Origin: Fragilaria crotonensis
Taxonomy: Eukaryota; Bacillariophyta; Fragilariophyceae; Fragilariales; Fragilariaceae
Length of the DNA stretch: 64,000 bases
Direction: 5' to 3'
NCBI GenBank assembly: GCA_022925895.1
Contig: JAKSYS010000305.1
Location: 1 to 64,000 of the forward strand
Shown here: positions 1 to 64,000 of the stretch, one piece after another
How positions within the stretch are numbered: the first letter of the stretch is position 1
Layout: the number at the start of each line of letters is the position of its first letter
Notes under the pieces: generated by a model
What the model saw: the letters and a program-made list of their open reading frames with translations, nothing else
Database searches by the model: none
Told to the model about the DNA's origin: nothing
Program-made: the position numbers and the translations under genes

Positions 1-322
1 TTCTCTGTCGGGTTCGTTGCTAGATCGAATTCAGGCCCAACGAGAAAAAGAGGCCGCTCCCGTTGCACAACCTGAACGGCTTGTGGTTCCAAATTACAAT
101 AATCCTGTTGAAACCAGTGATCCTTCGAATGCAGCATGGTCAATGGATTTCAGTATTCCACGATACGGTGGAGGAAACAACAACAATGAAGCTACCATGT
201 CGCTCTTGGGTGACGAGGAGGGCAGTGAGCCGTACTCCATGACTAAGTATTTTCAAACCTTTGTTCAGGATACAACGCCGCTCGGTCTCTCCACCCCGTC
301 GCACAAGGAGTTGTTGCCGTGA
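1..322 (+). CDS. C-terminal part of an unknown protein
   Basis: An open frame enters from the left edge of the window and stops at 322. The visible ~105 residues are hydrophilic, rich in Glu, Gln, Asn and Pro, with a poly-Asn run (GGGNNNNEA) and the segment SMTKYFQTFVQD. No membrane segment or catalytic motif is visible. I do not recognise the family. The last ~15 residues look less conserved-like than the rest, so the true reading may leave this frame through a splice site that I could not place. Function unknown; that it is coding is inferred only from open frame and composition at the window edge. Confidence 0.35.
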   Translation, partial: SLSGSLLDRIQAQREKEAAPVAQPERLVVPNYNNPVETSDPSNAAWSMDFSIPRYGGGNNNNEATMSLLGDEEGSEPYSMTKYFQTFVQDTTPLGLSTPSHKELLP

Positions 323-1252
323 CCTTGTTTGCTCTTGCTCTATGGTTGTTGGACGTTCTTTGATTATCCACGTTAAATAGCCTATCAGACTTGACATCCT
401 TTATAGATCAGACAGAGCGACGCCCAGGCAATGTCGGGAGGAAGACAGAAAGATTCAGTGGGAATCCGTTTATTTCGAGTTTATGTATAACCAAGTATAA
501 TTGAAAAGGGCCCTGTATGACTACTTTTAGTGGAGTACTCGTCCATATTTGTGTTTTCGCTGTAGAAGACAGTCAGACTCAAATCGAAAATGAATGCTCC
601 AAATCATTTCGAAAGCAGAGTGAAGACTTAAGTTCGCTGTTGCTAATTCTTCTATTCTCTACTAGGCTTGGATCAATTTGAATTGCCGGATTCCTTCCGT
701 GGGACCTGGGCTATGCGAAGTTATTGTCGATGTTGTCTATTGTATGCATACCTTGAACCTGGAACCTATGTTAAGTCGTGGACGATCAAGTTCGTATTTT
801 ATCGTTACAGTACCTGGTACAGTACTACGAACTACTACGGTAGTATCAGTACAGTACTGCGTGTTGATAACAAATACTGGAGTACTCTCTAGCTAGTACT
901 ACAGTAGAGTGTATCAATTATCAAGTACTACTTGTACCAAGTACTACTACGACAGTCGGACATGTGTAGTAGTATGATGTATGACTGTATGATGTATGAT
1001 AGTACCAGGTATGATTGTTGTACAGCTGTACATATGATCACATGATCACTGATCACTCCTCTAAGGGAGCCTCCAGCGCATTCCTACACTCCTACTCGTA
1101 TTGATTTCGTACTGTAGTATCGATAAAATAGTGGTTTGTACTTGTAGTTCACTTCAAGGTATGTCATACCACTGCTGGTTTTCAGAAATAATGGTATGCT
1201 GGTATGCAGTAATAGTACAGTTGTACCTGTACTTTTACCAGTTGTGATATAC
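323..1252. other. Intergenic, GTAC-rich from about 780
   Basis: No convincing gene. From about 780 to 1250 the DNA is dense in GTAC/AGTACT words: I count about ten GTAC in 801-960. Short open frames here are low-complexity by-products of this repeat. Confidence 0.6.
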
Positions 1253-1875
1253 CTGGGACATCCGGAATTCCTTCTTGAACCTCACTTTACCGAGAGTTTT
1301 TTGGGCTGTCAAATCGAGTCACGTGGCACACGACCGCTTAATAAATAACGTCAATGGATACTGGCTGGCGTCATGAATGCAAATGGGGGCTTGGCAGGCT
1401 CGGAGGTTATTTCTTCTCGTAAATAAGTCCACGATTAGAATCTACTCATGAATAAGTTGATGAGAAGATTTCTTCTCTTGAATAAGTTGATGAGAAGATT
1501 TCTTCTCGTAAATAAGTTCACGATTAGATACCTTCTCGTTTTTAAGTTAGACTTCTACGAGAAAGTGTATTGATAGGATGAAATCTTCTCTTAAATAAGT
1601 TATAAGAAGATTTCTTCTTATGAATAAGTTCATGAGAAGAATTCTTCTCGTAAATAAGTTCACAAGTAGATTTCTTCTCGTAAATAAGTTCACGATTAGA
1701 TTTCTTCTCGTAAATAAGTTCGCCACGATGCCACGCTGGCTCGCACGCTAGCCAATACTCTTCCGACATCAAAATGAACATATTCAGTTTTGAATATTGT
1801 TGAAATTTCAGTTTCCAATCTACGTATATCTGTGTAACCCACTAACAGAATAAGAAGGAATTCCGGATGTCCCAG
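1253..1875. mobile_element. MITE with 24-bp TIRs and TAC target duplication
   Basis: Perfect 24-bp terminal inverted repeats sit at 1253-1276 (starting CTGGGACATCCGG) and 1852-1875. Each end is bordered outside by TAC (1250-1252 and 1876-1878), which fits a 3-bp target-site duplication. The 623-bp interior has no transposase; it holds a 30-bp tandem array. A 3-bp duplication is typical of PIF/Harbinger or CACTA-like transposition, so the element is probably a non-autonomous derivative mobilised in trans. Superfamily is an inference. Confidence 0.75.
1408..1722. repeat. 30-bp tandem array inside the MITE
   Basis: About nine degenerate units of 30 bp, consensus close to TTTCTTCTCGTAAATAAGTT plus ten variable bases (CACGATTAGA or GATGAGAAGA), interrupted by a divergent stretch around 1535-1590. 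The period is a multiple of three and stop-free on the minus strand, so it reads as a 10-residue ELIYEKKS-type repeat (1542-1781). That frame ends in unique DNA and is most simply a by-product. Confidence 0.8.
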
Positions 1876-2474
1876 TACTCGTGTACAAGTACGCAACATC
1901 TATCGATGTGTCAATGCTCTGTTTCATTCATTAAATTTTGTCAGAACCAAACAATTGCTTCCACGTTCCATCATGTATACCATATACCACGATTCCCATC
2001 TTTACTATGCATACATCCTTTTAGTCACGAACGGTTTGCAAGGGTCATTTCCAGTTGAACCGACACCCGACACCCGACACTTGTCTCACCCCAACCCCAA
2101 ATTCGAGAAAATAATGATATTACACTTACGCTACTGGTACGGAATACGGTAGGTCGTAATGGTAGTCTACTAGTTGTGTCAAGTTATTCACGTTTATCCA
2201 TACAAAACCATATGATACGTACTAGTAGTCTACCCACTATCATACACTTGTACCCACTACCCACACATATACTCCGAGGCTAAAGATTGTCGATTATAGA
2301 TACATGCTCGTCGTTCCATGCATATCGTCACTTTGGGGCTTGCCAATCAAAGCAAGATCCACACCATACACACTAGTCGTATTGTTCCGGGCGACTGGAC
2401 CGAACGACATTCCCAGCTCCTCATTACTTTACTTTCACAATGAGCGAAGCTTTCGGCATGGATTTCATAACAAG
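1876..2474. other. Intergenic, no gene seen
   Basis: AT-rich DNA with GTAC/TACT words around 2150-2260. No supported gene. An open frame starting near 2304 runs into the GH3 relic but its first part has no recognisable homology. Confidence 0.5.
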
Positions 2475-4751
2475 CGATACGCGCAGGTGGAGCTTTCAGA
2501 GATGCACGACGACGAAGAACCGCGAGTCTACGGAGGTATCCCAGAGCATTTAGAGGTTGCCATCTCATACTTAAATGCAATGAACACCAAAAAGTTAGGC
2601 TGTTATCTGGCTTGGATATGTGGCGTCTCAAGCCAGTCCGTCTCTTCGCATTCCAGCCATGTGGCTTTGCGAGGATCGCATGGACTTTCGAAACAAGTCG
2701 GTCGAGCTGCAGATCTTGTCAAGGGCCGCGTCTCCGCCACTTGTTTCCCGTGTGCGAGTGCTTTAGCGTGCTCTTGGGATCAAGCCTTCTTTATGAAGTA
2801 GGAATGGCACTAGGACGTGAATGCGTTGCTGAGAATGTGGCTGTCCTCCTAGGTCCTGGAGTTAACATAATTCGAACGCCATTGGGCGGCCTCAATTTCG
2901 ATTACTTTTCGGAAGATCCTCTTCTGACCGGACATTTGGCGGCGGCCATGATTCAAGGTATACAATCGCAAGGTGTTGCGGCATGTGCGGCATTTCTGCG
3001 CCAACAACCAGCAAACTGATCGTTGGATCGTTGATGCGATTATTGACGAACGCACTCCGTGAGGGTACTGGAAACCATGGGAACTCGTCGTGAAGTTGGC
3101 CCAGCCATGGACCATCATGTGTGCTCACAACAAAGTCAATGGACTTTATTGCAGTGAAAACCGTATTCTTATGAACCGTATCCTGCGAGGTGAGTGGGGC
3201 TTTCAAGGTTTGGTCTTGACCGATTGGGGTGCTACGAATGAAAGATGGAAGGGCGTTGTTGCTGGCGTCGATCTCGAAATGCCAGGATCAAAAGGTGCCT
3301 ACGACTTCGATGTTCTTGAGGCCCACGAAGATGGAAGAGTTACGGACGACACTCTGAACGAATGTGGTGCTCGCGTACTGAGCCTCATGATCAATGCTGC
3401 GTCCGTTGCGAGTGAGTCCGTGCGAGCCACTGTCGATGAAAATGCGCACCATCGCTTGGCCTATCGTGCAGCTGTGGAGTCTTGCGTCTTGCTGAAGAAC
3501 GAGAATAGCTTGTTACCTCTCAAGGTAGGCACTTCGATTGCCGTCATCGGAAAATTCGCCGCGTTTCCTCGGATTCAGCCTGTTGGGAGCAGCCATGTGG
3601 TTCCAACGAAGGTTGACTGCGCATTGGACCACTTTCAAAATCACACTTTGAAGATTGAGAGTGCGGGGTACTCAGAGTCAGATAACGAAGCCCTGCAGCG
3701 TGCTCTGCTTGGCGAGGCTGTTGATGTGCTAGAGAGTAGGTTGCCATCGTGTTCCTCGGTTTGACTGATTGGGATGAAACTGAGGTTCGATCGCAAACAC
3801 ATGGACCTACCTGAATGCCAGGAATTTCTGCTGGAAAAGATTTACGAGGCGAATTCGAACACAATTGTCGTGCTGACAAACGGATCTGCTGTGACGATGC
3901 CTTGGGTGAATGACGTACCCTGTATCCTGGAGGGATGGTTAGGTGGACAGTGTGGAGGAAGTGCTGTCGCTGACATCATTTTTGGTGAGGTCGAACCTTG
4001 TGGCAAACTTGCCCAAACCTTTCCCATCGATGTCGAAGATGTTCCGGCATTCAAGTGGGCACCGGATTCTAATCGTCAGGTTCAGTACCGCGAAAACATC
4101 AATGTTGGCTATCGTTACTACAACAGTGCAGATACGGAGGTGCTCTTTCCATTCGGTCATGGTTTGAGCTACACGACCTTTGAGTATTCAGCCTTGACAT
4201 TGAACGTCGTAAAGGACACCTCGACTGAAATGCAGGTAGATCTCAGCGTGACCATTCGCAATACAGGGACCCGCCCCGGCACTGAAATTGTTCAGTGTTA
4301 TGTGTACGATTGTGAGCGCTCTCTTTATCGCCCATTTCATGAGTTGCAGGGCTTCGAGAAGGTGCGCCTGGAGCCTAACGAGAGCAAGGTTGTCCGTATA
4401 ACCCTTGATCAAATGGCTTTCCGAGTATATGACGTTGGAATTCGTACCTGGATCGTAGAGCCTGGAAATTTTGAAATTCAAGTCGGAGCGTCAAGTCGAG
4501 ACATCAGATTAAAAGGGGTTATCCAGTTGACGTCAGGTTCGTGTGCGAGTGGCGCTGCGAAGATAGCGCATCCAAACAAGGCATTTCCAATTGATCAAGT
4601 GCTTGACTCTGATGCTGGATTCACCGCGATGTTGGGGTACGACATTCCGATTCCTCCAGCTCCAACTGGGTTGTTCGATTACAATACTCTGGTTGGAAAT
4701 CAAGACTTCCTCAGTGGGATCGAAGCTAGTCGAGGCTCGTTGAACAAATAA
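2475..4751 (+). pseudogene. GH3 beta-glucosidase relic
   Basis: Glycoside hydrolase family 3 sequence is recognisable throughout but is spread over different frames. In order it shows: DMWRLKPV and SATCFPCASALACSWD; LLGPGVNIIRTPLGG with YFSEDPLLTGHLAAAMIQG; CAHNKVNGLYCSENR; the nucleophile region LVLTDWGATNE with DLEMPG; the second domain with NTIVVLTNGSAVTMPWV, GGQCGGSAVADIIFGEV and GKLAQTFP; and a fibronectin-III-like C-terminus with FPFGHGLSYTTFEY. Frame changes are needed near 2640-2680, 2785, 2990, 3050, 3735 and 3780. The C-terminal frame from 3774 to 4751 is intact. Members act on beta-glucosides with an Asp nucleophile, which is still present. Most likely a pseudogene; clustered assembly indels are the alternative, since most other genes here are clean. 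Confidence 0.85.
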
Positions 4752-5909
4752 TGAGGAAGAATGGATAACAAGGATGACCCTTTGCATCTTTACATCAACG
4801 CGCTCGGATGCACTCCATGCCTCTTCGAGCATTGGTGGTTTATAGTCGGGGCATGATATCCTTTGAAATGATGGATTTGCTATTGAGTGTTATGAATGGC
4901 GAATACGCCTACGCCAAGGCGCTTTGCATGGCACCAGTTGTGTTGCTGTCCTGGCTTATCCAGAAATGCTGTGGAGTCAATAACAGAGTTTAAGTGTAGT
5001 TACTTCGTCACGTCGCTATGCCGTTTGCGTTATCTTGCACTCCGTAATAGGTGGCAGACGCAATGAGAGTATTTCACAGCGCTTCCTGTTGGTAGGTTCT
5101 CACGGCTGACTAATACGAGTAGTTAAAAATCGTCCTACTGTACCGTACAAGGGAACCGGTGCGGTATGCTCTTCCTTGGTCACAGGCGAAGTATTGTATG
5201 CATATACCTGGGACACAGCGCGATCAAGGCCGCATACTATGATAGTTCGTAGAAAATCAGGGTTTGGTCAAACGTAGAGTTTTGTAATTCTGTTAGTTTA
5301 ACGTTTAACTTATAAGCTTATTTCTAGGTTTCATTTTGAAAGAACCAATTCAATCCAGGTCCAATTGAATCTTGCCAATCTACTTTTGCGAAGTTAGAGG
5401 GTTGTGAGTGAGCATTCAAAGCCTTCATCCCACTGATAAGGGCATTGAAATGTCAGCACCAACTCCACTTCCACGAGCAAATTGATGATTGCAACAACTG
5501 TTGCAACATGGTTAGACTTAGACAACATGATGAGGACACATGTTGAAAATTAGTTGACACATGAATTACAGTTGGATTGCACAGGGTCAATGTGGACAAA
5601 TTGTTGTTGTAGAAAAGGAGGTTATGAGGGTGGAAAGCAGTTCGGGACAACTGTAGTTTTTGTACTGGCATTTTGCCGTTTACAGTTGGCATGGGAATAA
5701 TTTGTATCCAAAGCCAGATGCTGGGACTCAGCTGGCAGTGACAGAATTCCAACGTCAATAATGGCACAATAACAGCCATTAGCTAGCTGCTTTACCTTGA
5801 CTCTCCCTCTCATTCAATGGAACAAGAAATAGATAAGTGATGGTGTGGTGAGAATGGTATATGACATGAACAATAAACATATGGGCTTGCAGGATAAGAG
5901 GGGACACTC
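4752..5909. other. Intergenic; possible LTR of the copia relic
   Basis: No gene recognised. CCTGGGACA at about 5206 resembles the end of the MITE at 1253 but has no partner nearby. The part next to 5910 lies downstream of the copia relic's RNase H end and would be where its 3' LTR belongs, but I could not find both LTR ends. Confidence 0.4.
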
Positions 5910-7960
5910 TTAAATCCACCCAACACAAATGCGCCAGTGCCGCCTGTCACCGACCTTGAGCAAGCTTTTGAATGCGTTCGAAAACTTCTCGGTTGAGGCC
6001 CTTGGTAAGGTATTCAGCCAACTGGTCTGTGGTGGCAATCTGAAGCACTTCAACATCTCCGTTGCAAACGTGGTGCAAAAAGAAGTGCCACTTAACCAGG
6101 ACGTACTTGGTGCAGATGGTAACGCATTGCTTGGTAGCAAGCAGCAGAGCACCATTGTTGTCTTCAAAGACTTGGCATCAAATGGTACACTTGAAGTCAG
6201 GTGGCAGAGTCAATTCCATGCAGATTTCTCCAAGAAGATCACAAAGTGGCAACAGAGTCCTCATGCTTGCACTGAGAGCAGAGTACTCAGATTCCAATGT
6301 GGACAGGGAGATCTCTGTTTGCAGTTGAGACTTCCAGAGAATTGGACAACCTCCAAGGGCAATGATGAAGCCGGTGTGGGACTTGGTGCTAATGTCAGAA
6401 TAATTAGGGTCACAACCATGGAGTCCAGCAAAGTCAGCATCAATATAACAATCAAGAGAGAGGTCTCCAGTTGGAGTCACAATAGTTCACTTGTCAGCAG
6501 TGCAATACAAGTAGTGATCAATTGTTTTGATTGCATGGCATGGCTCTTCTTGGGAGAATGATTGAACCTGGCAACTTACTGCAAGTGTGATGTCTGGCCT
6601 TGTGTTTGTTGACAAGTACAAGAGCATTCCAACAATAGAGCAGTAGTTCCAGAACTCATCCATGGGTTCTCCATCAGGGTCAATCCCAAGGCATGCTTGC
6701 AAAGCAGGGGTGCAGTTGGGGTTGCAGTCTTGAAGTCCTGTTGCCTTTATGATCTTCTGGATCAAACCCTTTTGTGTTAGGGTGACAGTTTTGGTGACTT
6801 CATCCTTGACAAATTTGATTCCAAGAAAGTCAGTGAATGTACCTTCACGAGTGAACTCCAAACCCAATTCAGAAAAATCCTGGAACCGTTTGTCAAGATC
6901 CTGCCTTCTTGCTAGACAAGGCAAGCCCAAGATCATCCACACAGAGAACAATCATGATGGTCTTGCTGTACAAGAGGCATGAGTCTGTGGCACTCTGCTT
7001 CAATCCTTGGAGGAGGACTTCATGAATGTGTTGATATCAAGGCGGGAACAACGAGAGAGGACCGTAGAGGCTCTTAACAAGTTGTAGGCAGGTCCTTTGG
7101 TCACTTGGTTGATCAGACTTGGAAACCTCTTGGCATGTGGATCCAGACTGCGTCAGCTAGGTTGGCTTGGACAAAGGCACTGCTGAAGTCAATGGAGCAG
7201 GTTGCCATCCCAATGTTAGGGACAAGACAAGGAACAAATGAACTGAACTCAGCCAAAAGCAACAACTGGGGCATGAGTTTCAGGTTCTCCTTCTTCAAAG
7301 GTTGCCTTGAACACAGTAGCATGCTTTATACTTGGTGACTTTTCCATCTGGGGATTGCTTGCGCCAAAATACCCAAGTCCCTGGAAGAATCTTGGACTTG
7401 GCTTCAAGAACACTGACTTGCCAAGTTCCATTCTTCTCCAAGGCTTGCCACTTCGCCAGCAGCTACCTCAGCATCCACTTGGTCACATGCTCAATGTCAG
7501 CATAGCTTGGTCAAGCTCAGAGTGTCAGGATCAGATGCAGCGCCTTGGAATGCAGGCAGGAAAGGATGATGCCATTTTCTCAAAGATCAAGCACTTGGAG
7601 AGCAAAAGTATCCATAATCATCAACACCAAAACCCAGTGCGCAAAAATTTGACGTATCATCAACATTAAAAACTGTTGGAATTCAATAGGAGCCTCCTCC
7701 CCAACTTCAGCAGCTACATCCACCTCACCTTCAGGAAACGTCCAAGCTGATATCATTAAAGAAGTGTGCTGCAGGTCCTCCATATTGAACCCTACAATAA
7801 CAGGCAACAGCATGTAGCAAAAGACCAACGCCAAAATCGACGTGTCGCATGCTGGCACATAAATCTTCTCTAGCCTATTTACTGTTTTCTCCTCATTATG
7901 AACCACAAGCAGCCATTTACTTACACACACCTTGTTGTATTGCAGTATTTGGCACACACC
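5910..7960 (-). mobile_element. Decayed Ty1/copia pol (RT and RNase H)
   Basis: Read on the minus strand from 7960 down. First comes a weakly assignable region (7580-7957), then the start of reverse transcriptase (about 7480-7110: WQALEKNGTW-like, then CSIDFSSAFVQANL), then the catalytic VDD box near 6930, which sits one frame away from the sequence after it. RT continues at 6951-6487 (FTDFLGIKFVKDEV, NYCSIVGMLLYLSTNTRPDI). RNase H is at 6480-6178 (YIDADFAGLHG, LSTLESEYSALSAS). A frameshifted tail at about 6170-5930 matches the end of copia RNase H (LAEYLTKGL). Several frameshifts make it non-functional. No LTR pair was identified. Genomic retrotransposon relic. Confidence 0.8.
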
Positions 7961-8433
7961 CCTTTTCTTGGGTGAAGGAACTTCTTATAGATGGCCACCA
8001 AGGCTCCGATGCCAATTCGTAGTTTTTTTTGCCATCGCAAAACCCAACGTCCAAAAATCATGAATAACTCTGAGTATTTAATATATCATATCTCAACAAC
8101 TACTGCTTCAGTTTTCTAGAGATTCATATCGCATATAGACCACGTGCACAGCTATTTGAGGGCAGTGGGATATTCAGTTTACTTGAAATGGCAATAAGAC
8201 ATTCTATTTTTGGATTAAGCGCTGAATTACGAGGAAATACTTTGAATTCAGAGAAGTGACATTGAATCCGATGTATGCATACTGCATAGTACTACTTTGT
8301 ACTACTGAGTACAAACTAATTCCTGCCTGATGCCAAATTCCTAGCGTACTTTTAGCTCCCCTATGTTCATAGTAGTTCCTACTACAACTGTACTTGTAGA
8401 AGTGGAAAGGGACTTATATCATGTACTCAGAAC
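7961..8433. other. Intergenic, no gene seen
   Basis: AT-rich, with a short GTAC/TACT cluster at 8285-8430 and the 8-bp target sequence CTCAGAAC at 8426-8433 next to the hAT element. Confidence 0.5.
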
Positions 8434-8934
8434 CAGTGTGCGACATCGGCTGGCCGCAGGCCGGCCGTGGCCGTGGCCGCCCGGCCGATTGCGTCCAGTG
8501 CGGCCACGGCCAAGTATACCAATACCGGCCGGGTACCGGTCGGCAGCATGTGAAACTGTCGGCCGGCCGGCTGCGGCCAGCATTACATCTCGAGACAATG
8601 ATTCGCACGGAAGTTTAATCATGCGTAGAATCCCTACGACTAACTTCGTACTCGTAGCAGATACCTTGCAACACGCAACCTACATGCATGCTGAACTGCC
8701 AGCACTTGACAAGAAGCAACAGGAATCATCATGTCAACACTCTCATTGTTCACGGCAAGGAGACTGAAACACAGAAGACACATGATTTGTAAGCAACAAT
8801 CAGCCATATATTGATTGAAACAGTTTATCCTGGTGGTCTTGGTGAAAACTATTCTTGTGAGGAATTGCAGCAGCCAGCGCAGCAGCAGCGCAGCCGCAAA
8901 GTACAGGGCGGCAAGAAGTAAGGCTGCCGTGATC

Positions 8935-11132
8935 ATGGCCAATCTTGGTGAGCAAACAATATCAGAAGTCAAGGCGGCGCTCACAAAATCTCTGAATGCC
9001 AACCCGCCCGGTCATTCCATACGCAACTTTCAGCCGGCTCCATCATCGGCAACTTGCTGGACCAAGTTCGGACAGGTTGATGATTCATCGGGCACCGTGG
9101 TTTGTGCTGAGGTTGCCAATGGAAAACATGCCATGATGGTTGCTTGCCATGGATGCAAGACAATCTTTTGCTACAAGGCAAGCAATGGTACATCTTCCTT
9201 GGTGAATCACACTTGCAAGCTGTCGGTTGCTGCTGCTGCCGGACAGCCGTGCATTGACCTGCTTCTGAAACCCAAGGTTCTGCCATCACAGCCTCAGATA
9301 CGGCATTGCACACGTCTGACAGCCAAGGTGTGTGCCGAGGACTTTCGGCCATTTCATATTGTCGCGTGTGGTGGCTTCCGCAAGATGCTCCAGTTTGTCC
9401 TCGATGTTGGTGTCCAGTCTAAGGGGCGCATGGACATCAATGATCTGCTAACTGACGAGAGGACTGTCAAGCGTGCAGCAGATTCACGCAAGACTGAGAC
9501 GGGCTCCTCGTACGGTTTGTTTGCAAGCATATTGAGGACAAACTAGGTGCTGGTTCAACGACTGACCTGTATAAGAACAAGGACACGGGCGTCTACTACA
9601 TGACTGTGTCACTGACGTTGATTGACCCATACTGGATCATGTCTGCACGTACGCTGGGATGCATTGAGTTCCCCGGGAATATGGCACACACCGGTGTGAA
9701 CATTCTGGCCATGTTCAACCAAATGCTGCAGAAGTACTGCGCCGACGCAAAAGGCCAGGTCATGACGACAACCGATGGTGCATCAAACAACAATGCCTTA
9801 GGCGATGAACATCCTCACATCACGTGCCAATGTCACATCATCTCAACATGCATACAGTACGTGCTGGACAAGCGCACACGCATAGTTGCTGGCCAACGCT
9901 CAGCACCCTTCTACGAGTTCTACGGTGATGCACCTTTGCACTTTGACATGATCGATGCTGCCAAGGATCTCGTGCGGTGGGTTAAGCAGGCCGATTGCAA
10001 TACGGAGCCGAAGCTCAAGAAGGGATGTCCAACTCGCTGGGATGGCCTGCTTCTGACACTTGACAGCATCTGGGTTGACTACCAGAACAAGGTTGAGCAG
10101 CTCAGTGCTCGCAGACCATCTGCCAAGCATTGCATTGAGGCAGTCAACTTCACCATCCTTGTTGAGATGGTCCGCTTCCTGACACCCTTCAAGATAGGGT
10201 CCAAGACACTCAAGGCGACTAACAAGCCAACCATACATTTGTCATGTTACACTAGCCAGAAGCTCCTGCTGCACTGTGTGGCTGTTGATGATGATCGAGA
10301 GGTGCCTACGATTGTTGGTGGGGTCTCGACCATGACAACAATCCCAGCAGACAGTGATGGTATCAAAGCAATCAACATCGCTACTGTTGCCTACCTATGG
10401 GCTTAAACGGCAGTCCTGATATCTTTCAGGCCATAATCAATGATATTATGGGTGATTTACCTAACGTACGTGCGTACTTAGACGACATACTAATTACGAC
10501 AGCAGGTTCCTATCCGTATCCACAGCCAGGTCATGGAAAAGTTTATCCTCCACCCGATCCACTTTGCCGGTGCATTTCTTGATCCCCGACAGAAGTTCCG
10601 ACTTGCTGCTATTGGCCTGAGTGATGATGACATAGGTGCCTTCATCAAGGAGAAGATGAGGTTTGTCGGTCCTCCTGCTGGCACTTCGTCGCAAACTCGC
10701 AACTCGGTTGCTGGTGCCATTCGAGCACCAAAGCGCGCCCGAGTTGTCGTTACATCCTCGCAGCTGTCACTTGACATGGTCGAATCTGAACCTGATGATG
10801 AGGATGAATGCGACAAGCAGGCAGCGCAGCTTGAGTTGCAGATCATCCAGGAGCTGGCTGAGTATCAATCACATCGGATTGACCAGATTACTACCAAGTG
10901 TATGAATGCGTCGGGTGACGGCCTGCTGATCTGGTGGAAATCGCAGGCTGCTCGCTGGCCCATTCTGGCTCGCGTTACGCGGTCGGTCCTGGCGGCCTCG
11001 GCCTCCAGTGCCAAGTCGGAGCACAACTTCTCGGAAGTCGGTAATCACGTCAGCAAGAAGCGCAGTGGACTCAAGCCCAAGACGGTCAACACGCTCATGA
11101 TCATGCGCTCCAACAAGGACTTGAGGCACTGA
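8935..11132 (+). pseudogene. hAT transposase, frameshifted and interrupted
   Basis: First ATG in frame is 8935. Order: a BED-type zinc finger (VACHGCKTIFCYKASNG then TSSLVNHTCK); ACGGFRKMLQFVLD, as in the hAT N-terminal region; a frame change near 9510; then YYMTVSLTLIDPYWIM with MAHTGVNILAMFNQML, TTTDGASNNNALG and CQCHIISTCIQ, typical of the hAT catalytic core. Foreign sequence interrupts it at about 10388-10515. It resumes at AGAFLDPRQKFRLAAIG and ends with the dimerisation region LLIWWKSQAARWPILARV plus SSAKSEHNFSEVGNHVSKKR, stop at 11132. A working protein would need at least two repairs, so this copy is dead although its DNA ends are well preserved. Confidence 0.85.
10388..10515 (+). other. 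Ty3/gypsy reverse transcriptase fragment inside hAT
   Basis: About 120 bp encode LPMGLNGSPDIFQ followed by VRAYLDDILITTAGSY, the RT block of Ty3/gypsy elements including the YLDD catalytic box. It is sandwiched between two parts of the hAT transposase (before: IKAINIATVAY; after: QVMEKFILHPIHFAGAFLDP). No LTR or other gypsy sequence is present on either side, so it is a short captured scrap rather than an inserted element. Exact junctions are uncertain by some 10 bp. Confidence 0.75.
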
Positions 11133-11387
11133 GTCTATTTTCAAGAAGCATGATAACAACTTGAGTACAATGCATCATCTAGTAGTAGCTATGGTTTAAG
11201 TTGTTAACGATCAACGAACTACGAATGTATAAAGGTATGCTCCCGGCCAAGATATTTTAGGGTTCGGCCGGGCCGGTTTCGGCCAGCCGTATGGAGCAAC
11301 GGACGGCCAGCAGCGGTCGGCCAGCCTTGGCTAAGTCCGGACGGCCGCGGCGACGGCCATTATTTAAGCCCTGAATGTCGCACACTG

Positions 11388-12285
11388 CTCCGAACTCCGA
11401 GTATATCATACACCTTGTATCACAACACCTTGTATCACAACACCTTGTACCTGATACATACCAGCGTCGGACTGTATTGGTGGACTGGAGACGGAATGCC
11501 GCCTCAATACATACTGTATCATACTTTACACTTAACATTGTAGTAGTAGCACATCCAGCACCCAGACAGGCGTCATGCAGGGGTCGGCAATCGGCTGTCC
11601 GATCTACAATCCCCGTGGAGTTCTCACGCAGCTCGAGTGACTCAAAACTCTTGAAGCCGAAAATACATTATCCTGGTATGTCATACGTGGCTGTCGTGGA
11701 AAAAGATCTGATCAGGACTCAAAGCATGTGGGATCAAATTGTCTCAGGCATAGGTAACCACGTATGCATACCTCTCCGTGCAAGCATGACGTACGAGACA
11801 TGAACCGTACAACTGTACCAGGCCGTGGGTTCTCTATGTATCACATGGTCATACTGCAGTAAAAGCGTATGAATTGTTCCGTTCAGGTGCTGACCTGCTG
11901 ACAGATCATCGATGCCAATGTTTCCAGCCGTGGATGGCCCTACCAAAAGGAAGGTCAGTCGTGAATTCTGACTCGTAAAAGGCGGTATAAAACTAATCGT
12001 AGGATTTTTGAGGGTGTTAAAGATCCCGATATGGAGGGTTGAGTCCTGTGAACGTATCGTAGAATCAATAGTAATTCCTTCATAGGGCTAATTCCCGAAT
12101 AGAGGTTGCTGCAAGTTTTTTTTGCTGCAGCATCACAATCGCCAGCAACGGAAGCTGCAACGCTCCAAAGCTGAGACATTAATTAGATTGTTGGTTAAAC
12201 GAAATCTGACCTATTGGTAGCAACTAGCAACTAAACACAGAACGCAACTAAGAAATACATCTGGGACGTGAATGATCCGATAGCT
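11388..12285. other. Intergenic, with a 15-bp triple repeat
   Basis: ACACCTTGTATCACA-type 15-bp units occur about three times at 11408-11455. The rest is AT-rich with GTAC/ATGC words such as GTATGCATACC at 11763. No gene seen. The part next to 12286 presumably holds the promoter of the DUF6824 gene; no specific element could be assigned. Confidence 0.5.
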
Positions 12286-13455
12286 ATGTCATCTGTGAGA
12301 CCTTGCGTTAGCTATTCCAATGAGAGCATAAACGAAGTTTGCTCGTCAACAGCATCCTTATCATTTTCAAGCAATCCCATTCGTGAACATGACTCCCCTA
12401 CAGTGGTTTCCTATTCCTCTTCCCAATCGATGACTGCTCTCTCCGATCAGTTTGAAGATGCTCCAGAAGACAACTCCCTCCCTCTTGCTCTGATCAATAG
12501 ACCTACCAATGCATCAAAACAGTCATCCATGAAAATGAGCATGAATCCCCTTCAGGCGTTGGCGATGGCCTGTGCTGCCGAAAATTCTCAACACGAACAC
12601 CAGAAAGAGTTCCAAACGACAGAGGGCGCTCAAACGGAATCCTTTCTCATCTCTCAGAATGATGTTCTCTGTGGTAGAGGAGGCTTGACCAATCACCACC
12701 CTGGAAACGTTGTCTTCCGACGTTTGGTCAGGCTCAAGCAAGAATCCTATCTCAGAGCGTCCAAACGACAGAAAGCTGGTGTCGCCAAGGAGATTGTCGA
12801 AATTATTCGAAGTCTCACTCCTTCTGGACGATTTCTCAAGAAGGATCCTCACACTCCCGGTGTCTGGATGGAGATTGGTGATCGCAAGGCGAGGGAAAAG
12901 ACATCTCAGGCGTTGCGAGAAGGGGCACCTGAACTCAGAGAAGAGCTACATACGGATAAGGTTCAAGGCGAAGAAGATATCCTTGAGAGACAAACAGCCT
13001 TGATCCATGACGGTGCTCGTGCTATGTATGAAAATTCGATGCAGCATCAAGTTCAAACGTGGTCACCAGCTACGATGATGACGTTGCCAGCGGAAAAGCC
13101 TCACATGGTTTGCAGCAATCGAGTCCGGGTTGTCTCATCCGACTCTGACCTCGAGGGTGTCCGTAGCTTTCATCACCATCGAAAGCTTCCAAGCGCATCT
13201 AGCCCACCCCATGTCATCATGGATGACGCACCAAGAGCACCTGACCCACAGTCATCCTACCGTCATCCACAACCAACCGATGACAACGAAGAGACTGACG
13301 CACTTCGTTATCCTGTGCTTGGTGGAAAGCGCAAATCCCTTGCCAATGTCCACGACTTTGGTGGCATGGATACAAGCAGTCATGCCGATGGTGGACCTAG
13401 GGGACCAAGGCTCAAACTTCTTAAGACACGTCTTGGAAGTTGTGGCGAGCCTTAA
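12286..13455 (+). CDS. DUF6824-domain protein (diatom-type nuclear factor?)
   Basis: Single-exon 389-aa protein. The frame is open slightly upstream (GTG at 12268), but the first in-frame ATG is 12286. Residues 1-120 are Ser/Asn-rich and low complexity. The domain follows: SQNDVLCGRGGLTNHHPGN, VFRRLVRLKQESYL, SKRQKAGVAKEIVEIIR, SGRFLKKDP and WMEIGDRKAREKTSQALREG. This is the DUF6824 signature, greatly expanded in diatoms. The C-terminal half is disordered, with His-rich and basic patches (GGKRKSLAN, PRLKLLKTRLG) that could act in nuclear localisation. Family function is not established; a DNA- or chromatin-associated role is often suggested and is only inference. Strong identification, unknown role. 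Confidence 0.88.
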   Translation: MSSVRPCVSYSNESINEVCSSTASLSFSSNPIREHDSPTVVSYSSSQSMTALSDQFEDAPEDNSLPLALINRPTNASKQSSMKMSMNPLQALAMACAAENSQHEHQKEFQTTEGAQTESFLISQNDVLCGRGGLTNHHPGNVVFRRLVRLKQESYLRASKRQKAGVAKEIVEIIRSLTPSGRFLKKDPHTPGVWMEIGDRKAREKTSQALREGAPELREELHTDKVQGEEDILERQTALIHDGARAMYENSMQHQVQTWSPATMMTLPAEKPHMVCSNRVRVVSSDSDLEGVRSFHHHRKLPSASSPPHVIMDDAPRAPDPQSSYRHPQPTDDNEETDALRYPVLGGKRKSLANVHDFGGMDTSSHADGGPRGPRLKLLKTRLGSCGEP

Positions 13456-14044
13456 ATGTCAATTAATCATGTTAATGCATAAAGTAAGGGGAACGTTAAG
13501 TGGTGTGTCTGTACAACACTTTTCTCCTTGATTCACCTTGGCATTGCTCGTTGCATTTCGTTTCGCCTTCAATTGAAGCACCATCCTCATGTTCCTTTCC
13601 TTACGCTTGAGCCCTGAAACTTAGGTGTCATTGTTGCATGAGATCCCCGACCCAAAATTTCGCAAGCGTCTGTGCACTGCTCATCGGAACGTGGGATTCA
13701 CAGATTTTTTTCGCCAATGGAGTTTCCAGGACTGACCATCGTGCGAACTCTATCGCCCCTTTACACTTCACAGGTCAGAGATGAATTCCCACGATTGAAT
13801 TCCACGAATGACAATGCCATTGATAGGAGTAAAAGAAGTGTGAACCCAGATACTCGAAAAACCTGATAGCGAACGATTGAAAGCATTTGCAATGCGTGTG
13901 TCAACCACGCCTGCGAAGTAAATGCACAAATCCTCAGTTTTCAAATGTGTCAATATTACTACTTGTTGTTTGTTGCTACCAATAGTCACTAATGCACAAT
14001 TTTCGCTATGTCTTCATGTAATTGCATGACTACGTAACTTGCAT
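13456..14044. other. Intergenic between convergent genes
   Basis: Nothing beyond 3' flanks of two convergent genes. Short frames at 13672-13866 and 13768-13989 overlap on opposite strands and show no family features. Confidence 0.5.
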
Positions 14045-14713
14045 TCACTTCCTTCTTAAGAGCTCGATTGCCGTCAGAATCGTTTGGCGCATCTCTCGCC
14101 CGAACCGAGGATGTGTCAGCTTCGAATTTTTCAACAGTTCCTCATAGCATTCAATGTCACAAGATTCTGATCCAGCAAGGATTTCAGCTGCGGCGAGTGC
14201 GTGCAATGCACAATCGTACCCGTTGTACTGCTGAGGCGTGCGCAATTCCGTCACCGCAATTCCTGGATTGTGACTGAGCACTCTTGACAGAACGTTCGCA
14301 ACTGCAAGTGCCGCTCGCGCATTTCTCCCAGTCACGGAGTCAACGTGTGTGTACACGACCACATCGGATCGAATCCACAACAGGCTCCAGTGTGACCCGC
14401 AGCCAGGGTCTTGCCAATTTGCACCGTGTTGGTGTCCGTCGTTAATAGGAACTGCGTACGCAACGCAAGTCTTGTCAAAGCTGCTTGAGAATTCCTCCAA
14501 ATCGTCGTCGTCGCATTGATGCATCAAAAACGTGATAACCGAAGGGTCCATGAACTTTACCAATGGATATCTTTGCTGTAGGACAGTCAGATAAAAATGG
14601 ATGCAGGCGTCATTCAGCCACTCAGACTCCCCTGACAACAGCTTAACATCTGAATTGTAGAGAACTGCATCATGATAGTTCAGAATGAAGTTGTTGGGTG
14701 GAAAGGATGTCAT
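14045..14713 (-). CDS. SENP8/Ulp1-type cysteine protease (C48), probable deneddylase
   Basis: Intact 222-aa protein starting at ATG 14713, a usual length for the short SENP8/DEN1 branch (about 210-220 aa). The N-terminus LYNSDVKLLSGESEWLND matches the substrate-binding start of the C48 fold. Catalytic residues are visible: His in CGSHWSLLWIR, Asp in VYTHVDSVTGRNA, the oxyanion Gln in TPQQYNGYDCA and Cys in the same block. Absence of a long N-terminal regulatory region and the QQ-NGYDC pattern favour the NEDD8-specific SENP8 type over large SUMO proteases. It would act as a soluble protease removing NEDD8 (or another Ubl) from cullins or other targets. C48 membership is firm; NEDD8 preference is inferred. 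Confidence 0.88.
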   Translation of the reverse strand: MTSFPPNNFILNYHDAVLYNSDVKLLSGESEWLNDACIHFYLTVLQQRYPLVKFMDPSVITFLMHQCDDDDLEEFSSSFDKTCVAYAVPINDGHQHGANWQDPGCGSHWSLLWIRSDVVVYTHVDSVTGRNARAALAVANVLSRVLSHNPGIAVTELRTPQQYNGYDCALHALAAAEILAGSESCDIECYEELLKNSKLTHPRFGREMRQTILTAIELLRRK

Positions 14714-15409
14714 GGGGTCTGCTGTTTCAAGCGCAGGTGTTCATGGTACGACCGGTGGCCGGTAGATGGTGTCGTCTGAGTGCAGTCGATTCGCATGGTG
14801 TGCCGTGTGCGGTGTGCGGTCTGCGCTGACAAGTTCACTGGAGACAAACTTCATGTGTTCATGTGTTATCTTTTCGTCCAAAAAAAATTCCGTCTGGGAT
14901 TGGACTCCCAGCTCCCAGCCCCCTGCAACTACAAACTACAGTACCACCTACGTCGTACATGTAGAGTCTACTACTAGTACTACGACTATTACTATGTTCG
15001 GACTGGAGTATTCCGTACTCCGTACTACTGTATGTCATACTGGTACTTGTACACTGTATGTTATACAGTACATCGTACTCCGCACTTTGGTTTTATCTAC
15101 GTGGAGGATGTATGCATATGCAAAGGATGCGTTTTGTTTGTGTTTTTTTACAGTGTTACAGTATGTATGCATTATATGAATGTATGCAGTCCAGTATGAA
15201 GATACACGACGGGAGTAGGAACCGTCTTTCATTCGCCCGCCTATTAACCACTTTCCACTTACTCGACATCTCTCTAAAACCAAGAGCAACGTTGCCCAGG
15301 ATGTACATGTACATGAAAGGCATTTGTACTGGACTACTCTATACGAGTCTAATTTCACCACGCTTCAGACACCTCATCAACACAAACGCATCCTGAATTT
15401 TTTTTCAAA
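14714..15409. other. Intergenic, GTAC-rich, upstream of eL22
   Basis: Dense TACT/GTAC words at about 14935-15080 and GTATGCATATGC near 15112. No gene. It separates the divergently placed protease and eL22 genes, so it must contain both promoters. Confidence 0.5.
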
Positions 15410-16022
15410 ATGGTAAGAGATCTCTATTGATCCGCCTTCCCTGCCTGATGGACTCCTTTGGAGTTTCTTCACGGTCAGGAGGCCTTTCTATGACGAGGAC
15501 GGCACTTATGTAACTGCTCGAGTGATTGTCGATGAGCATGGAACCACATCGCGATCGATGCCAGCAGGGATGCACCTGTCATCGTTTCAGAAAGGGAAGG
15601 CGACTGGACACGTGTATCTAATTAAACCAGGCGTCTGACATACTCTCCGCTCTAATTGACAGGTCAAGGCTAAGAAATCTACCGTTAAGTTCGTGATTGA
15701 CTGCACACAGCCGGTTGACGATAAGGTCCTCGATGTTGCGTCGTTCGAGAAATACTTGCACGACCGCATCAAGATTGGAAAGAAGACCGGTGCTTTGGCA
15801 TCCAACAATGTGACGATCACCCGAGACCGAACTAAGCTGACGGTGGCTTCGACTGCCGAGCTCGGTTTCTCCAAGCGTCAATTGAAGTACCTGAGCAAGC
15901 GCTACTTGAAGAAGCAACAGCTCCGTGATTATTTACGTGTGGTTGCTGGATCCAAGAACTCATACGAGCTCAGATATTTCAGCATCTCTGCTGGTGATGC
16001 CGACGAGGCTGATGAGGAATAG
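15410..16022 (+). CDS. RPL22: 60S ribosomal protein eL22
   Basis: Two exons: 15410-15412 (only the ATG) and 15663-16022, separated by a 250-bp GT-AG intron (GTAAGAGATC... to ATTGACAG). The product is 120 aa starting MVKAKKSTVKF, with the eL22 hallmarks FVIDCTQPVDDKVLD, ASFEKYLHDRIKIG, KRQLKYLSKRYLKKQQLRDY, RVVAGSKNSYELRYF and an acidic tail ADEADEE. This is close to the ~120-128 aa of other eukaryotes. It is a structural protein of the large cytosolic ribosomal subunit that binds rRNA. Placing the intron directly after the start codon is common for ribosomal protein genes and could matter for expression. The start choice rests on splice consensus and the in-frame MVKAKK N-terminus. Confidence 0.95.
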
Positions 16023-16594
16023 AGTGTTGCTGGAACTTCAGTAATGTATAAGTTTTCTCTGGCTTCAAGTGTTATTCGTACGATTTCTTTTCTGTACGGG
16101 TTATTTATGTATGATCATCACTATTCTATCTAAGCGAGTGTTGGCAGCTTTGTAGGAGCCTTCATGCGTTGCCGATGAAGTGTAACGTGAGGAGAAGTCG
16201 GCCTTCAGATTTACTATGGTTGCTACTCCGGACTTCGGCGTACGGAGTACACTTGCTCCGGGCTACCCTCTATCCTTTATCATACGTCATACGTATTGTA
16301 GACTACAAGTAGTATGCATACTTGTACCTTGTACCTTGTACCCCAGGTCGGCATCTTTTGAACGAACATACGAGCTCGAAAATTCGAACCGTACCTGCGA
16401 GCTCGTTCCGTTTTCGAGTTAAAGTTCAAAATTCTTATGTCCACGACCAACTGCCAGCCAACCATGATGCTGCTTGAACAATGATGGCTTCAACCTTGAC
16501 AAGGCATTCGCCATATCGACTAATCTAAAGAAGTCGCCATTCGCATGCGACGACAGATTCGTTGGTGCACGCCATTACGGAGTCAGAATGTGCC
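16023..16594. other. Intergenic, with GTATGCATAC palindrome
   Basis: 3' flank of eL22 and 5' flank of the PhyH gene. Contains AGTATGCATACT at about 16311-16322 among GTAC words. An upstream ATG at 16481 opens a frame that stops at 16526 (TAA), so it cannot extend the PhyH protein without an unseen intron. Confidence 0.5.
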
Positions 16595-17706
16595 ATGATT
16601 GCACAATCCCTTCAAAGGGATGGATTCGGGGTTACGTCCAGCAGTATCTTGTCGGAAGGAGTTGTGGAGGCACTCAAGCTCAAGATGCCAGATCTATTTC
16701 GGGGCGAGTTTGAAACTGGAGTTTATCCCGACGAATGGCATTGGAGGTGAGTACAATTGATTTTTCTTGATTTTGGAGTCCTCAGGCTCATCCACTCCAT
16801 TTCGTGCATCCTTGTAGACAAGGGTTGAGTCAGGACGATGTCACTAGAGAAATATGTAATGGCTGGAAATCAGATCGTCTCGTCGCATCTGTCGTGTTGT
16901 CCCAGACGATTGGTGAAATGGTGTCCCGGATCACTGGCTGGTCGTCAGTGCGCATTGCTCAAGACGATGTCATCTGGAAGCCTCCATCTCAGCCTAGGAC
17001 AACGATAGGTTTTCATCAAGATAGCGCCTACATTTCGGACCAGTTTCTTCCTCAGGAGAACAATTCCGTCACAGTTTGGATGGCTCTCGATGATGTTACT
17101 GAAGATATGGGTTGCCTGGAGTATGCTGTTGGGTCGCATCTGTGCCCTAATCAAGTGAGTTATCATCAGTAAGAAAGCGCGAAAGCGTTGAGTTCACTGG
17201 CTAATATACGTTTTCTGTTTCGATCCAGGCTTCTTCTTTGGACGAGACTACCTTTCATGGTTGCAACGAAAGCAGATATCGAAGTTCCATACCGTCGGAC
17301 GCGGAGGTTCGTTTTGTACCAGTATGTCGCGGACACGCTGTGGTGCACCACCAAAGTGTGTGGCATGGGTCAGGTCCAAATCTTTCCCAGCGCAACGATC
17401 GGCGGGCACTCGTCGGGCATTATCTACGGGGAGATGTTAAATTCAAGGACGAGGGTGGAGGTAAGTGCGTCAAGTCGAGTTTCTTACTGTTCCTATCCGG
17501 TTCTTTCCTTTTTATGAATCCCTTGGTAGCTCATTTCTTTTGTACCGATAGCTGCACCTTGGGGGTCAACATCCTACATTTACGGCAAATACAAGCGCTA
17601 CAACTCAGTAGAGGTGGACGAAAGCTTCTTTCCGGTAATTTATGCTACAGAAAGTAGCGGAAAATCAAGAACTCAATGGATTGACAACTACGTAGGGTTC
17701 GATTGA
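16595..17706 (+). CDS. Phytanoyl-CoA dioxygenase (PhyH) family protein
   Basis: Four exons with phase-consistent GT-AG introns: 16595-16746, 16818-17154, 17229-17460 and 17552-17706 (introns 71, 74 and 91 bp), giving 291 aa. The N-terminus (SLQRDGFGVTSSSILSEG) is the usual PhyH opening. FETGVYPDEWHWRQG, a signature I associate with protist and algal PhyH proteins, is rebuilt across intron 1. Non-haem iron ligands are visible: HxD in IGFHQDSAYIS, distal His in VVHHQSVWHGSGPN, and the 2-oxoglutarate-binding Arg in NDRRALVGHYL. The predicted activity is Fe(II)/2-oxoglutarate-dependent hydroxylation of a small or lipid substrate; the substrate cannot be deduced. Start ATG 16595 is the first in frame after a stop at 16526; a short upstream exon remains possible. 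Confidence 0.88.
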
Positions 17707-18453
17707 TCGATCCCAGGCCTCCACCGTTTAAGTTCACCGTGGTGTGTGAGGCGCTTGTGCATTACGCTTACGCATCAACCAACGTTCCACTAGTGGCTGG
17801 AGGTTATGTGAGGCAGGTGCCACCCGACAACCTTCAACTAAAGACATCACCTCACACCTCGGTCATGAATTGTGTACACAGACCACAGACCATTGAGCGG
17901 GCTGCACATGTTCTGTGGATTGTGGATTGCCATAGAGCATGCGTGTCACGCGTCACGCAATAATGGCACCAGTAACCAGTAGTACCATGAATCAATCCAC
18001 TACCGGTACAAGTACTCAGTACCTGGGATTGCAGTATACACATAATTACAGTCGCATCTGACCAGATCAGTGACACGTGTGCTTGCAAATTGCAACACAC
18101 GTTGTGTGTCAATGCATGAGAAAAATGGAATTCTTCTCGATTGCTCCAGTCAAATCGTCAAATCCCAATGATAGTGAAAAGGCCGAACACCGATAAATCC
18201 GTTCCTACGTAGAAATACACAAGGAGTACAACAATTTTAACGGGAACGTTACTGTCGATTGCGCAACTCTGGGCCGATTTCAAACTGTTTTTGTCTACCG
18301 TCTTAAAGCGAGAGGGAGCAGATGTGTAAGTTTCATACTTGATGGTACGGTCGTAGGGTCTACCTCCAATAGTACCAGTACCTTTCTCTTATGGTGAAGA
18401 GAAGATAAGTGTTTGCCTTCTTTCATTGTTCGTTCGCCGTATCCTCTGTCGCC
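17707..18453. other. Intergenic, no gene seen
   Basis: AT-rich spacer with CTACCGGTACAAGTACTC-type words near 18000-18025. Nothing supported. Confidence 0.5.
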
Positions 18454-19117
18454 ATGTCGGACTCCCTTTGCGGTGATACAGTGCGATCACGTCGTGGTCT
18501 ATTAGCATTGCTTTGGTCGCTTGTAACACTTTTGACGATAATTGCCTTTATGGTGACACTATCTGTAACCATTTCGGCAAAAACTGCTTCACAGTCATAC
18601 AATGATGATAAGAACAACGACAACAAAGCAAATCAGCAAGATGAAATCAGCCTCGCAGTCACATCACGAGCCATGGCATTTGCTGCGGTGTGGACAGCGG
18701 TGCTGGCTTGTTTAATGTCCGTTTTTGGAACTGTCATCCTAGGATTCCAATCACCGACGGGGCAATATTACACGTGCTGTGCAAGCAACGTACATCGAAC
18801 AACACCGCTAGGGCTCGGGTCTTTATCGGAGCGCTCTTGATGTTTTCAATCTCACATTGGTCTGCTCAGTTCTGTTTGGAGAGTTTGAGGTTAGTGTGTT
18901 GATATTTGTGACTTGAAACTTCGTTGTACACGTGCACTCATTTTTGTTGCAAAGATTCGAGATGGAGAGAACAACAGGGGACGCGGAGTATGCGCAAGAG
19001 CGAGCTGGCGAAAGATCATCTATGGCCTTCAGCATCATGTGCATGTTCCTAACTGTTTTGTACCTTGCCTTCGCTGCAACGGTTTATATCTTTTCATTCG
19101 GTATTGGAAGAAAATGA
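18454..19117 (+). CDS. Small tetraspan membrane protein, structure uncertain
   Basis: ATG 18454 opens MSDSLCGDTVRSRRG followed by two strong hydrophobic segments (about 18490-18575, LLALLWSLVTLLTIIAF; and 18672-18745, AFAAVWTAVLACLMSVFG) with an Asn/Asp-rich loop between. A third hydrophobic stretch (VFIGALLMF) and a fourth (IMCMFLTVLYLAFAATVYIF, ending 19117) lie in another frame. An intron from 18892 (GTTAGT) to about 18955 joins ESLR to FEMERTTGDAEY in frame. No clean splice was found between the first part and the third hydrophobic segment near 18820, so there is either an unusual intron or a frameshift. I do not recognise the family; a four-helix membrane protein is the best description. 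Confidence 0.5.
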
Positions 19118-19836
19118 AGCCGATGAGGAATCGCTGAGGGGCAACAACAGCAGCAGCATGCGTATACTGGACAAACGCATGCGTACAGCGGCTATATTGA
19201 CAATCGATTTGATATTCACCCAGCGTCAAAACCAGGTTTTGTGGGCGCTCAAGGTAGCGGCGACTCGGGATTGACGTAAGGCGTTTACTACCCTTCAACG
19301 ATGCTTGGTGTTTGGTTAGAAACAAAACATCACGTTGAGTTTGTCAGAGGATTGCAATTCAGTTCGTCCCAGCGTTGCTTGGTTCGCATCGGCATTTTAA
19401 GAGTCGAAGGATAAAATATGTAACAGCACTCCGCTAGATATCGTGTACAGCGAAAAATGTTAACAGTTGTGCAGCCATTTATGTCATGAATACATTAGCA
19501 TTGAAGTACTCGAGTACTCCAGTTGATTGCGAGAAGCTCATTCTGTGTCATGGCACTGCGCAGTAGTTGGAGCACGATCCCATCAAATTTTGATTTGCCA
19601 GCCAAGATTGTCTTCGAAGGGAATTATAGAGCCTACATCCCCCATCGAGTCGCATCAATCGGGGAATCTCCAAGCATGTTTTTAAAATGAATGAACCAGG
19701 AGCAATTATGAGATATGTACCTTTTTAATCCTCAATAGGAAGTACAAGTATCATACTTGTACCTGGTACAAGTACCAGTACTACACTAGAAACTTGCTCG
19801 CGTATTGTCATTGTATACATACTACTCTACTGCTAC
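19118..19836. other. Intergenic
   Basis: No gene. GTAC-rich cluster at 19740-19800 directly before the large transposon. The CAG at 19837-19839 is the proposed target duplication. Confidence 0.5.
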
Positions 19837-20024
19837 CAGGAGGTTCCGGAATATTTGCTTTTACCCCAATTTTTCTTTCATTTTACAATTACTTTTTCCA
19901 AAACCGTTTCCTTTTTTCTGCGTTCCACGACTCCGACAAACCCGCACTTCCAACTAAATTGAAAACGTGAATCGGATTTTTAGGCCGAATACGGATCAAT
20001 ACATATTCATAGAAACCCCAGAAG

Positions 20025-20145
20025 AAAAAAAGAGAAAAGAGGAGAAACAAAAAATACTGGAAGAAATTAGGAGAAAATAGGAGAAAGAAAAAAGGCCAAG
20101 AAGAAAATAGGAGAAAATAGGAGTAAAAAGGAGAAGCTCCACTGG
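20025..20145. repeat. Left subterminal AGGAGAAAATAGG repeats
   Basis: Polypurine stretch with repeated AGGAGAAAAT and AAGAAAAAAG words. The same words in the same orientation recur at 26665-26795 near the other end of the proposed transposon. Possible transposase-binding array. Confidence 0.7.
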
Positions 20146-20165
20146 CGCATTTGGAGAAGAGCTAG

Positions 20166-21628
20166 TGTCTAAACGCCCGAAATCTTTAATTAAAGATCTC
20201 CCAGTGGTGAAATCTTTAATTAAAGATCAATTTTGGCCCTTACTCAACTTCGTCATTTTACCTCGCACACCATAATTAACAAGCCAAACGTGTTCTGCAT
20301 AGAGTCAAACCTCATGGGCCAAATGGGGGCATCTTAGTCAGCGACAGTTCCTGACGTATGATGTTGAACGCAAAACTGGAGCCAATTTTTCACGAGTTTT
20401 TTAGGTGGAAAAATAACACGGTTTACCCGGATGTATAGTATGTCACCTACGCAGGCCACACCAAATCACGTCGTTTGAGGCCTCAATTAACACATTGACT
20501 TCATCATCTTCCATTTCGATTGAGGCAAAACACTGAAGTGCAATGGTCTCGAGCATCCTTTAAATGAGAGGTATGTCACTGGTGTGAATCTCTAACTTTT
20601 GTTCGTTGTCGAGTTGTGATAACAAATTTATCGGGCGTTTTTATCGCGCGCCACTATCTTATCATCATCCCATTTCTCACTTCCTTTGTTGTGTAGCACT
20701 TGTGTTGACCGTGCTAGAGTCCAACCAAATGATCCTTGAGCTTCTTCTTGTGCATCTTTGAACCAAAGAAATGGTGATGTTCGTTTCTGAGTGCAGTCGT
20801 TGCCGTGGAAGCAACACCAAAAGTCTCGCTCCGTAGCAGTCCTGCTCAAACCAATGGTACTTTGACGTTTTCCTCGCGTCTTATAACTTCAAGACTTAAG
20901 TCATGAAACAAGGAAGGCCATTGTCGAAGATATTGTGGTGGGAAATGTTGTGAGATAGCAATGTCACGAGGTCAATGACTCGAATTCGGTTACCGTCAAT
21001 GCGGACCGGACAACGACGAAAAAAGCTCCAGGCGGAGAGGACGATGACCTTTTTACAAATTGCATGCTGAAGAACTCATAAACAACACCAGCAGATTGGA
21101 TTCCGTGAATGCTGAACTTTGGCAATAAACAATGCCATGGGCGAGGCTGAATCGCTCGATTATTGACCGATCTGCACCACTGCAAGAGCTCGAGTATTGG
21201 GTCATCTAACTCAACAAAGTAAAGGAAAAGAACAATACATGGTGAGATCACTTCCATTAGCCTTTATCAGGGCCAAATGCCAAGCCTGCAAGTGTTGAAC
21301 AACATGCATGTGCTCTCGGTGCAAACTTGCTTTTGAGTGCACTACAACAAAATGCATTCTCTGCACCAGAAAGGAAAGTTATGCATTTCCACCAACACAG
21401 CGTCCTGCTACTGGGAATAATGAATAGATGTCCATTGCTACTTTATGAGTCTTAGGCTTGATGTATCATTCTATTGACGACGGCGAATCGCCATTGTCGA
21501 TCTCGAATTTCATGTTGCGGATGGTATGAAACGTACATGGACAGTCTTGCAAAACGTACGAAAATGTCCATCTTTAAAAAAAGACAGCTTTGTCGTTAAT
21601 TAAAGATAACCCCCCGGGCGTTTAGACA
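20166..21628. mobile_element. Nested non-autonomous TIR element, CTAG-flanked
   Basis: Inverted ends TGTCTAAACGCCCG (20166-20179) and its complement (21615-21628), each bordered by CTAG (20162-20165 and 21629-21632). After a short length difference the match resumes with TCTTTAATTAA. CTAG may be a 4-bp target duplication or, being palindromic, part of the TIR. The 1.46-kb interior has only weak minus-strand frames (20628-20849, 20964-21257) without family features. It sits inside the left arm of the large transposon. Confidence 0.7.
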
Positions 21629-21921
21629 CTAGACACGGCCCGAAATGGGCTTTTAGACCCTCGTGTACCTCGCAACCAGAAACTCGCCACCCTTTTTTGA
21701 TTCAACAGTCAACAGTTGGTGGTCAGTTGACACATGATCCGTTCAAAACTAAAACCAACGAATCGTATTGCTTTTCACGCTGTAGCACTACTTGTACCTA
21801 CTACCGGTAGTACATTTCCTGGTGGATCGTGAACGTGACACTTGCAACATGAAAGAACTCAAACATGAGACAAGATGAGTAATGTTGTACAGAATGATCA
21901 CAACACCCTCAACGCGAAGAA

Positions 21922-23020
21922 ATGAATCGCATCTTCGAAGTTGATGAGATGCTTCGAATTGGTTTGGATTGGGCAGGCTTTGATGCCAGTCGACAACGTA
22001 CTGTGAATCGAGATGCCAATGTTCGGCGTTTCCAATCTTATTTTGGGTCATCTCCACTAGTTTGTTCAGCTATTTGGAAAGACTTGGTGACATCAGACAT
22101 TCAAGAGGCTCGCATTCATCCTGGAACAAGCGCAACTCTTGACAAGTTTCTATTGACCCTCTACTTTTTGAAAGGCTACCCGACTGAAGAGAAATTGGCT
22201 GCACATTCTAAAATGTGTGAAAAGGTGGCACGCAAGTGGGTTTGGATCTTCGCATGCAAGCTTCAGGCGTTAAAAACGAAAAAGGTAAGTGGGCTGCTGC
22301 AATTATTACTACGTTACTGGTCCGTTCTTCTTGCGCCATTCTAGTCTACAGACCTCATTCCGTCCGTGTTCCTCCTGTTCTTAGATTGTATGGCCAGAGC
22401 GGTGGACACGAATTGGAGACGCCGATGAAATCTTCTTGTACTCCGTTGATGGAGTCCATTGTAGGACGAACGAAGCCATTCATCCTACGTTGGCAAAGAA
22501 CACAAAGTTGTTCTCCCATAAATTCAACCAAGCCGGCGTTGGGTACGAACTCGCTGTGTCACTTCGTGAGAACGCCCTAGTGTGGATGAATGGTCCCTTT
22601 GTGGCATCAAAACACGATGTCACAATCTTCAGAGAAAATGGACTGAAAGACAAAACCCCAAACAGTAAGAAGGGCATTGCAGACAAAGGATATCAAGGAG
22701 AGAAGGACATTTTGTGTACACCGAACTCACAGGATACTCCCGAGCTTCGGAAATTCAAGGTGAGTAAGGCAGTGCTGCAGTGGTCGTCATCATTTGCAGT
22801 TCCCAAGACTCACATAACATGATGCAAAATGACACCAATCGATCATCATCAGACCCGAGCACGAGCCAGGCATGAGACTTTCAATGCTCGGATCAAAAAT
22901 TTTGCCTGCCTTGATTCAAGATTCCGACATGGAATCAGCAAACACAAAATCTGTTTTGAGGCCGTGTGTGTGATTGTTCAATATCAACTTGAAAACGGAG
23001 CACCTCTTTTTGACTTGTAA
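21922..23020 (+). CDS. DDE transposase, IS5/Harbinger family (DDE_Tnp_4 type)
   Basis: Three exons: 21922-22284, 22385-22759 and 22853-23020, with GT-AG introns of 100 and 93 bp, phase 0, product 301 aa. Exon 1 is the helical N-terminal region (FQSYFGSSPLVCSAIWKDL, LTLYFLKGYPTEEKLA). The catalytic triad is visible: first Asp in LYSVDGVHCRTNEAIHP, second Asp in KKGIADKGYQGEKD, Glu in ARARHETFNARIKNF. The C-terminus FRHGISKHKICFEAVCVIVQYQ is as expected for the large diatom family of these transposases. No stop or frameshift, so the copy could be active. It would cut the element at its TIRs, probably with help from the co-encoded partner proteins. Confidence 0.88.
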
Positions 23021-23161
23021 TTAAGCAGCCAGCACTGTGCAAATGGCTACAAACGCACCATGATCTCCAATAAAATCTGCCATTCGTAATCATGATTGAC
23101 GAGGAGGTTACTAGCTAGGAATATTACTAACTACTAGATATTATCCGATACTCTTGCGATT

Positions 23162-25079
23162 CTATTCCTCCTTTGTGACACTAAGTTGTTTGGCATCGAC
23201 GTCATCCTCCTGGCTTCCCAAAATTGCTGCCGCACTTTTGATGGCGCTGTCTTCATGATACCGCTTCAAGTGTCCTCCCTCGTCGTCCTTCAGGGGGTTC
23301 AGCGGGTTCCTGAATGTTGGCGTCATGAGCCTTAACGAGTTAAGGAAATCATACACAGTGCTACTCTCCTCCCCAGTACTTGCAACACTTGACATTGGCG
23401 AGGGAAGTGGAGTACTGCTTGTCCTAGATACCTCGTCCATGTCAAGAGTTCTTCTTGCAACCTCCGCAGGTGCATTTGTCATGAGAGTGCCACCAAGGTC
23501 CTCCTCAACAAAGGTACTTGAGGCACCAGCAGCACCGCCACCGCCGCGAGTTACAGTGACATTATTGCGTGTGTCCTTGTCAAGAGGTTTCGTCGCGTTC
23601 GTGTTTGCTGTTGTAGGACTACCAGTGCCAGTCGATACAATACCGCGGACGACGGAACCAGAATGAGACCTAATACGAGAACCAGCACTACGACCACCCC
23701 CGCCATCAGCAGTCACAGAAACCCCTTTAATTGTTGTTGTGAAGCAAACGAGTGATATTAGATAAAAAACATACATTTTTAGCACATTTATTTTGTCGAC
23801 AAACCTTTCAAATCATCAACCAACTCATCCTCGTAAGATTTGTCGTCAGTTTTTTCATCGACAGTGCGATCAGCTGCTTCAACCAAACTCAATCTCCACG
23901 AAATTCTGCACATCAATGATTTGTAGTTCTCGCCCCCCAAACTTACATCCTGCATGTATGTCAGAGATACCAATTTGATTTCGCCATCACTCATCCCAGG
24001 AGAATAAATCGCATTCGAGAGTGTCATGTATGGAGGAAACTTCAGGACGATGTGCTTTGTCACACGCTTCTCGGACTTTTTGATCGCATTACGAGAGACA
24101 TCACGACTCTCTTGAATTCTGTCACAAAACTTGTCTCGGACTTGCTCCCGCTCGCTGACCAGCTTATGGTCTGCGGTGAATGAAGCAGGCTGCCCTGGAA
24201 CCTTGAGAAAAACGTGCTGGCTATCAGGGAGCAAGAACGCTTGGTAGAAGCCAGCCTTGACATCACGTACGTCGACATTCATTTCAATCGAGAACCCATT
24301 GTGCAGTTTCCCATCATGTTTCTTGGCAAAGAAGTGAAAGACCTGCAATTCCCGATTCCTTTCGGGGTGATTCGCATCAACTTCGATCTCCACTAAGTAG
24401 TATTCGTAAGTTGTTAGTTGCGAAAAATGTTAGCGAGAGGATGAGGGAGGAAGCAAAACACAGCCGAGAAAAGAAAGTACATACCATACTCATCTGCAGC
24501 CAGAATGCGTTGGATGTAGGTCACATTCTTGTTCATGCTGCTTGACGCAATTGAAGTTGTCAACATGACTGCGGTTGATAGGGTGGAAGCAAACTGCTGG
24601 TGGGTTGACGGTGGGGATGCAAACTGAATCCTCCTTGAAGCGGCTGGTGGTAGTTCTTGTGACTCCTCCTCTTCGTCTTCGTCTTTATTATCTTTGTTTG
24701 CAGAATGAAGGGGGCGCAGTGGTGGAGTTGTCGGTGATGCTGGGTACCGGTCAGGAAGGAGGTTACAAAGAAGTTGCTTATATTCTTTGCTCTTGAACTG
24801 CTTCCACCTGTTCACTTTGTTTTGTATCCTTTTCCGTTCCTTTGAGTTCTTCTCACCGTATAGAAAAGGCTTCAGATCACAAATGCGCCTCAATGAGATG
24901 CTGTGTATTCCACCGCTGTTTTCTATATCCTGTAACAACTGTGCTTCAAGATTGAATTCAAACGATGAGCGTTTGTTTGAAGGAGGCCGGTATTCTTGTG
25001 GATTCGGAGATGAATTGAGGGAAGCTGGGGAGGAGTTGTCTTCTTCTGCAGAATCAAGAATTGGCATGGATCTTGTCAA
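23162..25079 (-). CDS. 581-aa transposon partner protein, unknown family
   Basis: Three exons on the minus strand: 25079-24485, 24392-23805 and 23724-23162. The GT-AG introns (92 and 80 bp) keep frame at both junctions (ILAADEY to VEIEVDANHP; DDLK to GVSVTADGG). Residues ~35-110 form a basic helical region (EAQLLQDIENSGGIHSISLR, then KERKRIQNKVNRWKQFKSKE) that could be a Myb/HTH-like DNA-binding domain. An acidic linker (NKDEDEEEESQE) follows, then a conserved-looking globular region (ELQVFHFFAKKHDGKLHNGF, VFLKVPGQPASFTADHKL, HIVLKFPPYMTLSNAIYSPG), then a Ser/Thr/Gly-rich tail. I do not recognise the central domain. Position inside the element suggests a transposition cofactor; this is inference. 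Confidence 0.72.
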
Positions 25080-25924
25080 AGATTATGGGTGATTTTGTGC
25101 ATCGTTGTTTCGATTGATTTTTTTGCAGATCACGAGAAGGTTCGAAGCGGCGCGCAGATGGAACTGGATTGCCCAATCAGCATCCTGTATTCTTGAGTGT
25201 GACTGAGCTTGCACGTATTTATAGTCGGAAGTCGGAACTCGGAACATTTCAAGAACTCCACTGATACTCAGTTTGGATACCAGTACAATCATTATGATAG
25301 ATACTCTGAAGTACTGGAGTCGTAGCGTATGCTTTAGTATATTTTAGCGTGTTACTGGTTTTCTACAGTTCATTATTAGGAGTACAGCATCGTAACATCG
25401 TAACGCTCAACTGGGAGACAACTCAAAGAACCATTCAAACCTTTCTTCGGCTTCTTCATCCTTGTCATTTCTGAACGTATGAAGATGATTGATGCAAGAC
25501 TCAGCATTACTATGAATTCCTACAAATATGAGATTTGATTTCTGCAAATGGATCGGAGTTGAATAGCAGGTGGCAACGTTCACAAGATGCGTGACAAATC
25601 GAAAGTGTGATTCAGGTCATTCTCAGTCGATAAATCTCTCCAAACTAGACAATAGTTTCAGGTTTAAGTTTATCATGACGGGGCAAGGGGGTTCTTTACT
25701 GCACTCTAGTGCAGCAGAAGAAAGTCAGTTCAATTGTCTTGCAAGCCTTATGAACCGTTACAATTTTCATTCTCAGGTCTCCAGTCACTCAGATTCACCC
25801 GATTGGGATTTTGATGTCTAGAATGCTTTCCTGTAGTAGCTACTACTCTTGCCAGAAGCACTCTAGTATTTCTAGTTATTATTGTTGCTAGTACTAAGAG
25901 TTCTTATTGCATCTAGGGCGGCGC
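25080..25924. other. Interior of the large transposon without a clear gene
   Basis: Region between the start of the 581-aa gene and the end of the accessory gene. A short plus-strand frame (25570-25821) ends SSHSDSPDWDFDV but has no ATG near its start and no family match. Nothing else supported. Confidence 0.45.
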
Positions 25925-26473
25925 TCAGCCTCGATTGGTTTGGTATTGGAAGATCAGCTTCCTCAAACGAACTTCTTGATGGATGTGCTTTCTAAACACG
26001 TCAAGTGGGAACTCCATGTATTCAACTCTCGTTTCACGAAGCAACTGAGGGGCCATTTTCTCGTGCCTTTTCTCGGCAACGTCATGCTTGAGGAGGCTTT
26101 CTGCCGGCGAGCCATGCCACCGTGGCTCGCCTCGTTGATTATGCGTTGCGGGCGGAAAGAGCAGCCTATCGTGCTCAAATGCAGCATTCTCACTGACAGC
26201 TCGTGACCCCTTCTGAATACCCTGCTGCCTTGCTGAACGAAGCCGTGAAGGGAACTTTTTGAAATGAAAACCTGCAAACTCCGGTCGTGACGAGCAGATG
26301 TTGTCCCAAATGTCCCTTGGTTTCATTCCGCTTTCTGGTATCATCCCAGTGGCCAATAATTGCCGAAGAAGCTTCTGCGCGTCACTGTCTCTCCAGCGAT
26401 GAGGCTCTGGAGCAATGGGGTCGCCCTCATGTTGTTCCCTCCCATTCTGCTGCACTCCTTGGCTCCTCGCCAT
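25925..26473 (-). CDS. 182-aa two-module accessory protein of the transposon
   Basis: Intact frame from ATG 26473. After a short polar N-terminus it consists of two related ~55-residue modules: HRWRDSDAQKLLRQLLATGM ... RPEFAGFHFKKFPSRLRSAR and PRWHGSPAESLLKHDVAEKR ... RVEYMEFPLDVFRKHIHQEV. Each has an aromatic-Trp start, a Leu-Leu helix, a Met-Lys-Pro type turn, an acidic-aromatic E-F/E-Y site and a basic FR..I..E helix. I recall similar proteins being common in diatom genomes, but no function is established that I can cite. The repeat suggests a DNA- or protein-binding role next to the transposase. Probably encoded by the element rather than a host gene. Confidence 0.7.
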   Translation of the reverse strand: MARSQGVQQNGREQHEGDPIAPEPHRWRDSDAQKLLRQLLATGMIPESGMKPRDIWDNICSSRPEFAGFHFKKFPSRLRSARQQGIQKGSRAVSENAAFEHDRLLFPPATHNQRGEPRWHGSPAESLLKHDVAEKRHEKMAPQLLRETRVEYMEFPLDVFRKHIHQEVRLRKLIFQYQTNRG

Positions 26474-26664
26474 GATCGACGAAATTCTAGTTGTGTGTGG
26501 TTGTGTTGCGTGTCGAGTGTACGAAAGTCGTGGATTTCTGTTTAATTATGTACCAGTACTAGGTACGGTAAATCCACGGTGCACCACGTTGAAAGGGCGG
26601 CGTTCCCGTGTTCCGAGGTCGAGTTCGCCTCAACGAAACTAAAATTCAAGTGCTTGCAACGGAG

Positions 26665-26795
26665 TAAGAAAAAAGGAGAAAATAGGAGAAAATAGGAGAA
26701 GGTGATGAGAAGAAAGGAGAAGAAAGGAGAAATTAGGAGAAAAGTGAAGAAGCTGAAATTTGCTGAAGTGGAACAAAGAAAAAAGGAGAAAGAAA
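26665..26795. repeat. Right subterminal AGGAGAAAATAGG repeats
   Basis: AAAAGGAGAAAATAGGAG-type units, same strand and same words as at 20025-20145. Confidence 0.7.
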
Positions 26796-26989
26796 TCTGC
26801 GGAGTTTCTTCTCAATTAATAGAGTAAAAACCGTCATCTGAGAGAAAGAAGATTGTCCATTGTACCGCAGTTTCAACAAATGCTGTCCAGCCATTAGCAA
26901 ATCTATCGACCCAGTCCAGGAAATCTTATCCACGTACCACTCCTGTAGAGGAAATACTAAGATAGAAGATGAAATTCCGGAACCTCCAG

Positions 26990-27562
26990 TAATAAGTGTC
27001 GTATGCGTGGGGTCGTGTGAATTGGTATTTGAAATTCGATTACACTGATACTGTAGTACTAGTACTCGGAGCTCCTCTACTTGTACCGTGGTACCGATAC
27101 CTGTATTGGAGTACTGGTACTATGATAGTTAATCCGGGCATGACATACCTGTAGGTGCTATCTGGTATTATAGCACATACACTGTATTGTTCGGCAATTG
27201 GCAATGTGTTGATAACAGTAGGCCCAGACAACAGTGTCGGTACATGTTCGAACTCCGCGAAAAGGAACTCCGTATGATAGCTCGATTTAGGAGGACATCC
27301 TTGTCAGCATTTCCCTGAAACGGCGAAGACGAGCTGATGAGAAGACCACTGCACCTCGTACTTGCACTCGGAGTATGGAGTATGCTGTTTGCACACAGTA
27401 CAAGGTCGTCATGCATGTTATGAACGGGATGAAACACAACAATGCAAGCTCCAATTGTTGGGTGCTTGGGTGTCTTGTCAGCATATCAGCACAGGTAATC
27501 CCTGTACACGTTGATTCCTCAGACCTCAGATAACGTCCAAACAGAAATCATTACAATCTATA
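26990..27562. other. Intergenic, upstream of glycosyltransferase
   Basis: GTAC-rich at 27045-27130. No gene seen; the promoter of the gene at 27563 must lie here. Confidence 0.5.
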
Positions 27563-29184
27563 ATGTCGTTGAGAGTTCGAAAGCAATCGGCATTGAATCC
27601 TCGAAACGCAGGCCACGTTTCTATCACGAATGGCAACAGGTCGCAAAGTAAGGATTCAAAGGAAACAGGCTCGCTACTGATCTTTATAGTCACCTTTGTT
27701 GCCGTTTGTATCTTTGGGGGCTTTAGCGAGTTCAATCGAGTCAAGAATGGAATCGATCTACCTTCCGCACAGAGCCAAAATCATGACCAACTAACTCTAT
27801 CAAATCCGCATCGGGAACTCAATCCAAACTTTCGATCTCTCTTGACGCCGGAAGAAGATCAGGCTCTGGAGCTTCATGCATCAGATCACACCCGATATCA
27901 TATGATTTTTTCCACCGATTGTTCGCCATTTCAACACTGGCAATCGTATCTAGTGTTCTTCAGTGCTTTGAACGTACGACAACCTGGACACGTTACTCGG
28001 ATAGCCTCCGGATGTGAAGGGGATGAAATCAAGCTAATGCAGGATTGGTTTCATGACCACATTCAGGGCATGAGCAGCCGTTTTCATTTGCACTTGACAC
28101 CGCGCTTTTCGGGTGTAAGGAATGAGAACGGCGATATCGTTGGCGATTACAAGTTCTTTAATAAACCGTTCGGTCTCCAGCACTGGATGGAACACGCGGA
28201 GCATATGTCGTTGCAGCAGTCGGATGATATCGTCATTCTCGTTGATCCCGACATGCTCTTGCTGCGACCCCTGACGGGCGACTTTTCTCAGGATCGAGAC
28301 ACAATCATTTCTCCGAGGAGGCGGAGTCACATTTTAGGACGCAAGGTTGAGCATGGATTGCCATTCGCTCAAACCTACGGCTTTGGTGCGCAGTGGCAGA
28401 ATCTCGACTTGGACAAGATTACTGGTTCGCATTCTCCCGCAAAACAATACAATAAGACGGAAGGGAATCTGTACTTTCCAGTGGGGCCACCATATCTCGC
28501 CACTGTTAAGGATATGTATCAGGTGCGTGTCCTCTACTCTCCCCACCCGTTGTCGTAAGCAAGACGATTCTGACAAACCTGACACGCCAGATTTCTCAAA
28601 AATGGAGCGAGTTCGTCCCGCTTGTGCACCAGCAATATCCTCACTTGTTAGCCGAGATGTTCGCCTTCTGCATTGCTGCAGCACACCTCGAACTCAGGCA
28701 TCAGCTTGTTGATTCACTGATGATCAGTGACACCGATTCCAATGGAGAAGGATGGCCCCTGATTGATAGGATTCCAAAGGAAGAAATGTGTGATTTTGCT
28801 CGACATCCAGACCATGAGCACTTCCCTTTACCATCCGTCGTGCACATGTGTCAGCGATACTGCGTTGGTCTCGATTGGTTCTTTGGAAAGCGTCGATTCC
28901 ACACAGATTTTTTTGAATGTGACAAGCCTTTGCTACAAGAACCACCTGGTGACTTGGCGACTGCATTTGACTTTAAAAGACCTCCAAACGCTCCCGTCCG
29001 CACTGCACTGACACCCACAATCGCCAGTCGCGAAGCATTCATGGTGTGCTTCCTCACTCGGCAAGTTAATGACGCGGCGACCTTCTATAAACAGCAATCA
29101 TGCTCTGGGAGAGCAAACTACAGCAAGTCCAAGAAGATGGTGGAATACTTTAGGCAGTACCACCCGGAGGGGGCATCGAAGTAG
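27563..29184 (+). CDS. Golgi-type glycosyltransferase (HPAT/SRGT-like)
   Basis: Two exons, 27563-28522 and 28591-29184, with a 68-bp GT-AG intron; 517 aa. Type II topology: basic cytosolic N-terminus, one membrane anchor (LLIFIVTFVAVCIFGGF, ~38-54), then a lumenal catalytic domain. Family features: HMIFSTDCSPFQHWQSYLVF, RQPGHVTRIASGC, KFFNKPFGLQHWMEH and the metal-binding D-x-D in VILVDPDMLLLRPL. These match the hydroxyproline O-arabinosyltransferase / peptidyl-serine galactosyltransferase type of plants and algae, which glycosylate cell-wall or secreted proteins. The sugar and acceptor here are unknown. Its 3' end lies 18 bp from the end of the convergent channel gene, and the last part of exon 1 onward is duplicated at 42492-43212. 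Confidence 0.82.
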
Positions 29185-32100
29185 CGATGTATATCTAGCC
29201 GCTCATACTGTTGGTATGCTGTGTTTACTATTGTGTGAGCGACCCATACATTCCATAGAAAAAGGCAAACTTCGGGGAACATCGAAGATATTAAAAAAAT
29301 GTAACGACACGTAACCTAAAGCCATAACAAACACCACAATCAAGTTACCTCCCAACCCTCTGTCGACCCATTGCCAGGAGGTTGTCATCAGTTCGCGCAC
29401 CTGTTGCAGGTCAGACATCACATCGCCTTGGATTGTATCGATTTCTTTCTTCACTCGATCCATTTCGTCTCTATCAGAGGCCATCTCTCGTCTCAATTCT
29501 GCCTTCAGGGTCTTAATGCTAGTCTGGATTGCCTTCAGCTGTCCCAACTTTTGCTTTTCAAGATCAGAACGAGAAATCGCAGTCTCCTTCTGGACAAAAA
29601 GGTACTCGCGAATCTGGGGTGGCCAGAGGACGCCAGCCGTTACCAAACCTGCCACGATCCAAAGTGGGATCACAAACAGAACTGCCGCACCTTGAAAGAA
29701 AAAGTAACACCAGAACTCAATGTTCTGAGGTTTGAGAGCGATATCATCGTAGAGATTCTGATCGAATAGTTGAACAATGCTCTTCCACCCTTGGCGGAAT
29801 AGATCCTTCTTTTGCTTCGCATCAAGTATGTCCGACTCTTTACCAGCAGAATAGGGCCCCTCCTGAACCTGAGCGGGAGCCCCAAGGGCACCACCTGCTC
29901 GATCGCCACCCAGAAACTTCATTCGCTGACGTAAACCGTACGAAACTGCATCTGTCTCAGCAACGAAATCCAATCGATTGCTCCAAAAAACAATCGAGGC
30001 GCGGTCGTTCTGGATGATTTCATACGAATCAGTTACAATGGCGATCAAGACGTTGGAGAGCAGAATCACAACCAAGAATGCGTAGGCGACGTAGAGAATC
30101 TGAGCTGCCAACGAGGACTCATAGCGCGTCTCATCTGTTTGCCCCATCATCATCGTGTACACTTTCAGCAAGGATGATGCGAACGTGCAATGCGGAAAGA
30201 CACAAGCAGTTTCATCCGGAGGTATTTCACCCATTGGGCAGATATCGGTATCCGTGTAGACGATGAAGAACATTTGTGCGAACGCCAACAAAATGACGCC
30301 CACAGCCATTAAGAAGGCAGCGAGACGTTTCAAGACATAAAAAACACCCCCCACAAAGACAGCAAAATCGACCAGTGTAGATTTCAGGAAATAAATCACA
30401 GCGCACCACAAGATACCTTTCGTGAAGGCCACTCCGCTTCGGAAACTATCATCCGAAACAGCCCACGTCGTGTTGGTCATAAGGATAGAGTAGAAGTACA
30501 CTAGGACAATGACTGCCATATCCAGCCAATTTGTTGGATCATAAAACCAACTCGAGACCGACCCGAGGGACCAAAGGGAGATAATCTGAACCAACTCACG
30601 GAGCAGGAAGTAAGTACCACCAATGAAAAGAATAATCAGCGGGACGACGGAGTCCGTTGGCTGGTCCAGGTATCGTGCGTCGATGTTATCCCTAGTTGCA
30701 ATCTCGAAGCAAATGATAATGAGCATTAGGAAATAGCCATCCATCATCAGGATTGCAGTGGGGAATCTCTGAACAATCTTCTTGTTGAGAATGGTGCGCA
30801 CATGAGGACTGACAACGGCAACGTCTTGCAACCAGTCAGGAAGATCCTGAAGGGCAGTCAGAAAGTCGGCGGAGGCTACAGGCTCGGCTGCTAGATACAT
30901 TTTCAAGCACTCAGAAACGTTGCTTCGCTGGTCGGGTTCGTCCGCTTTGAATCCCCTCAATCCAAGCGCCAACAAGTGTAACGGCAAGTAACCATCGTGA
31001 TCGCGCAAGTTGACGAGCTCAGAACCAGCGTGCTGAAGCAGGAAATTAATAACGCCTGGCGAGGCATCTCGGTGGGCATTGACCATCGCCAAATGCATAG
31101 GAGTGCGTCCCTTGTTTTCCTTGGCAATCAGAGAGTCCGGATAGGCATCCTTGAGAACTTCCAACACCGCAGGACTAACACCATATGCGCATGCGTAATG
31201 CATCGGGAGCATCCCGCCCACGTCTGGCAGTTCTGCCGCTCCAGAGTCGGCCAAGTAATCGCGCATGTTGGATGCCATCGCCGCCGAGTTGTCGGCACGT
31301 TGGGTTAAGTAGAAATGAAGTGGCGTACGATTCTGAGAATCCTGTTTGGTTTTTCCTGCGGGGTAGGCATCCGTCAGAAGCTTCAAGACATCCTTGCTGG
31401 CACCGTTGGCACAAGCGTGGTGCAAAGGCAACCAACCGTGGGTGTCGGTCCAAGTGACAGTTTCTGGAGCAAACTGCAAGAGTGCCTGCACGATATCCTC
31501 AGGAGGGTTCGCAAGCTTGCAGACATTGTGCAAGGGGGTGGCATCGTAGTTGCCACGGACAGTCGCGGCAGCTTGGCGTACATCTGGGTCTTGGTGTGCC
31601 CAGAGCCACTTCCGAATGCGGTCCCAAGTCTGTTCGACGAGGGCCTTGCGCTGATTCGCCTCAGCCGCAGTCAGCTGGCGATTTTCGTTTGGACGAGGCG
31701 TGCCCTCCTCGATTATAACAAAGAGACGTGTATGCCCCAAATCAGACTCATCTGAAGCTTCAGAATCGTTGTCCTCGTTGTCGTCTCGCGAGATATTGTA
31801 TTCATACCCTAGTGGAGCGTTGCGATCACCGACAAAGGAATCCCGGACTTCATTCCGAGCGTAATTTACGTCCGTGTGATGCTGTTGATACGAAGACATT
31901 CCGGAATCGCCACCAGCGGGCGGTCTCACTTCAGTTCTAGCTTCAAGTCCAAACGAACCCTGGCGAGATATTCGTCTATTCACTTCGTCGTTATCGGTCA
32001 TAAACGTCGCGTTTGACCGTGTTTTGCACTTAGCCGACAATCTGGTCGCAGATCAGGATGAAGCGCACAAGGATCGCTCTTCTGTCTTCTTGGTTTACTC

Positions 32101-32241
32101 CGAGTGGTGACGAGGCCTAAATTGGCAAATGTGTCAGTGAATGCTACTGTGTGTAGCAAGCAGCGAGAGTCTATTTGCACTACCCTCTCCAAGAGATAGA
32201 TAGCAGAGAGAGCAGTCACTGATCAGTTCCGCAAGTTCAAG
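28466..32241. repeat. Duplicated block, copy 1
   Basis: Nearly identical to 42492-46294: the end of the glycosyltransferase exon 1, its intron and exon 2, and the whole ankyrin-channel gene with about 240 bp upstream. Copy 1 continues after the MULE for about 26 bp (39318-39343), where CCTGTTTTGACTCTTCACAG matches copy 2 at 46268-46287. Both genes are intact here. Confidence 0.92.
29203..32001 (-). CDS. Ankyrin-repeat TRP-like ion channel
   Basis: Single-exon 932-aa protein from ATG 32001 (the frame is open a little further but without ATG). Residues ~150-370 hold six or more ankyrin repeats (TPLHNVCKLANPPEDIVQAL, GWLPLHHACANGASKDVLKL, GMLPMHYACAYGVSPAVLEV, GRTPMHLAMVNAH). Six hydrophobic segments follow from about residue 440 (FLMLIIICFEIA; SVVPLIILFIGGTYFLLREL; WLDMAVIVLVYFYSILM; and others). 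A pore-like stretch ASSLLKVYTMMMGQTDET lies before the last helix (AFLVVILLSNVLIAIVTDSY). A coiled coil (LEKQKLGQLKAIQTSIKTLK) and a final membrane segment close the protein. This is the architecture of an ankyrin-TRP/polycystin-like cation channel of the plasma or organelle membrane. Ion and trigger unknown. Confidence 0.85.
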   Translation of the reverse strand: MTDNDEVNRRISRQGSFGLEARTEVRPPAGGDSGMSSYQQHHTDVNYARNEVRDSFVGDRNAPLGYEYNISRDDNEDNDSEASDESDLGHTRLFVIIEEGTPRPNENRQLTAAEANQRKALVEQTWDRIRKWLWAHQDPDVRQAAATVRGNYDATPLHNVCKLANPPEDIVQALLQFAPETVTWTDTHGWLPLHHACANGASKDVLKLLTDAYPAGKTKQDSQNRTPLHFYLTQRADNSAAMASNMRDYLADSGAAELPDVGGMLPMHYACAYGVSPAVLEVLKDAYPDSLIAKENKGRTPMHLAMVNAHRDASPGVINFLLQHAGSELVNLRDHDGYLPLHLLALGLRGFKADEPDQRSNVSECLKMYLAAEPVASADFLTALQDLPDWLQDVAVVSPHVRTILNKKIVQRFPTAILMMDGYFLMLIIICFEIATRDNIDARYLDQPTDSVVPLIILFIGGTYFLLRELVQIISLWSLGSVSSWFYDPTNWLDMAVIVLVYFYSILMTNTTWAVSDDSFRSGVAFTKGILWCAVIYFLKSTLVDFAVFVGGVFYVLKRLAAFLMAVGVILLAFAQMFFIVYTDTDICPMGEIPPDETACVFPHCTFASSLLKVYTMMMGQTDETRYESSLAAQILYVAYAFLVVILLSNVLIAIVTDSYEIIQNDRASIVFWSNRLDFVAETDAVSYGLRQRMKFLGGDRAGGALGAPAQVQEGPYSAGKESDILDAKQKKDLFRQGWKSIVQLFDQNLYDDIALKPQNIEFWCYFFFQGAAVLFVIPLWIVAGLVTAGVLWPPQIREYLFVQKETAISRSDLEKQKLGQLKAIQTSIKTLKAELRREMASDRDEMDRVKKEIDTIQGDVMSDLQQVRELMTTSWQWVDRGLGGNLIVVFVMALGYVSLHFFNIFDVPRSLPFSMECMGRSHNSKHSIPTV

Positions 32242-32556
32242 TGGAAATGCCTAATTCGCTAACGATTAATGCGCTATCAAAAACGCTAAACCAATAAGAA
32301 TCTGCCGCGACGTCATCGGGGAAAGGGGCCAAAACAGTCATCTGATGATGTCATAATCATATACATGTATCGTTATACATATTCAAATGGCACGCCGGCA
32401 TAACTTATTCGATATTCGCGCCCAACTTTGAAATTGAATGTACTTGAAATTGTACGGCTGCACCATTTTCAAATACGAGTGCATTCGTGAAAGTTAACAA
32501 CTCTCACTCTCACTATTAACCAGCACGACATCAGCACCTCTTACCCACTGCAAGCC

Positions 32557-34617
32557 ATGGAAATCACTCCTATAGAGCAAGAAGAATGCACGTCAACCGC
32601 AACTGACATCTTCTATTCTCAAGCAGAGAAGGAGAATTTACATCTTATCAAGAAGGAATTTGACGGAGAGTTCCCTGTCGGAGCTGTGTTTGCAACAAGG
32701 AGGGACCTGATCGATGCAATGCGTCAAAAGGCAACGAAGTTTGGATTCTTTATTGTTGACCGCGGAATGGCAGCTTGTTGTTCTGAAACAACATCAAGGG
32801 ATGCCCAGGATGCACGAAAACAGCTAGGACGGGAATTGGCTGCTCAGAGAAATGGAAAAACCTATATGCCGCGAAAATCTGCAAGATCAAAGTGTGGGTG
32901 TGAATTCAAGATTAACTTTACCGGGATGAAGGGCAGTGAACTGGGAGGAGTTAGAATATCGCATGTGCAATTTATGCACGGAAAGGGGTGTAAGCCTTCA
33001 GGGGAACAATTCAAGGCAGCATGGACTAGTGGTGGACATGCATCAAGGCACCTTGCCCGCACTCAGAATCTTAAGCTGCACACCATTGTCCAGCTTCTTG
33101 CAAGTGAACAGAAGCCAAGTGCCAGAATGATGAGAGGTTTGCTTCGCGATATGTTGCCAAAAGATTTTGACGTGTCCAGCAAATTCATAAATAATGTGAA
33201 GACCAAGGTCAAGTTGAAGCTGATGAATGGTGACTTTGATCTTCTCCTGTCGGAAGGAAGAGTCTCAGAGGGAGATGTGGAGTTCATTTTAAGTCCTAGT
33301 GACAATCTACCTCCAGAGTATCTGTCTGTTGCGCAGGACATCGCAAATGAGACATTAAAGGAGGCACTCTCTGATCCCGGAAGTATGTGCTTGGTGGTTC
33401 AATACCTCTGTCGACTGCATCAAGAGGATCCATCTTTTCTCTTTGACATTCAACGTGATCAGAATGATACAATGGTTGGAATTTGCTGGCAAACAGCCAC
33501 AATGAGGTTTGACTGGGACACCTGCGCCTCCTCGATTGCATTAGACGGTATGAAACGCAAGCTAAACAGCTTTTGTTACCCGTACATTGCTGTCACTGGT
33601 ATTGATGGATATGGCCACATGGTTGTGTGTGCCGAAGCCATTGTGATATCTGAGCGGATCGAGGCTTACGCATGGCTGCTTCGGTGCTGCAGTAACTTTT
33701 CATGCAAACGAAAGCTAGACAGCATTCATGCTATCTTTGGTGATGGATTAGTAACTTGCGACAGTCTGCTCGCATCCCTTGGCATTCAAGATTCATGTTC
33801 CCTCCTTGATGATGTGCACCATTTATTGTCCCCTGAGTGCGGTACATGGTTTAAACAATTTGGAGCCAGCAGATGGAACCACTATGGTGGATTGCTGCGA
33901 TCTTTGGTTTTTGAGTCCTACTCCTTGGATGCCTACGAGACTATAAGGTCCAAGATTCTAGCAATGATGGATTGTCGTGGTGAGCCTCAAAGTCTCTTAA
34001 ACTATTTCAACAACGTCATTCATGTTGCAAGGAGAAGATTTGCACGCTACTCTGTCAATGCAATACCCTGTAACGAAGAACGTCTTGGATCTTCAATTGC
34101 GGAGGCTAACCATTCATCTTATGTTGCTCGCATCGGGGGTGGTAGCTGGGATGATCCTGCAATGCAGGTTAAGGACTGCATCCTTCGCATGCAAGAGCTC
34201 GCCAATAAGAGGGCAAGTATCCGAGACCAGTACAGGCGACAGAGTGCAGCAAGCAGTCACACCACATGCGATAAAACCCTTGCCCTTATGCTTGTTAAAC
34301 TGTCAAAGCGCGGATTCAAGATCTGCAAAGAAGAATACAAGAAATCATCAGGATACTACTGCTCACTGCTGAGTGGTGGCGGAGAACAAAAGGAAGTGCG
34401 ACGGATTGGGGATTCATCCCAAAGGGCTCGCCTTGTCAATGGATCTAAGTGCTCATGCAATGTCTTCGTTGCATATCAGATTCAATGTCGACATCTCTTT
34501 GCATTTCATGGTGAAGAATTCAAGCTTGGGCTCGTTGATTCCAAGTTCCACGCCCAGCCATTGTCAGTATCGTCCCGAATCCAGATTACACCACTATCCT
34601 GTCAGCTTGGTCTGTAA
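32557..34617 (+). CDS. MULE transposase (FAR1-like, MULE, SWIM)
   Basis: Intact 686-aa protein from ATG 32557. Residues ~45-150: FAR1/WRKY-GCM1-like DNA-binding region (FATRRDLIDAMRQKATKFGF, SKCGCEFKINFTG, VQFMHGKGCKPS). Residues ~330-480: MULE catalytic core with Asp in ASSIALDGMKRKLN (where MULEs have their first acidic residue), YIAVTGIDGYGHMVVCAEAI, the second Asp in IHAIFGDGLVTCD, LLDDVHHLL, and a candidate Glu in SIAEANHSSYVARIGG. Residues ~645-665: SWIM zinc finger CSCNVFVAYQIQCRHLF (CxC...CxH). It would cut and paste the element at the long TIRs. No internal stops, so potentially functional. The very C-terminal ~25 residues may differ if the downstream ORF is joined by splicing. Confidence 0.9.
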   Translation: MEITPIEQEECTSTATDIFYSQAEKENLHLIKKEFDGEFPVGAVFATRRDLIDAMRQKATKFGFFIVDRGMAACCSETTSRDAQDARKQLGRELAAQRNGKTYMPRKSARSKCGCEFKINFTGMKGSELGGVRISHVQFMHGKGCKPSGEQFKAAWTSGGHASRHLARTQNLKLHTIVQLLASEQKPSARMMRGLLRDMLPKDFDVSSKFINNVKTKVKLKLMNGDFDLLLSEGRVSEGDVEFILSPSDNLPPEYLSVAQDIANETLKEALSDPGSMCLVVQYLCRLHQEDPSFLFDIQRDQNDTMVGICWQTATMRFDWDTCASSIALDGMKRKLNSFCYPYIAVTGIDGYGHMVVCAEAIVISERIEAYAWLLRCCSNFSCKRKLDSIHAIFGDGLVTCDSLLASLGIQDSCSLLDDVHHLLSPECGTWFKQFGASRWNHYGGLLRSLVFESYSLDAYETIRSKILAMMDCRGEPQSLLNYFNNVIHVARRRFARYSVNAIPCNEERLGSSIAEANHSSYVARIGGGSWDDPAMQVKDCILRMQELANKRASIRDQYRRQSAASSHTTCDKTLALMLVKLSKRGFKICKEEYKKSSGYYCSLLSGGGEQKEVRRIGDSSQRARLVNGSKCSCNVFVAYQIQCRHLFAFHGEEFKLGLVDSKFHAQPLSVSSRIQITPLSCQLGL

Positions 34618-34783
34618 CCAGGGACCCTTACATTGGCAGTCTCGGCGATAAGTTGTTCTGTCGGCAGACTGCTCCTGTGCTGTCAAGCCCACCCAGAAGA
34701 CCTACAAGCCTGCCGGCAGAGAAGATGGATGCGAAGACAATGATCCTTTCCAAGACTATCATGATGCTGGGGAAGGAGATGCG

Positions 34784-35959
34784 ATGTGCATTTGGAAAGA
34801 ACCCGACCTTGAGAGTATCGAACACGATTCTTGCATTCTCGTCAACAACACAGCAACTTCAGTTCTACCGGTAGTCAGGAAGAGGAATGTGACCTTCCGC
34901 GATTTTACTGATGTTGCGAACAGTGTTGCAAATCTAGCACTAAGTCTTCCAAATGAAGATGCAAGAATGGAATGCCTAGGTGTCTTGGTTCGGATGAGAG
35001 ATGCCTTGAGTTTGTCCGCCAGTGGCCAGCAGCAAACTTCTTCCGTTCCATTTCTTGGATTTATGTCGTCTGCTGAAGAATTTCTTGGGGCATTCGGGCC
35101 GAATGCCGAATCTCGGAAAGAAGGCATATTTGCTGAACACCACAACAGTAATTTTGAGATGCAGCGACACAATATCGGTAAGGTTCGGCAGAAGCGACTT
35201 AAATCACTGAACGAGAGGAAAGCACACGGAGCAAAAAGCAGCGGACCCTTGTCGATGGAACTCTCTCAAAACCTTGTTCCTCATTTGGCTGATGCACGTA
35301 GCAGGCAGGCACAATGTTCGTATTGTGGTTCCTGTCAGCACACGATCAAGCGGTGCTCTAAGATGGACAAGGTGGCTTTTGTTGGGAAGAAGAACAGTGC
35401 CTCCTGGAATCGATGGTATCGTACGTTGGGGAATCAAAGTCACCACGATGTAGTTGTGCCCAATGCTGGGTGCACCTTGAAACTTAATCGAGAGCTCCAA
35501 CAAGACATTCCATCTCCCTCTCAGATTATTCGTCATCTGTCCATTAAAGCAGTCTTCTATTCTTCAGAGGCTATCGAGTTTATGTCGCGACCTACCAGCA
35601 TATACAGATCCAAGAATCTGCAGAACACCCACATTCCATCTCCGGACAACAATATTGTTGAACTCCAGCTTATTGAGCGCGGTGGAAACTTTGTTGTAAA
35701 GCAACATGAAACTGCTTGCAGGGTCGACAGGAAGTTAATACCACTTTTTATACACAAGCAAAGACAGTTCAGAAATGGATGGAGAAAGCATCCAGCGATT
35801 CACACTTGTTTGTTTACGTCAAAGCAAAGGAAACATAGGTCCTTGAAGAGTGCCGTCCAACAAGAAAGCGAAGGCATATGGAACGAACCACCAAAGCGTA
35901 TGACATTCCCTTGGTTCTCCATTTGGTTCCGCTTGGACAAGCAACTGCAACAGATTTAA
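34784..35959 (+). CDS. Second MULE ORF with a CCHC zinc knuckle
   Basis: 391 aa from ATG 34784; the same frame is open and acidic back to 34652 (GCEDNDPFQDYHDAGEGD), so the protein may start earlier or be a spliced extension of the transposase ending at 34617. It has a basic stretch (GKVRQKRLKSLNERKAHG) and a zinc knuckle CSYCGSCQHTIKRC (C-x2-C-x4-H-x4-C) at ~190-203. Transposases of the FAR1/MULE group often end in such a knuckle after the SWIM finger, which favours one gene. I could not place a convincing splice pair between the two ORFs. Role: nucleic-acid binding for transposition, inferred. Confidence 0.65.
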   Translation: MCIWKEPDLESIEHDSCILVNNTATSVLPVVRKRNVTFRDFTDVANSVANLALSLPNEDARMECLGVLVRMRDALSLSASGQQQTSSVPFLGFMSSAEEFLGAFGPNAESRKEGIFAEHHNSNFEMQRHNIGKVRQKRLKSLNERKAHGAKSSGPLSMELSQNLVPHLADARSRQAQCSYCGSCQHTIKRCSKMDKVAFVGKKNSASWNRWYRTLGNQSHHDVVVPNAGCTLKLNRELQQDIPSPSQIIRHLSIKAVFYSSEAIEFMSRPTSIYRSKNLQNTHIPSPDNNIVELQLIERGGNFVVKQHETACRVDRKLIPLFIHKQRQFRNGWRKHPAIHTCLFTSKQRKHRSLKSAVQQESEGIWNEPPKRMTFPWFSIWFRLDKQLQQI

Positions 35960-36042
35960 TAGTGAGAGCCTATATGTACCAACAAAGGAGCAGCGATAGC
36001 CACCACCTTCTTCCACCACGTTAAAAACACATTGCGTCCGTA

Positions 36043-36828
36043 CTATGCATTCGTTGCACTCCGCTCCGCCATATCCCGCCGCAACGATATGGTTCTTCCA
36101 GCCTGAAGGACACTCTCCTTGGCGACACTGAATGAACCAAAGCACAAGTTTGGTTCCTCTGGGCCATTTGTTTGCCCTGTAGTGTGCAATGATGTACAGT
36201 GCCGAAGCACTCGTCCATCCCAACTGATAGCAACACCATGTGACAGTTTCACAGCCAGGCCCAAAAAACGATTCCCATTCCCATCAACACCCACAACATT
36301 TGGCATTAGGAAGAACCAATTTTTTGCTGCCCCAGGAATTGTCTCGGTCCACACTGCAAAGCCCTGCGAGGCATCACCACAATCAAAATGGGATGCATTG
36401 CCCAGGTTGACACTCATGTCAACCGAATACCCAACACGGCCAAAATGACCATCACCCCCCATTGGTGACACGGGAAGCAGGCCACTATCTGCCTCCAAGT
36501 CCTGGATGACGGTGAGGACATCAGGAAAGCAATGCCGACCCACAAGTGCCAGCGACCGAACAAATTCGCGCAACACCTCATCAGGAACCAAAGCATTTGT
36601 TGTGTAACTGCTCGTTGACACGCCGTCCTTGTGTACCCGAGTTCCAATGGGGTGCATGGTCCCAACATCCCCCCTCCCATTCCTCGCACCGCCAACGGCA
36701 CGTTCACGGGCAACAACCGCATTGTGGGAGTTGATGTTATCCAATGCTCTGCCCACCAACTGCCGACCCCCATTGTCAAGAAGTGACAGAGAGTTTCTGA
36801 TAAGAATCGCAGTCTTCCTGCCTTTCAT
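36043..36828 (-). CDS. MULE passenger ORF, possible 2OG-oxygenase-like fold
   Basis: 261-aa minus-strand frame, opposite to the transposase. The region MSVNLGNASHFDCGDASQG has an H-x-D; it is followed by FAVWTETIPGAAKNWFFLMP, LGLAVKLSHGVAISWDGR and VLRHCTSLH. An H-x-D, a strand-rich Trp/Phe segment and a distal R-H-C is the order expected for a double-stranded beta-helix Fe(II)/2-oxoglutarate oxygenase. Identification is by pattern only and could be wrong. The N-terminal region is Arg/Gly/Asn-rich. It follows two other minus-strand frames with 4-bp overlaps, so it may be the last part of one longer gene. Its place inside the TIRs makes it a passenger of the element. Confidence 0.5.
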   Translation of the reverse strand: MKGRKTAILIRNSLSLLDNGGRQLVGRALDNINSHNAVVARERAVGGARNGRGDVGTMHPIGTRVHKDGVSTSSYTTNALVPDEVLREFVRSLALVGRHCFPDVLTVIQDLEADSGLLPVSPMGGDGHFGRVGYSVDMSVNLGNASHFDCGDASQGFAVWTETIPGAAKNWFFLMPNVVGVDGNGNRFLGLAVKLSHGVAISWDGRVLRHCTSLHTTGQTNGPEEPNLCFGSFSVAKESVLQAGRTISLRRDMAERSATNA

Positions 36829-38008
36829 GTCACACCGATCAGGAGATCCACCATAACATCAAGAATTGGAGTGACACACGGGTCCACAATGCAGCACGTA
36901 GACGGCACACAAAAGTAGTGGCATCCAACTGCATAGTGACCCCCACCATAGCGCACAGAGTTCGATCCGGCTAGCCGGAGGTTGTACAAGGCTGCCCGAT
37001 CAGCAGCCGACCACTCGCATGGACTTCCATCGAAGACATCCGGAGGCAAAGCCGGTCCGTCAGCATCGTGCAGCTGCCTAGCACACCGAATTAATCGATG
37101 CTGGTGCACCCCTTCAATATGCGATCTAACTGTCAGCGACACCCTCCATGCAGAACTACGATGATGCAGGCGTTTCACATAACCTCCCTGCCCGAATTCA
37201 CTTCCACCACTAGCCAATCGTAACCAACTCAAGTCCAGTGGAATAAGGGAGTTTGCACGACCAACTGCATTACTCCGACGCTCCCGAGCACAGTAGAAGG
37301 CCCTGCCGACGGAATGATTGCGATCACTGTTCTGAAACTCCCGTCTGCACAGTCTGCAATTTCTTCAGGTCCAGAACATCCAACAGGAACAACAGTCCCT
37401 GCCCGTATGGCATGTTCCCTCACAACAGGGACATATGAGCAATTCAAGATAACATCCATCACTATAAAATTGTGATGGAATGGGGTTGTGACCTCTGATT
37501 GATAGAACACATCCTCAAGCGAGCCCAATTGTTCGATGTGGAAGCCAGGCAACTCAGCACCCCCAGGAAACCATGCATATAAGCCATGGAGAGCACCCCA
37601 AATCCAACGTACGGGGGTCATGCATAGCATAGGTTCACCAGCATGCAATGCACGCGCACCCGGTTCAGTCACATATTGAGAGAAGGACTCCCCAAACCCG
37701 GCTCTGAAGTCTCCAGGCAAACACTTGAGTAACACAGCCAAAACCTGGGCCTGAGATGGACATGATTTACGAGCTCTCCTGACCCGTGGTAACACCCCTG
37801 GCACCCTACTCGCACCCTGTGACATCTGTGCCGCACTAACAAGCCTTGGTGTGTCCCCAAGATTAAGGATCGATGAGCGACAAGGATTTGTTTGCCCACT
37901 GGCGCTCAGGAGATAGTTGCTGGCATTCACGGGAAACTCCCCCACTCCCTCCATACGTTCATTGCCCCCATCCATCCTTCCACAAACTCCAGCCACCGTA
38001 TCCTTCAA
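36829..38008 (-). pseudogene. Upstream part of the MULE passenger gene, split frames
   Basis: Two further minus-strand frames, 38008-37229 and 37232-36825, adjoin the previous entry with tiny overlaps but in different frames. The first contains MTPVRWIWGALHGLYAWFPG, FHHNFIVMDVILNCSYVPVV and HAIRAGTVVPVGCSGPEE. Near 37360-37240 a second frame gives a Cys/His-rich basic stretch (RNCRLCRREFQNSDRNHSVG, then FYCARERRSNAVGRANSLIP), which reads more like real protein than the frame ending at 37229. It continues into SWLRLASGGSEFGQGG and ends near 36825. This suggests either unrecognised introns or a frameshifted gene. The C-x2-C ... H ... C pattern might be a zinc finger. Family not recognised. Confidence 0.45.
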
Positions 38009-38049
38009 TGAGAAAATTTCTCAAGTATCTTGTTGATCAGAAGGCAACG

Positions 38050-38825
38050 TCGTTACAACAATTTGAGCAAGTCAGAAAGAAAGCTGCGGGTCGAAACCAC
38101 TGTATGGCAGTGACAACCACAACGTTCAGTCGTCGTTGATCACAATTGATGATAACGCAGTAACCCAATGATGACGTCCAGCAGCAGTCAAGAGCGTTAC
38201 CGATTTGCGTCCAACAATTTGCGCAACTCAGAAAGAAAGCTGCAGGTCGAAACCACTGTATGGCAGTGACGACAGCAATGTTCAGTCGTCGTTGATCACA
38301 ATCTAGGACAGCACAGTAGCCTCAACGATGACGTCCAGCACAGCAGCAGAGAGCGTAACTGATTTGCGTCCAACAATTTGCACAACTCAGAAAGAAAGCT
38401 GCAGGTCGAAACCACTGTATGGCAGTGACGACAGCAACGTTCAGTCGTCGTTGATCACAATCTAGGACAGCACAGTAACCCCAACGATGACGTCCAGCAC
38501 AGCAGCAGAGAGCGTAACCGATTTGTGTCCAACAATTTGCGCAACTCAGAAAGAAAGCTGCAGGTCGAAACCACTGTATGGCAGTGACGACAGCAATGTT
38601 CAGTCGTCGTTGATCAAAATCGAGGACAACGCAGCAGTAAGCCCAATGATGATGTCTAGCACGGGACTGCGACAGAGAGGGTAGCTGATTTCCGTCCAAC
38701 AATTCACACCGCTCGTGTTCAACGATTTGCTCAAGTCAGAAAGAAAGCTGCAGGGCGAAACCACTGTATGGCAGTGACGACAGCAACGTTCAGTCGTCGT
38801 TGATCAAAATCGAAGACAACCCTCA
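38050..38825. repeat. ~157-bp minisatellite, five copies
   Basis: The block AGAAAGAAAGCTGCAGGTCG plus ACCACTGTATGGCAGTGACG recurs at about 38074, 38230, 38389, 38546 and 38737, spacing 155-191 bp. Units also share TTCAGTCGTCGTTGATCA and GATGACGTCCAGCA. On the minus strand part of the array is stop-free (38322-38702) and reads as a ~53-residue Cys-rich repeat; this is probably fortuitous. It lies between the passenger gene start and the right TIR. Confidence 0.88.
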
Positions 38826-39307
38826 ATGATCCCCTTGGCAGATAGTAGTCAATGGGGATTGTGTTGTCTGACACCAACACAAATCAAAACGGAGCAATGA
38901 GAACAACACAAGCAGCAGCATCAACAGTAAAAATATTATAATGCTGCAAAATGGTGGCAAAATAAGTGCAACATTGTACTCCGAGTACCTTGCAGTACTC
39001 TGAGTACGAACGTATACTACAGCCGCTTCCAGAATTTCATGCCTCCCGTACATAGCAGTACAATTGTAAGGCATGCCAAGAGTTTGGGTTCGAAATTTTG
39101 GAAACCGGGCCGGCGCCAATCTTGCCATGTAAGAGAGATACACATGAATTTTTCTATATGAAGACGTATGTTTCTTTTTTTCATTTAAAGACGGGGGTGC
39201 AAAAATTCATTGACGAGGAGACTCGACATGATGACGTTGCAGCGGAATATGATTGGGTTAGCGCTTTGATAGCGCATTAGTTGTTAGCGCATTAGGCACT
39301 CTCAGTT
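38826..39307. other. Right subterminal region of the MULE
   Basis: No gene; GTAC/TACTCCGAGT words at 38970-39020, then the right TIR (about 39228-39307). Confidence 0.6.
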
Positions 39308-39317
39308 CAAGTTCAAG

Positions 39318-39639
39318 CCTGTTTTGACTCTTCACAGAACTGGATATGAAGAGTGTGAAATGCGAAAATTCTGTGCGGTACTACCGGTAGTAGTTTTTAT
39401 ATCCAGTTCGTACTTTTACCGGTATTGTGATCGTGCTGTCGTGGAGTACCACCGTATGCATACTTGTGCGCTAAACAACTACCGGTAGTACTAGGTTTGC
39501 ACTCTCCAGTACCGTAGATTATTGATTCTTCTCATAAAGAACACACACACAAGCATGTGGTCATTTCCTATTTCTCAGAACTTGTAGACTATGGCGCTTG
39601 CTGAGATTGACTTCTTGGAAGCCATTCTTCCCAGCTTGG
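39318..39639. other. Short intergenic with ACCGGT palindromes
   Basis: Starts with the last 26 bp of duplicated block copy 1. GTACTACCGGTAGTA (about 39377) and ACTACCGGTAGTAC (about 39479) are palindromes. AACTGGATAT at 39338 and ATATCCAGTT at 39398 form a ~70-bp inverted pair. Confidence 0.55.
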
Positions 39640-42491
39640 AAAATCATGTTTGGTGTTTCATGTGTGGGGGTTGAGGGATATCACTTCCCAGATGAGACTC
39701 ATTCAGTATGAGGGCATCACAACCGTTGGGGACCGGGCTAACTACACAAATGATGAACTTGATACGGTGGCTGATTGCATCTCCTAGCATACTCCAATGA
39801 ATGCCCATGTTCAGATGGATTTTGGTTGGACCAAAGCTCTGAAGGCAATCACCCATTGGGTCCTATTGAAGATTTGTGAAGGAGTCAATTGTGATTTGCA
39901 TGGACTGATGCAGCAAAGGATGATTGCAGAACTTCTCAGTGGGTTGAATGCAAAGTGAGGCAAAGAAAGACTTTGACTCAATGCTTAATTATCCTGACCC
40001 CTATACCTCAGACAACTTTAAGAATTGGATTAAGTAAGAGCTTGAGAACAATCTTGACTTGAGAACTGGCAAGCCTTGCTGTGTGCCATTGAGTTATGTG
40101 ATTTGCACTGCAGAAGCAACCTAACCCAGCTGGTGCAATGAATGAGTACACTTGTGCATTAGTATGGGTGTCATCATTTGGAACGCAACAACATTGTGAT
40201 GATAATAGTTGGGTACTTGTATCTAGTATTGTGTCCTTGAAAAAAGTTGCCAGAAATGGTTAACCTCTATAATTTGTTTTTACAAAAAAATTATGATGAA
40301 AACAGTGAAGGATACCACTTCTTACTTACTGTAACCGATGGCACAACCTGGTTAGAAAAGGTCAGAGATGGTGACCGACAAGCTGCACATTTGCTCCTCC
40401 AAGAACACTAGTATGTCGGAGAAGCTTACAATATTCACGGGGCAGCATTTGCATAGGGCAAGCTTGAGGCTCTGTTTTGGAGAAACAAGGTGTTGTTCCC
40501 ATTTGAGAATATCCTAACCCGTATGAATGAAGCACCATTGAAAGAACTCAAAGATGCTGGACAACGTCTTTGGCCGCAGCAGCAGGTGCAGTGGTTACTT
40601 CTCCGGGTCAAGAATCATGACATTCAGGTGCAAACAATGTTGGGAATTATTCTTGATCATTATCTCACTGATTTTGACGCAGCATGTCTCACATTGTCGT
40701 GAACAGGAGTGTCAACTCGATTCACCAATGTTGAGAGGAACCGCTTCAAGTACAGTATTGGTGCTGTGTCAGCTAACTCTGGCTGTGGTGGATTAGGCCG
40801 GAGACGCTGTAAGCACAGAATGGGATGTCATTCTAGCTAATGCTGGAGGTCACCATTACATCGTGGTGAACGGGGTTTGATGTCACTAATATCTCTTGCA
40901 AGTTTAAATCATATGAATAGGGTAAGGTGGAGCTCATTGCTACTCAACATACGTACACTTACCAGCAATGTGAATTCTTGAGCGGCCGTGGCGACTGCGA
41001 TGGGCATGCTGGTGACCGTGGAGGTCGCAGTGGCCGTGGTACACAGTTACTGGCAACAATGCCAATTCAACTAACACTGATCAGAATCGGACGGTCGGGG
41101 CGGTGAATACGAATGACATCGTTGAATAGCTAAAGCGGTTCAGCATCTTCTATTACTACTAACAGTTCAAACACCTCGTTGTCGACCAATACAAAACTTT
41201 GATCACAGTAGCCTCAGCGTTGGACGTTTCGGACCCGAATGTGACAACTCACTCGTATCCCCACTGTCAAGGGATGACCCCAAGGCCATGGGGCTGCTGG
41301 GGATTTCAGTCCTCAATTCTACAAACAGGTAGTGATCTGTTCATGTGCTTGAAACGAGATACTCAATTGTGCTTTGAACTGTTGCAAATACTAATTACCA
41401 GTCGTAGATTATCATGCTGACACTTGTGTTGCTGGAAAAATTGCTGTATTGATGATTTCACTGGTGAGCATTGTGATGTAAATCCTTACTCAACAGAAAA
41501 TAAAACAAATATCCCCATTGTCAATGCAGCCATCAACTGCCTGTATGAATCCAACTACTGGTGAAACAATCATTTACTTTTCACCCCAGTACTTTGGTTC
41601 AGAAAGAAATTATTGAAAACCCCAACAAGAATCAAAGTCAAGTGCGAACATTGCAGCGGCATTAAATGAATTCATGGATGATGCAGGGATTCCAGACACC
41701 TTTGTCTGTGATTTTGCTAGCGAACAAACCGGTACGAATATGGATTTGATGAAATTTATTTGTCGATTACACAAAAAACGATTGGAAAAAGGCCGTGGAT
41801 CAACCAAAACCACTGTGCCGAAACTGAGATCAGAGAAATCAAAACGAAATGAAACGATCATATGTGTGATGCCAATGTTCCTACACAACTGTGTGATTAT
41901 GGCCTAGTGTACACTGCCAAAATCCAATCTCTCTTAGCCCAGGGAGTGAACCAGAGGCCAAGTATTGCATGCATAATGGGATGAATGGTGGGCATATCAG
42001 AGTGGCTTGACTGCTTTACGTTTCACAATCGGGAGTGGTATTGGTATAAAACGAAACTGATGTAGATGAAGAACATGCTTGGATTGGTTGCTGGCTAGGG
42101 ATTGCGCACCGTATTGGAAGCAACATGACTTATTGGATCCTAACAGCCGCTGCCTACATCAATGTGATGAGATTGACCGTTCAACATATAACTGTGGCGG
42201 ACACGGCAACTGATTCCATCAAAACCCGTGTGTACGATTTTGATGACAGATAACTTACCCATTTAAACAAAGAGAACTTCATGATAGATCATCCAGGATA
42301 TGTGTTTTATCTCCAAGATAAGATGGTGCTGACCCTCAAACAACACCCGACGATGCTGCTATTCCTCAGGATGCGGAATATGGGGACATGATGCAGCCTA
42401 CAAAGCTTGACGCTGATGACACTAAGTTTATAACATTAGATAAGTACATCGGTGCCAAGCTCTTGGTGAATAATAACAGAAAATCAGCATC
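39640..42491 (+). mobile_element. Degenerate Ty1/copia (CoDi-like) gag-integrase region
   Basis: Plus-strand protein relics in changing frames. Gag-like: near 40010-40100 (DNFKNW, then NLDLRTGKPC, PLSYVICTAEAT) and 40340-40700 (GDRQAAHLLLQEH, FPFENILTRMNEAPLKEL, DAACLTLS). Integrase-like: 41670-41830 (MDDAGIPDTFVCDFASEQTG), then 41900-42440 in pieces (VYTAKIQSL, GISEWLDCF-like, DHPGYVFYLQDK, EYGDMMQPTKLDADD). Many stops and frameshifts. The plus-strand order gag then integrase is right for copia; reverse transcriptase and LTRs are missing because the sequence is cut off at 42491/42492 by the duplicated block. Some domain borders are approximate. Confidence 0.7.
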
Positions 42492-43212
42492 AATCTGTAC
42501 TTTCCAGGGGGGGCACCCTATCTCGCCACTGTTAAGGATATGTATCAGGTGCGTGTCCTCTACTCTCCCCACCCGTTGTCGTAAGCAAGACGATTCTGAC
42601 AAACCTGACACGCCAGATTTCTCAAAAATGGAGCGAGTTCGTCCCGCTTGTGCACCAGCAATATCCTCACTTGTTAGCCGAGATGTTCGCCTTCTGCATT
42701 GCTGCAGCACACCTCGAACTCAGGCATCAGCTTGTTGATTCACTGATGATCAGTGACACCGATTCCAGCGGAGAAGGATGGCCCCTGATTGATAAGATTC
42801 CAAAGGAAGAAATGTGTGATTTTGCTCGACATCCAGACCATGAGCACTTCCCTTTACCATCCGTCGTGCATATGTGTCAGCGATACTGCGTTGGTCTCGA
42901 TTGGTTCTTTGGAAAGCGTCGATTCCCCACAGATTTTTTTGAATGTGACAAGCCTTTGCTACAAGAACCACCTGGTGACTTGGCGACCGCATTTGACTTT
43001 AAAAGACCTCCAAACGCTCCCGTCCGCACTGCACTGACACCCAAAATCGCCAGTCGTGAAGCATTCATGGTGTGCTTCCTCACTCGGCAAGTTAATGACG
43101 CGCGGCGACCTTCTATAAACAGCAATCATGCTCTGGGAGAGCAAACTACAGCAAGTCCAAGAAGATGGTGGAATACTTTAGGCAGTACCACCCGGAGGGG
43201 GCATCGAAGTAG
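42492..43212 (+). pseudogene. 5'-truncated glycosyltransferase copy
   Basis: Second copy of the end of the gene at 27563-29184. It begins in the last ~20 codons of exon 1 (TGTACTTTCCAGG), keeps the intron and exon 2, and has an extra CG at about 43100 (GACGCGCGGCGACC against GACGCGGCGACC in copy 1), which shifts the last ~40 codons out of frame. The promoter, membrane anchor and D-x-D catalytic region are missing. Not functional. Confidence 0.9.
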
Positions 43213-43230
43213 CGATGTATATCTAGCCGC

Positions 43231-46028
43231 TCATACTGTTGCTATGCTGTGTTTACTATTGTGTGAGCGACCCATACATTCCATAGAAAAAGGCAAACTT
43301 CGGGGAACATCGAAGATATAAAAAAATGTAACGACACGTAACCTAAAGCCATAACAAACACCACAATCAAGTTACCTCCCAACCCTCTGTCGACCCATTG
43401 CCAGGAGGGTTGTCATCAGTTCGCGCACCTGTTGCAGGTCGGACATCACATCGCCTTGGATTGTATCGATTTCTTTCTTCACTCGATCCATTTCGTCTCT
43501 ATCAGAGGCCATCTCTCGTCTCAATTCTGCCTTCAGGGTCTTAATGCTAGTCTGGATTGCCTTCAGCTGTCCCAACTTTTGCTTTTCAAGATCAGAACGA
43601 GAAATCGCAGTCTCCTTCTGGACAAAAAGGTACTCGCGAATCTGGGGTGGCCAGAGGACGCCAGCCGTTACCAAACCTGCCACGATCCAAAGTGGGATCA
43701 CGAACAGAACTGCCGCACCTTGAAAGAAAAAGTAACACCAGAACTCAATGTTCTGAGGTTTGAGAGCAATATCATCGTAGAGATTCTGATCGAATAGTTG
43801 AACAATGCTCTTCCATCCTTGGCGGAATAGATCCTTCTTTTGCTTCGCATCAAGTATGTCCGACTCTTTACCAGCAGAATAGGGCCCCTCCTGAACCTGA
43901 GCGGGAGCCCCAAGGGCACCACCTGCTCGATCGACGCCCAGAAACTTCATTCGCTGACGTAAACCGTACGAAACTGCATCTGTCTCAGCAACGAAATCCA
44001 ATCGATTGCTCCAAAAAACAATCGAGGCGCGGTCGTTCTGGATGATTTCATACGAATCAGTTACAATGGCGATCAAGACGTTGGAGAGCAGAATCACAAC
44101 CAAGAATGCGTAGGCGACGTAGAGAATCTGAGCTGCCAACGAGGACTCATAGCGCGTCTCATCTGTTTGCCCCATCATCATCGTGTACACTTTCAGCAAG
44201 GATGATGCGAACGTACAATGCGGAAAGACACAAGCAGTTTCATCCTGAGGTATTTCACCCACTGGGCAGATATCGGTATCCGTGTAGACGATGAAGAACA
44301 TTTGTGCGAACGCCAACAAAATGACACCCACAGCCATTAAGAAGGCAGCGAGACGTTTCAAGACATAAAAAACACCCCCCACAAAGACAGCAAAATCGAC
44401 CAGTGTAGATTTGAGGAAATAAATCACAGCGCACCACAAGATACCTTTCGTAAAGGCCACACCGCTTCGGAAACTATCATCCGAAACAGCCCACGTCGTG
44501 TTGGTCATAAGGATAGAGTAGAAGTACACTAGGACAATGACTGCCATATCCAGCCAATTTGTTGGATCATAAAACCAACTCGAGACCGACCCGAGGGACC
44601 AAAGGGAGATAATCTGAACCAACTCACGGAGCAGGAAGTAAGTACCACCAATGAAAAGAATGATCAGCGGGACGACGGAGTCCGTTGGCTGGTTCAGGTA
44701 TCGTGCGTCGATGTTATCCCTAGTTGCAATCTCGAAGCAAATGATAATGAGCATTAGGAAATAGCCATCCATCATCAGGATTGCAGTGGGGAATCTCTGA
44801 ACAATCTTCTTGTTGAGAATGGTGCGCACATGAGGACTGACAACGGCAACGTCTTGCAACCAGTCAGGAAGATCCTGAAGGGCAGTCAGAAAGTCGGCGG
44901 AAGCTACAGGCTCGGCTGCTAGATACATTTTCAAGCACTCAGAAACGTTGCTTCGCTGGTCGGGTTCGTCCGCTTTGAATCCCCAATCCAAGCGCCAACA
45001 AGTGTAACGGCAAGTAACCATCGTGATCGCGCAAGTTGACGAGCCTCAGAACCAGCGTGCTGAAGCAGGAAATTAATAACGCCTGGCGAGGCATCTCGGT
45101 GGGCATTGACCATCGCCAAATGCATAGGAGTGCGTCCCTTGTTTTCCTTGGCAATCAGAGAGTCCGGATAGGCATCCTTGAGAACTTCCAACACCGCAGG
45201 ACTAACACCATATGCGCATGCGTAATGCATTGGGAGCATTCCGCCCACGTCTGGCAGTTCTGCCGCTCCAGAGTCGGCCAAGTAATCGCGCATGTTGGAC
45301 GCCATCGCCGCCGAGTTGTCGGCACGTTGGGTTAAGTAGAAATGAAGTGGCGTACGATTCTGAGAATCCTGTTTGGTTTTTCCTGCGGGGTAGGCATCCG
45401 TCAGAAGCTTCAAGACATCCTTGCTGGCACCGTTGGCACAAGCGTGGTGCAAAGGCAACCAACCGTGGGTGTCGGTCCAAGTGACGGTTTCTGGAGCAAA
45501 CTGCAAGAGTGCCTGCACGATATCCTCAGGAGGGTTCGCAAGCTTGCAGACATTGTGCAAGGGGGTGGCATCGTAGTTGCCACGGACAGTCGCGGCAGCT
45601 TGGCGTACATCTGGGTCTTGGTGTGCCCAGAGCCACTTCCGAATGCGGTCCCAAGTCTGTTCGACGAGGGCCTTGCGCTGATTCGCCTCAGCCGCAGTCA
45701 GCTGGCGATTTTCGTTTGGACGAGGCGTGCCCTCCTCGATTATAACAAAGAGACGTGTATGCCCCAAATCAGACTCATCTGAAGCTTCAGAATCGTTGTC
45801 CTCGTTGTCGTCTCGCGAGATATTGTATTCATACCCTAGTGGAGCGTTGCGATCACCGACAAAGGAATCCCGGACTTCATTCCGAGCGTAATTTACGTCC
45901 GTGTGATGCTGTTGATACGAAGACATTCCGGAATCGCCACCAGCGGGCGGTCTCACTTCAGTTCTAGCTTCAAGTCCAAACGAACCCTGGCGAGATATTC
46001 GTCTATTCACTTCGTCGTTATCGGTCAT
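43231..46028 (-). pseudogene. Ankyrin-channel copy with three frameshifts
   Basis: Second copy of the gene at 29203-32001, ATG at 46028. An extra C at about 45046 (GAGCCTCAG against GAGCTCAG) and loss of two bases at about 44983 (ATCCCCAATCC against ATCCCCTCAATCC) break the frame within the last ankyrin repeat. An extra G at about 43408 (GGAGGGTTG against GGAGGTTG) replaces the last membrane segment, ending that frame at 43372. Outside these sites the protein differs from copy 1 at only a few positions (YLDQP to YLNQP; ICPMGEIPP to ICPVGEIPQ; LGGDRA to LGVDRA), so the duplication is young. Probably a pseudogene; a truncated ankyrin-only protein is conceivable. Confidence 0.9.
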
Positions 46029-46294
46029 AAACGTCGCGTTTGACCGTGTTTTGCACTTAGCAGACAATCTGGTCGCAGATCAGGATGAAGCGCACAAGGA
46101 TCGCTCTTCTGTCTTCTTGGTTTACTCCGAGTGGTGACGAGGCCTAAATTGGCAAATGTGTCAGTGAATGCTACTGTGTGTAGCAAGCAGCGAGAGTCTA
46201 TTTGCACTACCCTCTCCAAGAGATAGATAGCAGAGAGAGCAGTCACTGATCAGTTCCGCAAGTTCAAGCCTGTTTTGACTCTTCACAGAACTGG

Positions 46295-48703
46295 AGTTGA
46301 GTGCGAGTCTTGAAATCCTTCTTATGCTTAACTCCTACACCTTTGGATGTTTTCCCGGAGCAATTCTCTATCGTGAAGTGGAGAACGTTTGCCCTTTCTT
46401 GTCGGGTTGTAAGTTGTAATGTTGTAATCAATCCCTCGAAGGCCGACACTTCACGAGTGAAACGAACTCGTACACTGTGATGCAGAGACTGGGAGCGACT
46501 CCGTAGTTTCTATCGTAGCCGTACTTGCATCTTGCATCAGGGGCATTTTTACAGTGTACTCCGAGACTCCGAGTACTACAGTACTACCGGTAGAGTACAT
46601 GGTTTGTACTTTGTACTTCGTACTTTGTATAAAAAAGTACAATACTGTCATCTCGAAGTACTCTACTCTACTAGAGTGTACTCGGAGTATGTAATAGGCG
46701 ACAGGCGGTACAAGTATGGCTGGTTTCATCCTGAGCCTGCATATCGTTGAATCACGTAGACTCAGTAATAAAAAAATTTAGTTGAAGCCAACTTCCACGG
46801 CTTTTTGCTCATCAGAACAGAAGCAACAGCAGCATTGAACCACACCGAGGGGACCTCTGTCTCATTGGTGTGTTCTTACGAGAACGCATTGCAGGAATGA
46901 ATTCATGTACTAAGAGAGCCCATCGACATCGATAGCAGTCGGGTGGGTCTTACTAGTGGTGATATGCCCGGCTATCACCGTTCCATACGTGGTATCAAGT
47001 GGTTGTGGCATCATATCCTTCCTTGTTCTTGCTCATGCCGTTGCAAAGAGAGAAGTTCACCGATGATTCCTACAACTTAGACTCGATCGTTCAAATGGAC
47101 TAGTCTGAGCGTCGGTATTTGTTCCTCATCCTGGCGGCAAACCGCAACGAAGAAGTACTAGTTTGATTTGTATCTTAGGTGGTATCCCTGGGAAGGATGT
47201 GTCGGCTTCAACAATAACAATCAAATCAGCTCCATTCATGAATTAGGAAGGCATTCTGTTGAATACGCTTGACCGGTTTGTAAATTCGAAATGAAGATCT
47301 TGTGGAGGAAAAAACGTCCAGCAGAAGAATCGGTCTATGTTGTTGTGCTTGGTGTCATGCGGAAAGTATTCGTCTTTTCCCTTAACACGAAGGCACGAGT
47401 TTAGGATGGAGGCATAAGTTAAAGGATGACAACTGAGCTGATAAAGAATTGGAGGAACAGATCAATCTTCACAGGCATGGTCAGTTTCCAGTGCTTGCTT
47501 CAGAATATCCAATTTGCTCACGCTGGTGCAATTACATTAGCCAAGGATTGACGAGGAATCAGTTTTGGCAGATAGCAGCGCTTCCAACTGAAGCGAATCT
47601 TGTGCCCAAAGAAAGCGCAGGAGGAGCCATTGATACACTGAAAGGTTACCATTTGACGAGAGGGTTTAGCCTATTTTGAAACTGGGTGTGTTGTTATCTG
47701 GATTGATTGTCGGTGCAACAAGATTTGACGGCAAGTCTGGCGGGGTGAAAAGGCACGCTTCTGATTTGACAATGCAGTTCATGGACTTAGCCACAATTTT
47801 GAGACTGATGGTTCTCCTATGTAGTCTAAAGGACGTCATTACTAAACTTACGATCTTAAATGCAAAGCAAATAAAAGATGTGTCACTAGTCTCGGGATTT
47901 GGCTGATTGCCGACAAATCTAGTCACACGTACAGGTTCTTGTTGATGTTCCAATGCCTCAAATCCCAAGTAGTGTCAAGATACTTTCCCAGCTAAGACAT
48001 ATGTAACTGTTACTACGTCGTTGTTGGAACACCATGAGTAGAGATGCTGGTCATGCTGCCTCTAGCGGCGGAATAATGCTGAAGGAGGGACACTCCTGGA
48101 CCTACTATTAACAATTTGAAGGTCATCATTCTAGATATGCCTAGATACAAGACTAGAAAAGGTACCAAATTTAAATCAATCAAAGCACTTAGTTACTGCT
48201 GTTCGCACCCAGAAGTCCTACGTTAACGTCGATAAAGGTTCGTTTGAGATAGACCCCGGAAATATCCCTGTACCTTCTTCATTTTTGCTTAACTGCCGAC
48301 CCTCGCAAGCCAAACAATCTCCTCCAGTCCATAATTAAGCTGAATGCAGCAAAAGGGTCGGCAGTTTCGATGTGGAAGTTGGTCAGGATGTTGTTATTCC
48401 ATCATGGTCGGCAAATTGGTTTTGTGTGTGGGACAAATCGTGTTGTTTGGAAGCGCGAGGATGCCGGACCCGGTGGTAGTACATGACGCCAGCAAAATTT
48501 ATACTGCGCCTACAGACTACAGAGCTTGCACGATATGTAAGAAAACGATGAAACCAGCCATACTCTGTGACATAGTGGGCGGTATGCGCGCGTACTCGAG
48601 TACGCGGGTGTCCACGATTTGCAACAAATATGCCAGCAGAGATCATCTTGTTCTTGGAGTACGCAGTACGCATACATTGTATGCATACATTTATTCCTTT
48701 GTG
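46295..48703. other. Intergenic / unassigned
   Basis: GTAC-rich at 46550-46690, including TACTACCGGTAGAG. Open frames at 47449-47679 and 47676-47906 are short and lack recognisable motifs; they might be shreds of a retroelement but I cannot support this. No gene called. Confidence 0.5.
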
Positions 48704-48718
48704 CCACCGAAGTGGTAT
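48704..48718 (+). repeat. Left attachment-site repeat of the Crypton
   Basis: CCACCGAAGTGGTAT. Its core CCAC-CGAA-GTGG is a perfect 4+4 inverted repeat with CGAA spacer, followed by TTTTCCA on the element side. Confidence 0.75.
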
Positions 48719-49133
48719 TTTCCATTCTGGTCAGTATGTATGTACAGGAGGGGTCTGTAGACCCTTGTCGATACTGTGCTTCTGCTTACAGGATTGTTCA
48801 AGGTTGTCCCAGTTATTTTTGCTACCCTGGTGGCACGTAGGGTGGCAAATTTTTTACGTGAACGGTGCGTTGTTTTGCCACTCGATCCGTGTTTTTGCCA
48901 CTCGAATTAGTCGATCGTCGATTACTGGCCTCCCATGAGAAAAAATGGGTGTGCAGTCTGCATTACACTATGTTGTCAAAGCAGATCAGTGCTGGTTCTG
49001 CAACCCATGTTACAACGTATTCTCATTTTGCCACCCAAAGGACTTGCTGCGACTTTCCAATATTGTTGTTTTGCCACCGAACGATTCTCAATTAATACTT
49101 CTATACATTCAAGTATCTATTACGTTGTCTTTC

Positions 49134-51144
49134 ATGCCGCCTCCTTGTTATCTTCGCACTAAGAAAGAAAAGATCTACTATCGCTACCTTGTTTGCTTCA
49201 TGACCTTTAAGGACAACACGGATTACGACAAGGATTCTAATATTGTTGAATTCACACAAGAACAACTTCTAGCAATCACTCCGGATGACTTGAAGCGATG
49301 GATGTGTGTGACAGCATACGGAGGGCCGATCCAGGTCCGACGATCGGCCAACCCATGCACGATCAGTTTCCTTGAAAATGCAAAGAAGGCAATATCTTTC
49401 TTCATGCCGAGAAAACAGCCGTGGGATGATCCAAGCATGGTTGGAAATCCAACAAGATCTATTGCAGTTAATGGTTTGATTCGAAGTATTCGGAGGCATG
49501 AGGTAAGGGGCGAGGGAGTACCAAGCAGTGCTAAACGAGCTGTAACAAAAGCAGAGTTCGAGCAGGCCATGAACCAACTCAACTCATTTGATGACATCCA
49601 CCGAAAGTACATGATTCCAGCGGCTTGTAAATTCCAATTTGCTATGATTGGGCGTGTTGATGATGTGTGCCATTTTAAGGAGGTTGATTTGAATGTCAAT
49701 CCCCTTCTTCCCTCATCCAGTCTGGTCGCTCGTATCCGCTGGTCAAAGAATGTAATGGAAGAACGCAACTCCCCAAGACAGATGATATTTGGAAGCATGG
49801 ACACTTCTTCTTTCACTCGGCATCTACCTGGAGGTATGGTGTGAAGCTGGGGATGGTCTTGGAAGTCCATACCTGTTTGGTCGTAGCGATGATCCAGACA
49901 GAAACAAAGCATTTATAGCCAACAAGTTGAAGCGCCACATTTGGGATGCAACCAACGATGCGGGTAACTCAATGTTGGAAGCGAGCAATCTACTCGGGAC
50001 ACACAGTTTACGAAAGTTCTCAACATCGTACGCAATGCGGAATGGTTGTCCGAAAGATTATGTTGCAGCTCGAGGCCGCTGGAGGAAGAAACAGGTTGTA
50101 GATCGTTACATCGACATCGAACTTCCTTACCCAGATGCAAAGGTGGCATCGGTTCTTGCAGTTGGAGGGCCCATGAAATATGTTGTGAAAAACGGCAGCG
50201 GTGTTCTGGACAATTGGTTGTTGACCCAAGTAGTGCCTCACTTGTCTCGATCGGTGACCTTGAGTCAGCAAGTTGCTTTAGTGTTGGCTCCACCCGTCCT
50301 TTGGGCTGCATTTGAAGAATCGATGGAACTCTACATGCCAGTTAACCTTAGGAATCGCATTCAAGCTGCCTACAATGCACTTGAGAATCGATTGCCTGTG
50401 GGACAGAATCCTGTTCAGCGGATTCCGATTATTGTGACTGGCCATGACGACCAGGTTTTAATCACAGAGGTCTTCCCCGAAGAGGACGTTGATCGCCTTA
50501 ATGGACGAGTTAGGAACTTAGCAACAAATATTGGGGGAGGCGGTGGTCGTGACGACTTGTTGAGAGCAGTGCATGCTCAGGTTGGCATCCAGAGGCGCGA
50601 AGGGCATGCCAGGGGCGAAGCACTCATAGGAAGGCTTGATCGCCTCAGTGAATACGTTTCACAGATGGATCAACGGCACACCCAACAAATGAACACCCTT
50701 CGTCGATCTGTCCATCGGGTTGCACTTCAACCTGTGCAACGTCCTCGTGTTGATGAGGATGGTGGGTTTGATGGAGGACAGCAGGATGCAGGAGAGGCAA
50801 ATGCAAGGGAGAATGCGACATTGATTAAAAACCCGAGGTCACTCCACCTGCTCTGGCAAGAATACGAATTTGGTATCGGAGGGCGAAAGCCTGCCAAAAA
50901 TTTCAATGCCATTGAGCGGGGTAGGGTGAAATATGCCTACTACCGACGAAAGATTGCATGGGAAATGATTGCAGGGCTTGTTCGTGGAGGTCACACAGCC
51001 CAAGTTGCAATCGACATGATTTACGAAATCTATGGTGCATCAACTGGGGTGACAACAATTCTAAGAACAATGCGACACGACATGGCAGCTGGACGAGTGC
51101 ATGCATCCCAGTCTTTGTGTCTAGATGTAGAGTTTGCAAATTAG
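49134..51144 (+). pseudogene. Crypton tyrosine recombinase with GCR1_C domain, one frame break
   Basis: ATG 49134 (the frame is open further upstream). N-terminal SAM-like core-binding part: EFTQEQLLAITPDDLKRWMC, FFMPRKQPWDD. Catalytic domain: Arg in FAMIGRVDDVCHFKEVDL, basic strand LVARIRWSKNV, then H-x-x-R in LLGTHSLRKFSTSYAMR, RGRWRKKQVVDRYID with the Trp and the nucleophile Tyr. The C-terminal ~85 residues match GCR1_C: SLHLLWQEYEFGIGGRKPAK, FNAIERGRVKYAYYRRKIAW. Around 49790-49810 the protein passes from the frame ending MDTSSF to the next (+1), starting SLGIYLEVWCEAGDG. No GT-AG pair fits well, so it is a frameshift. Everything else is open, so this is a recently disabled copy or an assembly indel. 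Function: site-specific integration and excision. Confidence 0.85.
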
Positions 51145-52590
51145 AGGCTGTCACAACAAGCATAGCAAAATGAATGCGATTAAATTTACTTCATGTTATT
51201 GGTCTAGATGCTGTTGCATCACTGTTGAGGACGAGTCATACTTGATTTCTGATACTCACTAGTCAATGCTGAGACTTGCATGATCACAAGGCGACAGTAT
51301 TGTGTAGGAACCACCAGATCAGCAGTTCCCAGTGCCTGAGACAACAGTGAGCTACTAATCACAAGTTGCAAATCATTGGACATGAGGTGCAAAATGGGAG
51401 CGTGATTTGTCTCTCGCACCTCAATCATATTGGCATCTACTACTAGGGCAATGTCTAGACGCAGCAGCCAGCCAGCATCAGTTCCAAGAATTTGTCATTG
51501 CACCATCCGGTTCTGATTTCGCACAGTGTCTGCCTTGGATTGTGTATTGCATGTCCACATCGAATAATGCAAGGATGTTTATGTGTGATATGGCTGCGGT
51601 TCGTAAGGCTCAAGAACTGAGTAGACACTGCGAGACTTAATGTGCACATTCGATGTTTTAATGCGACCACCACCGCGGTGTAATGAAAAATAATGTGTTC
51701 GGACATCATAAATTCTTGTGCTCAATTTGGACTGGTTACTGTGAGAGTGCGAGACCGTGAAAGTGTGAGAAATAAGCCAGCATGGCAAGACAAGCACAAT
51801 TAAGAATGCTTCGACCAATATTCGAACTTCATGTACCAACAATTGTACCAACACTTGTACCAACAATTGTACCAACAATTAATGAGGAGTAGTACTCCAA
51901 CACTCCGAGTACTCACCAATCTGATCTGGTGGCTGGTGGTCCAAGGAAAGCATCAAAAACTTCGATTCCCTGGATCACGTCTGCATCATCTTCCGGAAAT
52001 TTAAGCTTTTAACAGCAGTACTTCGAGTACTGCTACGGGTTGTCATCGTAAAACAGCGGATGCCTGTTGATGCACACGTTCTCAAAGAGATGAATAATGC
52101 CAGTCTCTCGTATATGTCGGTGTGAAGGAGGTCTTCGCGGACATGTACAATGTACAATAAAAGATTTTGTGGGCCAAACTTGACTTGGCAGCCATGAATG
52201 ATACATGTACATGCTCGGAGCTCTGAGTATGCTCCGAGTCTTCGAGTACACCTACGCAAGGCCGTAGCCAGCACGCGGAGTACGAGTACTTGTGGAATGG
52301 TTTCCCGCGTTTGCTTTTACGTGTACGACGTATGGTAGTAGAGAATGGCTTTGTGCGTTTGTTGTTTGTTGCTGTTGCTCCAACGCGCACCCCAAAATCA
52401 AAAATTACTGTCAGACAAGGAAGTGACTAGTAACGTACACTTCGTACTTAATTGTACATCATGTACATTTAATAGTAGGTCTCCTCGGTGGCAAAAATCT
52501 GAGCACAAAATGAAGATACTGGCACAATTACTGGTTCGTCCCTGCTCCATTATGTGTTTTTCAGTGTACTAGAGTATTATCTGGAAAATA
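51145..52590. other. Non-coding 3' part of the Crypton
   Basis: About 1.45 kb without a supported gene. Holds four 12-bp units GTACCAACAATT/GTACCAACACTT at 51833-51880 and GTAC words at 51900-52270. Confidence 0.55.
51833..51880. repeat. 12-bp tandem repeat, four units
   Basis: GTACCAACAATT three times and GTACCAACACTT once, head to tail. Confidence 0.9.
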
Positions 52591-52605
52591 CCACCGAAGT
52601 GGTAT
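52591..52605 (+). repeat. Right attachment-site repeat of the Crypton
   Basis: Second copy of CCACCGAAGTGGTAT, preceded by TGGAAAATA on the element side and followed by AAATGC in the host. Confidence 0.75.
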
Positions 52606-53999
52606 AAATGCATAGATTCTTGAAGAGGCGAGAAAATTAATACGGTAGTACTGTATAATATGTGGAAGGTAGATTTGTGTAGCTAGTACAGTACCGGGAT
52701 CGGAATGATATCAAAATGCAACGTACGCGCATGCAGAATTGGATATTCTGATCCCAATTTGCTTCAATTTGGCACTGGCGTCACTCGTACCATCCGTAGG
52801 ATGTGTACCAAAAAGAGTAACAAGTACCGTCGATACTACTTGGAGTATAATTGATGATACGTTGGTGCCGCGAAACCTCAAAATTGCCATGAGAGGTCAG
52901 AGCGTACGATCTTTGGCAGTTTAATGCTGTGATAGCTACTGTGCATGATTCACGCCACAGCGTCAGCAAACGCAGCAGAGGTCTGGTACATTTGCGGAAT
53001 GTGGGTCTAGAGGAGTGATGGATTTCTTGCATTTTTGACCGAAAGCGATCTTCGGCTTCCAGCTGTTGTCCCACAAGGTGGTCCAGAATCATTCGATATG
53101 ATATGCGGTAGAGAGTGACGAGCGCAATTTTGAGGTTTGTGATCAAATACTATTTTGAACTCTGATTTTCTTCATTCCTCAGGGACGGGTGGTCTATTGC
53201 CAGAAAAGCTACGATCCCGACTACTGGCTTGCCTGCCTGAACCACATTTACATGCTGCTGTTTGATGGTTACTACCTGCTGCTCTGGGCAACCTCTACTA
53301 CTACTATAACATGGGAAGTGCCGGGTACAACTTGACTTGTTGGGGATCACCGAAATTGTTCGCCAAAGATGGCTTTCATTATAAATGCTGGTGAGTTCGA
53401 AGCTTGCTACCTTGTACTTGTTTGCGAGGACGGGTCATAAGCACTTGCAATGCTCAAGGATGGGAACGAAGTCGAAAGGGTGTGTTGTCGACACGATTGG
53501 AGTCTTGAGTTGCGGTCCCGATCGTTTCTTTTCATTGGATGGAGAAGACTGCCATTGTCGCATATTTGTTGAGGCGCTATACGAGTCTCCCTACTGTCCT
53601 CAACTTGCCAGGGCAGAGATCCCAGAGGGCAATCAACGTGATCTACAGTCGGAACTATGATCCACAGGCAAATATGACTGGCATTATAAAAAGGCTTTAG
53701 CTCTTCAGATTGAATTGTCTACAATGTTTAAGTTGATAAGATCTGAAGGGTTTGTTCGGACTTGATCGTTTTCCCCCTTTCCGCGACATGTCATGGGAGC
53801 TTGGAGTACAGATGTGATAACTGTACGTAGTCTCTTAGTATGGTTTTCACATACGTTAGCCTTCACGTTGGACGCCGTATTCGGTGGTATGCTTTGATGC
53901 ATGAAATCCGGATACATTCGTAGTACCAGGTCTATTGTGCTATTGTCTATTATTTTTTATTTTACGTGTCTAAACAGATGTTCTCGCGGATCATACAGA
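52606..53999. other. Intergenic / unassigned
   Basis: Scattered short frames (52739-52924, 53385-53660) without family features. The stretch 53160-53660 has coding-like composition in pieces but breaks repeatedly; it may be a very old gene relic. CATACAGA at 53992-53999 is the target duplication of the next element. Confidence 0.45.
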
Positions 54000-54249
54000 C
54001 AGGGTTTGACAGTACATAGTACAATAGTGTACTATTAGTAGTTAGTACGTACAATCTACTAATAGTATCTGCACTAATCTGGGACCGGGAGGATAATGTA
54101 CTGTTAGTCTACTTACTAATTTGGGAGATCGACCTTAGTGTACTATTAGTACAAAACGACGGTACAGTACTCAGTAGCATGGTACACTAGTAGAGTTAAT
54201 TGCAGTACTCGGAGTTATGCGGCAAGGCCTTGGCAGGTTAAGTCAAGAG

Positions 54250-54670
54250 GAAGAATTTAAAATGATTGACTGCATGACAAAAACCTGATGAGCAGCTGTC
54301 AGTGATATCCTTGATGTCAGAGATTGTGATTGCAGCACATGATGGGGCAAAATTGGCAGTTGCTTGTCCCCACTTTGAGACCCAAGGAATGACATTCAAT
54401 GAATGATTGTTGTCAATGCACCTGATAGTAAGATACTCAGGCATTTGTTTGACAGCATGATGAAAACCTGATGAGCAGCTGTCATTCTTGTCCATGTCAG
54501 AAATTGTGATTGCAGCCCAAGATGGGGCAAATCCAGAAGGTGTCCCTAATTTGAAGCCCAAGGAATGACATTCATTGCACAATGTTGTGTAGTAGAATGA
54601 TTGTTATGCTCATGATTAGACACTCAGGCATTTGTTTGACTGTATGATGAAAACCTGATAAGCAGATTTC
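54250..54670. repeat. ~185-bp tandem repeat, about 2.3 copies
   Basis: AAAACCTGATGAGCAGCTGT recurs at about 54279 and 54465, and in degraded form (CCTGATAAGCAG) near 54650. Units also share GTCAGARATTGTGATTGCAG and CCCAAGGAATGACATTCA. The minus-strand frame 54238-54582 is the translated repeat, not a gene. Confidence 0.85.
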
Positions 54671-54960
54671 TACACATTATGAATGTTCCTCATGTATGAC
54701 TAATAAATATAAACTAACAATTTGTTTTGATGGTAAACAGGCTTGTCACGCAAAACTTGCAACAAAATGTGCTGCAAATTTTGTAAAATCAGTTTTGATA
54801 ACAGTAGGCATCAGTCTTAGATTTCGATAATCTATGTGCTGATATGCACTTCTACTCCACACTGAAACAGCAATTCTACATGAAGATGATAGAAAAAAAA
54901 TTTCGCGCGCGCCTTGATGTGCACTTAGTATACTATTAGTATACTAATAGTACACTAGTA

Positions 54961-55555
54961 CCACATAAAAAGTGCCTGGAGCCGTTTCGACCGCCGGAGC
55001 CGTTAAACGGGGTTTTTTCGACTCCTCCTACAAATAAGTCACTCAATTTCAAGAAATCAATGGCACTTGCTATGGCCGTTTTGATCCCTGATATGCAATA
55101 CAACGAAGTCTTCTGGAGTGGTGAACAAACCGATTAGAAACTGGTGTTGTAAACATCACTGGAAGTTGAGGGCTCGCAATTTTTCACCCCCTCGGATTTT
55201 CACCCCATTGATCGCGTACCACCAATAGGGAAAAACTCTGTAGCAGAAGAAAACAAGTACAAAAAATCATAGTTGAATGGGGTGAAAAATCTCAACCGAT
55301 GCCTAAAAAATGTCTTAAGGTATGGATACATTTAAATGAAGTGCCTGGAGCTGATAACTGCTAAAATGAGCGTCACAAGTTCAGCGACAACTTCATCAAT
55401 TCTTGCTCTGGAAAAAGAATGATTAATGTTCTGGATAGCCAAGAACATCACACAGCATTTGTAAAAAAACAGAATTGAAATCAAAGCATTTTTGAGCAAG
55501 ATATCTTTAGTCCACAACGGGGTGAAAGTAACGGCTCCAGGCACTTTTTATGTGG
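54961..55555. mobile_element. Mariner-type MITE nested in the hAT element
   Basis: 26-bp TIRs starting CCACATAAAAAGTGCCTGGA (54961-54986) with exact complement at 55530-55555, each bordered by TA (54959-54960 and 55556-55557), the Tc1/mariner target duplication. 595 bp, no ORF; a further partial AGTGCCTGGAGC lies inside at about 55340. Confidence 0.9.
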
Positions 55556-55682
55556 TAATTCGGTACGAAGGTAGAACTACTATGTACTATTAATAGTATA
55601 CTAAAGAGGGACTCTCCGAGGCGTTAGTGTACTATACTATTCCGGTGACCAAAGGGGACGTACCTGGTACTGTCAAACCCTG

Positions 55683-55991
55683 CATACAGATAGGGTTTAA
55701 ACTACTGTACTTGTATTGTACTGGAGTACGTGTACTGGAGAATCAATCACGAATCAGTTCACTGCTGCTTTGGTTGAAGTTGGGCGTAGACTGGTGGTTG
55801 GGCGGAAGCACGCACTTTCCACATGAGAGCATCGGTGCAGTTAGGGTTGTGGCACTTCTTGTGTTGAAAGTTCTCGATACAAAGGTTGATTACAACATTC
55901 GTCCCTCTCACACCCGTCAAGACAACCTCAAAGCACAAACCCACTCCAGAACAGCTGCAGCGTTGCTCAAGGTAACGTATTCTGAAATTAA
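55683..55991. other. 5' flank of the PAP2/SMS-like gene
   Basis: An open frame runs 55627-56001 but has no ATG. Its in-frame join to the gene would need a 26-bp intron, so it is treated as non-coding upstream DNA. Confidence 0.4.
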
Positions 55992-57383
55992 ATGCAGCTG
56001 AGGCTAAAGAAAGGGAAGGAATTGGAGCTCGGGTGCAACCACAAAGCTGATGATACCCTGGCCGGGAGTCGGCTGAAAGGAAAACAAGACAAGTCGTCCG
56101 CTCGAATTGAGAATGTTGGCAAAGAAGTCTTGCTAGCGTCGGGAGTATTCTTGGCTGTGGTCACGATCTACATCAATCAGTCTCCAAAGCCAAGTAATTG
56201 GTGGGCCTTATTGGCATTGTTTTCAATACCTCTCGTATTGTCACTCGCTGTAGCTGTTGGGTATGGCAGCTCCAAGCCGTATCAGCGATGGATTGCTCTG
56301 GGCACAGTCTCTGCAGTCATGGGGAAACAGCTGCCAAGTTTCGTGTCTGTGTTTTTTGGTTTTGCCGGCGTCACACTCTTTCATCTCGCATCGCAACCGG
56401 AGGGAATAGTGAGTGCAGTTGACAATCAAGGTCGTCTCAAGGCCGCAATGGCTGCCATTTTCCTCGCACTCGTTCTTCTCTTCGATAATTTTTTTGTTTG
56501 GGTCGTGGCGGCCACCTACGAGCCAGGGATATACGGAACGCCCCTGCCTCTGCAAGACAATGGTCGCCGAGTGCAGCAATACATACTCGATGACCAACTG
56601 GGCTTGTCCAAAAGACTCATAGTTTTATTGAGATCTATTGTCAATGCTCAGTGGGCCTTAGCTGCTTCTTTCAGCGTCGCATTAGGCGTCGTTGACCTCC
56701 AAATGGTCAAGAATCGAACCTTTTGGGGCACGACTATCCGAGCAATCTTCATGTTGGCAGCATTGCGCACCATACGTGTCGTTTCTTTCCTCATGACAGT
56801 TCTACCCTCTCAGAATCCAGATTGCTACCGTCATCGTTTTCCACCGCCGCCCAATGACTGGGTATCTTGGATCGAGATCGGCATGCGTCCTCAGTCACAC
56901 GGAGGTTGCAACGATTTAATCGTCAGTGGACATTCCACGGTCCTCACGACCTTCGCTTGCCTGGCAGCATCAATTTCCGGACACCCGCTTTTTGCGATAT
57001 CGATTTGGTTCATGCTGGTCATTGACTTTTGCATAGAAGTCTATGAGGGATTTCACTATTCTGTTGATATGTGGATGGGTGTTTTGATAGGCACAATGAT
57101 GTGGCGCATCATGGCGCCGCTTGAAAAGGTTGACAGCCAAGTTGACATCACCAAGAGATTCAAACCATTACAATCTGTGACAACTTCTGATGTCGTGGCG
57201 TATGCCACACCAGCATTGGTTGCATACATTGATGTCATCATCGTCGCTCATGATTTCCATGCTTATGTTATAATTGGATTTGTGGTCTTCGCAGGAATCC
57301 AGGCAGTTCGAAAGGGCTTTACTCATCATTTACAGCACGTGCTTGTCTGCTCCATGTTTTTGGCTCTTTGTGTTTGGCTTTGA
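55992..57383 (+). CDS. Sphingomyelin-synthase-like / PAP2 lipid phosphotransferase
   Basis: Intact 463-aa multi-pass membrane protein from ATG 55992 with about ten hydrophobic stretches (VFLAVVTIYI; WWALLALFSIPLVLSLAVAV; AAIFLALVLLFDNFFVWVV; and others). Motifs of the SMS/PAP2_C family: GGCNDLIVSGHSTVLTTFAC (the C/G-D-x3-S-G-H-S/T block) and FHYSVDMWMGVLIGTMMW (the H-Y-x2-D block), giving the His-His-Asp catalytic triad. Members transfer a phosphorylated headgroup, for example phosphocholine or phosphoethanolamine, to ceramide, or hydrolyse lipid phosphates, in Golgi or plasma membrane. Headgroup and lipid here are unknown. The N-terminal ~40 residues are basic and cytosolic. Confidence 0.83.
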   Translation: MQLRLKKGKELELGCNHKADDTLAGSRLKGKQDKSSARIENVGKEVLLASGVFLAVVTIYINQSPKPSNWWALLALFSIPLVLSLAVAVGYGSSKPYQRWIALGTVSAVMGKQLPSFVSVFFGFAGVTLFHLASQPEGIVSAVDNQGRLKAAMAAIFLALVLLFDNFFVWVVAATYEPGIYGTPLPLQDNGRRVQQYILDDQLGLSKRLIVLLRSIVNAQWALAASFSVALGVVDLQMVKNRTFWGTTIRAIFMLAALRTIRVVSFLMTVLPSQNPDCYRHRFPPPPNDWVSWIEIGMRPQSHGGCNDLIVSGHSTVLTTFACLAASISGHPLFAISIWFMLVIDFCIEVYEGFHYSVDMWMGVLIGTMMWRIMAPLEKVDSQVDITKRFKPLQSVTTSDVVAYATPALVAYIDVIIVAHDFHAYVIIGFVVFAGIQAVRKGFTHHLQHVLVCSMFLALCVWL

Positions 57384-57833
57384 GCTATAGGGGTATGTTC
57401 CAGCATAAAGTTGAAAAGCGAATTTGACTTCATTATTCTCCGTACAATGGGCTGTTAAATGAAAAACTTGCATCCCTATGTATGCATTCTGATCGCTGGT
57501 TTTCAAGTGATTCAAACAAAGTTGGTGGGAGTCGAATGTGATTTTATTCTCAAACTCCATCTTTCCATGCTTGCTAGTCATGTTGACGAACCTCTCTTGT
57601 CTTTGTACCACGTATGCCCGCGGGTCTTGGTGTGGTCTTGGGTGGAAGACATTTTGAAGATTTTCTAGGGCCTGTATTCTCTTTCGTGCTTCCACGACAG
57701 TCAGTCCTGTCTGCTGGTTTTGACTCCGTGTATACACAGAAGGCATCTCCATAATTTGAAACTTGACTTGAGCATCAAGCCGATCTCTACGAAGCGCGAA
57801 AACGAGTCGAAGTTGTGAACGCCATGCAATCAT
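57330..57833 (-). CDS. Possible small antisense gene
   Basis: 167-aa open frame on the minus strand from ATG 57833, filling the 440-bp gap between two plus-strand genes and overlapping both ends slightly. It reads like a soluble protein (VVEARKRIQALENLQNVFHP, KMEFENKITFDSH) without known motif. Could be a real gene or a chance frame; nothing decides. Confidence 0.25.
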   Translation of the reverse strand: MIAWRSQLRLVFALRRDRLDAQVKFQIMEMPSVYTRSQNQQTGLTVVEARKRIQALENLQNVFHPRPHQDPRAYVVQRQERFVNMTSKHGKMEFENKITFDSHQLCLNHLKTSDQNAYIGMQVFHLTAHCTENNEVKFAFQLYAGTYPYSSKPNTKSQKHGADKHVL

Positions 57834-58993
57834 TTCCCAGTGCTTTCGACTCTTTGCCTCTTCGAAGGAGCTATGCCCACCTACTTGGAATGTGCCTTCT
57901 ATTTGTTACCGCCACCATACTCTTCAGTTTGGAAACGATTCGATCGGAGGCTTCCACCACCATCGTAAGCGACCGTCGTCGCGTTCTGACCCATGAAGCT
58001 GGCGCCCCAAGTGTGCGATCGAATCTTACTTTTCCTATTTCACTGAGGGCTTCCTCCTACCAACCCAAGGGGCGGCATCAGCTGGATTTTTTCGTCGCTG
58101 GATTTCCGAAGTGCGGAACAACAACAATGCTTTATGCCTTTGCCAATCACAATGAAACGGACATCGGGAAGACGGAGAAGTGCGTCATACTGAATGCTAA
58201 AGTCTCAGATTCGGTTGCTCTGAATCGACTAGACGATGCTGTCGGGGAACTGAGCGCCGAAAATGGTATGAAACGAGGCATCAAGTGTCCATCGGGAATA
58301 AAGAATTCGCGCAGTTTGGAAAGGATGCACAACCACTCCCCGAGGGCCAGGCTTATAGTCGGAATCCGTCACCCTGTGTTGTTCTTTCAGAGCTACTACA
58401 ATTATCGTGTGACTGAGATTTATGATCGAAACCTGACGGAAAGAATCCCACCGGCGGAAGGTTTGATCGGAAAAACGACATGGAAGGATGTGTGTACCGA
58501 CACGGCTCGCTTTGACCTCTATCTGAAGCAACTTGGTAAGACGAATATGACAACCGCGCAATTGGAGGAGTTCGTCGGAAGACCTCACATGGCCGTCCGG
58601 CCCAACTTACTCAAGGTATTTTTGTATTCTCTTGATCAAATAGACGACACTGACGAGAACCGATCGTCAATATTCCGATCTGAGCTTCAACGATACCTGG
58701 GCCTTAGGTCTCCAATTCCTTCGTTCAGCCATGAAAACCTCAATAATTTCGTCGGTAACAAAGGACACCCTGAAACGATGGACATATGCCAGTCACGCTA
58801 TGACTCTCTTCGACAAGTGTTGGTCGGACATGGGACAGTCATGGAAACATGGATTCGCAAAGAATTCATGATGTCACCTGATGTCTTCGTCGCAAATACG
58901 AAACATTTTCTTGAGTCGATCCGAACGTGGAGGATGGATCCATGCCCATTGCGCCAAGTTTCTGCACAGTCGAAGCGTCCTGCGAAGCTGTAG
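57824..58993 (+). CDS. Golgi-type sulfotransferase
   Basis: 389 aa from ATG 57824. Type II membrane protein: anchor LLGMCLLFVTATILFSL at ~21-37, then the lumenal domain. PAPS-binding sites are clear: 5'-phosphosulfate loop DFFVAGFPKCGTTTM and 3'-phosphate motif ARLIVGIRHPVLFFQSYYNY. The C-terminal part keeps SQSRYDSLRQVL-like helices and an N-glycan-type NMT site. It would sulfate a glycan or other acceptor in the Golgi using PAPS; the acceptor is unknown. It sits 440 bp downstream of the lipid phosphotransferase on the same strand; sharing a pathway is possible but not shown. Confidence 0.85.
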   Translation: MQSFPSAFDSLPLRRSYAHLLGMCLLFVTATILFSLETIRSEASTTIVSDRRRVLTHEAGAPSVRSNLTFPISLRASSYQPKGRHQLDFFVAGFPKCGTTTMLYAFANHNETDIGKTEKCVILNAKVSDSVALNRLDDAVGELSAENGMKRGIKCPSGIKNSRSLERMHNHSPRARLIVGIRHPVLFFQSYYNYRVTEIYDRNLTERIPPAEGLIGKTTWKDVCTDTARFDLYLKQLGKTNMTTAQLEEFVGRPHMAVRPNLLKVFLYSLDQIDDTDENRSSIFRSELQRYLGLRSPIPSFSHENLNNFVGNKGHPETMDICQSRYDSLRQVLVGHGTVMETWIRKEFMMSPDVFVANTKHFLESIRTWRMDPCPLRQVSAQSKRPAKL

Positions 58994-59135
58994 TCGGCGA
59001 AGTTGGCTCAGGATGGTTGAATGTTGAATATTTGTCTCAATAACAGTGATTCATTTGTAATTCTAGTTTTCTCAAACGAAATGCGCTATATTCAATTCAT
59101 CACGACCTACTCCTATTGACACACGGAGATCACGC

Positions 59136-60266
59136 TTACATCAGCGAGTCCTTCTTGACTCCAATGCGCTTGCGTAAGTACCAGACATAAAATCCAAAAG
59201 CACAAAACAGCATGACAAAGATGACGATGAACGAGGTTGCAACAGGACTTGGTCGTGTACTTGAGTTGGATGACACGATTCCATCGTTGCGTACAATCTT
59301 GATTCCATCAATGAAGGTGCATCCGTTCGTGTTCTTCGTATCGGTAAGACCATCTGCAAGGGACGACTCACACTTTCCAGCAGTTGAGTAGATCGTCGCG
59401 CATTGTTCACTGACGGCACCCTGAACTGAGCCGTCTTCCTGTTGCTCACTCTCACCCAGGCATGAAAGACACTCCATACCAACAATGGAGGTATCGGAGT
59501 ATGGAAGAGTTTGGCCAGTCAAATCAGTGAACGCAGTCTTACCAGCAGTGTCGTCGGCGAATTCGGTGCATGAGTCCTCGGTGAAAAGTCCCAACAAGAT
59601 AGCACCTCCCTGATTTGCACAGAATGGTCCCAAGAAGTACTCCACATTCTCCTCGAGGTCACGGCCACCATTGTTCACTTCGTAACGGCCGCATTCCAAG
59701 TAGTTATCAATTTCCATCGCTGCGACCTGCTCGCCTTCTTCGTATGGGTTACCGTCGACACATTGAGGCATATTAGCGGCGACTACACAATCATACTTGC
59801 AGTAGTCTTGGTTTTCAGCGTTTTCACAGTCACAGCTGTTAAGAATGGTCTCGCACTGCTGCTCCTCGGCCTGCTTCTTCACCTCAAAGTAAGCAGCGAC
59901 GTACGTGTTCATGTCGATGATGTAGTCGCCATAGCCAGCCGTGCATCCGGCAGCCTTGCTGTCTGAGCAGCCACTGGAAGGACAGAGACGGAATCGAACA
60001 AGGCTCTTGGTAGCGATCTTGACATCGTTAGCCTCATCAGCGTTATCATTCCACTGTTTGATGCTGTAGCACCCTTGGAATTTGAGCGAGTACCCCGACA
60101 CCCAGGTAGCCTGCGCCGCCTGATTGTCTTCGTTGAGGAGACGAGCCTGAGAAAGAAGCTTCATTCCCATCGCTGAATCAGCCTTGATGGATCCTTCAAG
60201 AGGTGCATGTTCGAATGCAGCAACGTTGGCCGCGATGACTGCAAAGATGGCAAGAGAAAGGTTCAT
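59136..60266 (-). CDS. Secreted Cys-rich type I membrane protein
   Basis: 376 aa from ATG 60266 (the frame is open to 60410, but MNLSLAIFAVIAANVAA is a classical signal peptide, which fixes the start). The lumenal domain is acidic and Cys-rich: FQGCYSIKQWND, RLCPSSGCSD, CDCENAENQDYCKYDC, YLECGRYEV, GPFCANQGGAILLGLFTEDS, GMECLSCLGESE, CATIYSTAGKCE. One membrane helix near the C-terminus (SFIVIFVMLFCAFGFYVWYL) and a short basic tail KRIGVKKDSLM follow. Conserved proteins of this pattern are, to my recollection, common in diatoms with unknown function. A role at the cell surface or in the secretory pathway is inferred. Confidence 0.75.
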   Translation of the reverse strand: MNLSLAIFAVIAANVAAFEHAPLEGSIKADSAMGMKLLSQARLLNEDNQAAQATWVSGYSLKFQGCYSIKQWNDNADEANDVKIATKSLVRFRLCPSSGCSDSKAAGCTAGYGDYIIDMNTYVAAYFEVKKQAEEQQCETILNSCDCENAENQDYCKYDCVVAANMPQCVDGNPYEEGEQVAAMEIDNYLECGRYEVNNGGRDLEENVEYFLGPFCANQGGAILLGLFTEDSCTEFADDTAGKTAFTDLTGQTLPYSDTSIVGMECLSCLGESEQQEDGSVQGAVSEQCATIYSTAGKCESSLADGLTDTKNTNGCTFIDGIKIVRNDGIVSSNSSTRPSPVATSFIVIFVMLFCAFGFYVWYLRKRIGVKKDSLM

Positions 60267-61109
60267 TGTGGACTCACTCTTTTGTTCTATGGAGTATCGA
60301 ATTAAGATACTGGAGTATTGTGTATGTTCGGTCAACCAGGTACGAACTTTGCTACTCTTTGTTTTGGGATGATGTTGGCGAATACTTGGAACACAGGACA
60401 ATTTCATCATATACTCTCAACGGTCCAAATCTCTTGTCAGACTAGAAAATTACAATTATATCGTTATACCTACATGAAGAACAACTTTACGCGCCAGCGG
60501 AGTTTAGCGAGGTTGGTATCCGCATTATTGAGCAACAATGATGGCATGATCAGAAAAGATTTTGGGAAGACTTTGTCATATTCTGATTGTACGCTGGAAT
60601 ACTCGTACCCGGTACCACCTAAAAATGGCTTAGAGCCACTAAATTACATCATGTTGGACTAAAAATATCAAAATGAAAATCTGCTGAATCTTAATTCACT
60701 TCACACATACTGGTAACATGTTATAGATAATGCTTTTAGGTATCACTGGGTTTAATCATTTGTGCACTGGAGCAAGAATTGATTAAGTTGTCGGCAATTT
60801 TGGAAGCGTCATTTGTTTTTAGTGGATAAAAGCAATTTGTTGATTCTATATATACTCTAATAGTTTTTAATGTTCATCCGTTGAATAATTTTACACCATT
60901 CGACAAAAATTTCACCCCATTCCCAGGTACTGCTACGCTGATTGTACGCAGTGCTCCGGTATTGATTCAAAGGAGGTACTCCAGTACCACGAACCAGTCC
61001 CGTGCGAACAGGTTCAACATGTGAATTTATTTCCCGAAAATGATATCGATAATTCTCGCATGCGCTTGACGGAGTACAAGTATAAGCACAATAGTGGCAC
61101 AGGTTTTTT
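60267..61109. other. Intergenic, no gene seen
   Basis: AT-rich, with one TACCACCTAAAAATGGCTTA near 60614 that faintly recalls the mariner MITE end at 54959 but has no partner. Confidence 0.5.
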
Positions 61110-62036
61110 TCAAAGAGTAGTGGCACAGTAGGTCCCTTTGATATGGTTCGGGTTAACAGAACCTAGCGACGCGCAGGTCGGCATAGGGTTCGGGTTAAGA
61201 ACCAGGACGTAACCGTTACGGGGTACGCCCCCAGTAGGTAAGTGTCTAGTACGACACTGACTACTGCATAGTTCATCTATAAACGGTACAGCTACGCAGT
61301 GCTGTCTACCGCTACGGATGACGATACATGTACTATCTGTCGTTCTATCGCTACACGTATGTGCGAGAGACTGACTAGTAGAAATATCGTGTGTCGTATA
61401 GTGGGCACTGTCTATTAGTTTATCGTTATGTACAGTAACGGTAAACTCAGACGTGCGCGTACTATCGACGGGCAGAGGAAGTGATGTGCGAGAGGTACTG
61501 TTGTACCGGTCGCCGTGTTGTGCTGTATTGTCGTCGTAGTGAGTACCGTCGTACTGGCTACTAATATTTATACAGCACGGTGTATATGATGTCATGACGA
61601 CGGCGGGTAAAAACGCGTCATGGTCGATCATCATCATCGTGCGAAAAATATGTGCAGTAAGTAAAAAAGGTGAGTGACACTAAAATATGAAAAATTGACA
61701 ATTGTGGGAAAAAGGAGAGGGCGACCGAAATGAGAGGTCTGATGAAAGGGGAGTGTTCCTTGGAACAATGAGGAACACTCCTCGTTTCCGGAAGACGTCG
61801 TTTCGTGCCGCGGCGTTGTTTTTGGTATACGAGGCGTTGAGCCTCGTTTGAAATTGATTGTTCAATCTCATGGGATGAGATGAACATGTTTTTGAATCGA
61901 CGAGTTTTGATTCCAGTCGTGTAGTGTCGCACTGGTTACTGGAGCATCGATGTATTGTTTTACTGTGCACTCGGGCGTCAGTAATTAAGGATAGGGATAA
62001 TGTAAAAATATGTAGGGCGATACGGAATGTTTAACA
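61110..62036 (-). repeat. Probable 3' LTR region of the copia element
   Basis: Directly after the RNase H stop (62048) the minus strand has a purine tract AAGAGGGG (62044-62037) followed by TGTTAAACATTCC, the expected polypurine tract and LTR start. The other LTR end was not found, so the lower boundary is a guess; the second LTR would lie beyond the window. Open frames at 61110-61637 and 61618-61932 have no gene features and fall inside this region. Confidence 0.5.
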
Positions 62037-64000
62037 CCCCTCTTGAATCAAATCTCTGTAGATTCACTTGTAGTCTGTAGCATGTGATCAGGCAGTGTAC
62101 AGAAGACTTTGTCAATGTGTTGATCAATTTTGGAAGAGACTTGTGTTTTTGTGAGGATGTCGGCAAGTTGAGAATCGCAAGGTATCCAATGTAGTTGATG
62201 TATACCGTCTTGTTGGCCTTGGCGGACATAGTGGAAACGTCGTTCGATGTGACGAGTCTTGCGGGTTAATTTGCCGTTCTTGGCGATCTGCACAGTGGCT
62301 TCGTTGTCGATCATGAGAATCGATGGGATAGTTGGAAGACGCTGCATAGATTCGCGCCAATGTTTGGTTCCGAGGTATGTCATATCGTAGAGTAACATCC
62401 GAATGTGAGCTGTGGCCATGGATGCAGAACATGCGCCCATATATTCGGCCTCGGACGTTGACATAGCAATTGGTGTTGGCATCGTAGAGTTGGCTTCGAT
62501 GAGAGCACCGTTGTGAAAAATCATATAACCGACAGTAGAGCGGCCAGTGTCAGGGCAATCTTGCCAGCTGGCGTCGGAAAATACGGTTAAGTCGGAATGG
62601 GGAATGCGGTGTTGACGACATATGTCGTAAACAGGGTTGGTCGTGGCATCCGGGTAGAATTTGATGGCATAATATGGGCGACGGCGTGGGTAGCCAATCA
62701 GCCAGATAAGAGCACGGAAGTCGAGTGCGCCAGGGCAGACGCAGGCTTTGCAAGTTTGCAGACTGCGAAGAGGATATCAGCACGGGTGTTGTAGGCAAGA
62801 TAGAGTAGCGTACATACAGCGGAGCGGAATGGGAGGCGTTTCTCGTGTTGTTCGACAATTTGTTTGTCATGGTCGGTGACAGGTCGATTGTCTTTGCTGA
62901 AAGTGTAATCCGGTGGGAATGGTGTTTCACGTTCAGGGAACTCGGAGTTGGGATCGTAACGTTGCAAAGTGTTGAGAACGTAGCGATGTTGGTCGAGGGT
63001 GTAGGTTTTGTCTTTGTGTTGATGGATGCGCATTTGCAAGAACCATTGAGCAGGTCCAAGGAACTTGACGTCAAAGCGATTGCGGACAGATTCTTCGAAT
63101 TCTTTTTCGATGGCGTCATTGCTGCCAGCGTAGAGCATGTCGTCGACAAAGAAGAGAAGGCGTAACCATTGGTTGTGTTTGTTGTAAAAGACAAAATAGG
63201 AGGGTTCAGACTGGGATTGGATGAATCCTTTGGAGTAAAGCCATTCAGAGAATTCAATGTTCCAATATTTTCCAGAGTAAACAAGTCCATAGATTCCCTT
63301 GTTCAAAAGGGCTGGAGTTCCAAAGTATTTAGCATATTCAGGGAAGTAATATGCATACTCAAGTGGAAGTCTGACAAAGTGGCGACCGATGACTTTGGCT
63401 TGTAGATATGCGCCAATGAAGTCGGCACTTTTGAGAGTGCGGTGGGATGCACAGATTGTTGAGAGAAGTAACTTGACCCCTCTTGAAGATGCACAGGGTG
63501 ACCATGTGTCCTCAAAGGTTGAGGTACCTCAATTGGGATGGTGTTAGTTGTCTTGCTGGATTCAGGATTGTTTTCAGCATTGTCTTGTTTTTGTTGTTGG
63601 AGAAATTGCTGGTAAGCAGCTTTAGTTTTCTTCAATCGTCGTTTTCCAAGTCGCCACGGGCGACAAGGCGAGCTTTAAGTTTTTCAAGTTTACCAGTTGC
63701 AGTTTGTTTTGCTTTCAAGACAAGTTTGACAGGGATGATAGTTCATCTTTCCGGGTTGTTCACCCAGGATGAAGGTATCGTGGTCGATTAAGTTCTTGAT
63801 TTCCATGCGAATAGCATGTAGCCAGGCATTGCGGACGTCATCGTCAAGTTTGAGAACGGCTTTGAAGGATTGCGGTTCAGGAAGATACTTGTCCACTGGA
63901 TCATCGGTGGGCGAAGTTGTGGATGCGTCAACGGCAAGCATGGCGTGTGAATGGGATCAACTGATGGTAGAGATTCAGCACACTCTTGGAAGTATAAAGT
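62037..64000 (-). mobile_element. Ty1/copia retrotransposon, pol 3' half, runs off window
   Basis: Minus strand, read from 64000 down. RT begins at 63941-63690 (YLPEPQSFKAVLKLDDDVRN, AWLHAIRMEIKNLIDHDTF) and continues at 63306-62698 (GIYGLVYSGKYWNIEF, the catalytic box LLFFVDDMLYAGSNDAI, LGPAQWFLQMRI, AYNTRADILFAVCKLAKP). RNase H lies at about 62690-62048 (SDLTVFSDASWQDC, AMSTSEAEYMGACSASM, DNEATVQIAKNGKLTRKTRH, LADILTKTQV), stop 62048. Frame changes near 63690-63640, 63305 and 62700 break pol. Domains are well conserved, so decay is more recent than in the copia relic at 5910. Gag, integrase and the other LTR are outside the window. Confidence 0.85.

Follow-up and report, generated by a model that had tools for sequence, protein, structure and literature searches.

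Crypton-type elements of the diatom Fragilaria crotonensis with three-base direct repeats, a preferred target and co-varying subterminal half-sites

Where does a Crypton begin and end, and at which bases is it exchanged? According to the accessible part of PMC3212892, Crypton boundaries are difficult to characterize, and what is said there of the exchange sites is proposed or drawn by analogy. A locus in F. crotonensis raises the question anew. The window, by which is meant the whole 64,000-nucleotide stretch of contig JAKSYS010000305.1 that was analysed, holds exact copies of the 15-mer CCACCGAAGTGGTAT at 48704-48718 and 52591-52605, with a tyrosine-recombinase-like coding region in between, as an earlier note on this DNA correctly described. 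There is no further match in the window at up to 3 mismatches, and shuffles gave 1.09 such matches on average; the two exact copies are not chance. The note took them for both borders of a single element. Judged from the sequences of related copies, they mark places near the left ends of two neighbouring elements, A and B, not the two ends of one (Table 1).

Table 1. Features of elements A and B, in window coordinates
Feature	Position	Strand	Basis
Target flank TAT GCAT, left of A (consensus TAC N4)	48680..48686	+	
Family A Crypton-type element, 3,840 bp including both 3-bp direct repeats	48687..52526	+	flank divergence among A copies
Left direct repeat ACA of A	48687..48689	+	
CCACC/GTGG subterminal palindrome of A (half-sites L1, L2), 14 bp inside the direct repeat; left repeat of the earlier note	48704..48715	+	
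Four TTTTGCCAC motifs, L1-like, clustered in A (48873, 48893, 49026, 49069)	48873..49077	+	
Recombinase, first part, Arg motif GRVDD; frame broken relative to the C394 copy	48945..49844	+	
Recombinase, second part (THSLRK, RGRWR, DRY motifs) and GCR1_C-like C-terminal domain	49789..51144	+	
Half-site R1 GGTGG of A, 25 bp before TAC	52487..52491	+	
Right end of A: TAC TGGC ACA	52517..52526	+	
Host DNA between A and B, 47 bp, ending in B target flank TAC TAGA	52527..52573	.	
Family B element, non-coding (non-autonomous), 1,349 bp including both GTA repeats	52574..53922	+	
CCACC/GTGG palindrome (L1, L2) in left end of B; right repeat of the earlier note	52591..52602	+	
Half-site R1 GGTGG of B	53883..53887	+	
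Right end of B: TAC ATTC GTA, then target GTA at 53923	53913..53922	+	

The genome contains 50 exact copies of the 15-mer, all of which were read: 16 belong to family A, 11 to family B and 23 to family C. Every one of them sits just inside a left end, which speaks against the 15-bp repeat as attachment site, and 43 of the 50 have an ACA or GTA at a distance of exactly 14 bp upstream. The left flanks of A copies diverge before 48687 and the right flanks after 52526; a search with A matched 13 other places in the genome from the first base of the query, 14 bp before the left 15-mer, and the right end of other family-A copies corresponds to 52526, not 52605. The earlier note had itself named ends elsewhere in other copies as evidence against its borders, and the aligned copies do end elsewhere, which counts against them. 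The right 15-mer is part of the left end of B; the window copy of B shares 97-98% identity with a tandem pair on C719. The sequence does contain TGGAAAATACCAC and GTGGTATTTTCCA, whose joining would give the proposed palindrome, but none of the 50 copies has it as a real junction; because the right 15-mer belongs to B, the palindrome amounts to the left end of A joined to the left end of B. End-to-end junctions do exist as head-to-tail arrays, but not in the 30-bp palindromic form.

The Crypton-type identity proposed in the same note is borne out by the recombinase, and the genome has the appearance of one from a fucoxanthin-type alga, which agrees with the diatom host named there. The motifs GRVDD, THSLRK and DRY are present in the window copy, and we take them to be the R-H-R-Y residues of tyrosine recombinases; the H-R and Y positions are invariant in 7 aligned rows, and R-DD is kept in the 6 rows reaching that part. 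In the C394 copy the frame is open across the whole recombinase, unlike in window A. Matches to Pfam Phage_integrase are sub-threshold (E 0.15 for the window proteins, 0.2 and 0.081 for relatives). The C-terminal GCR1_C domain expected of a CryptonF is found, above the Pfam cut-off of 23 bits in three of six relatives (L064 30.2, L066 28.4, L067 23.6) and below it in L059 (22.8), L018 (21.5), L001 (16.8) and the window copy (E 0.003, 18.3 bits). The two window proteins and six relatives gave no match to reverse transcriptase, as is fitting for a DNA element and unlike DIRS, Ngaro and PAT; no transposase family and no DUF3435, the captain recombinase of Starships, were reported for these eight either. 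The 22 measured elements are 1.3 to 7.0 kb long, arrays included, which also does not fit a Starship. There are short direct repeats, 3-bp ACA or GTA, without long terminal inverted or long terminal repeats; these termini, together with GCR1_C, do not fit a CryptonS. Families A, A2, B, B2, C, D, E, F and H each yielded a recombinase gene; G yielded none. When the recombinase alignment was used to scan viral_contigs, 32 stretches matched a pattern and 0 were confirmed; a profile search of PDB sequences gave 0 matches. The families are Crypton-type elements with a GCR1_C domain and, as proposed below, a multi-site attachment site.

The anatomy of the ends is best seen in the head-to-tail arrays, where the junction common to nine families typically reads GGTKG-N25-TAC-NNNC-(ACA/GTA)-N14-CMACC, in most cases with an inverted GTKG behind it. 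Left ends consist of ACA or GTA, 14 bp, and half-site L1 (CCACC or CAACC), with an inverted L2 (GTGG or GTTG) 4 bp on in most families; right ends consist of half-site R1 (GGTGG or GGTTG), 25 bp, TAC-NNNC, and again ACA or GTA. Genome-wide, a gap of 25 was found in 35 of 50 matches with GGTGG (26 matches in all for the reversed control) and in 29 of 56 with GGTTG (control 32 in all), in searches that demand a C in the N4 and GTA behind the repeat and are uninformative on those two features. Another 13 GGTTG matches have a gap of 13 and reflect an additional half-site of families G and A2; this pattern search gave the A2 right ends at 13 alone, but the gap of 25 is present there too. The A2 right end was retrieved after the rule was set, and one loose match reads GGTTG-N25-TAC-GTGC-ACA followed by GTA. 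In family E the right gap is 25. For CAACN4GTTG, where the gap distribution alone was used since total matches (102) are fewer than in the reversed control (195), a gap of 14 occurs in 26 among the 100 matches listed. The corresponding CCACN4GTGG search (123 in total, 112 in the reversed control) was left unused, its matches overlapping on both strands.

The half-sites change together. Families A, B, C and D combine CCACC/CCACT with GGTGG/AGTGG, and families A2, E, F, G and H combine CAACC (in F also CGACC, likewise paired with GGTTG, a misfit) with GGTTG/AGTTG. In a recombinase tree of this genome's families, the sister pairs A/A2 (99/98) and D/H (95/97) differ in half-sites at both ends; the row F2_L064 in that tree carries the half-site label of L065, which is 97% identical, the left end of the L064 copy being unread. 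Copies within a family are not independent, and so the weight rests on the nine families, with a single copy behind the left end of D and behind both ends of A2 and of H. There are further misfits: the right end of L017 is without TAC and that of L049 without part of TATC, gaps of 23-31 occur in some C, F, B and G copies, and one C-like right end has GGTTG (C345). The left site and left end of the D copy L068 and the right end of B2 on L075 were looked for and not found, and a pattern search found no left ends of L070, L071 and L077.

The flanks point to a preferred target. Of 55 non-redundant left flanks, 36 carry TAC at -7, against a mean of 2.3 and a maximum of 7 over 50 control offsets. 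Of 28 right flanks, 19 carry GTA at +1, where later offsets give a mean of 1.15 and at most 4. The 28 leave out E, H and A2, which the patterns missed; there, the bases are GTA in L062, L074 and L076 of family E, GTT in L069, and GTA in H and A2. Targets thus favour TAC-N7-GTA. Family A fits the TAC poorly (3 of 14 left flanks, with TAT in 5 of the other 11), and window A misfits with TAT on the left and ATT on the right. When 21 elements were removed in silico by joining their flanks, 9 joins gave a match, 3 of them with indels at the join and 6 as clean empty sites, three of these for other family-A copies; for D_L078, 183 of 183 bases are identical, and for A_L014 a more distant relative (L084) differs in the left N4. 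At the join, clean empty sites read TAC/TAT/ACC-N4-(ACA or GTA), and the empty target CCAC-CGAA-GTGG that had been predicted is absent. The right N4 is fixed by family, with two forms in A. Since the left N4 comes from the target and the right N4 stays with the element, the exchange would fall at the 3-bp repeat and not in the 4-bp spacer of the earlier proposal, although the fixed right N4 could stem from selection instead. From the aligned DNA one can read where the elements end, how their sites are typically spaced, which target is preferred and what the exact empty sites look like, and likewise that the exchange falls at the 3-bp repeat.

These observations can probably be united in one model. 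The element most likely circularises, its ends joined across the 3-bp repeat, and the circle would insert where the host DNA reads TAC-N4-(ACA or GTA)-GTA; array junctions and empty sites are consistent with such an excised circle. The core of the recombinase would bind the TAC...GTA arms, and a further domain of this protein, either GCR1_C or the N-terminal region, may bind L1, L2 and R1 as arm-type sites and so align the ends. The 15-mer would then be a putative arm-type binding site, not a crossover. A right end followed by GTA is once more TAC-N4-repeat-GTA, so later circles could use it as a target; the head-to-tail arrays would be accounted for in this way. Phage lambda attP has a core site with arm-type sites at fixed distances on both sides, and the arrangement proposed here is alike; lambda differs in its bacterial host factors and excisionase, and no such parts were identified in the present elements. 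The attachment site would be lambda-like and multi-site, where binding protein, circle and strand chemistry are what we infer. A bolder generalisation, to which we give somewhat less than even credence, is that Cryptons have a lambda-like site with a 3-bp exchange core in TAC-N7-GTA and arm-type L1/L2/R1 read by a second domain, whose specificity has repeatedly switched (CCACC to CAACC), the sites at both ends following. A full attachment-site model, comprising core, target, exchange point and half-sites that co-vary, emerges from nine families of a single genome, their arrays and exact empty sites. It suggests a way to locate Crypton ends elsewhere and is testable with short DNA substrates; a literature search, largely open-access and mostly below full-text level, found no such model for Cryptons.

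Other readings of the half-sites have to be weighed. CCACC/GTGG might be an operator or promoter element of the recombinase gene, used by the GCR1_C-like domain or a host factor, its position at the end being incidental. The motif does lie upstream of that gene, and similar TTTTGCCAC motifs cluster further in (5 of the 6 copies in the 64-kb window fall inside element A), but its distance is the same in non-coding elements, window B among them, and R1 lies typically 25 bp from the right TAC and changes with L1; regulation needs neither, and we consider this unlikely. A role of the palindrome as a hairpin of single-stranded DNA, comparable to integron attC, with circularisation by a single-strand or copy-out route, is also quite improbable. 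The 7-bp arms of the palindromes in families B and E would suit this, and a right N4 derived from the element is expected if one strand only is exchanged. However, L1/L2 pairing is imperfect in A2, B2, G, D and most F, yet L1 and R1 agree in A2 and G, which suits protein half-sites and not a hairpin. A DDE transposase making 3-bp target-site duplications, with the tyrosine recombinase as a passenger, would account for a 3-bp repeat of which the empty site has a single copy, but nearly all families carry recombinase genes, the scanned proteins lack a reported transposase family and insertion is at TAC-N7-GTA, with the N4 on the element side fixed, all of which makes it very doubtful. Hardly any credence is left for the 15-bp direct repeat as attachment site with a 13-4-13 palindrome as recombinase core site: both 15-mers and the possible palindrome exist, but copies ending elsewhere, a right 15-mer lying in B, a junction never seen and clean empty sites free of the motif rule out both the repeat in that role and the 30-bp junction.

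Among known systems, the multi-site model comes closest to CryptonF, described in the accessible text of PMC3212892 as having a tyrosine recombinase with C-terminal GCR1_C, no long terminal repeats, a proposed circular intermediate, and 4- or 6-bp direct repeats thought to be the exchange site. The present families share the GCR1_C recombinase, the lack of LTRs and short direct repeats, but differ in their 3-bp repeats, inner half-sites at typical spacing and TAC-N7-GTA target; inner sites are not mentioned for CryptonF in the same portion of that paper. The diatom elements it covers there are CryptonS, without GCR1_C; the majority of CryptonS have TATGG termini, and the present families differ on both counts. 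Circles of Tn916/Tn1549 and CTnDOT likewise insert at minimal homology (a single base pair in Tn916-like elements, 2 nt in CTnDOT), with 5-7 nt between the joined ends and TA pairs flanking a 6-bp variable target region, but as far as the consulted sections of PMC5871717 go these bases vary from circle to circle, whereas the right N4 here is family-fixed, so that the left N4 is apparently not passed on. Were the lambda-like reading true, a left N4 that is never transmitted would imply a one-sided exchange of strands, in contrast to Tn916. The strand-biased circularizing integrative element SE-6945 of Vibrio also has a tyrosine recombinase and lets the spacer of one side enter the circle; it is bacterial, and according to the excerpted text of PMC9345347 6 bp from attL tend to arrive at attR after insertion, whereas the present right N4 stays right. 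Starships, in the parts of PMC12153272 at hand, are eukaryotic tyrosine-recombinase elements with short direct repeats too, but of about 20-700 kb with cargo and terminal inverted repeats, and half-sites with fixed spacing and paired change are not mentioned in those parts. The target of their Hephaestus family, TTAC(N7)A, has the same TAC-N7 geometry, and the model thereby links the target geometry of Crypton and Starship; on the lambda-like reading, if true, it would be an ancient trait of eukaryotic tyrosine-recombinase transposons.

In the window, the 15-mer at 48704-48718 and 52591-52605 is exact in both places and has no further occurrence, but the two copies are not the ends of a single element, as the earlier note had them. 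When same-genome copies of family A, one of the Crypton-type families in this genome, were compared for their borders, the equivalent right end was found at 52526 and not at 52605, and the right 15-mer (52591 region) matches the left ends of other family-B copies. Since A copies end at 52526, and B has its left end at 52574 and its right end at 53922, the window consists of A, a short stretch of host DNA and B. The palindrome proposed for the circle junction can indeed be written from the two borders, but they come from two different elements. Across the genome (62.1 Mb, 881 contigs) there are 50 exact copies of the 15-mer, and with all of them read in their flanks, 16 fall to family A, 11 to B and 23 to C. 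To the left, about 17 more bases are common to family members, with unrelated sequence beyond, while to the right the three families diverge from one another immediately. A 3-bp sequence, ACA or GTA, stands exactly 14 bp before the 15-mer in 43 of the 50 copies; of the other seven, five are C copies lacking one base, one is an A copy that reads ACC, and one is a B copy carrying an insertion.

Elements of the window and junctions of the nine families
Feature	Position or length	Sequence or basis
Element A (family A)	48687-52526	right end at 52526 reads TAC TGGC ACA, set by other family-A copies
Host DNA between A and B	47 bp	window
Element B (family B)	52574-53922	left-end region near 52591 matches other B left ends; right end at 53922
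Family A junction		GGTGG...TAC CGGC ACA...CCACCGAAGTGG
Family B junction		GGTGG...TAC ATTC GTA...CCACCGAAGTGG
Family C junction		GGTGG...TAC TATC ACA...CCACCGAAGTGG
Family D junction		GGTGG...TAC TTTC ACA...CCACTACAATGG
Family E junction		AGTTG...TAC GTTC GTA...CAACCAACGTTG
Family F junction		GGTTG...TAC ATCC GTA...CGACCGAGGTAG or CAACCGGTGTTG
Family G junction		GGTTG...TAC GGGC ACA...CAACCGAAGTAG
Family H junction		GGTTG...TAC TTTC ACA...CAACCGATGTTG
Family A2 junction		GGTTG...TAC GTGC ACA...CAACCGAAGTGG

The B element of the window does not code for protein, its longest stretch without a stop being 122 codons. Two tandem copies on contig C719 share 97-98% identity with it, and it resembles an autonomous B copy (L056) only in its first 250 and last 101 bases. 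The recombinase frame of window A is broken relative to a copy on C394 (97-99% identical). In the C394 copy the frame stays open over the full recombinase, for 841 codons of which the first lie in the flank. Downstream of the left end of A there are four TTTTGCCAC motifs (48873-49077), and five of the six in the window fall inside this element; they may be further binding sites.

Arrays and aligned copies give the junction order R1-N25-TAC-NNNC-DR-N14-L1-L2, where R1 (GGTGG or GGTTG type) is the right-end half-site, DR a 3-bp direct repeat, and L1 (CCACC or CAACC type) and the inverted L2 the left-end half-sites. The gap from R1 to TAC is typically 25, with deviations in C copies (23 to 26), H (26), two F copies (about 30), one B (27) and one G (26); an A copy (L017) has a right end without TAC, and that of a C copy (L049) is shortened. 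In genome-wide searches with this gap free between 13 and 37 and reversed patterns as control, it was 25 in 35 of 50 matches for GGTGG (control, 26 matches in all) and in 29 of 56 for GGTTG (control, 32 in all). For CAAC-N4-GTTG, with its gap from the 3-bp repeat free from 4 to 30, there was a peak at 14 (26 of 100 among the matches listed of 102), although the total of 102 is below the 195 of the control. Because copies within a family are related, the evidence is to be weighed by family (nine in all), the D left end and the whole of A2 and H being known from single copies. A second half-site 12 bp inside R1 reads GGTTG in G and A2 (L020, L079), where it shows as 13 matches at gap 13 in the GGTTG search, AGTGG in C and ATTG-like in D and E; it is absent from the right ends compared in A, B, F and H. 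Right ends of a further family (G000:C476:41024-41066 and C877:57586-57635) read TAC ATTC ATA GTA, so that ATA may be another form of the 3-bp repeat.

On the right, the half-site is (G/A)GTGG in the four CCACC-type families and (G/A)GTTG in the five CAACC/CGACC-type families. Among the matches listed there is one exception, on C345, where a right end resembling that of C carries GGTTG; this copy was read on its right side. In a recombinase tree of 12 rows, both ends differ together between the sisters A and A2 (99/98) and D and H (95/97). The left ends differ between the sisters B and B2 (100/99); the B2 right end was looked for and not found. The A2 right end was retrieved only after the pairing rule had been formulated, with a loose pattern giving four matches, one of them GGTTG-N25-TAC-GTGC-ACA followed by GTA. 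L1 matches R1 in A2 and G but pairs incompletely with L2, and this favours L1, L2 and R1 as putative protein half-sites rather than parts of a hairpin.

When the joined flanks of 21 elements were searched, a match across the join was found for nine; each search scored 40 candidates, so a missing match does not mean absence. Six show a clean single-repeat join: D_L078 (183/183 bases identical), E_L076 (2-bp gap just right of the join), A_L014 (L083), A_L002, A_L017 (repeat-length change beside the join) and F_L065 (9-bp gap upstream). A_L010, the A_L003 array and E_L062 were left out of this set on account of indels at the join. At three loci related to filled sites (L087, L089, L090) a few bases are missing from the join; these loci could be excision scars or no more than diverged alleles. 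In the clean empty sites the four bases between TAC and the repeat at the left flank belong to the target; in L084, a more distant second relative of A_L014, they differ (GATT against GACT). The corresponding four bases at right ends fitting family patterns, array junctions included, are CGGC (9) and TGGC (5) in A, ATTC (9) in B, TATC (10) in C, TTTC (2) in D, GTTC (3) in E, ATCC (8) in F, GGGC (4) in G, TTTC (1) in H and GTGC (1) in A2. Their last base is C in 9/9 families; the target has T (34) or A (15) at this place in 49 of 55 left flanks. With the left four bases coming from the target and the right four going by family, exchange would take place at the 3-bp repeat, or else there would be selection on the right four bases, and the data fit both.

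Once tandem and duplicate flanks were dropped, the left flanks went from 79 entries to 59 and then 55, and the right flanks from 47 to 28. Of the 55 non-redundant left flanks, 36 have TAC at -7 to -5 and nine more have TAT, against a mean of 2.3 and a highest count of 7 for TAC at 50 other offsets; the worst fit is family A, with TAC in 3 of 14. On the right, GTA occupies +1 to +3 in 19 of 28 (mean 1.15, highest 4 at later offsets).

A right end followed by GTA is itself a target-type sequence. A C element immediately abuts an apparent A right end (L028 on C250, near 379), and an A element abuts a G right end (L016 on C364, reverse strand, near 807); from such junctions, elements of one family seem to use the right ends of another as targets. 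Head-to-tail arrays are found on C449, C719, C548, C877, C386, C99, C205, C468, C680, C317 and C37. Since GTA-flanked right ends are target-type, insertion at them would explain these arrays, homologous recombination not being needed. Family H on L066 (C764:339200-345300) was bounded as one 5.17-kb stretch holding two recombinase-like regions, possibly an array of two merged elements.

Light-harvesting matches in the genome number 61 when each exon is counted separately, and one of these comes nearest to FCPI-7 of the diatom entry 6ly5. Recombinase motifs are present in the element proteins, and GCR1_C is above Pfam's cut-off in three of six relatives; judged from sequence, this combination is the CryptonF domain set. 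The elements that PMC3212892 reports from a diatom are CryptonS, which have no GCR1_C. The putative exchange with very short homology is a likeness to Tn916-like elements and CTnDOT, for which PMC5871717 gives 1-2 bp. The TAC-N7 spacing of the targets here is also common to the target of the Starship Hephaestus, TTAC(N7)A (PMC12153272).
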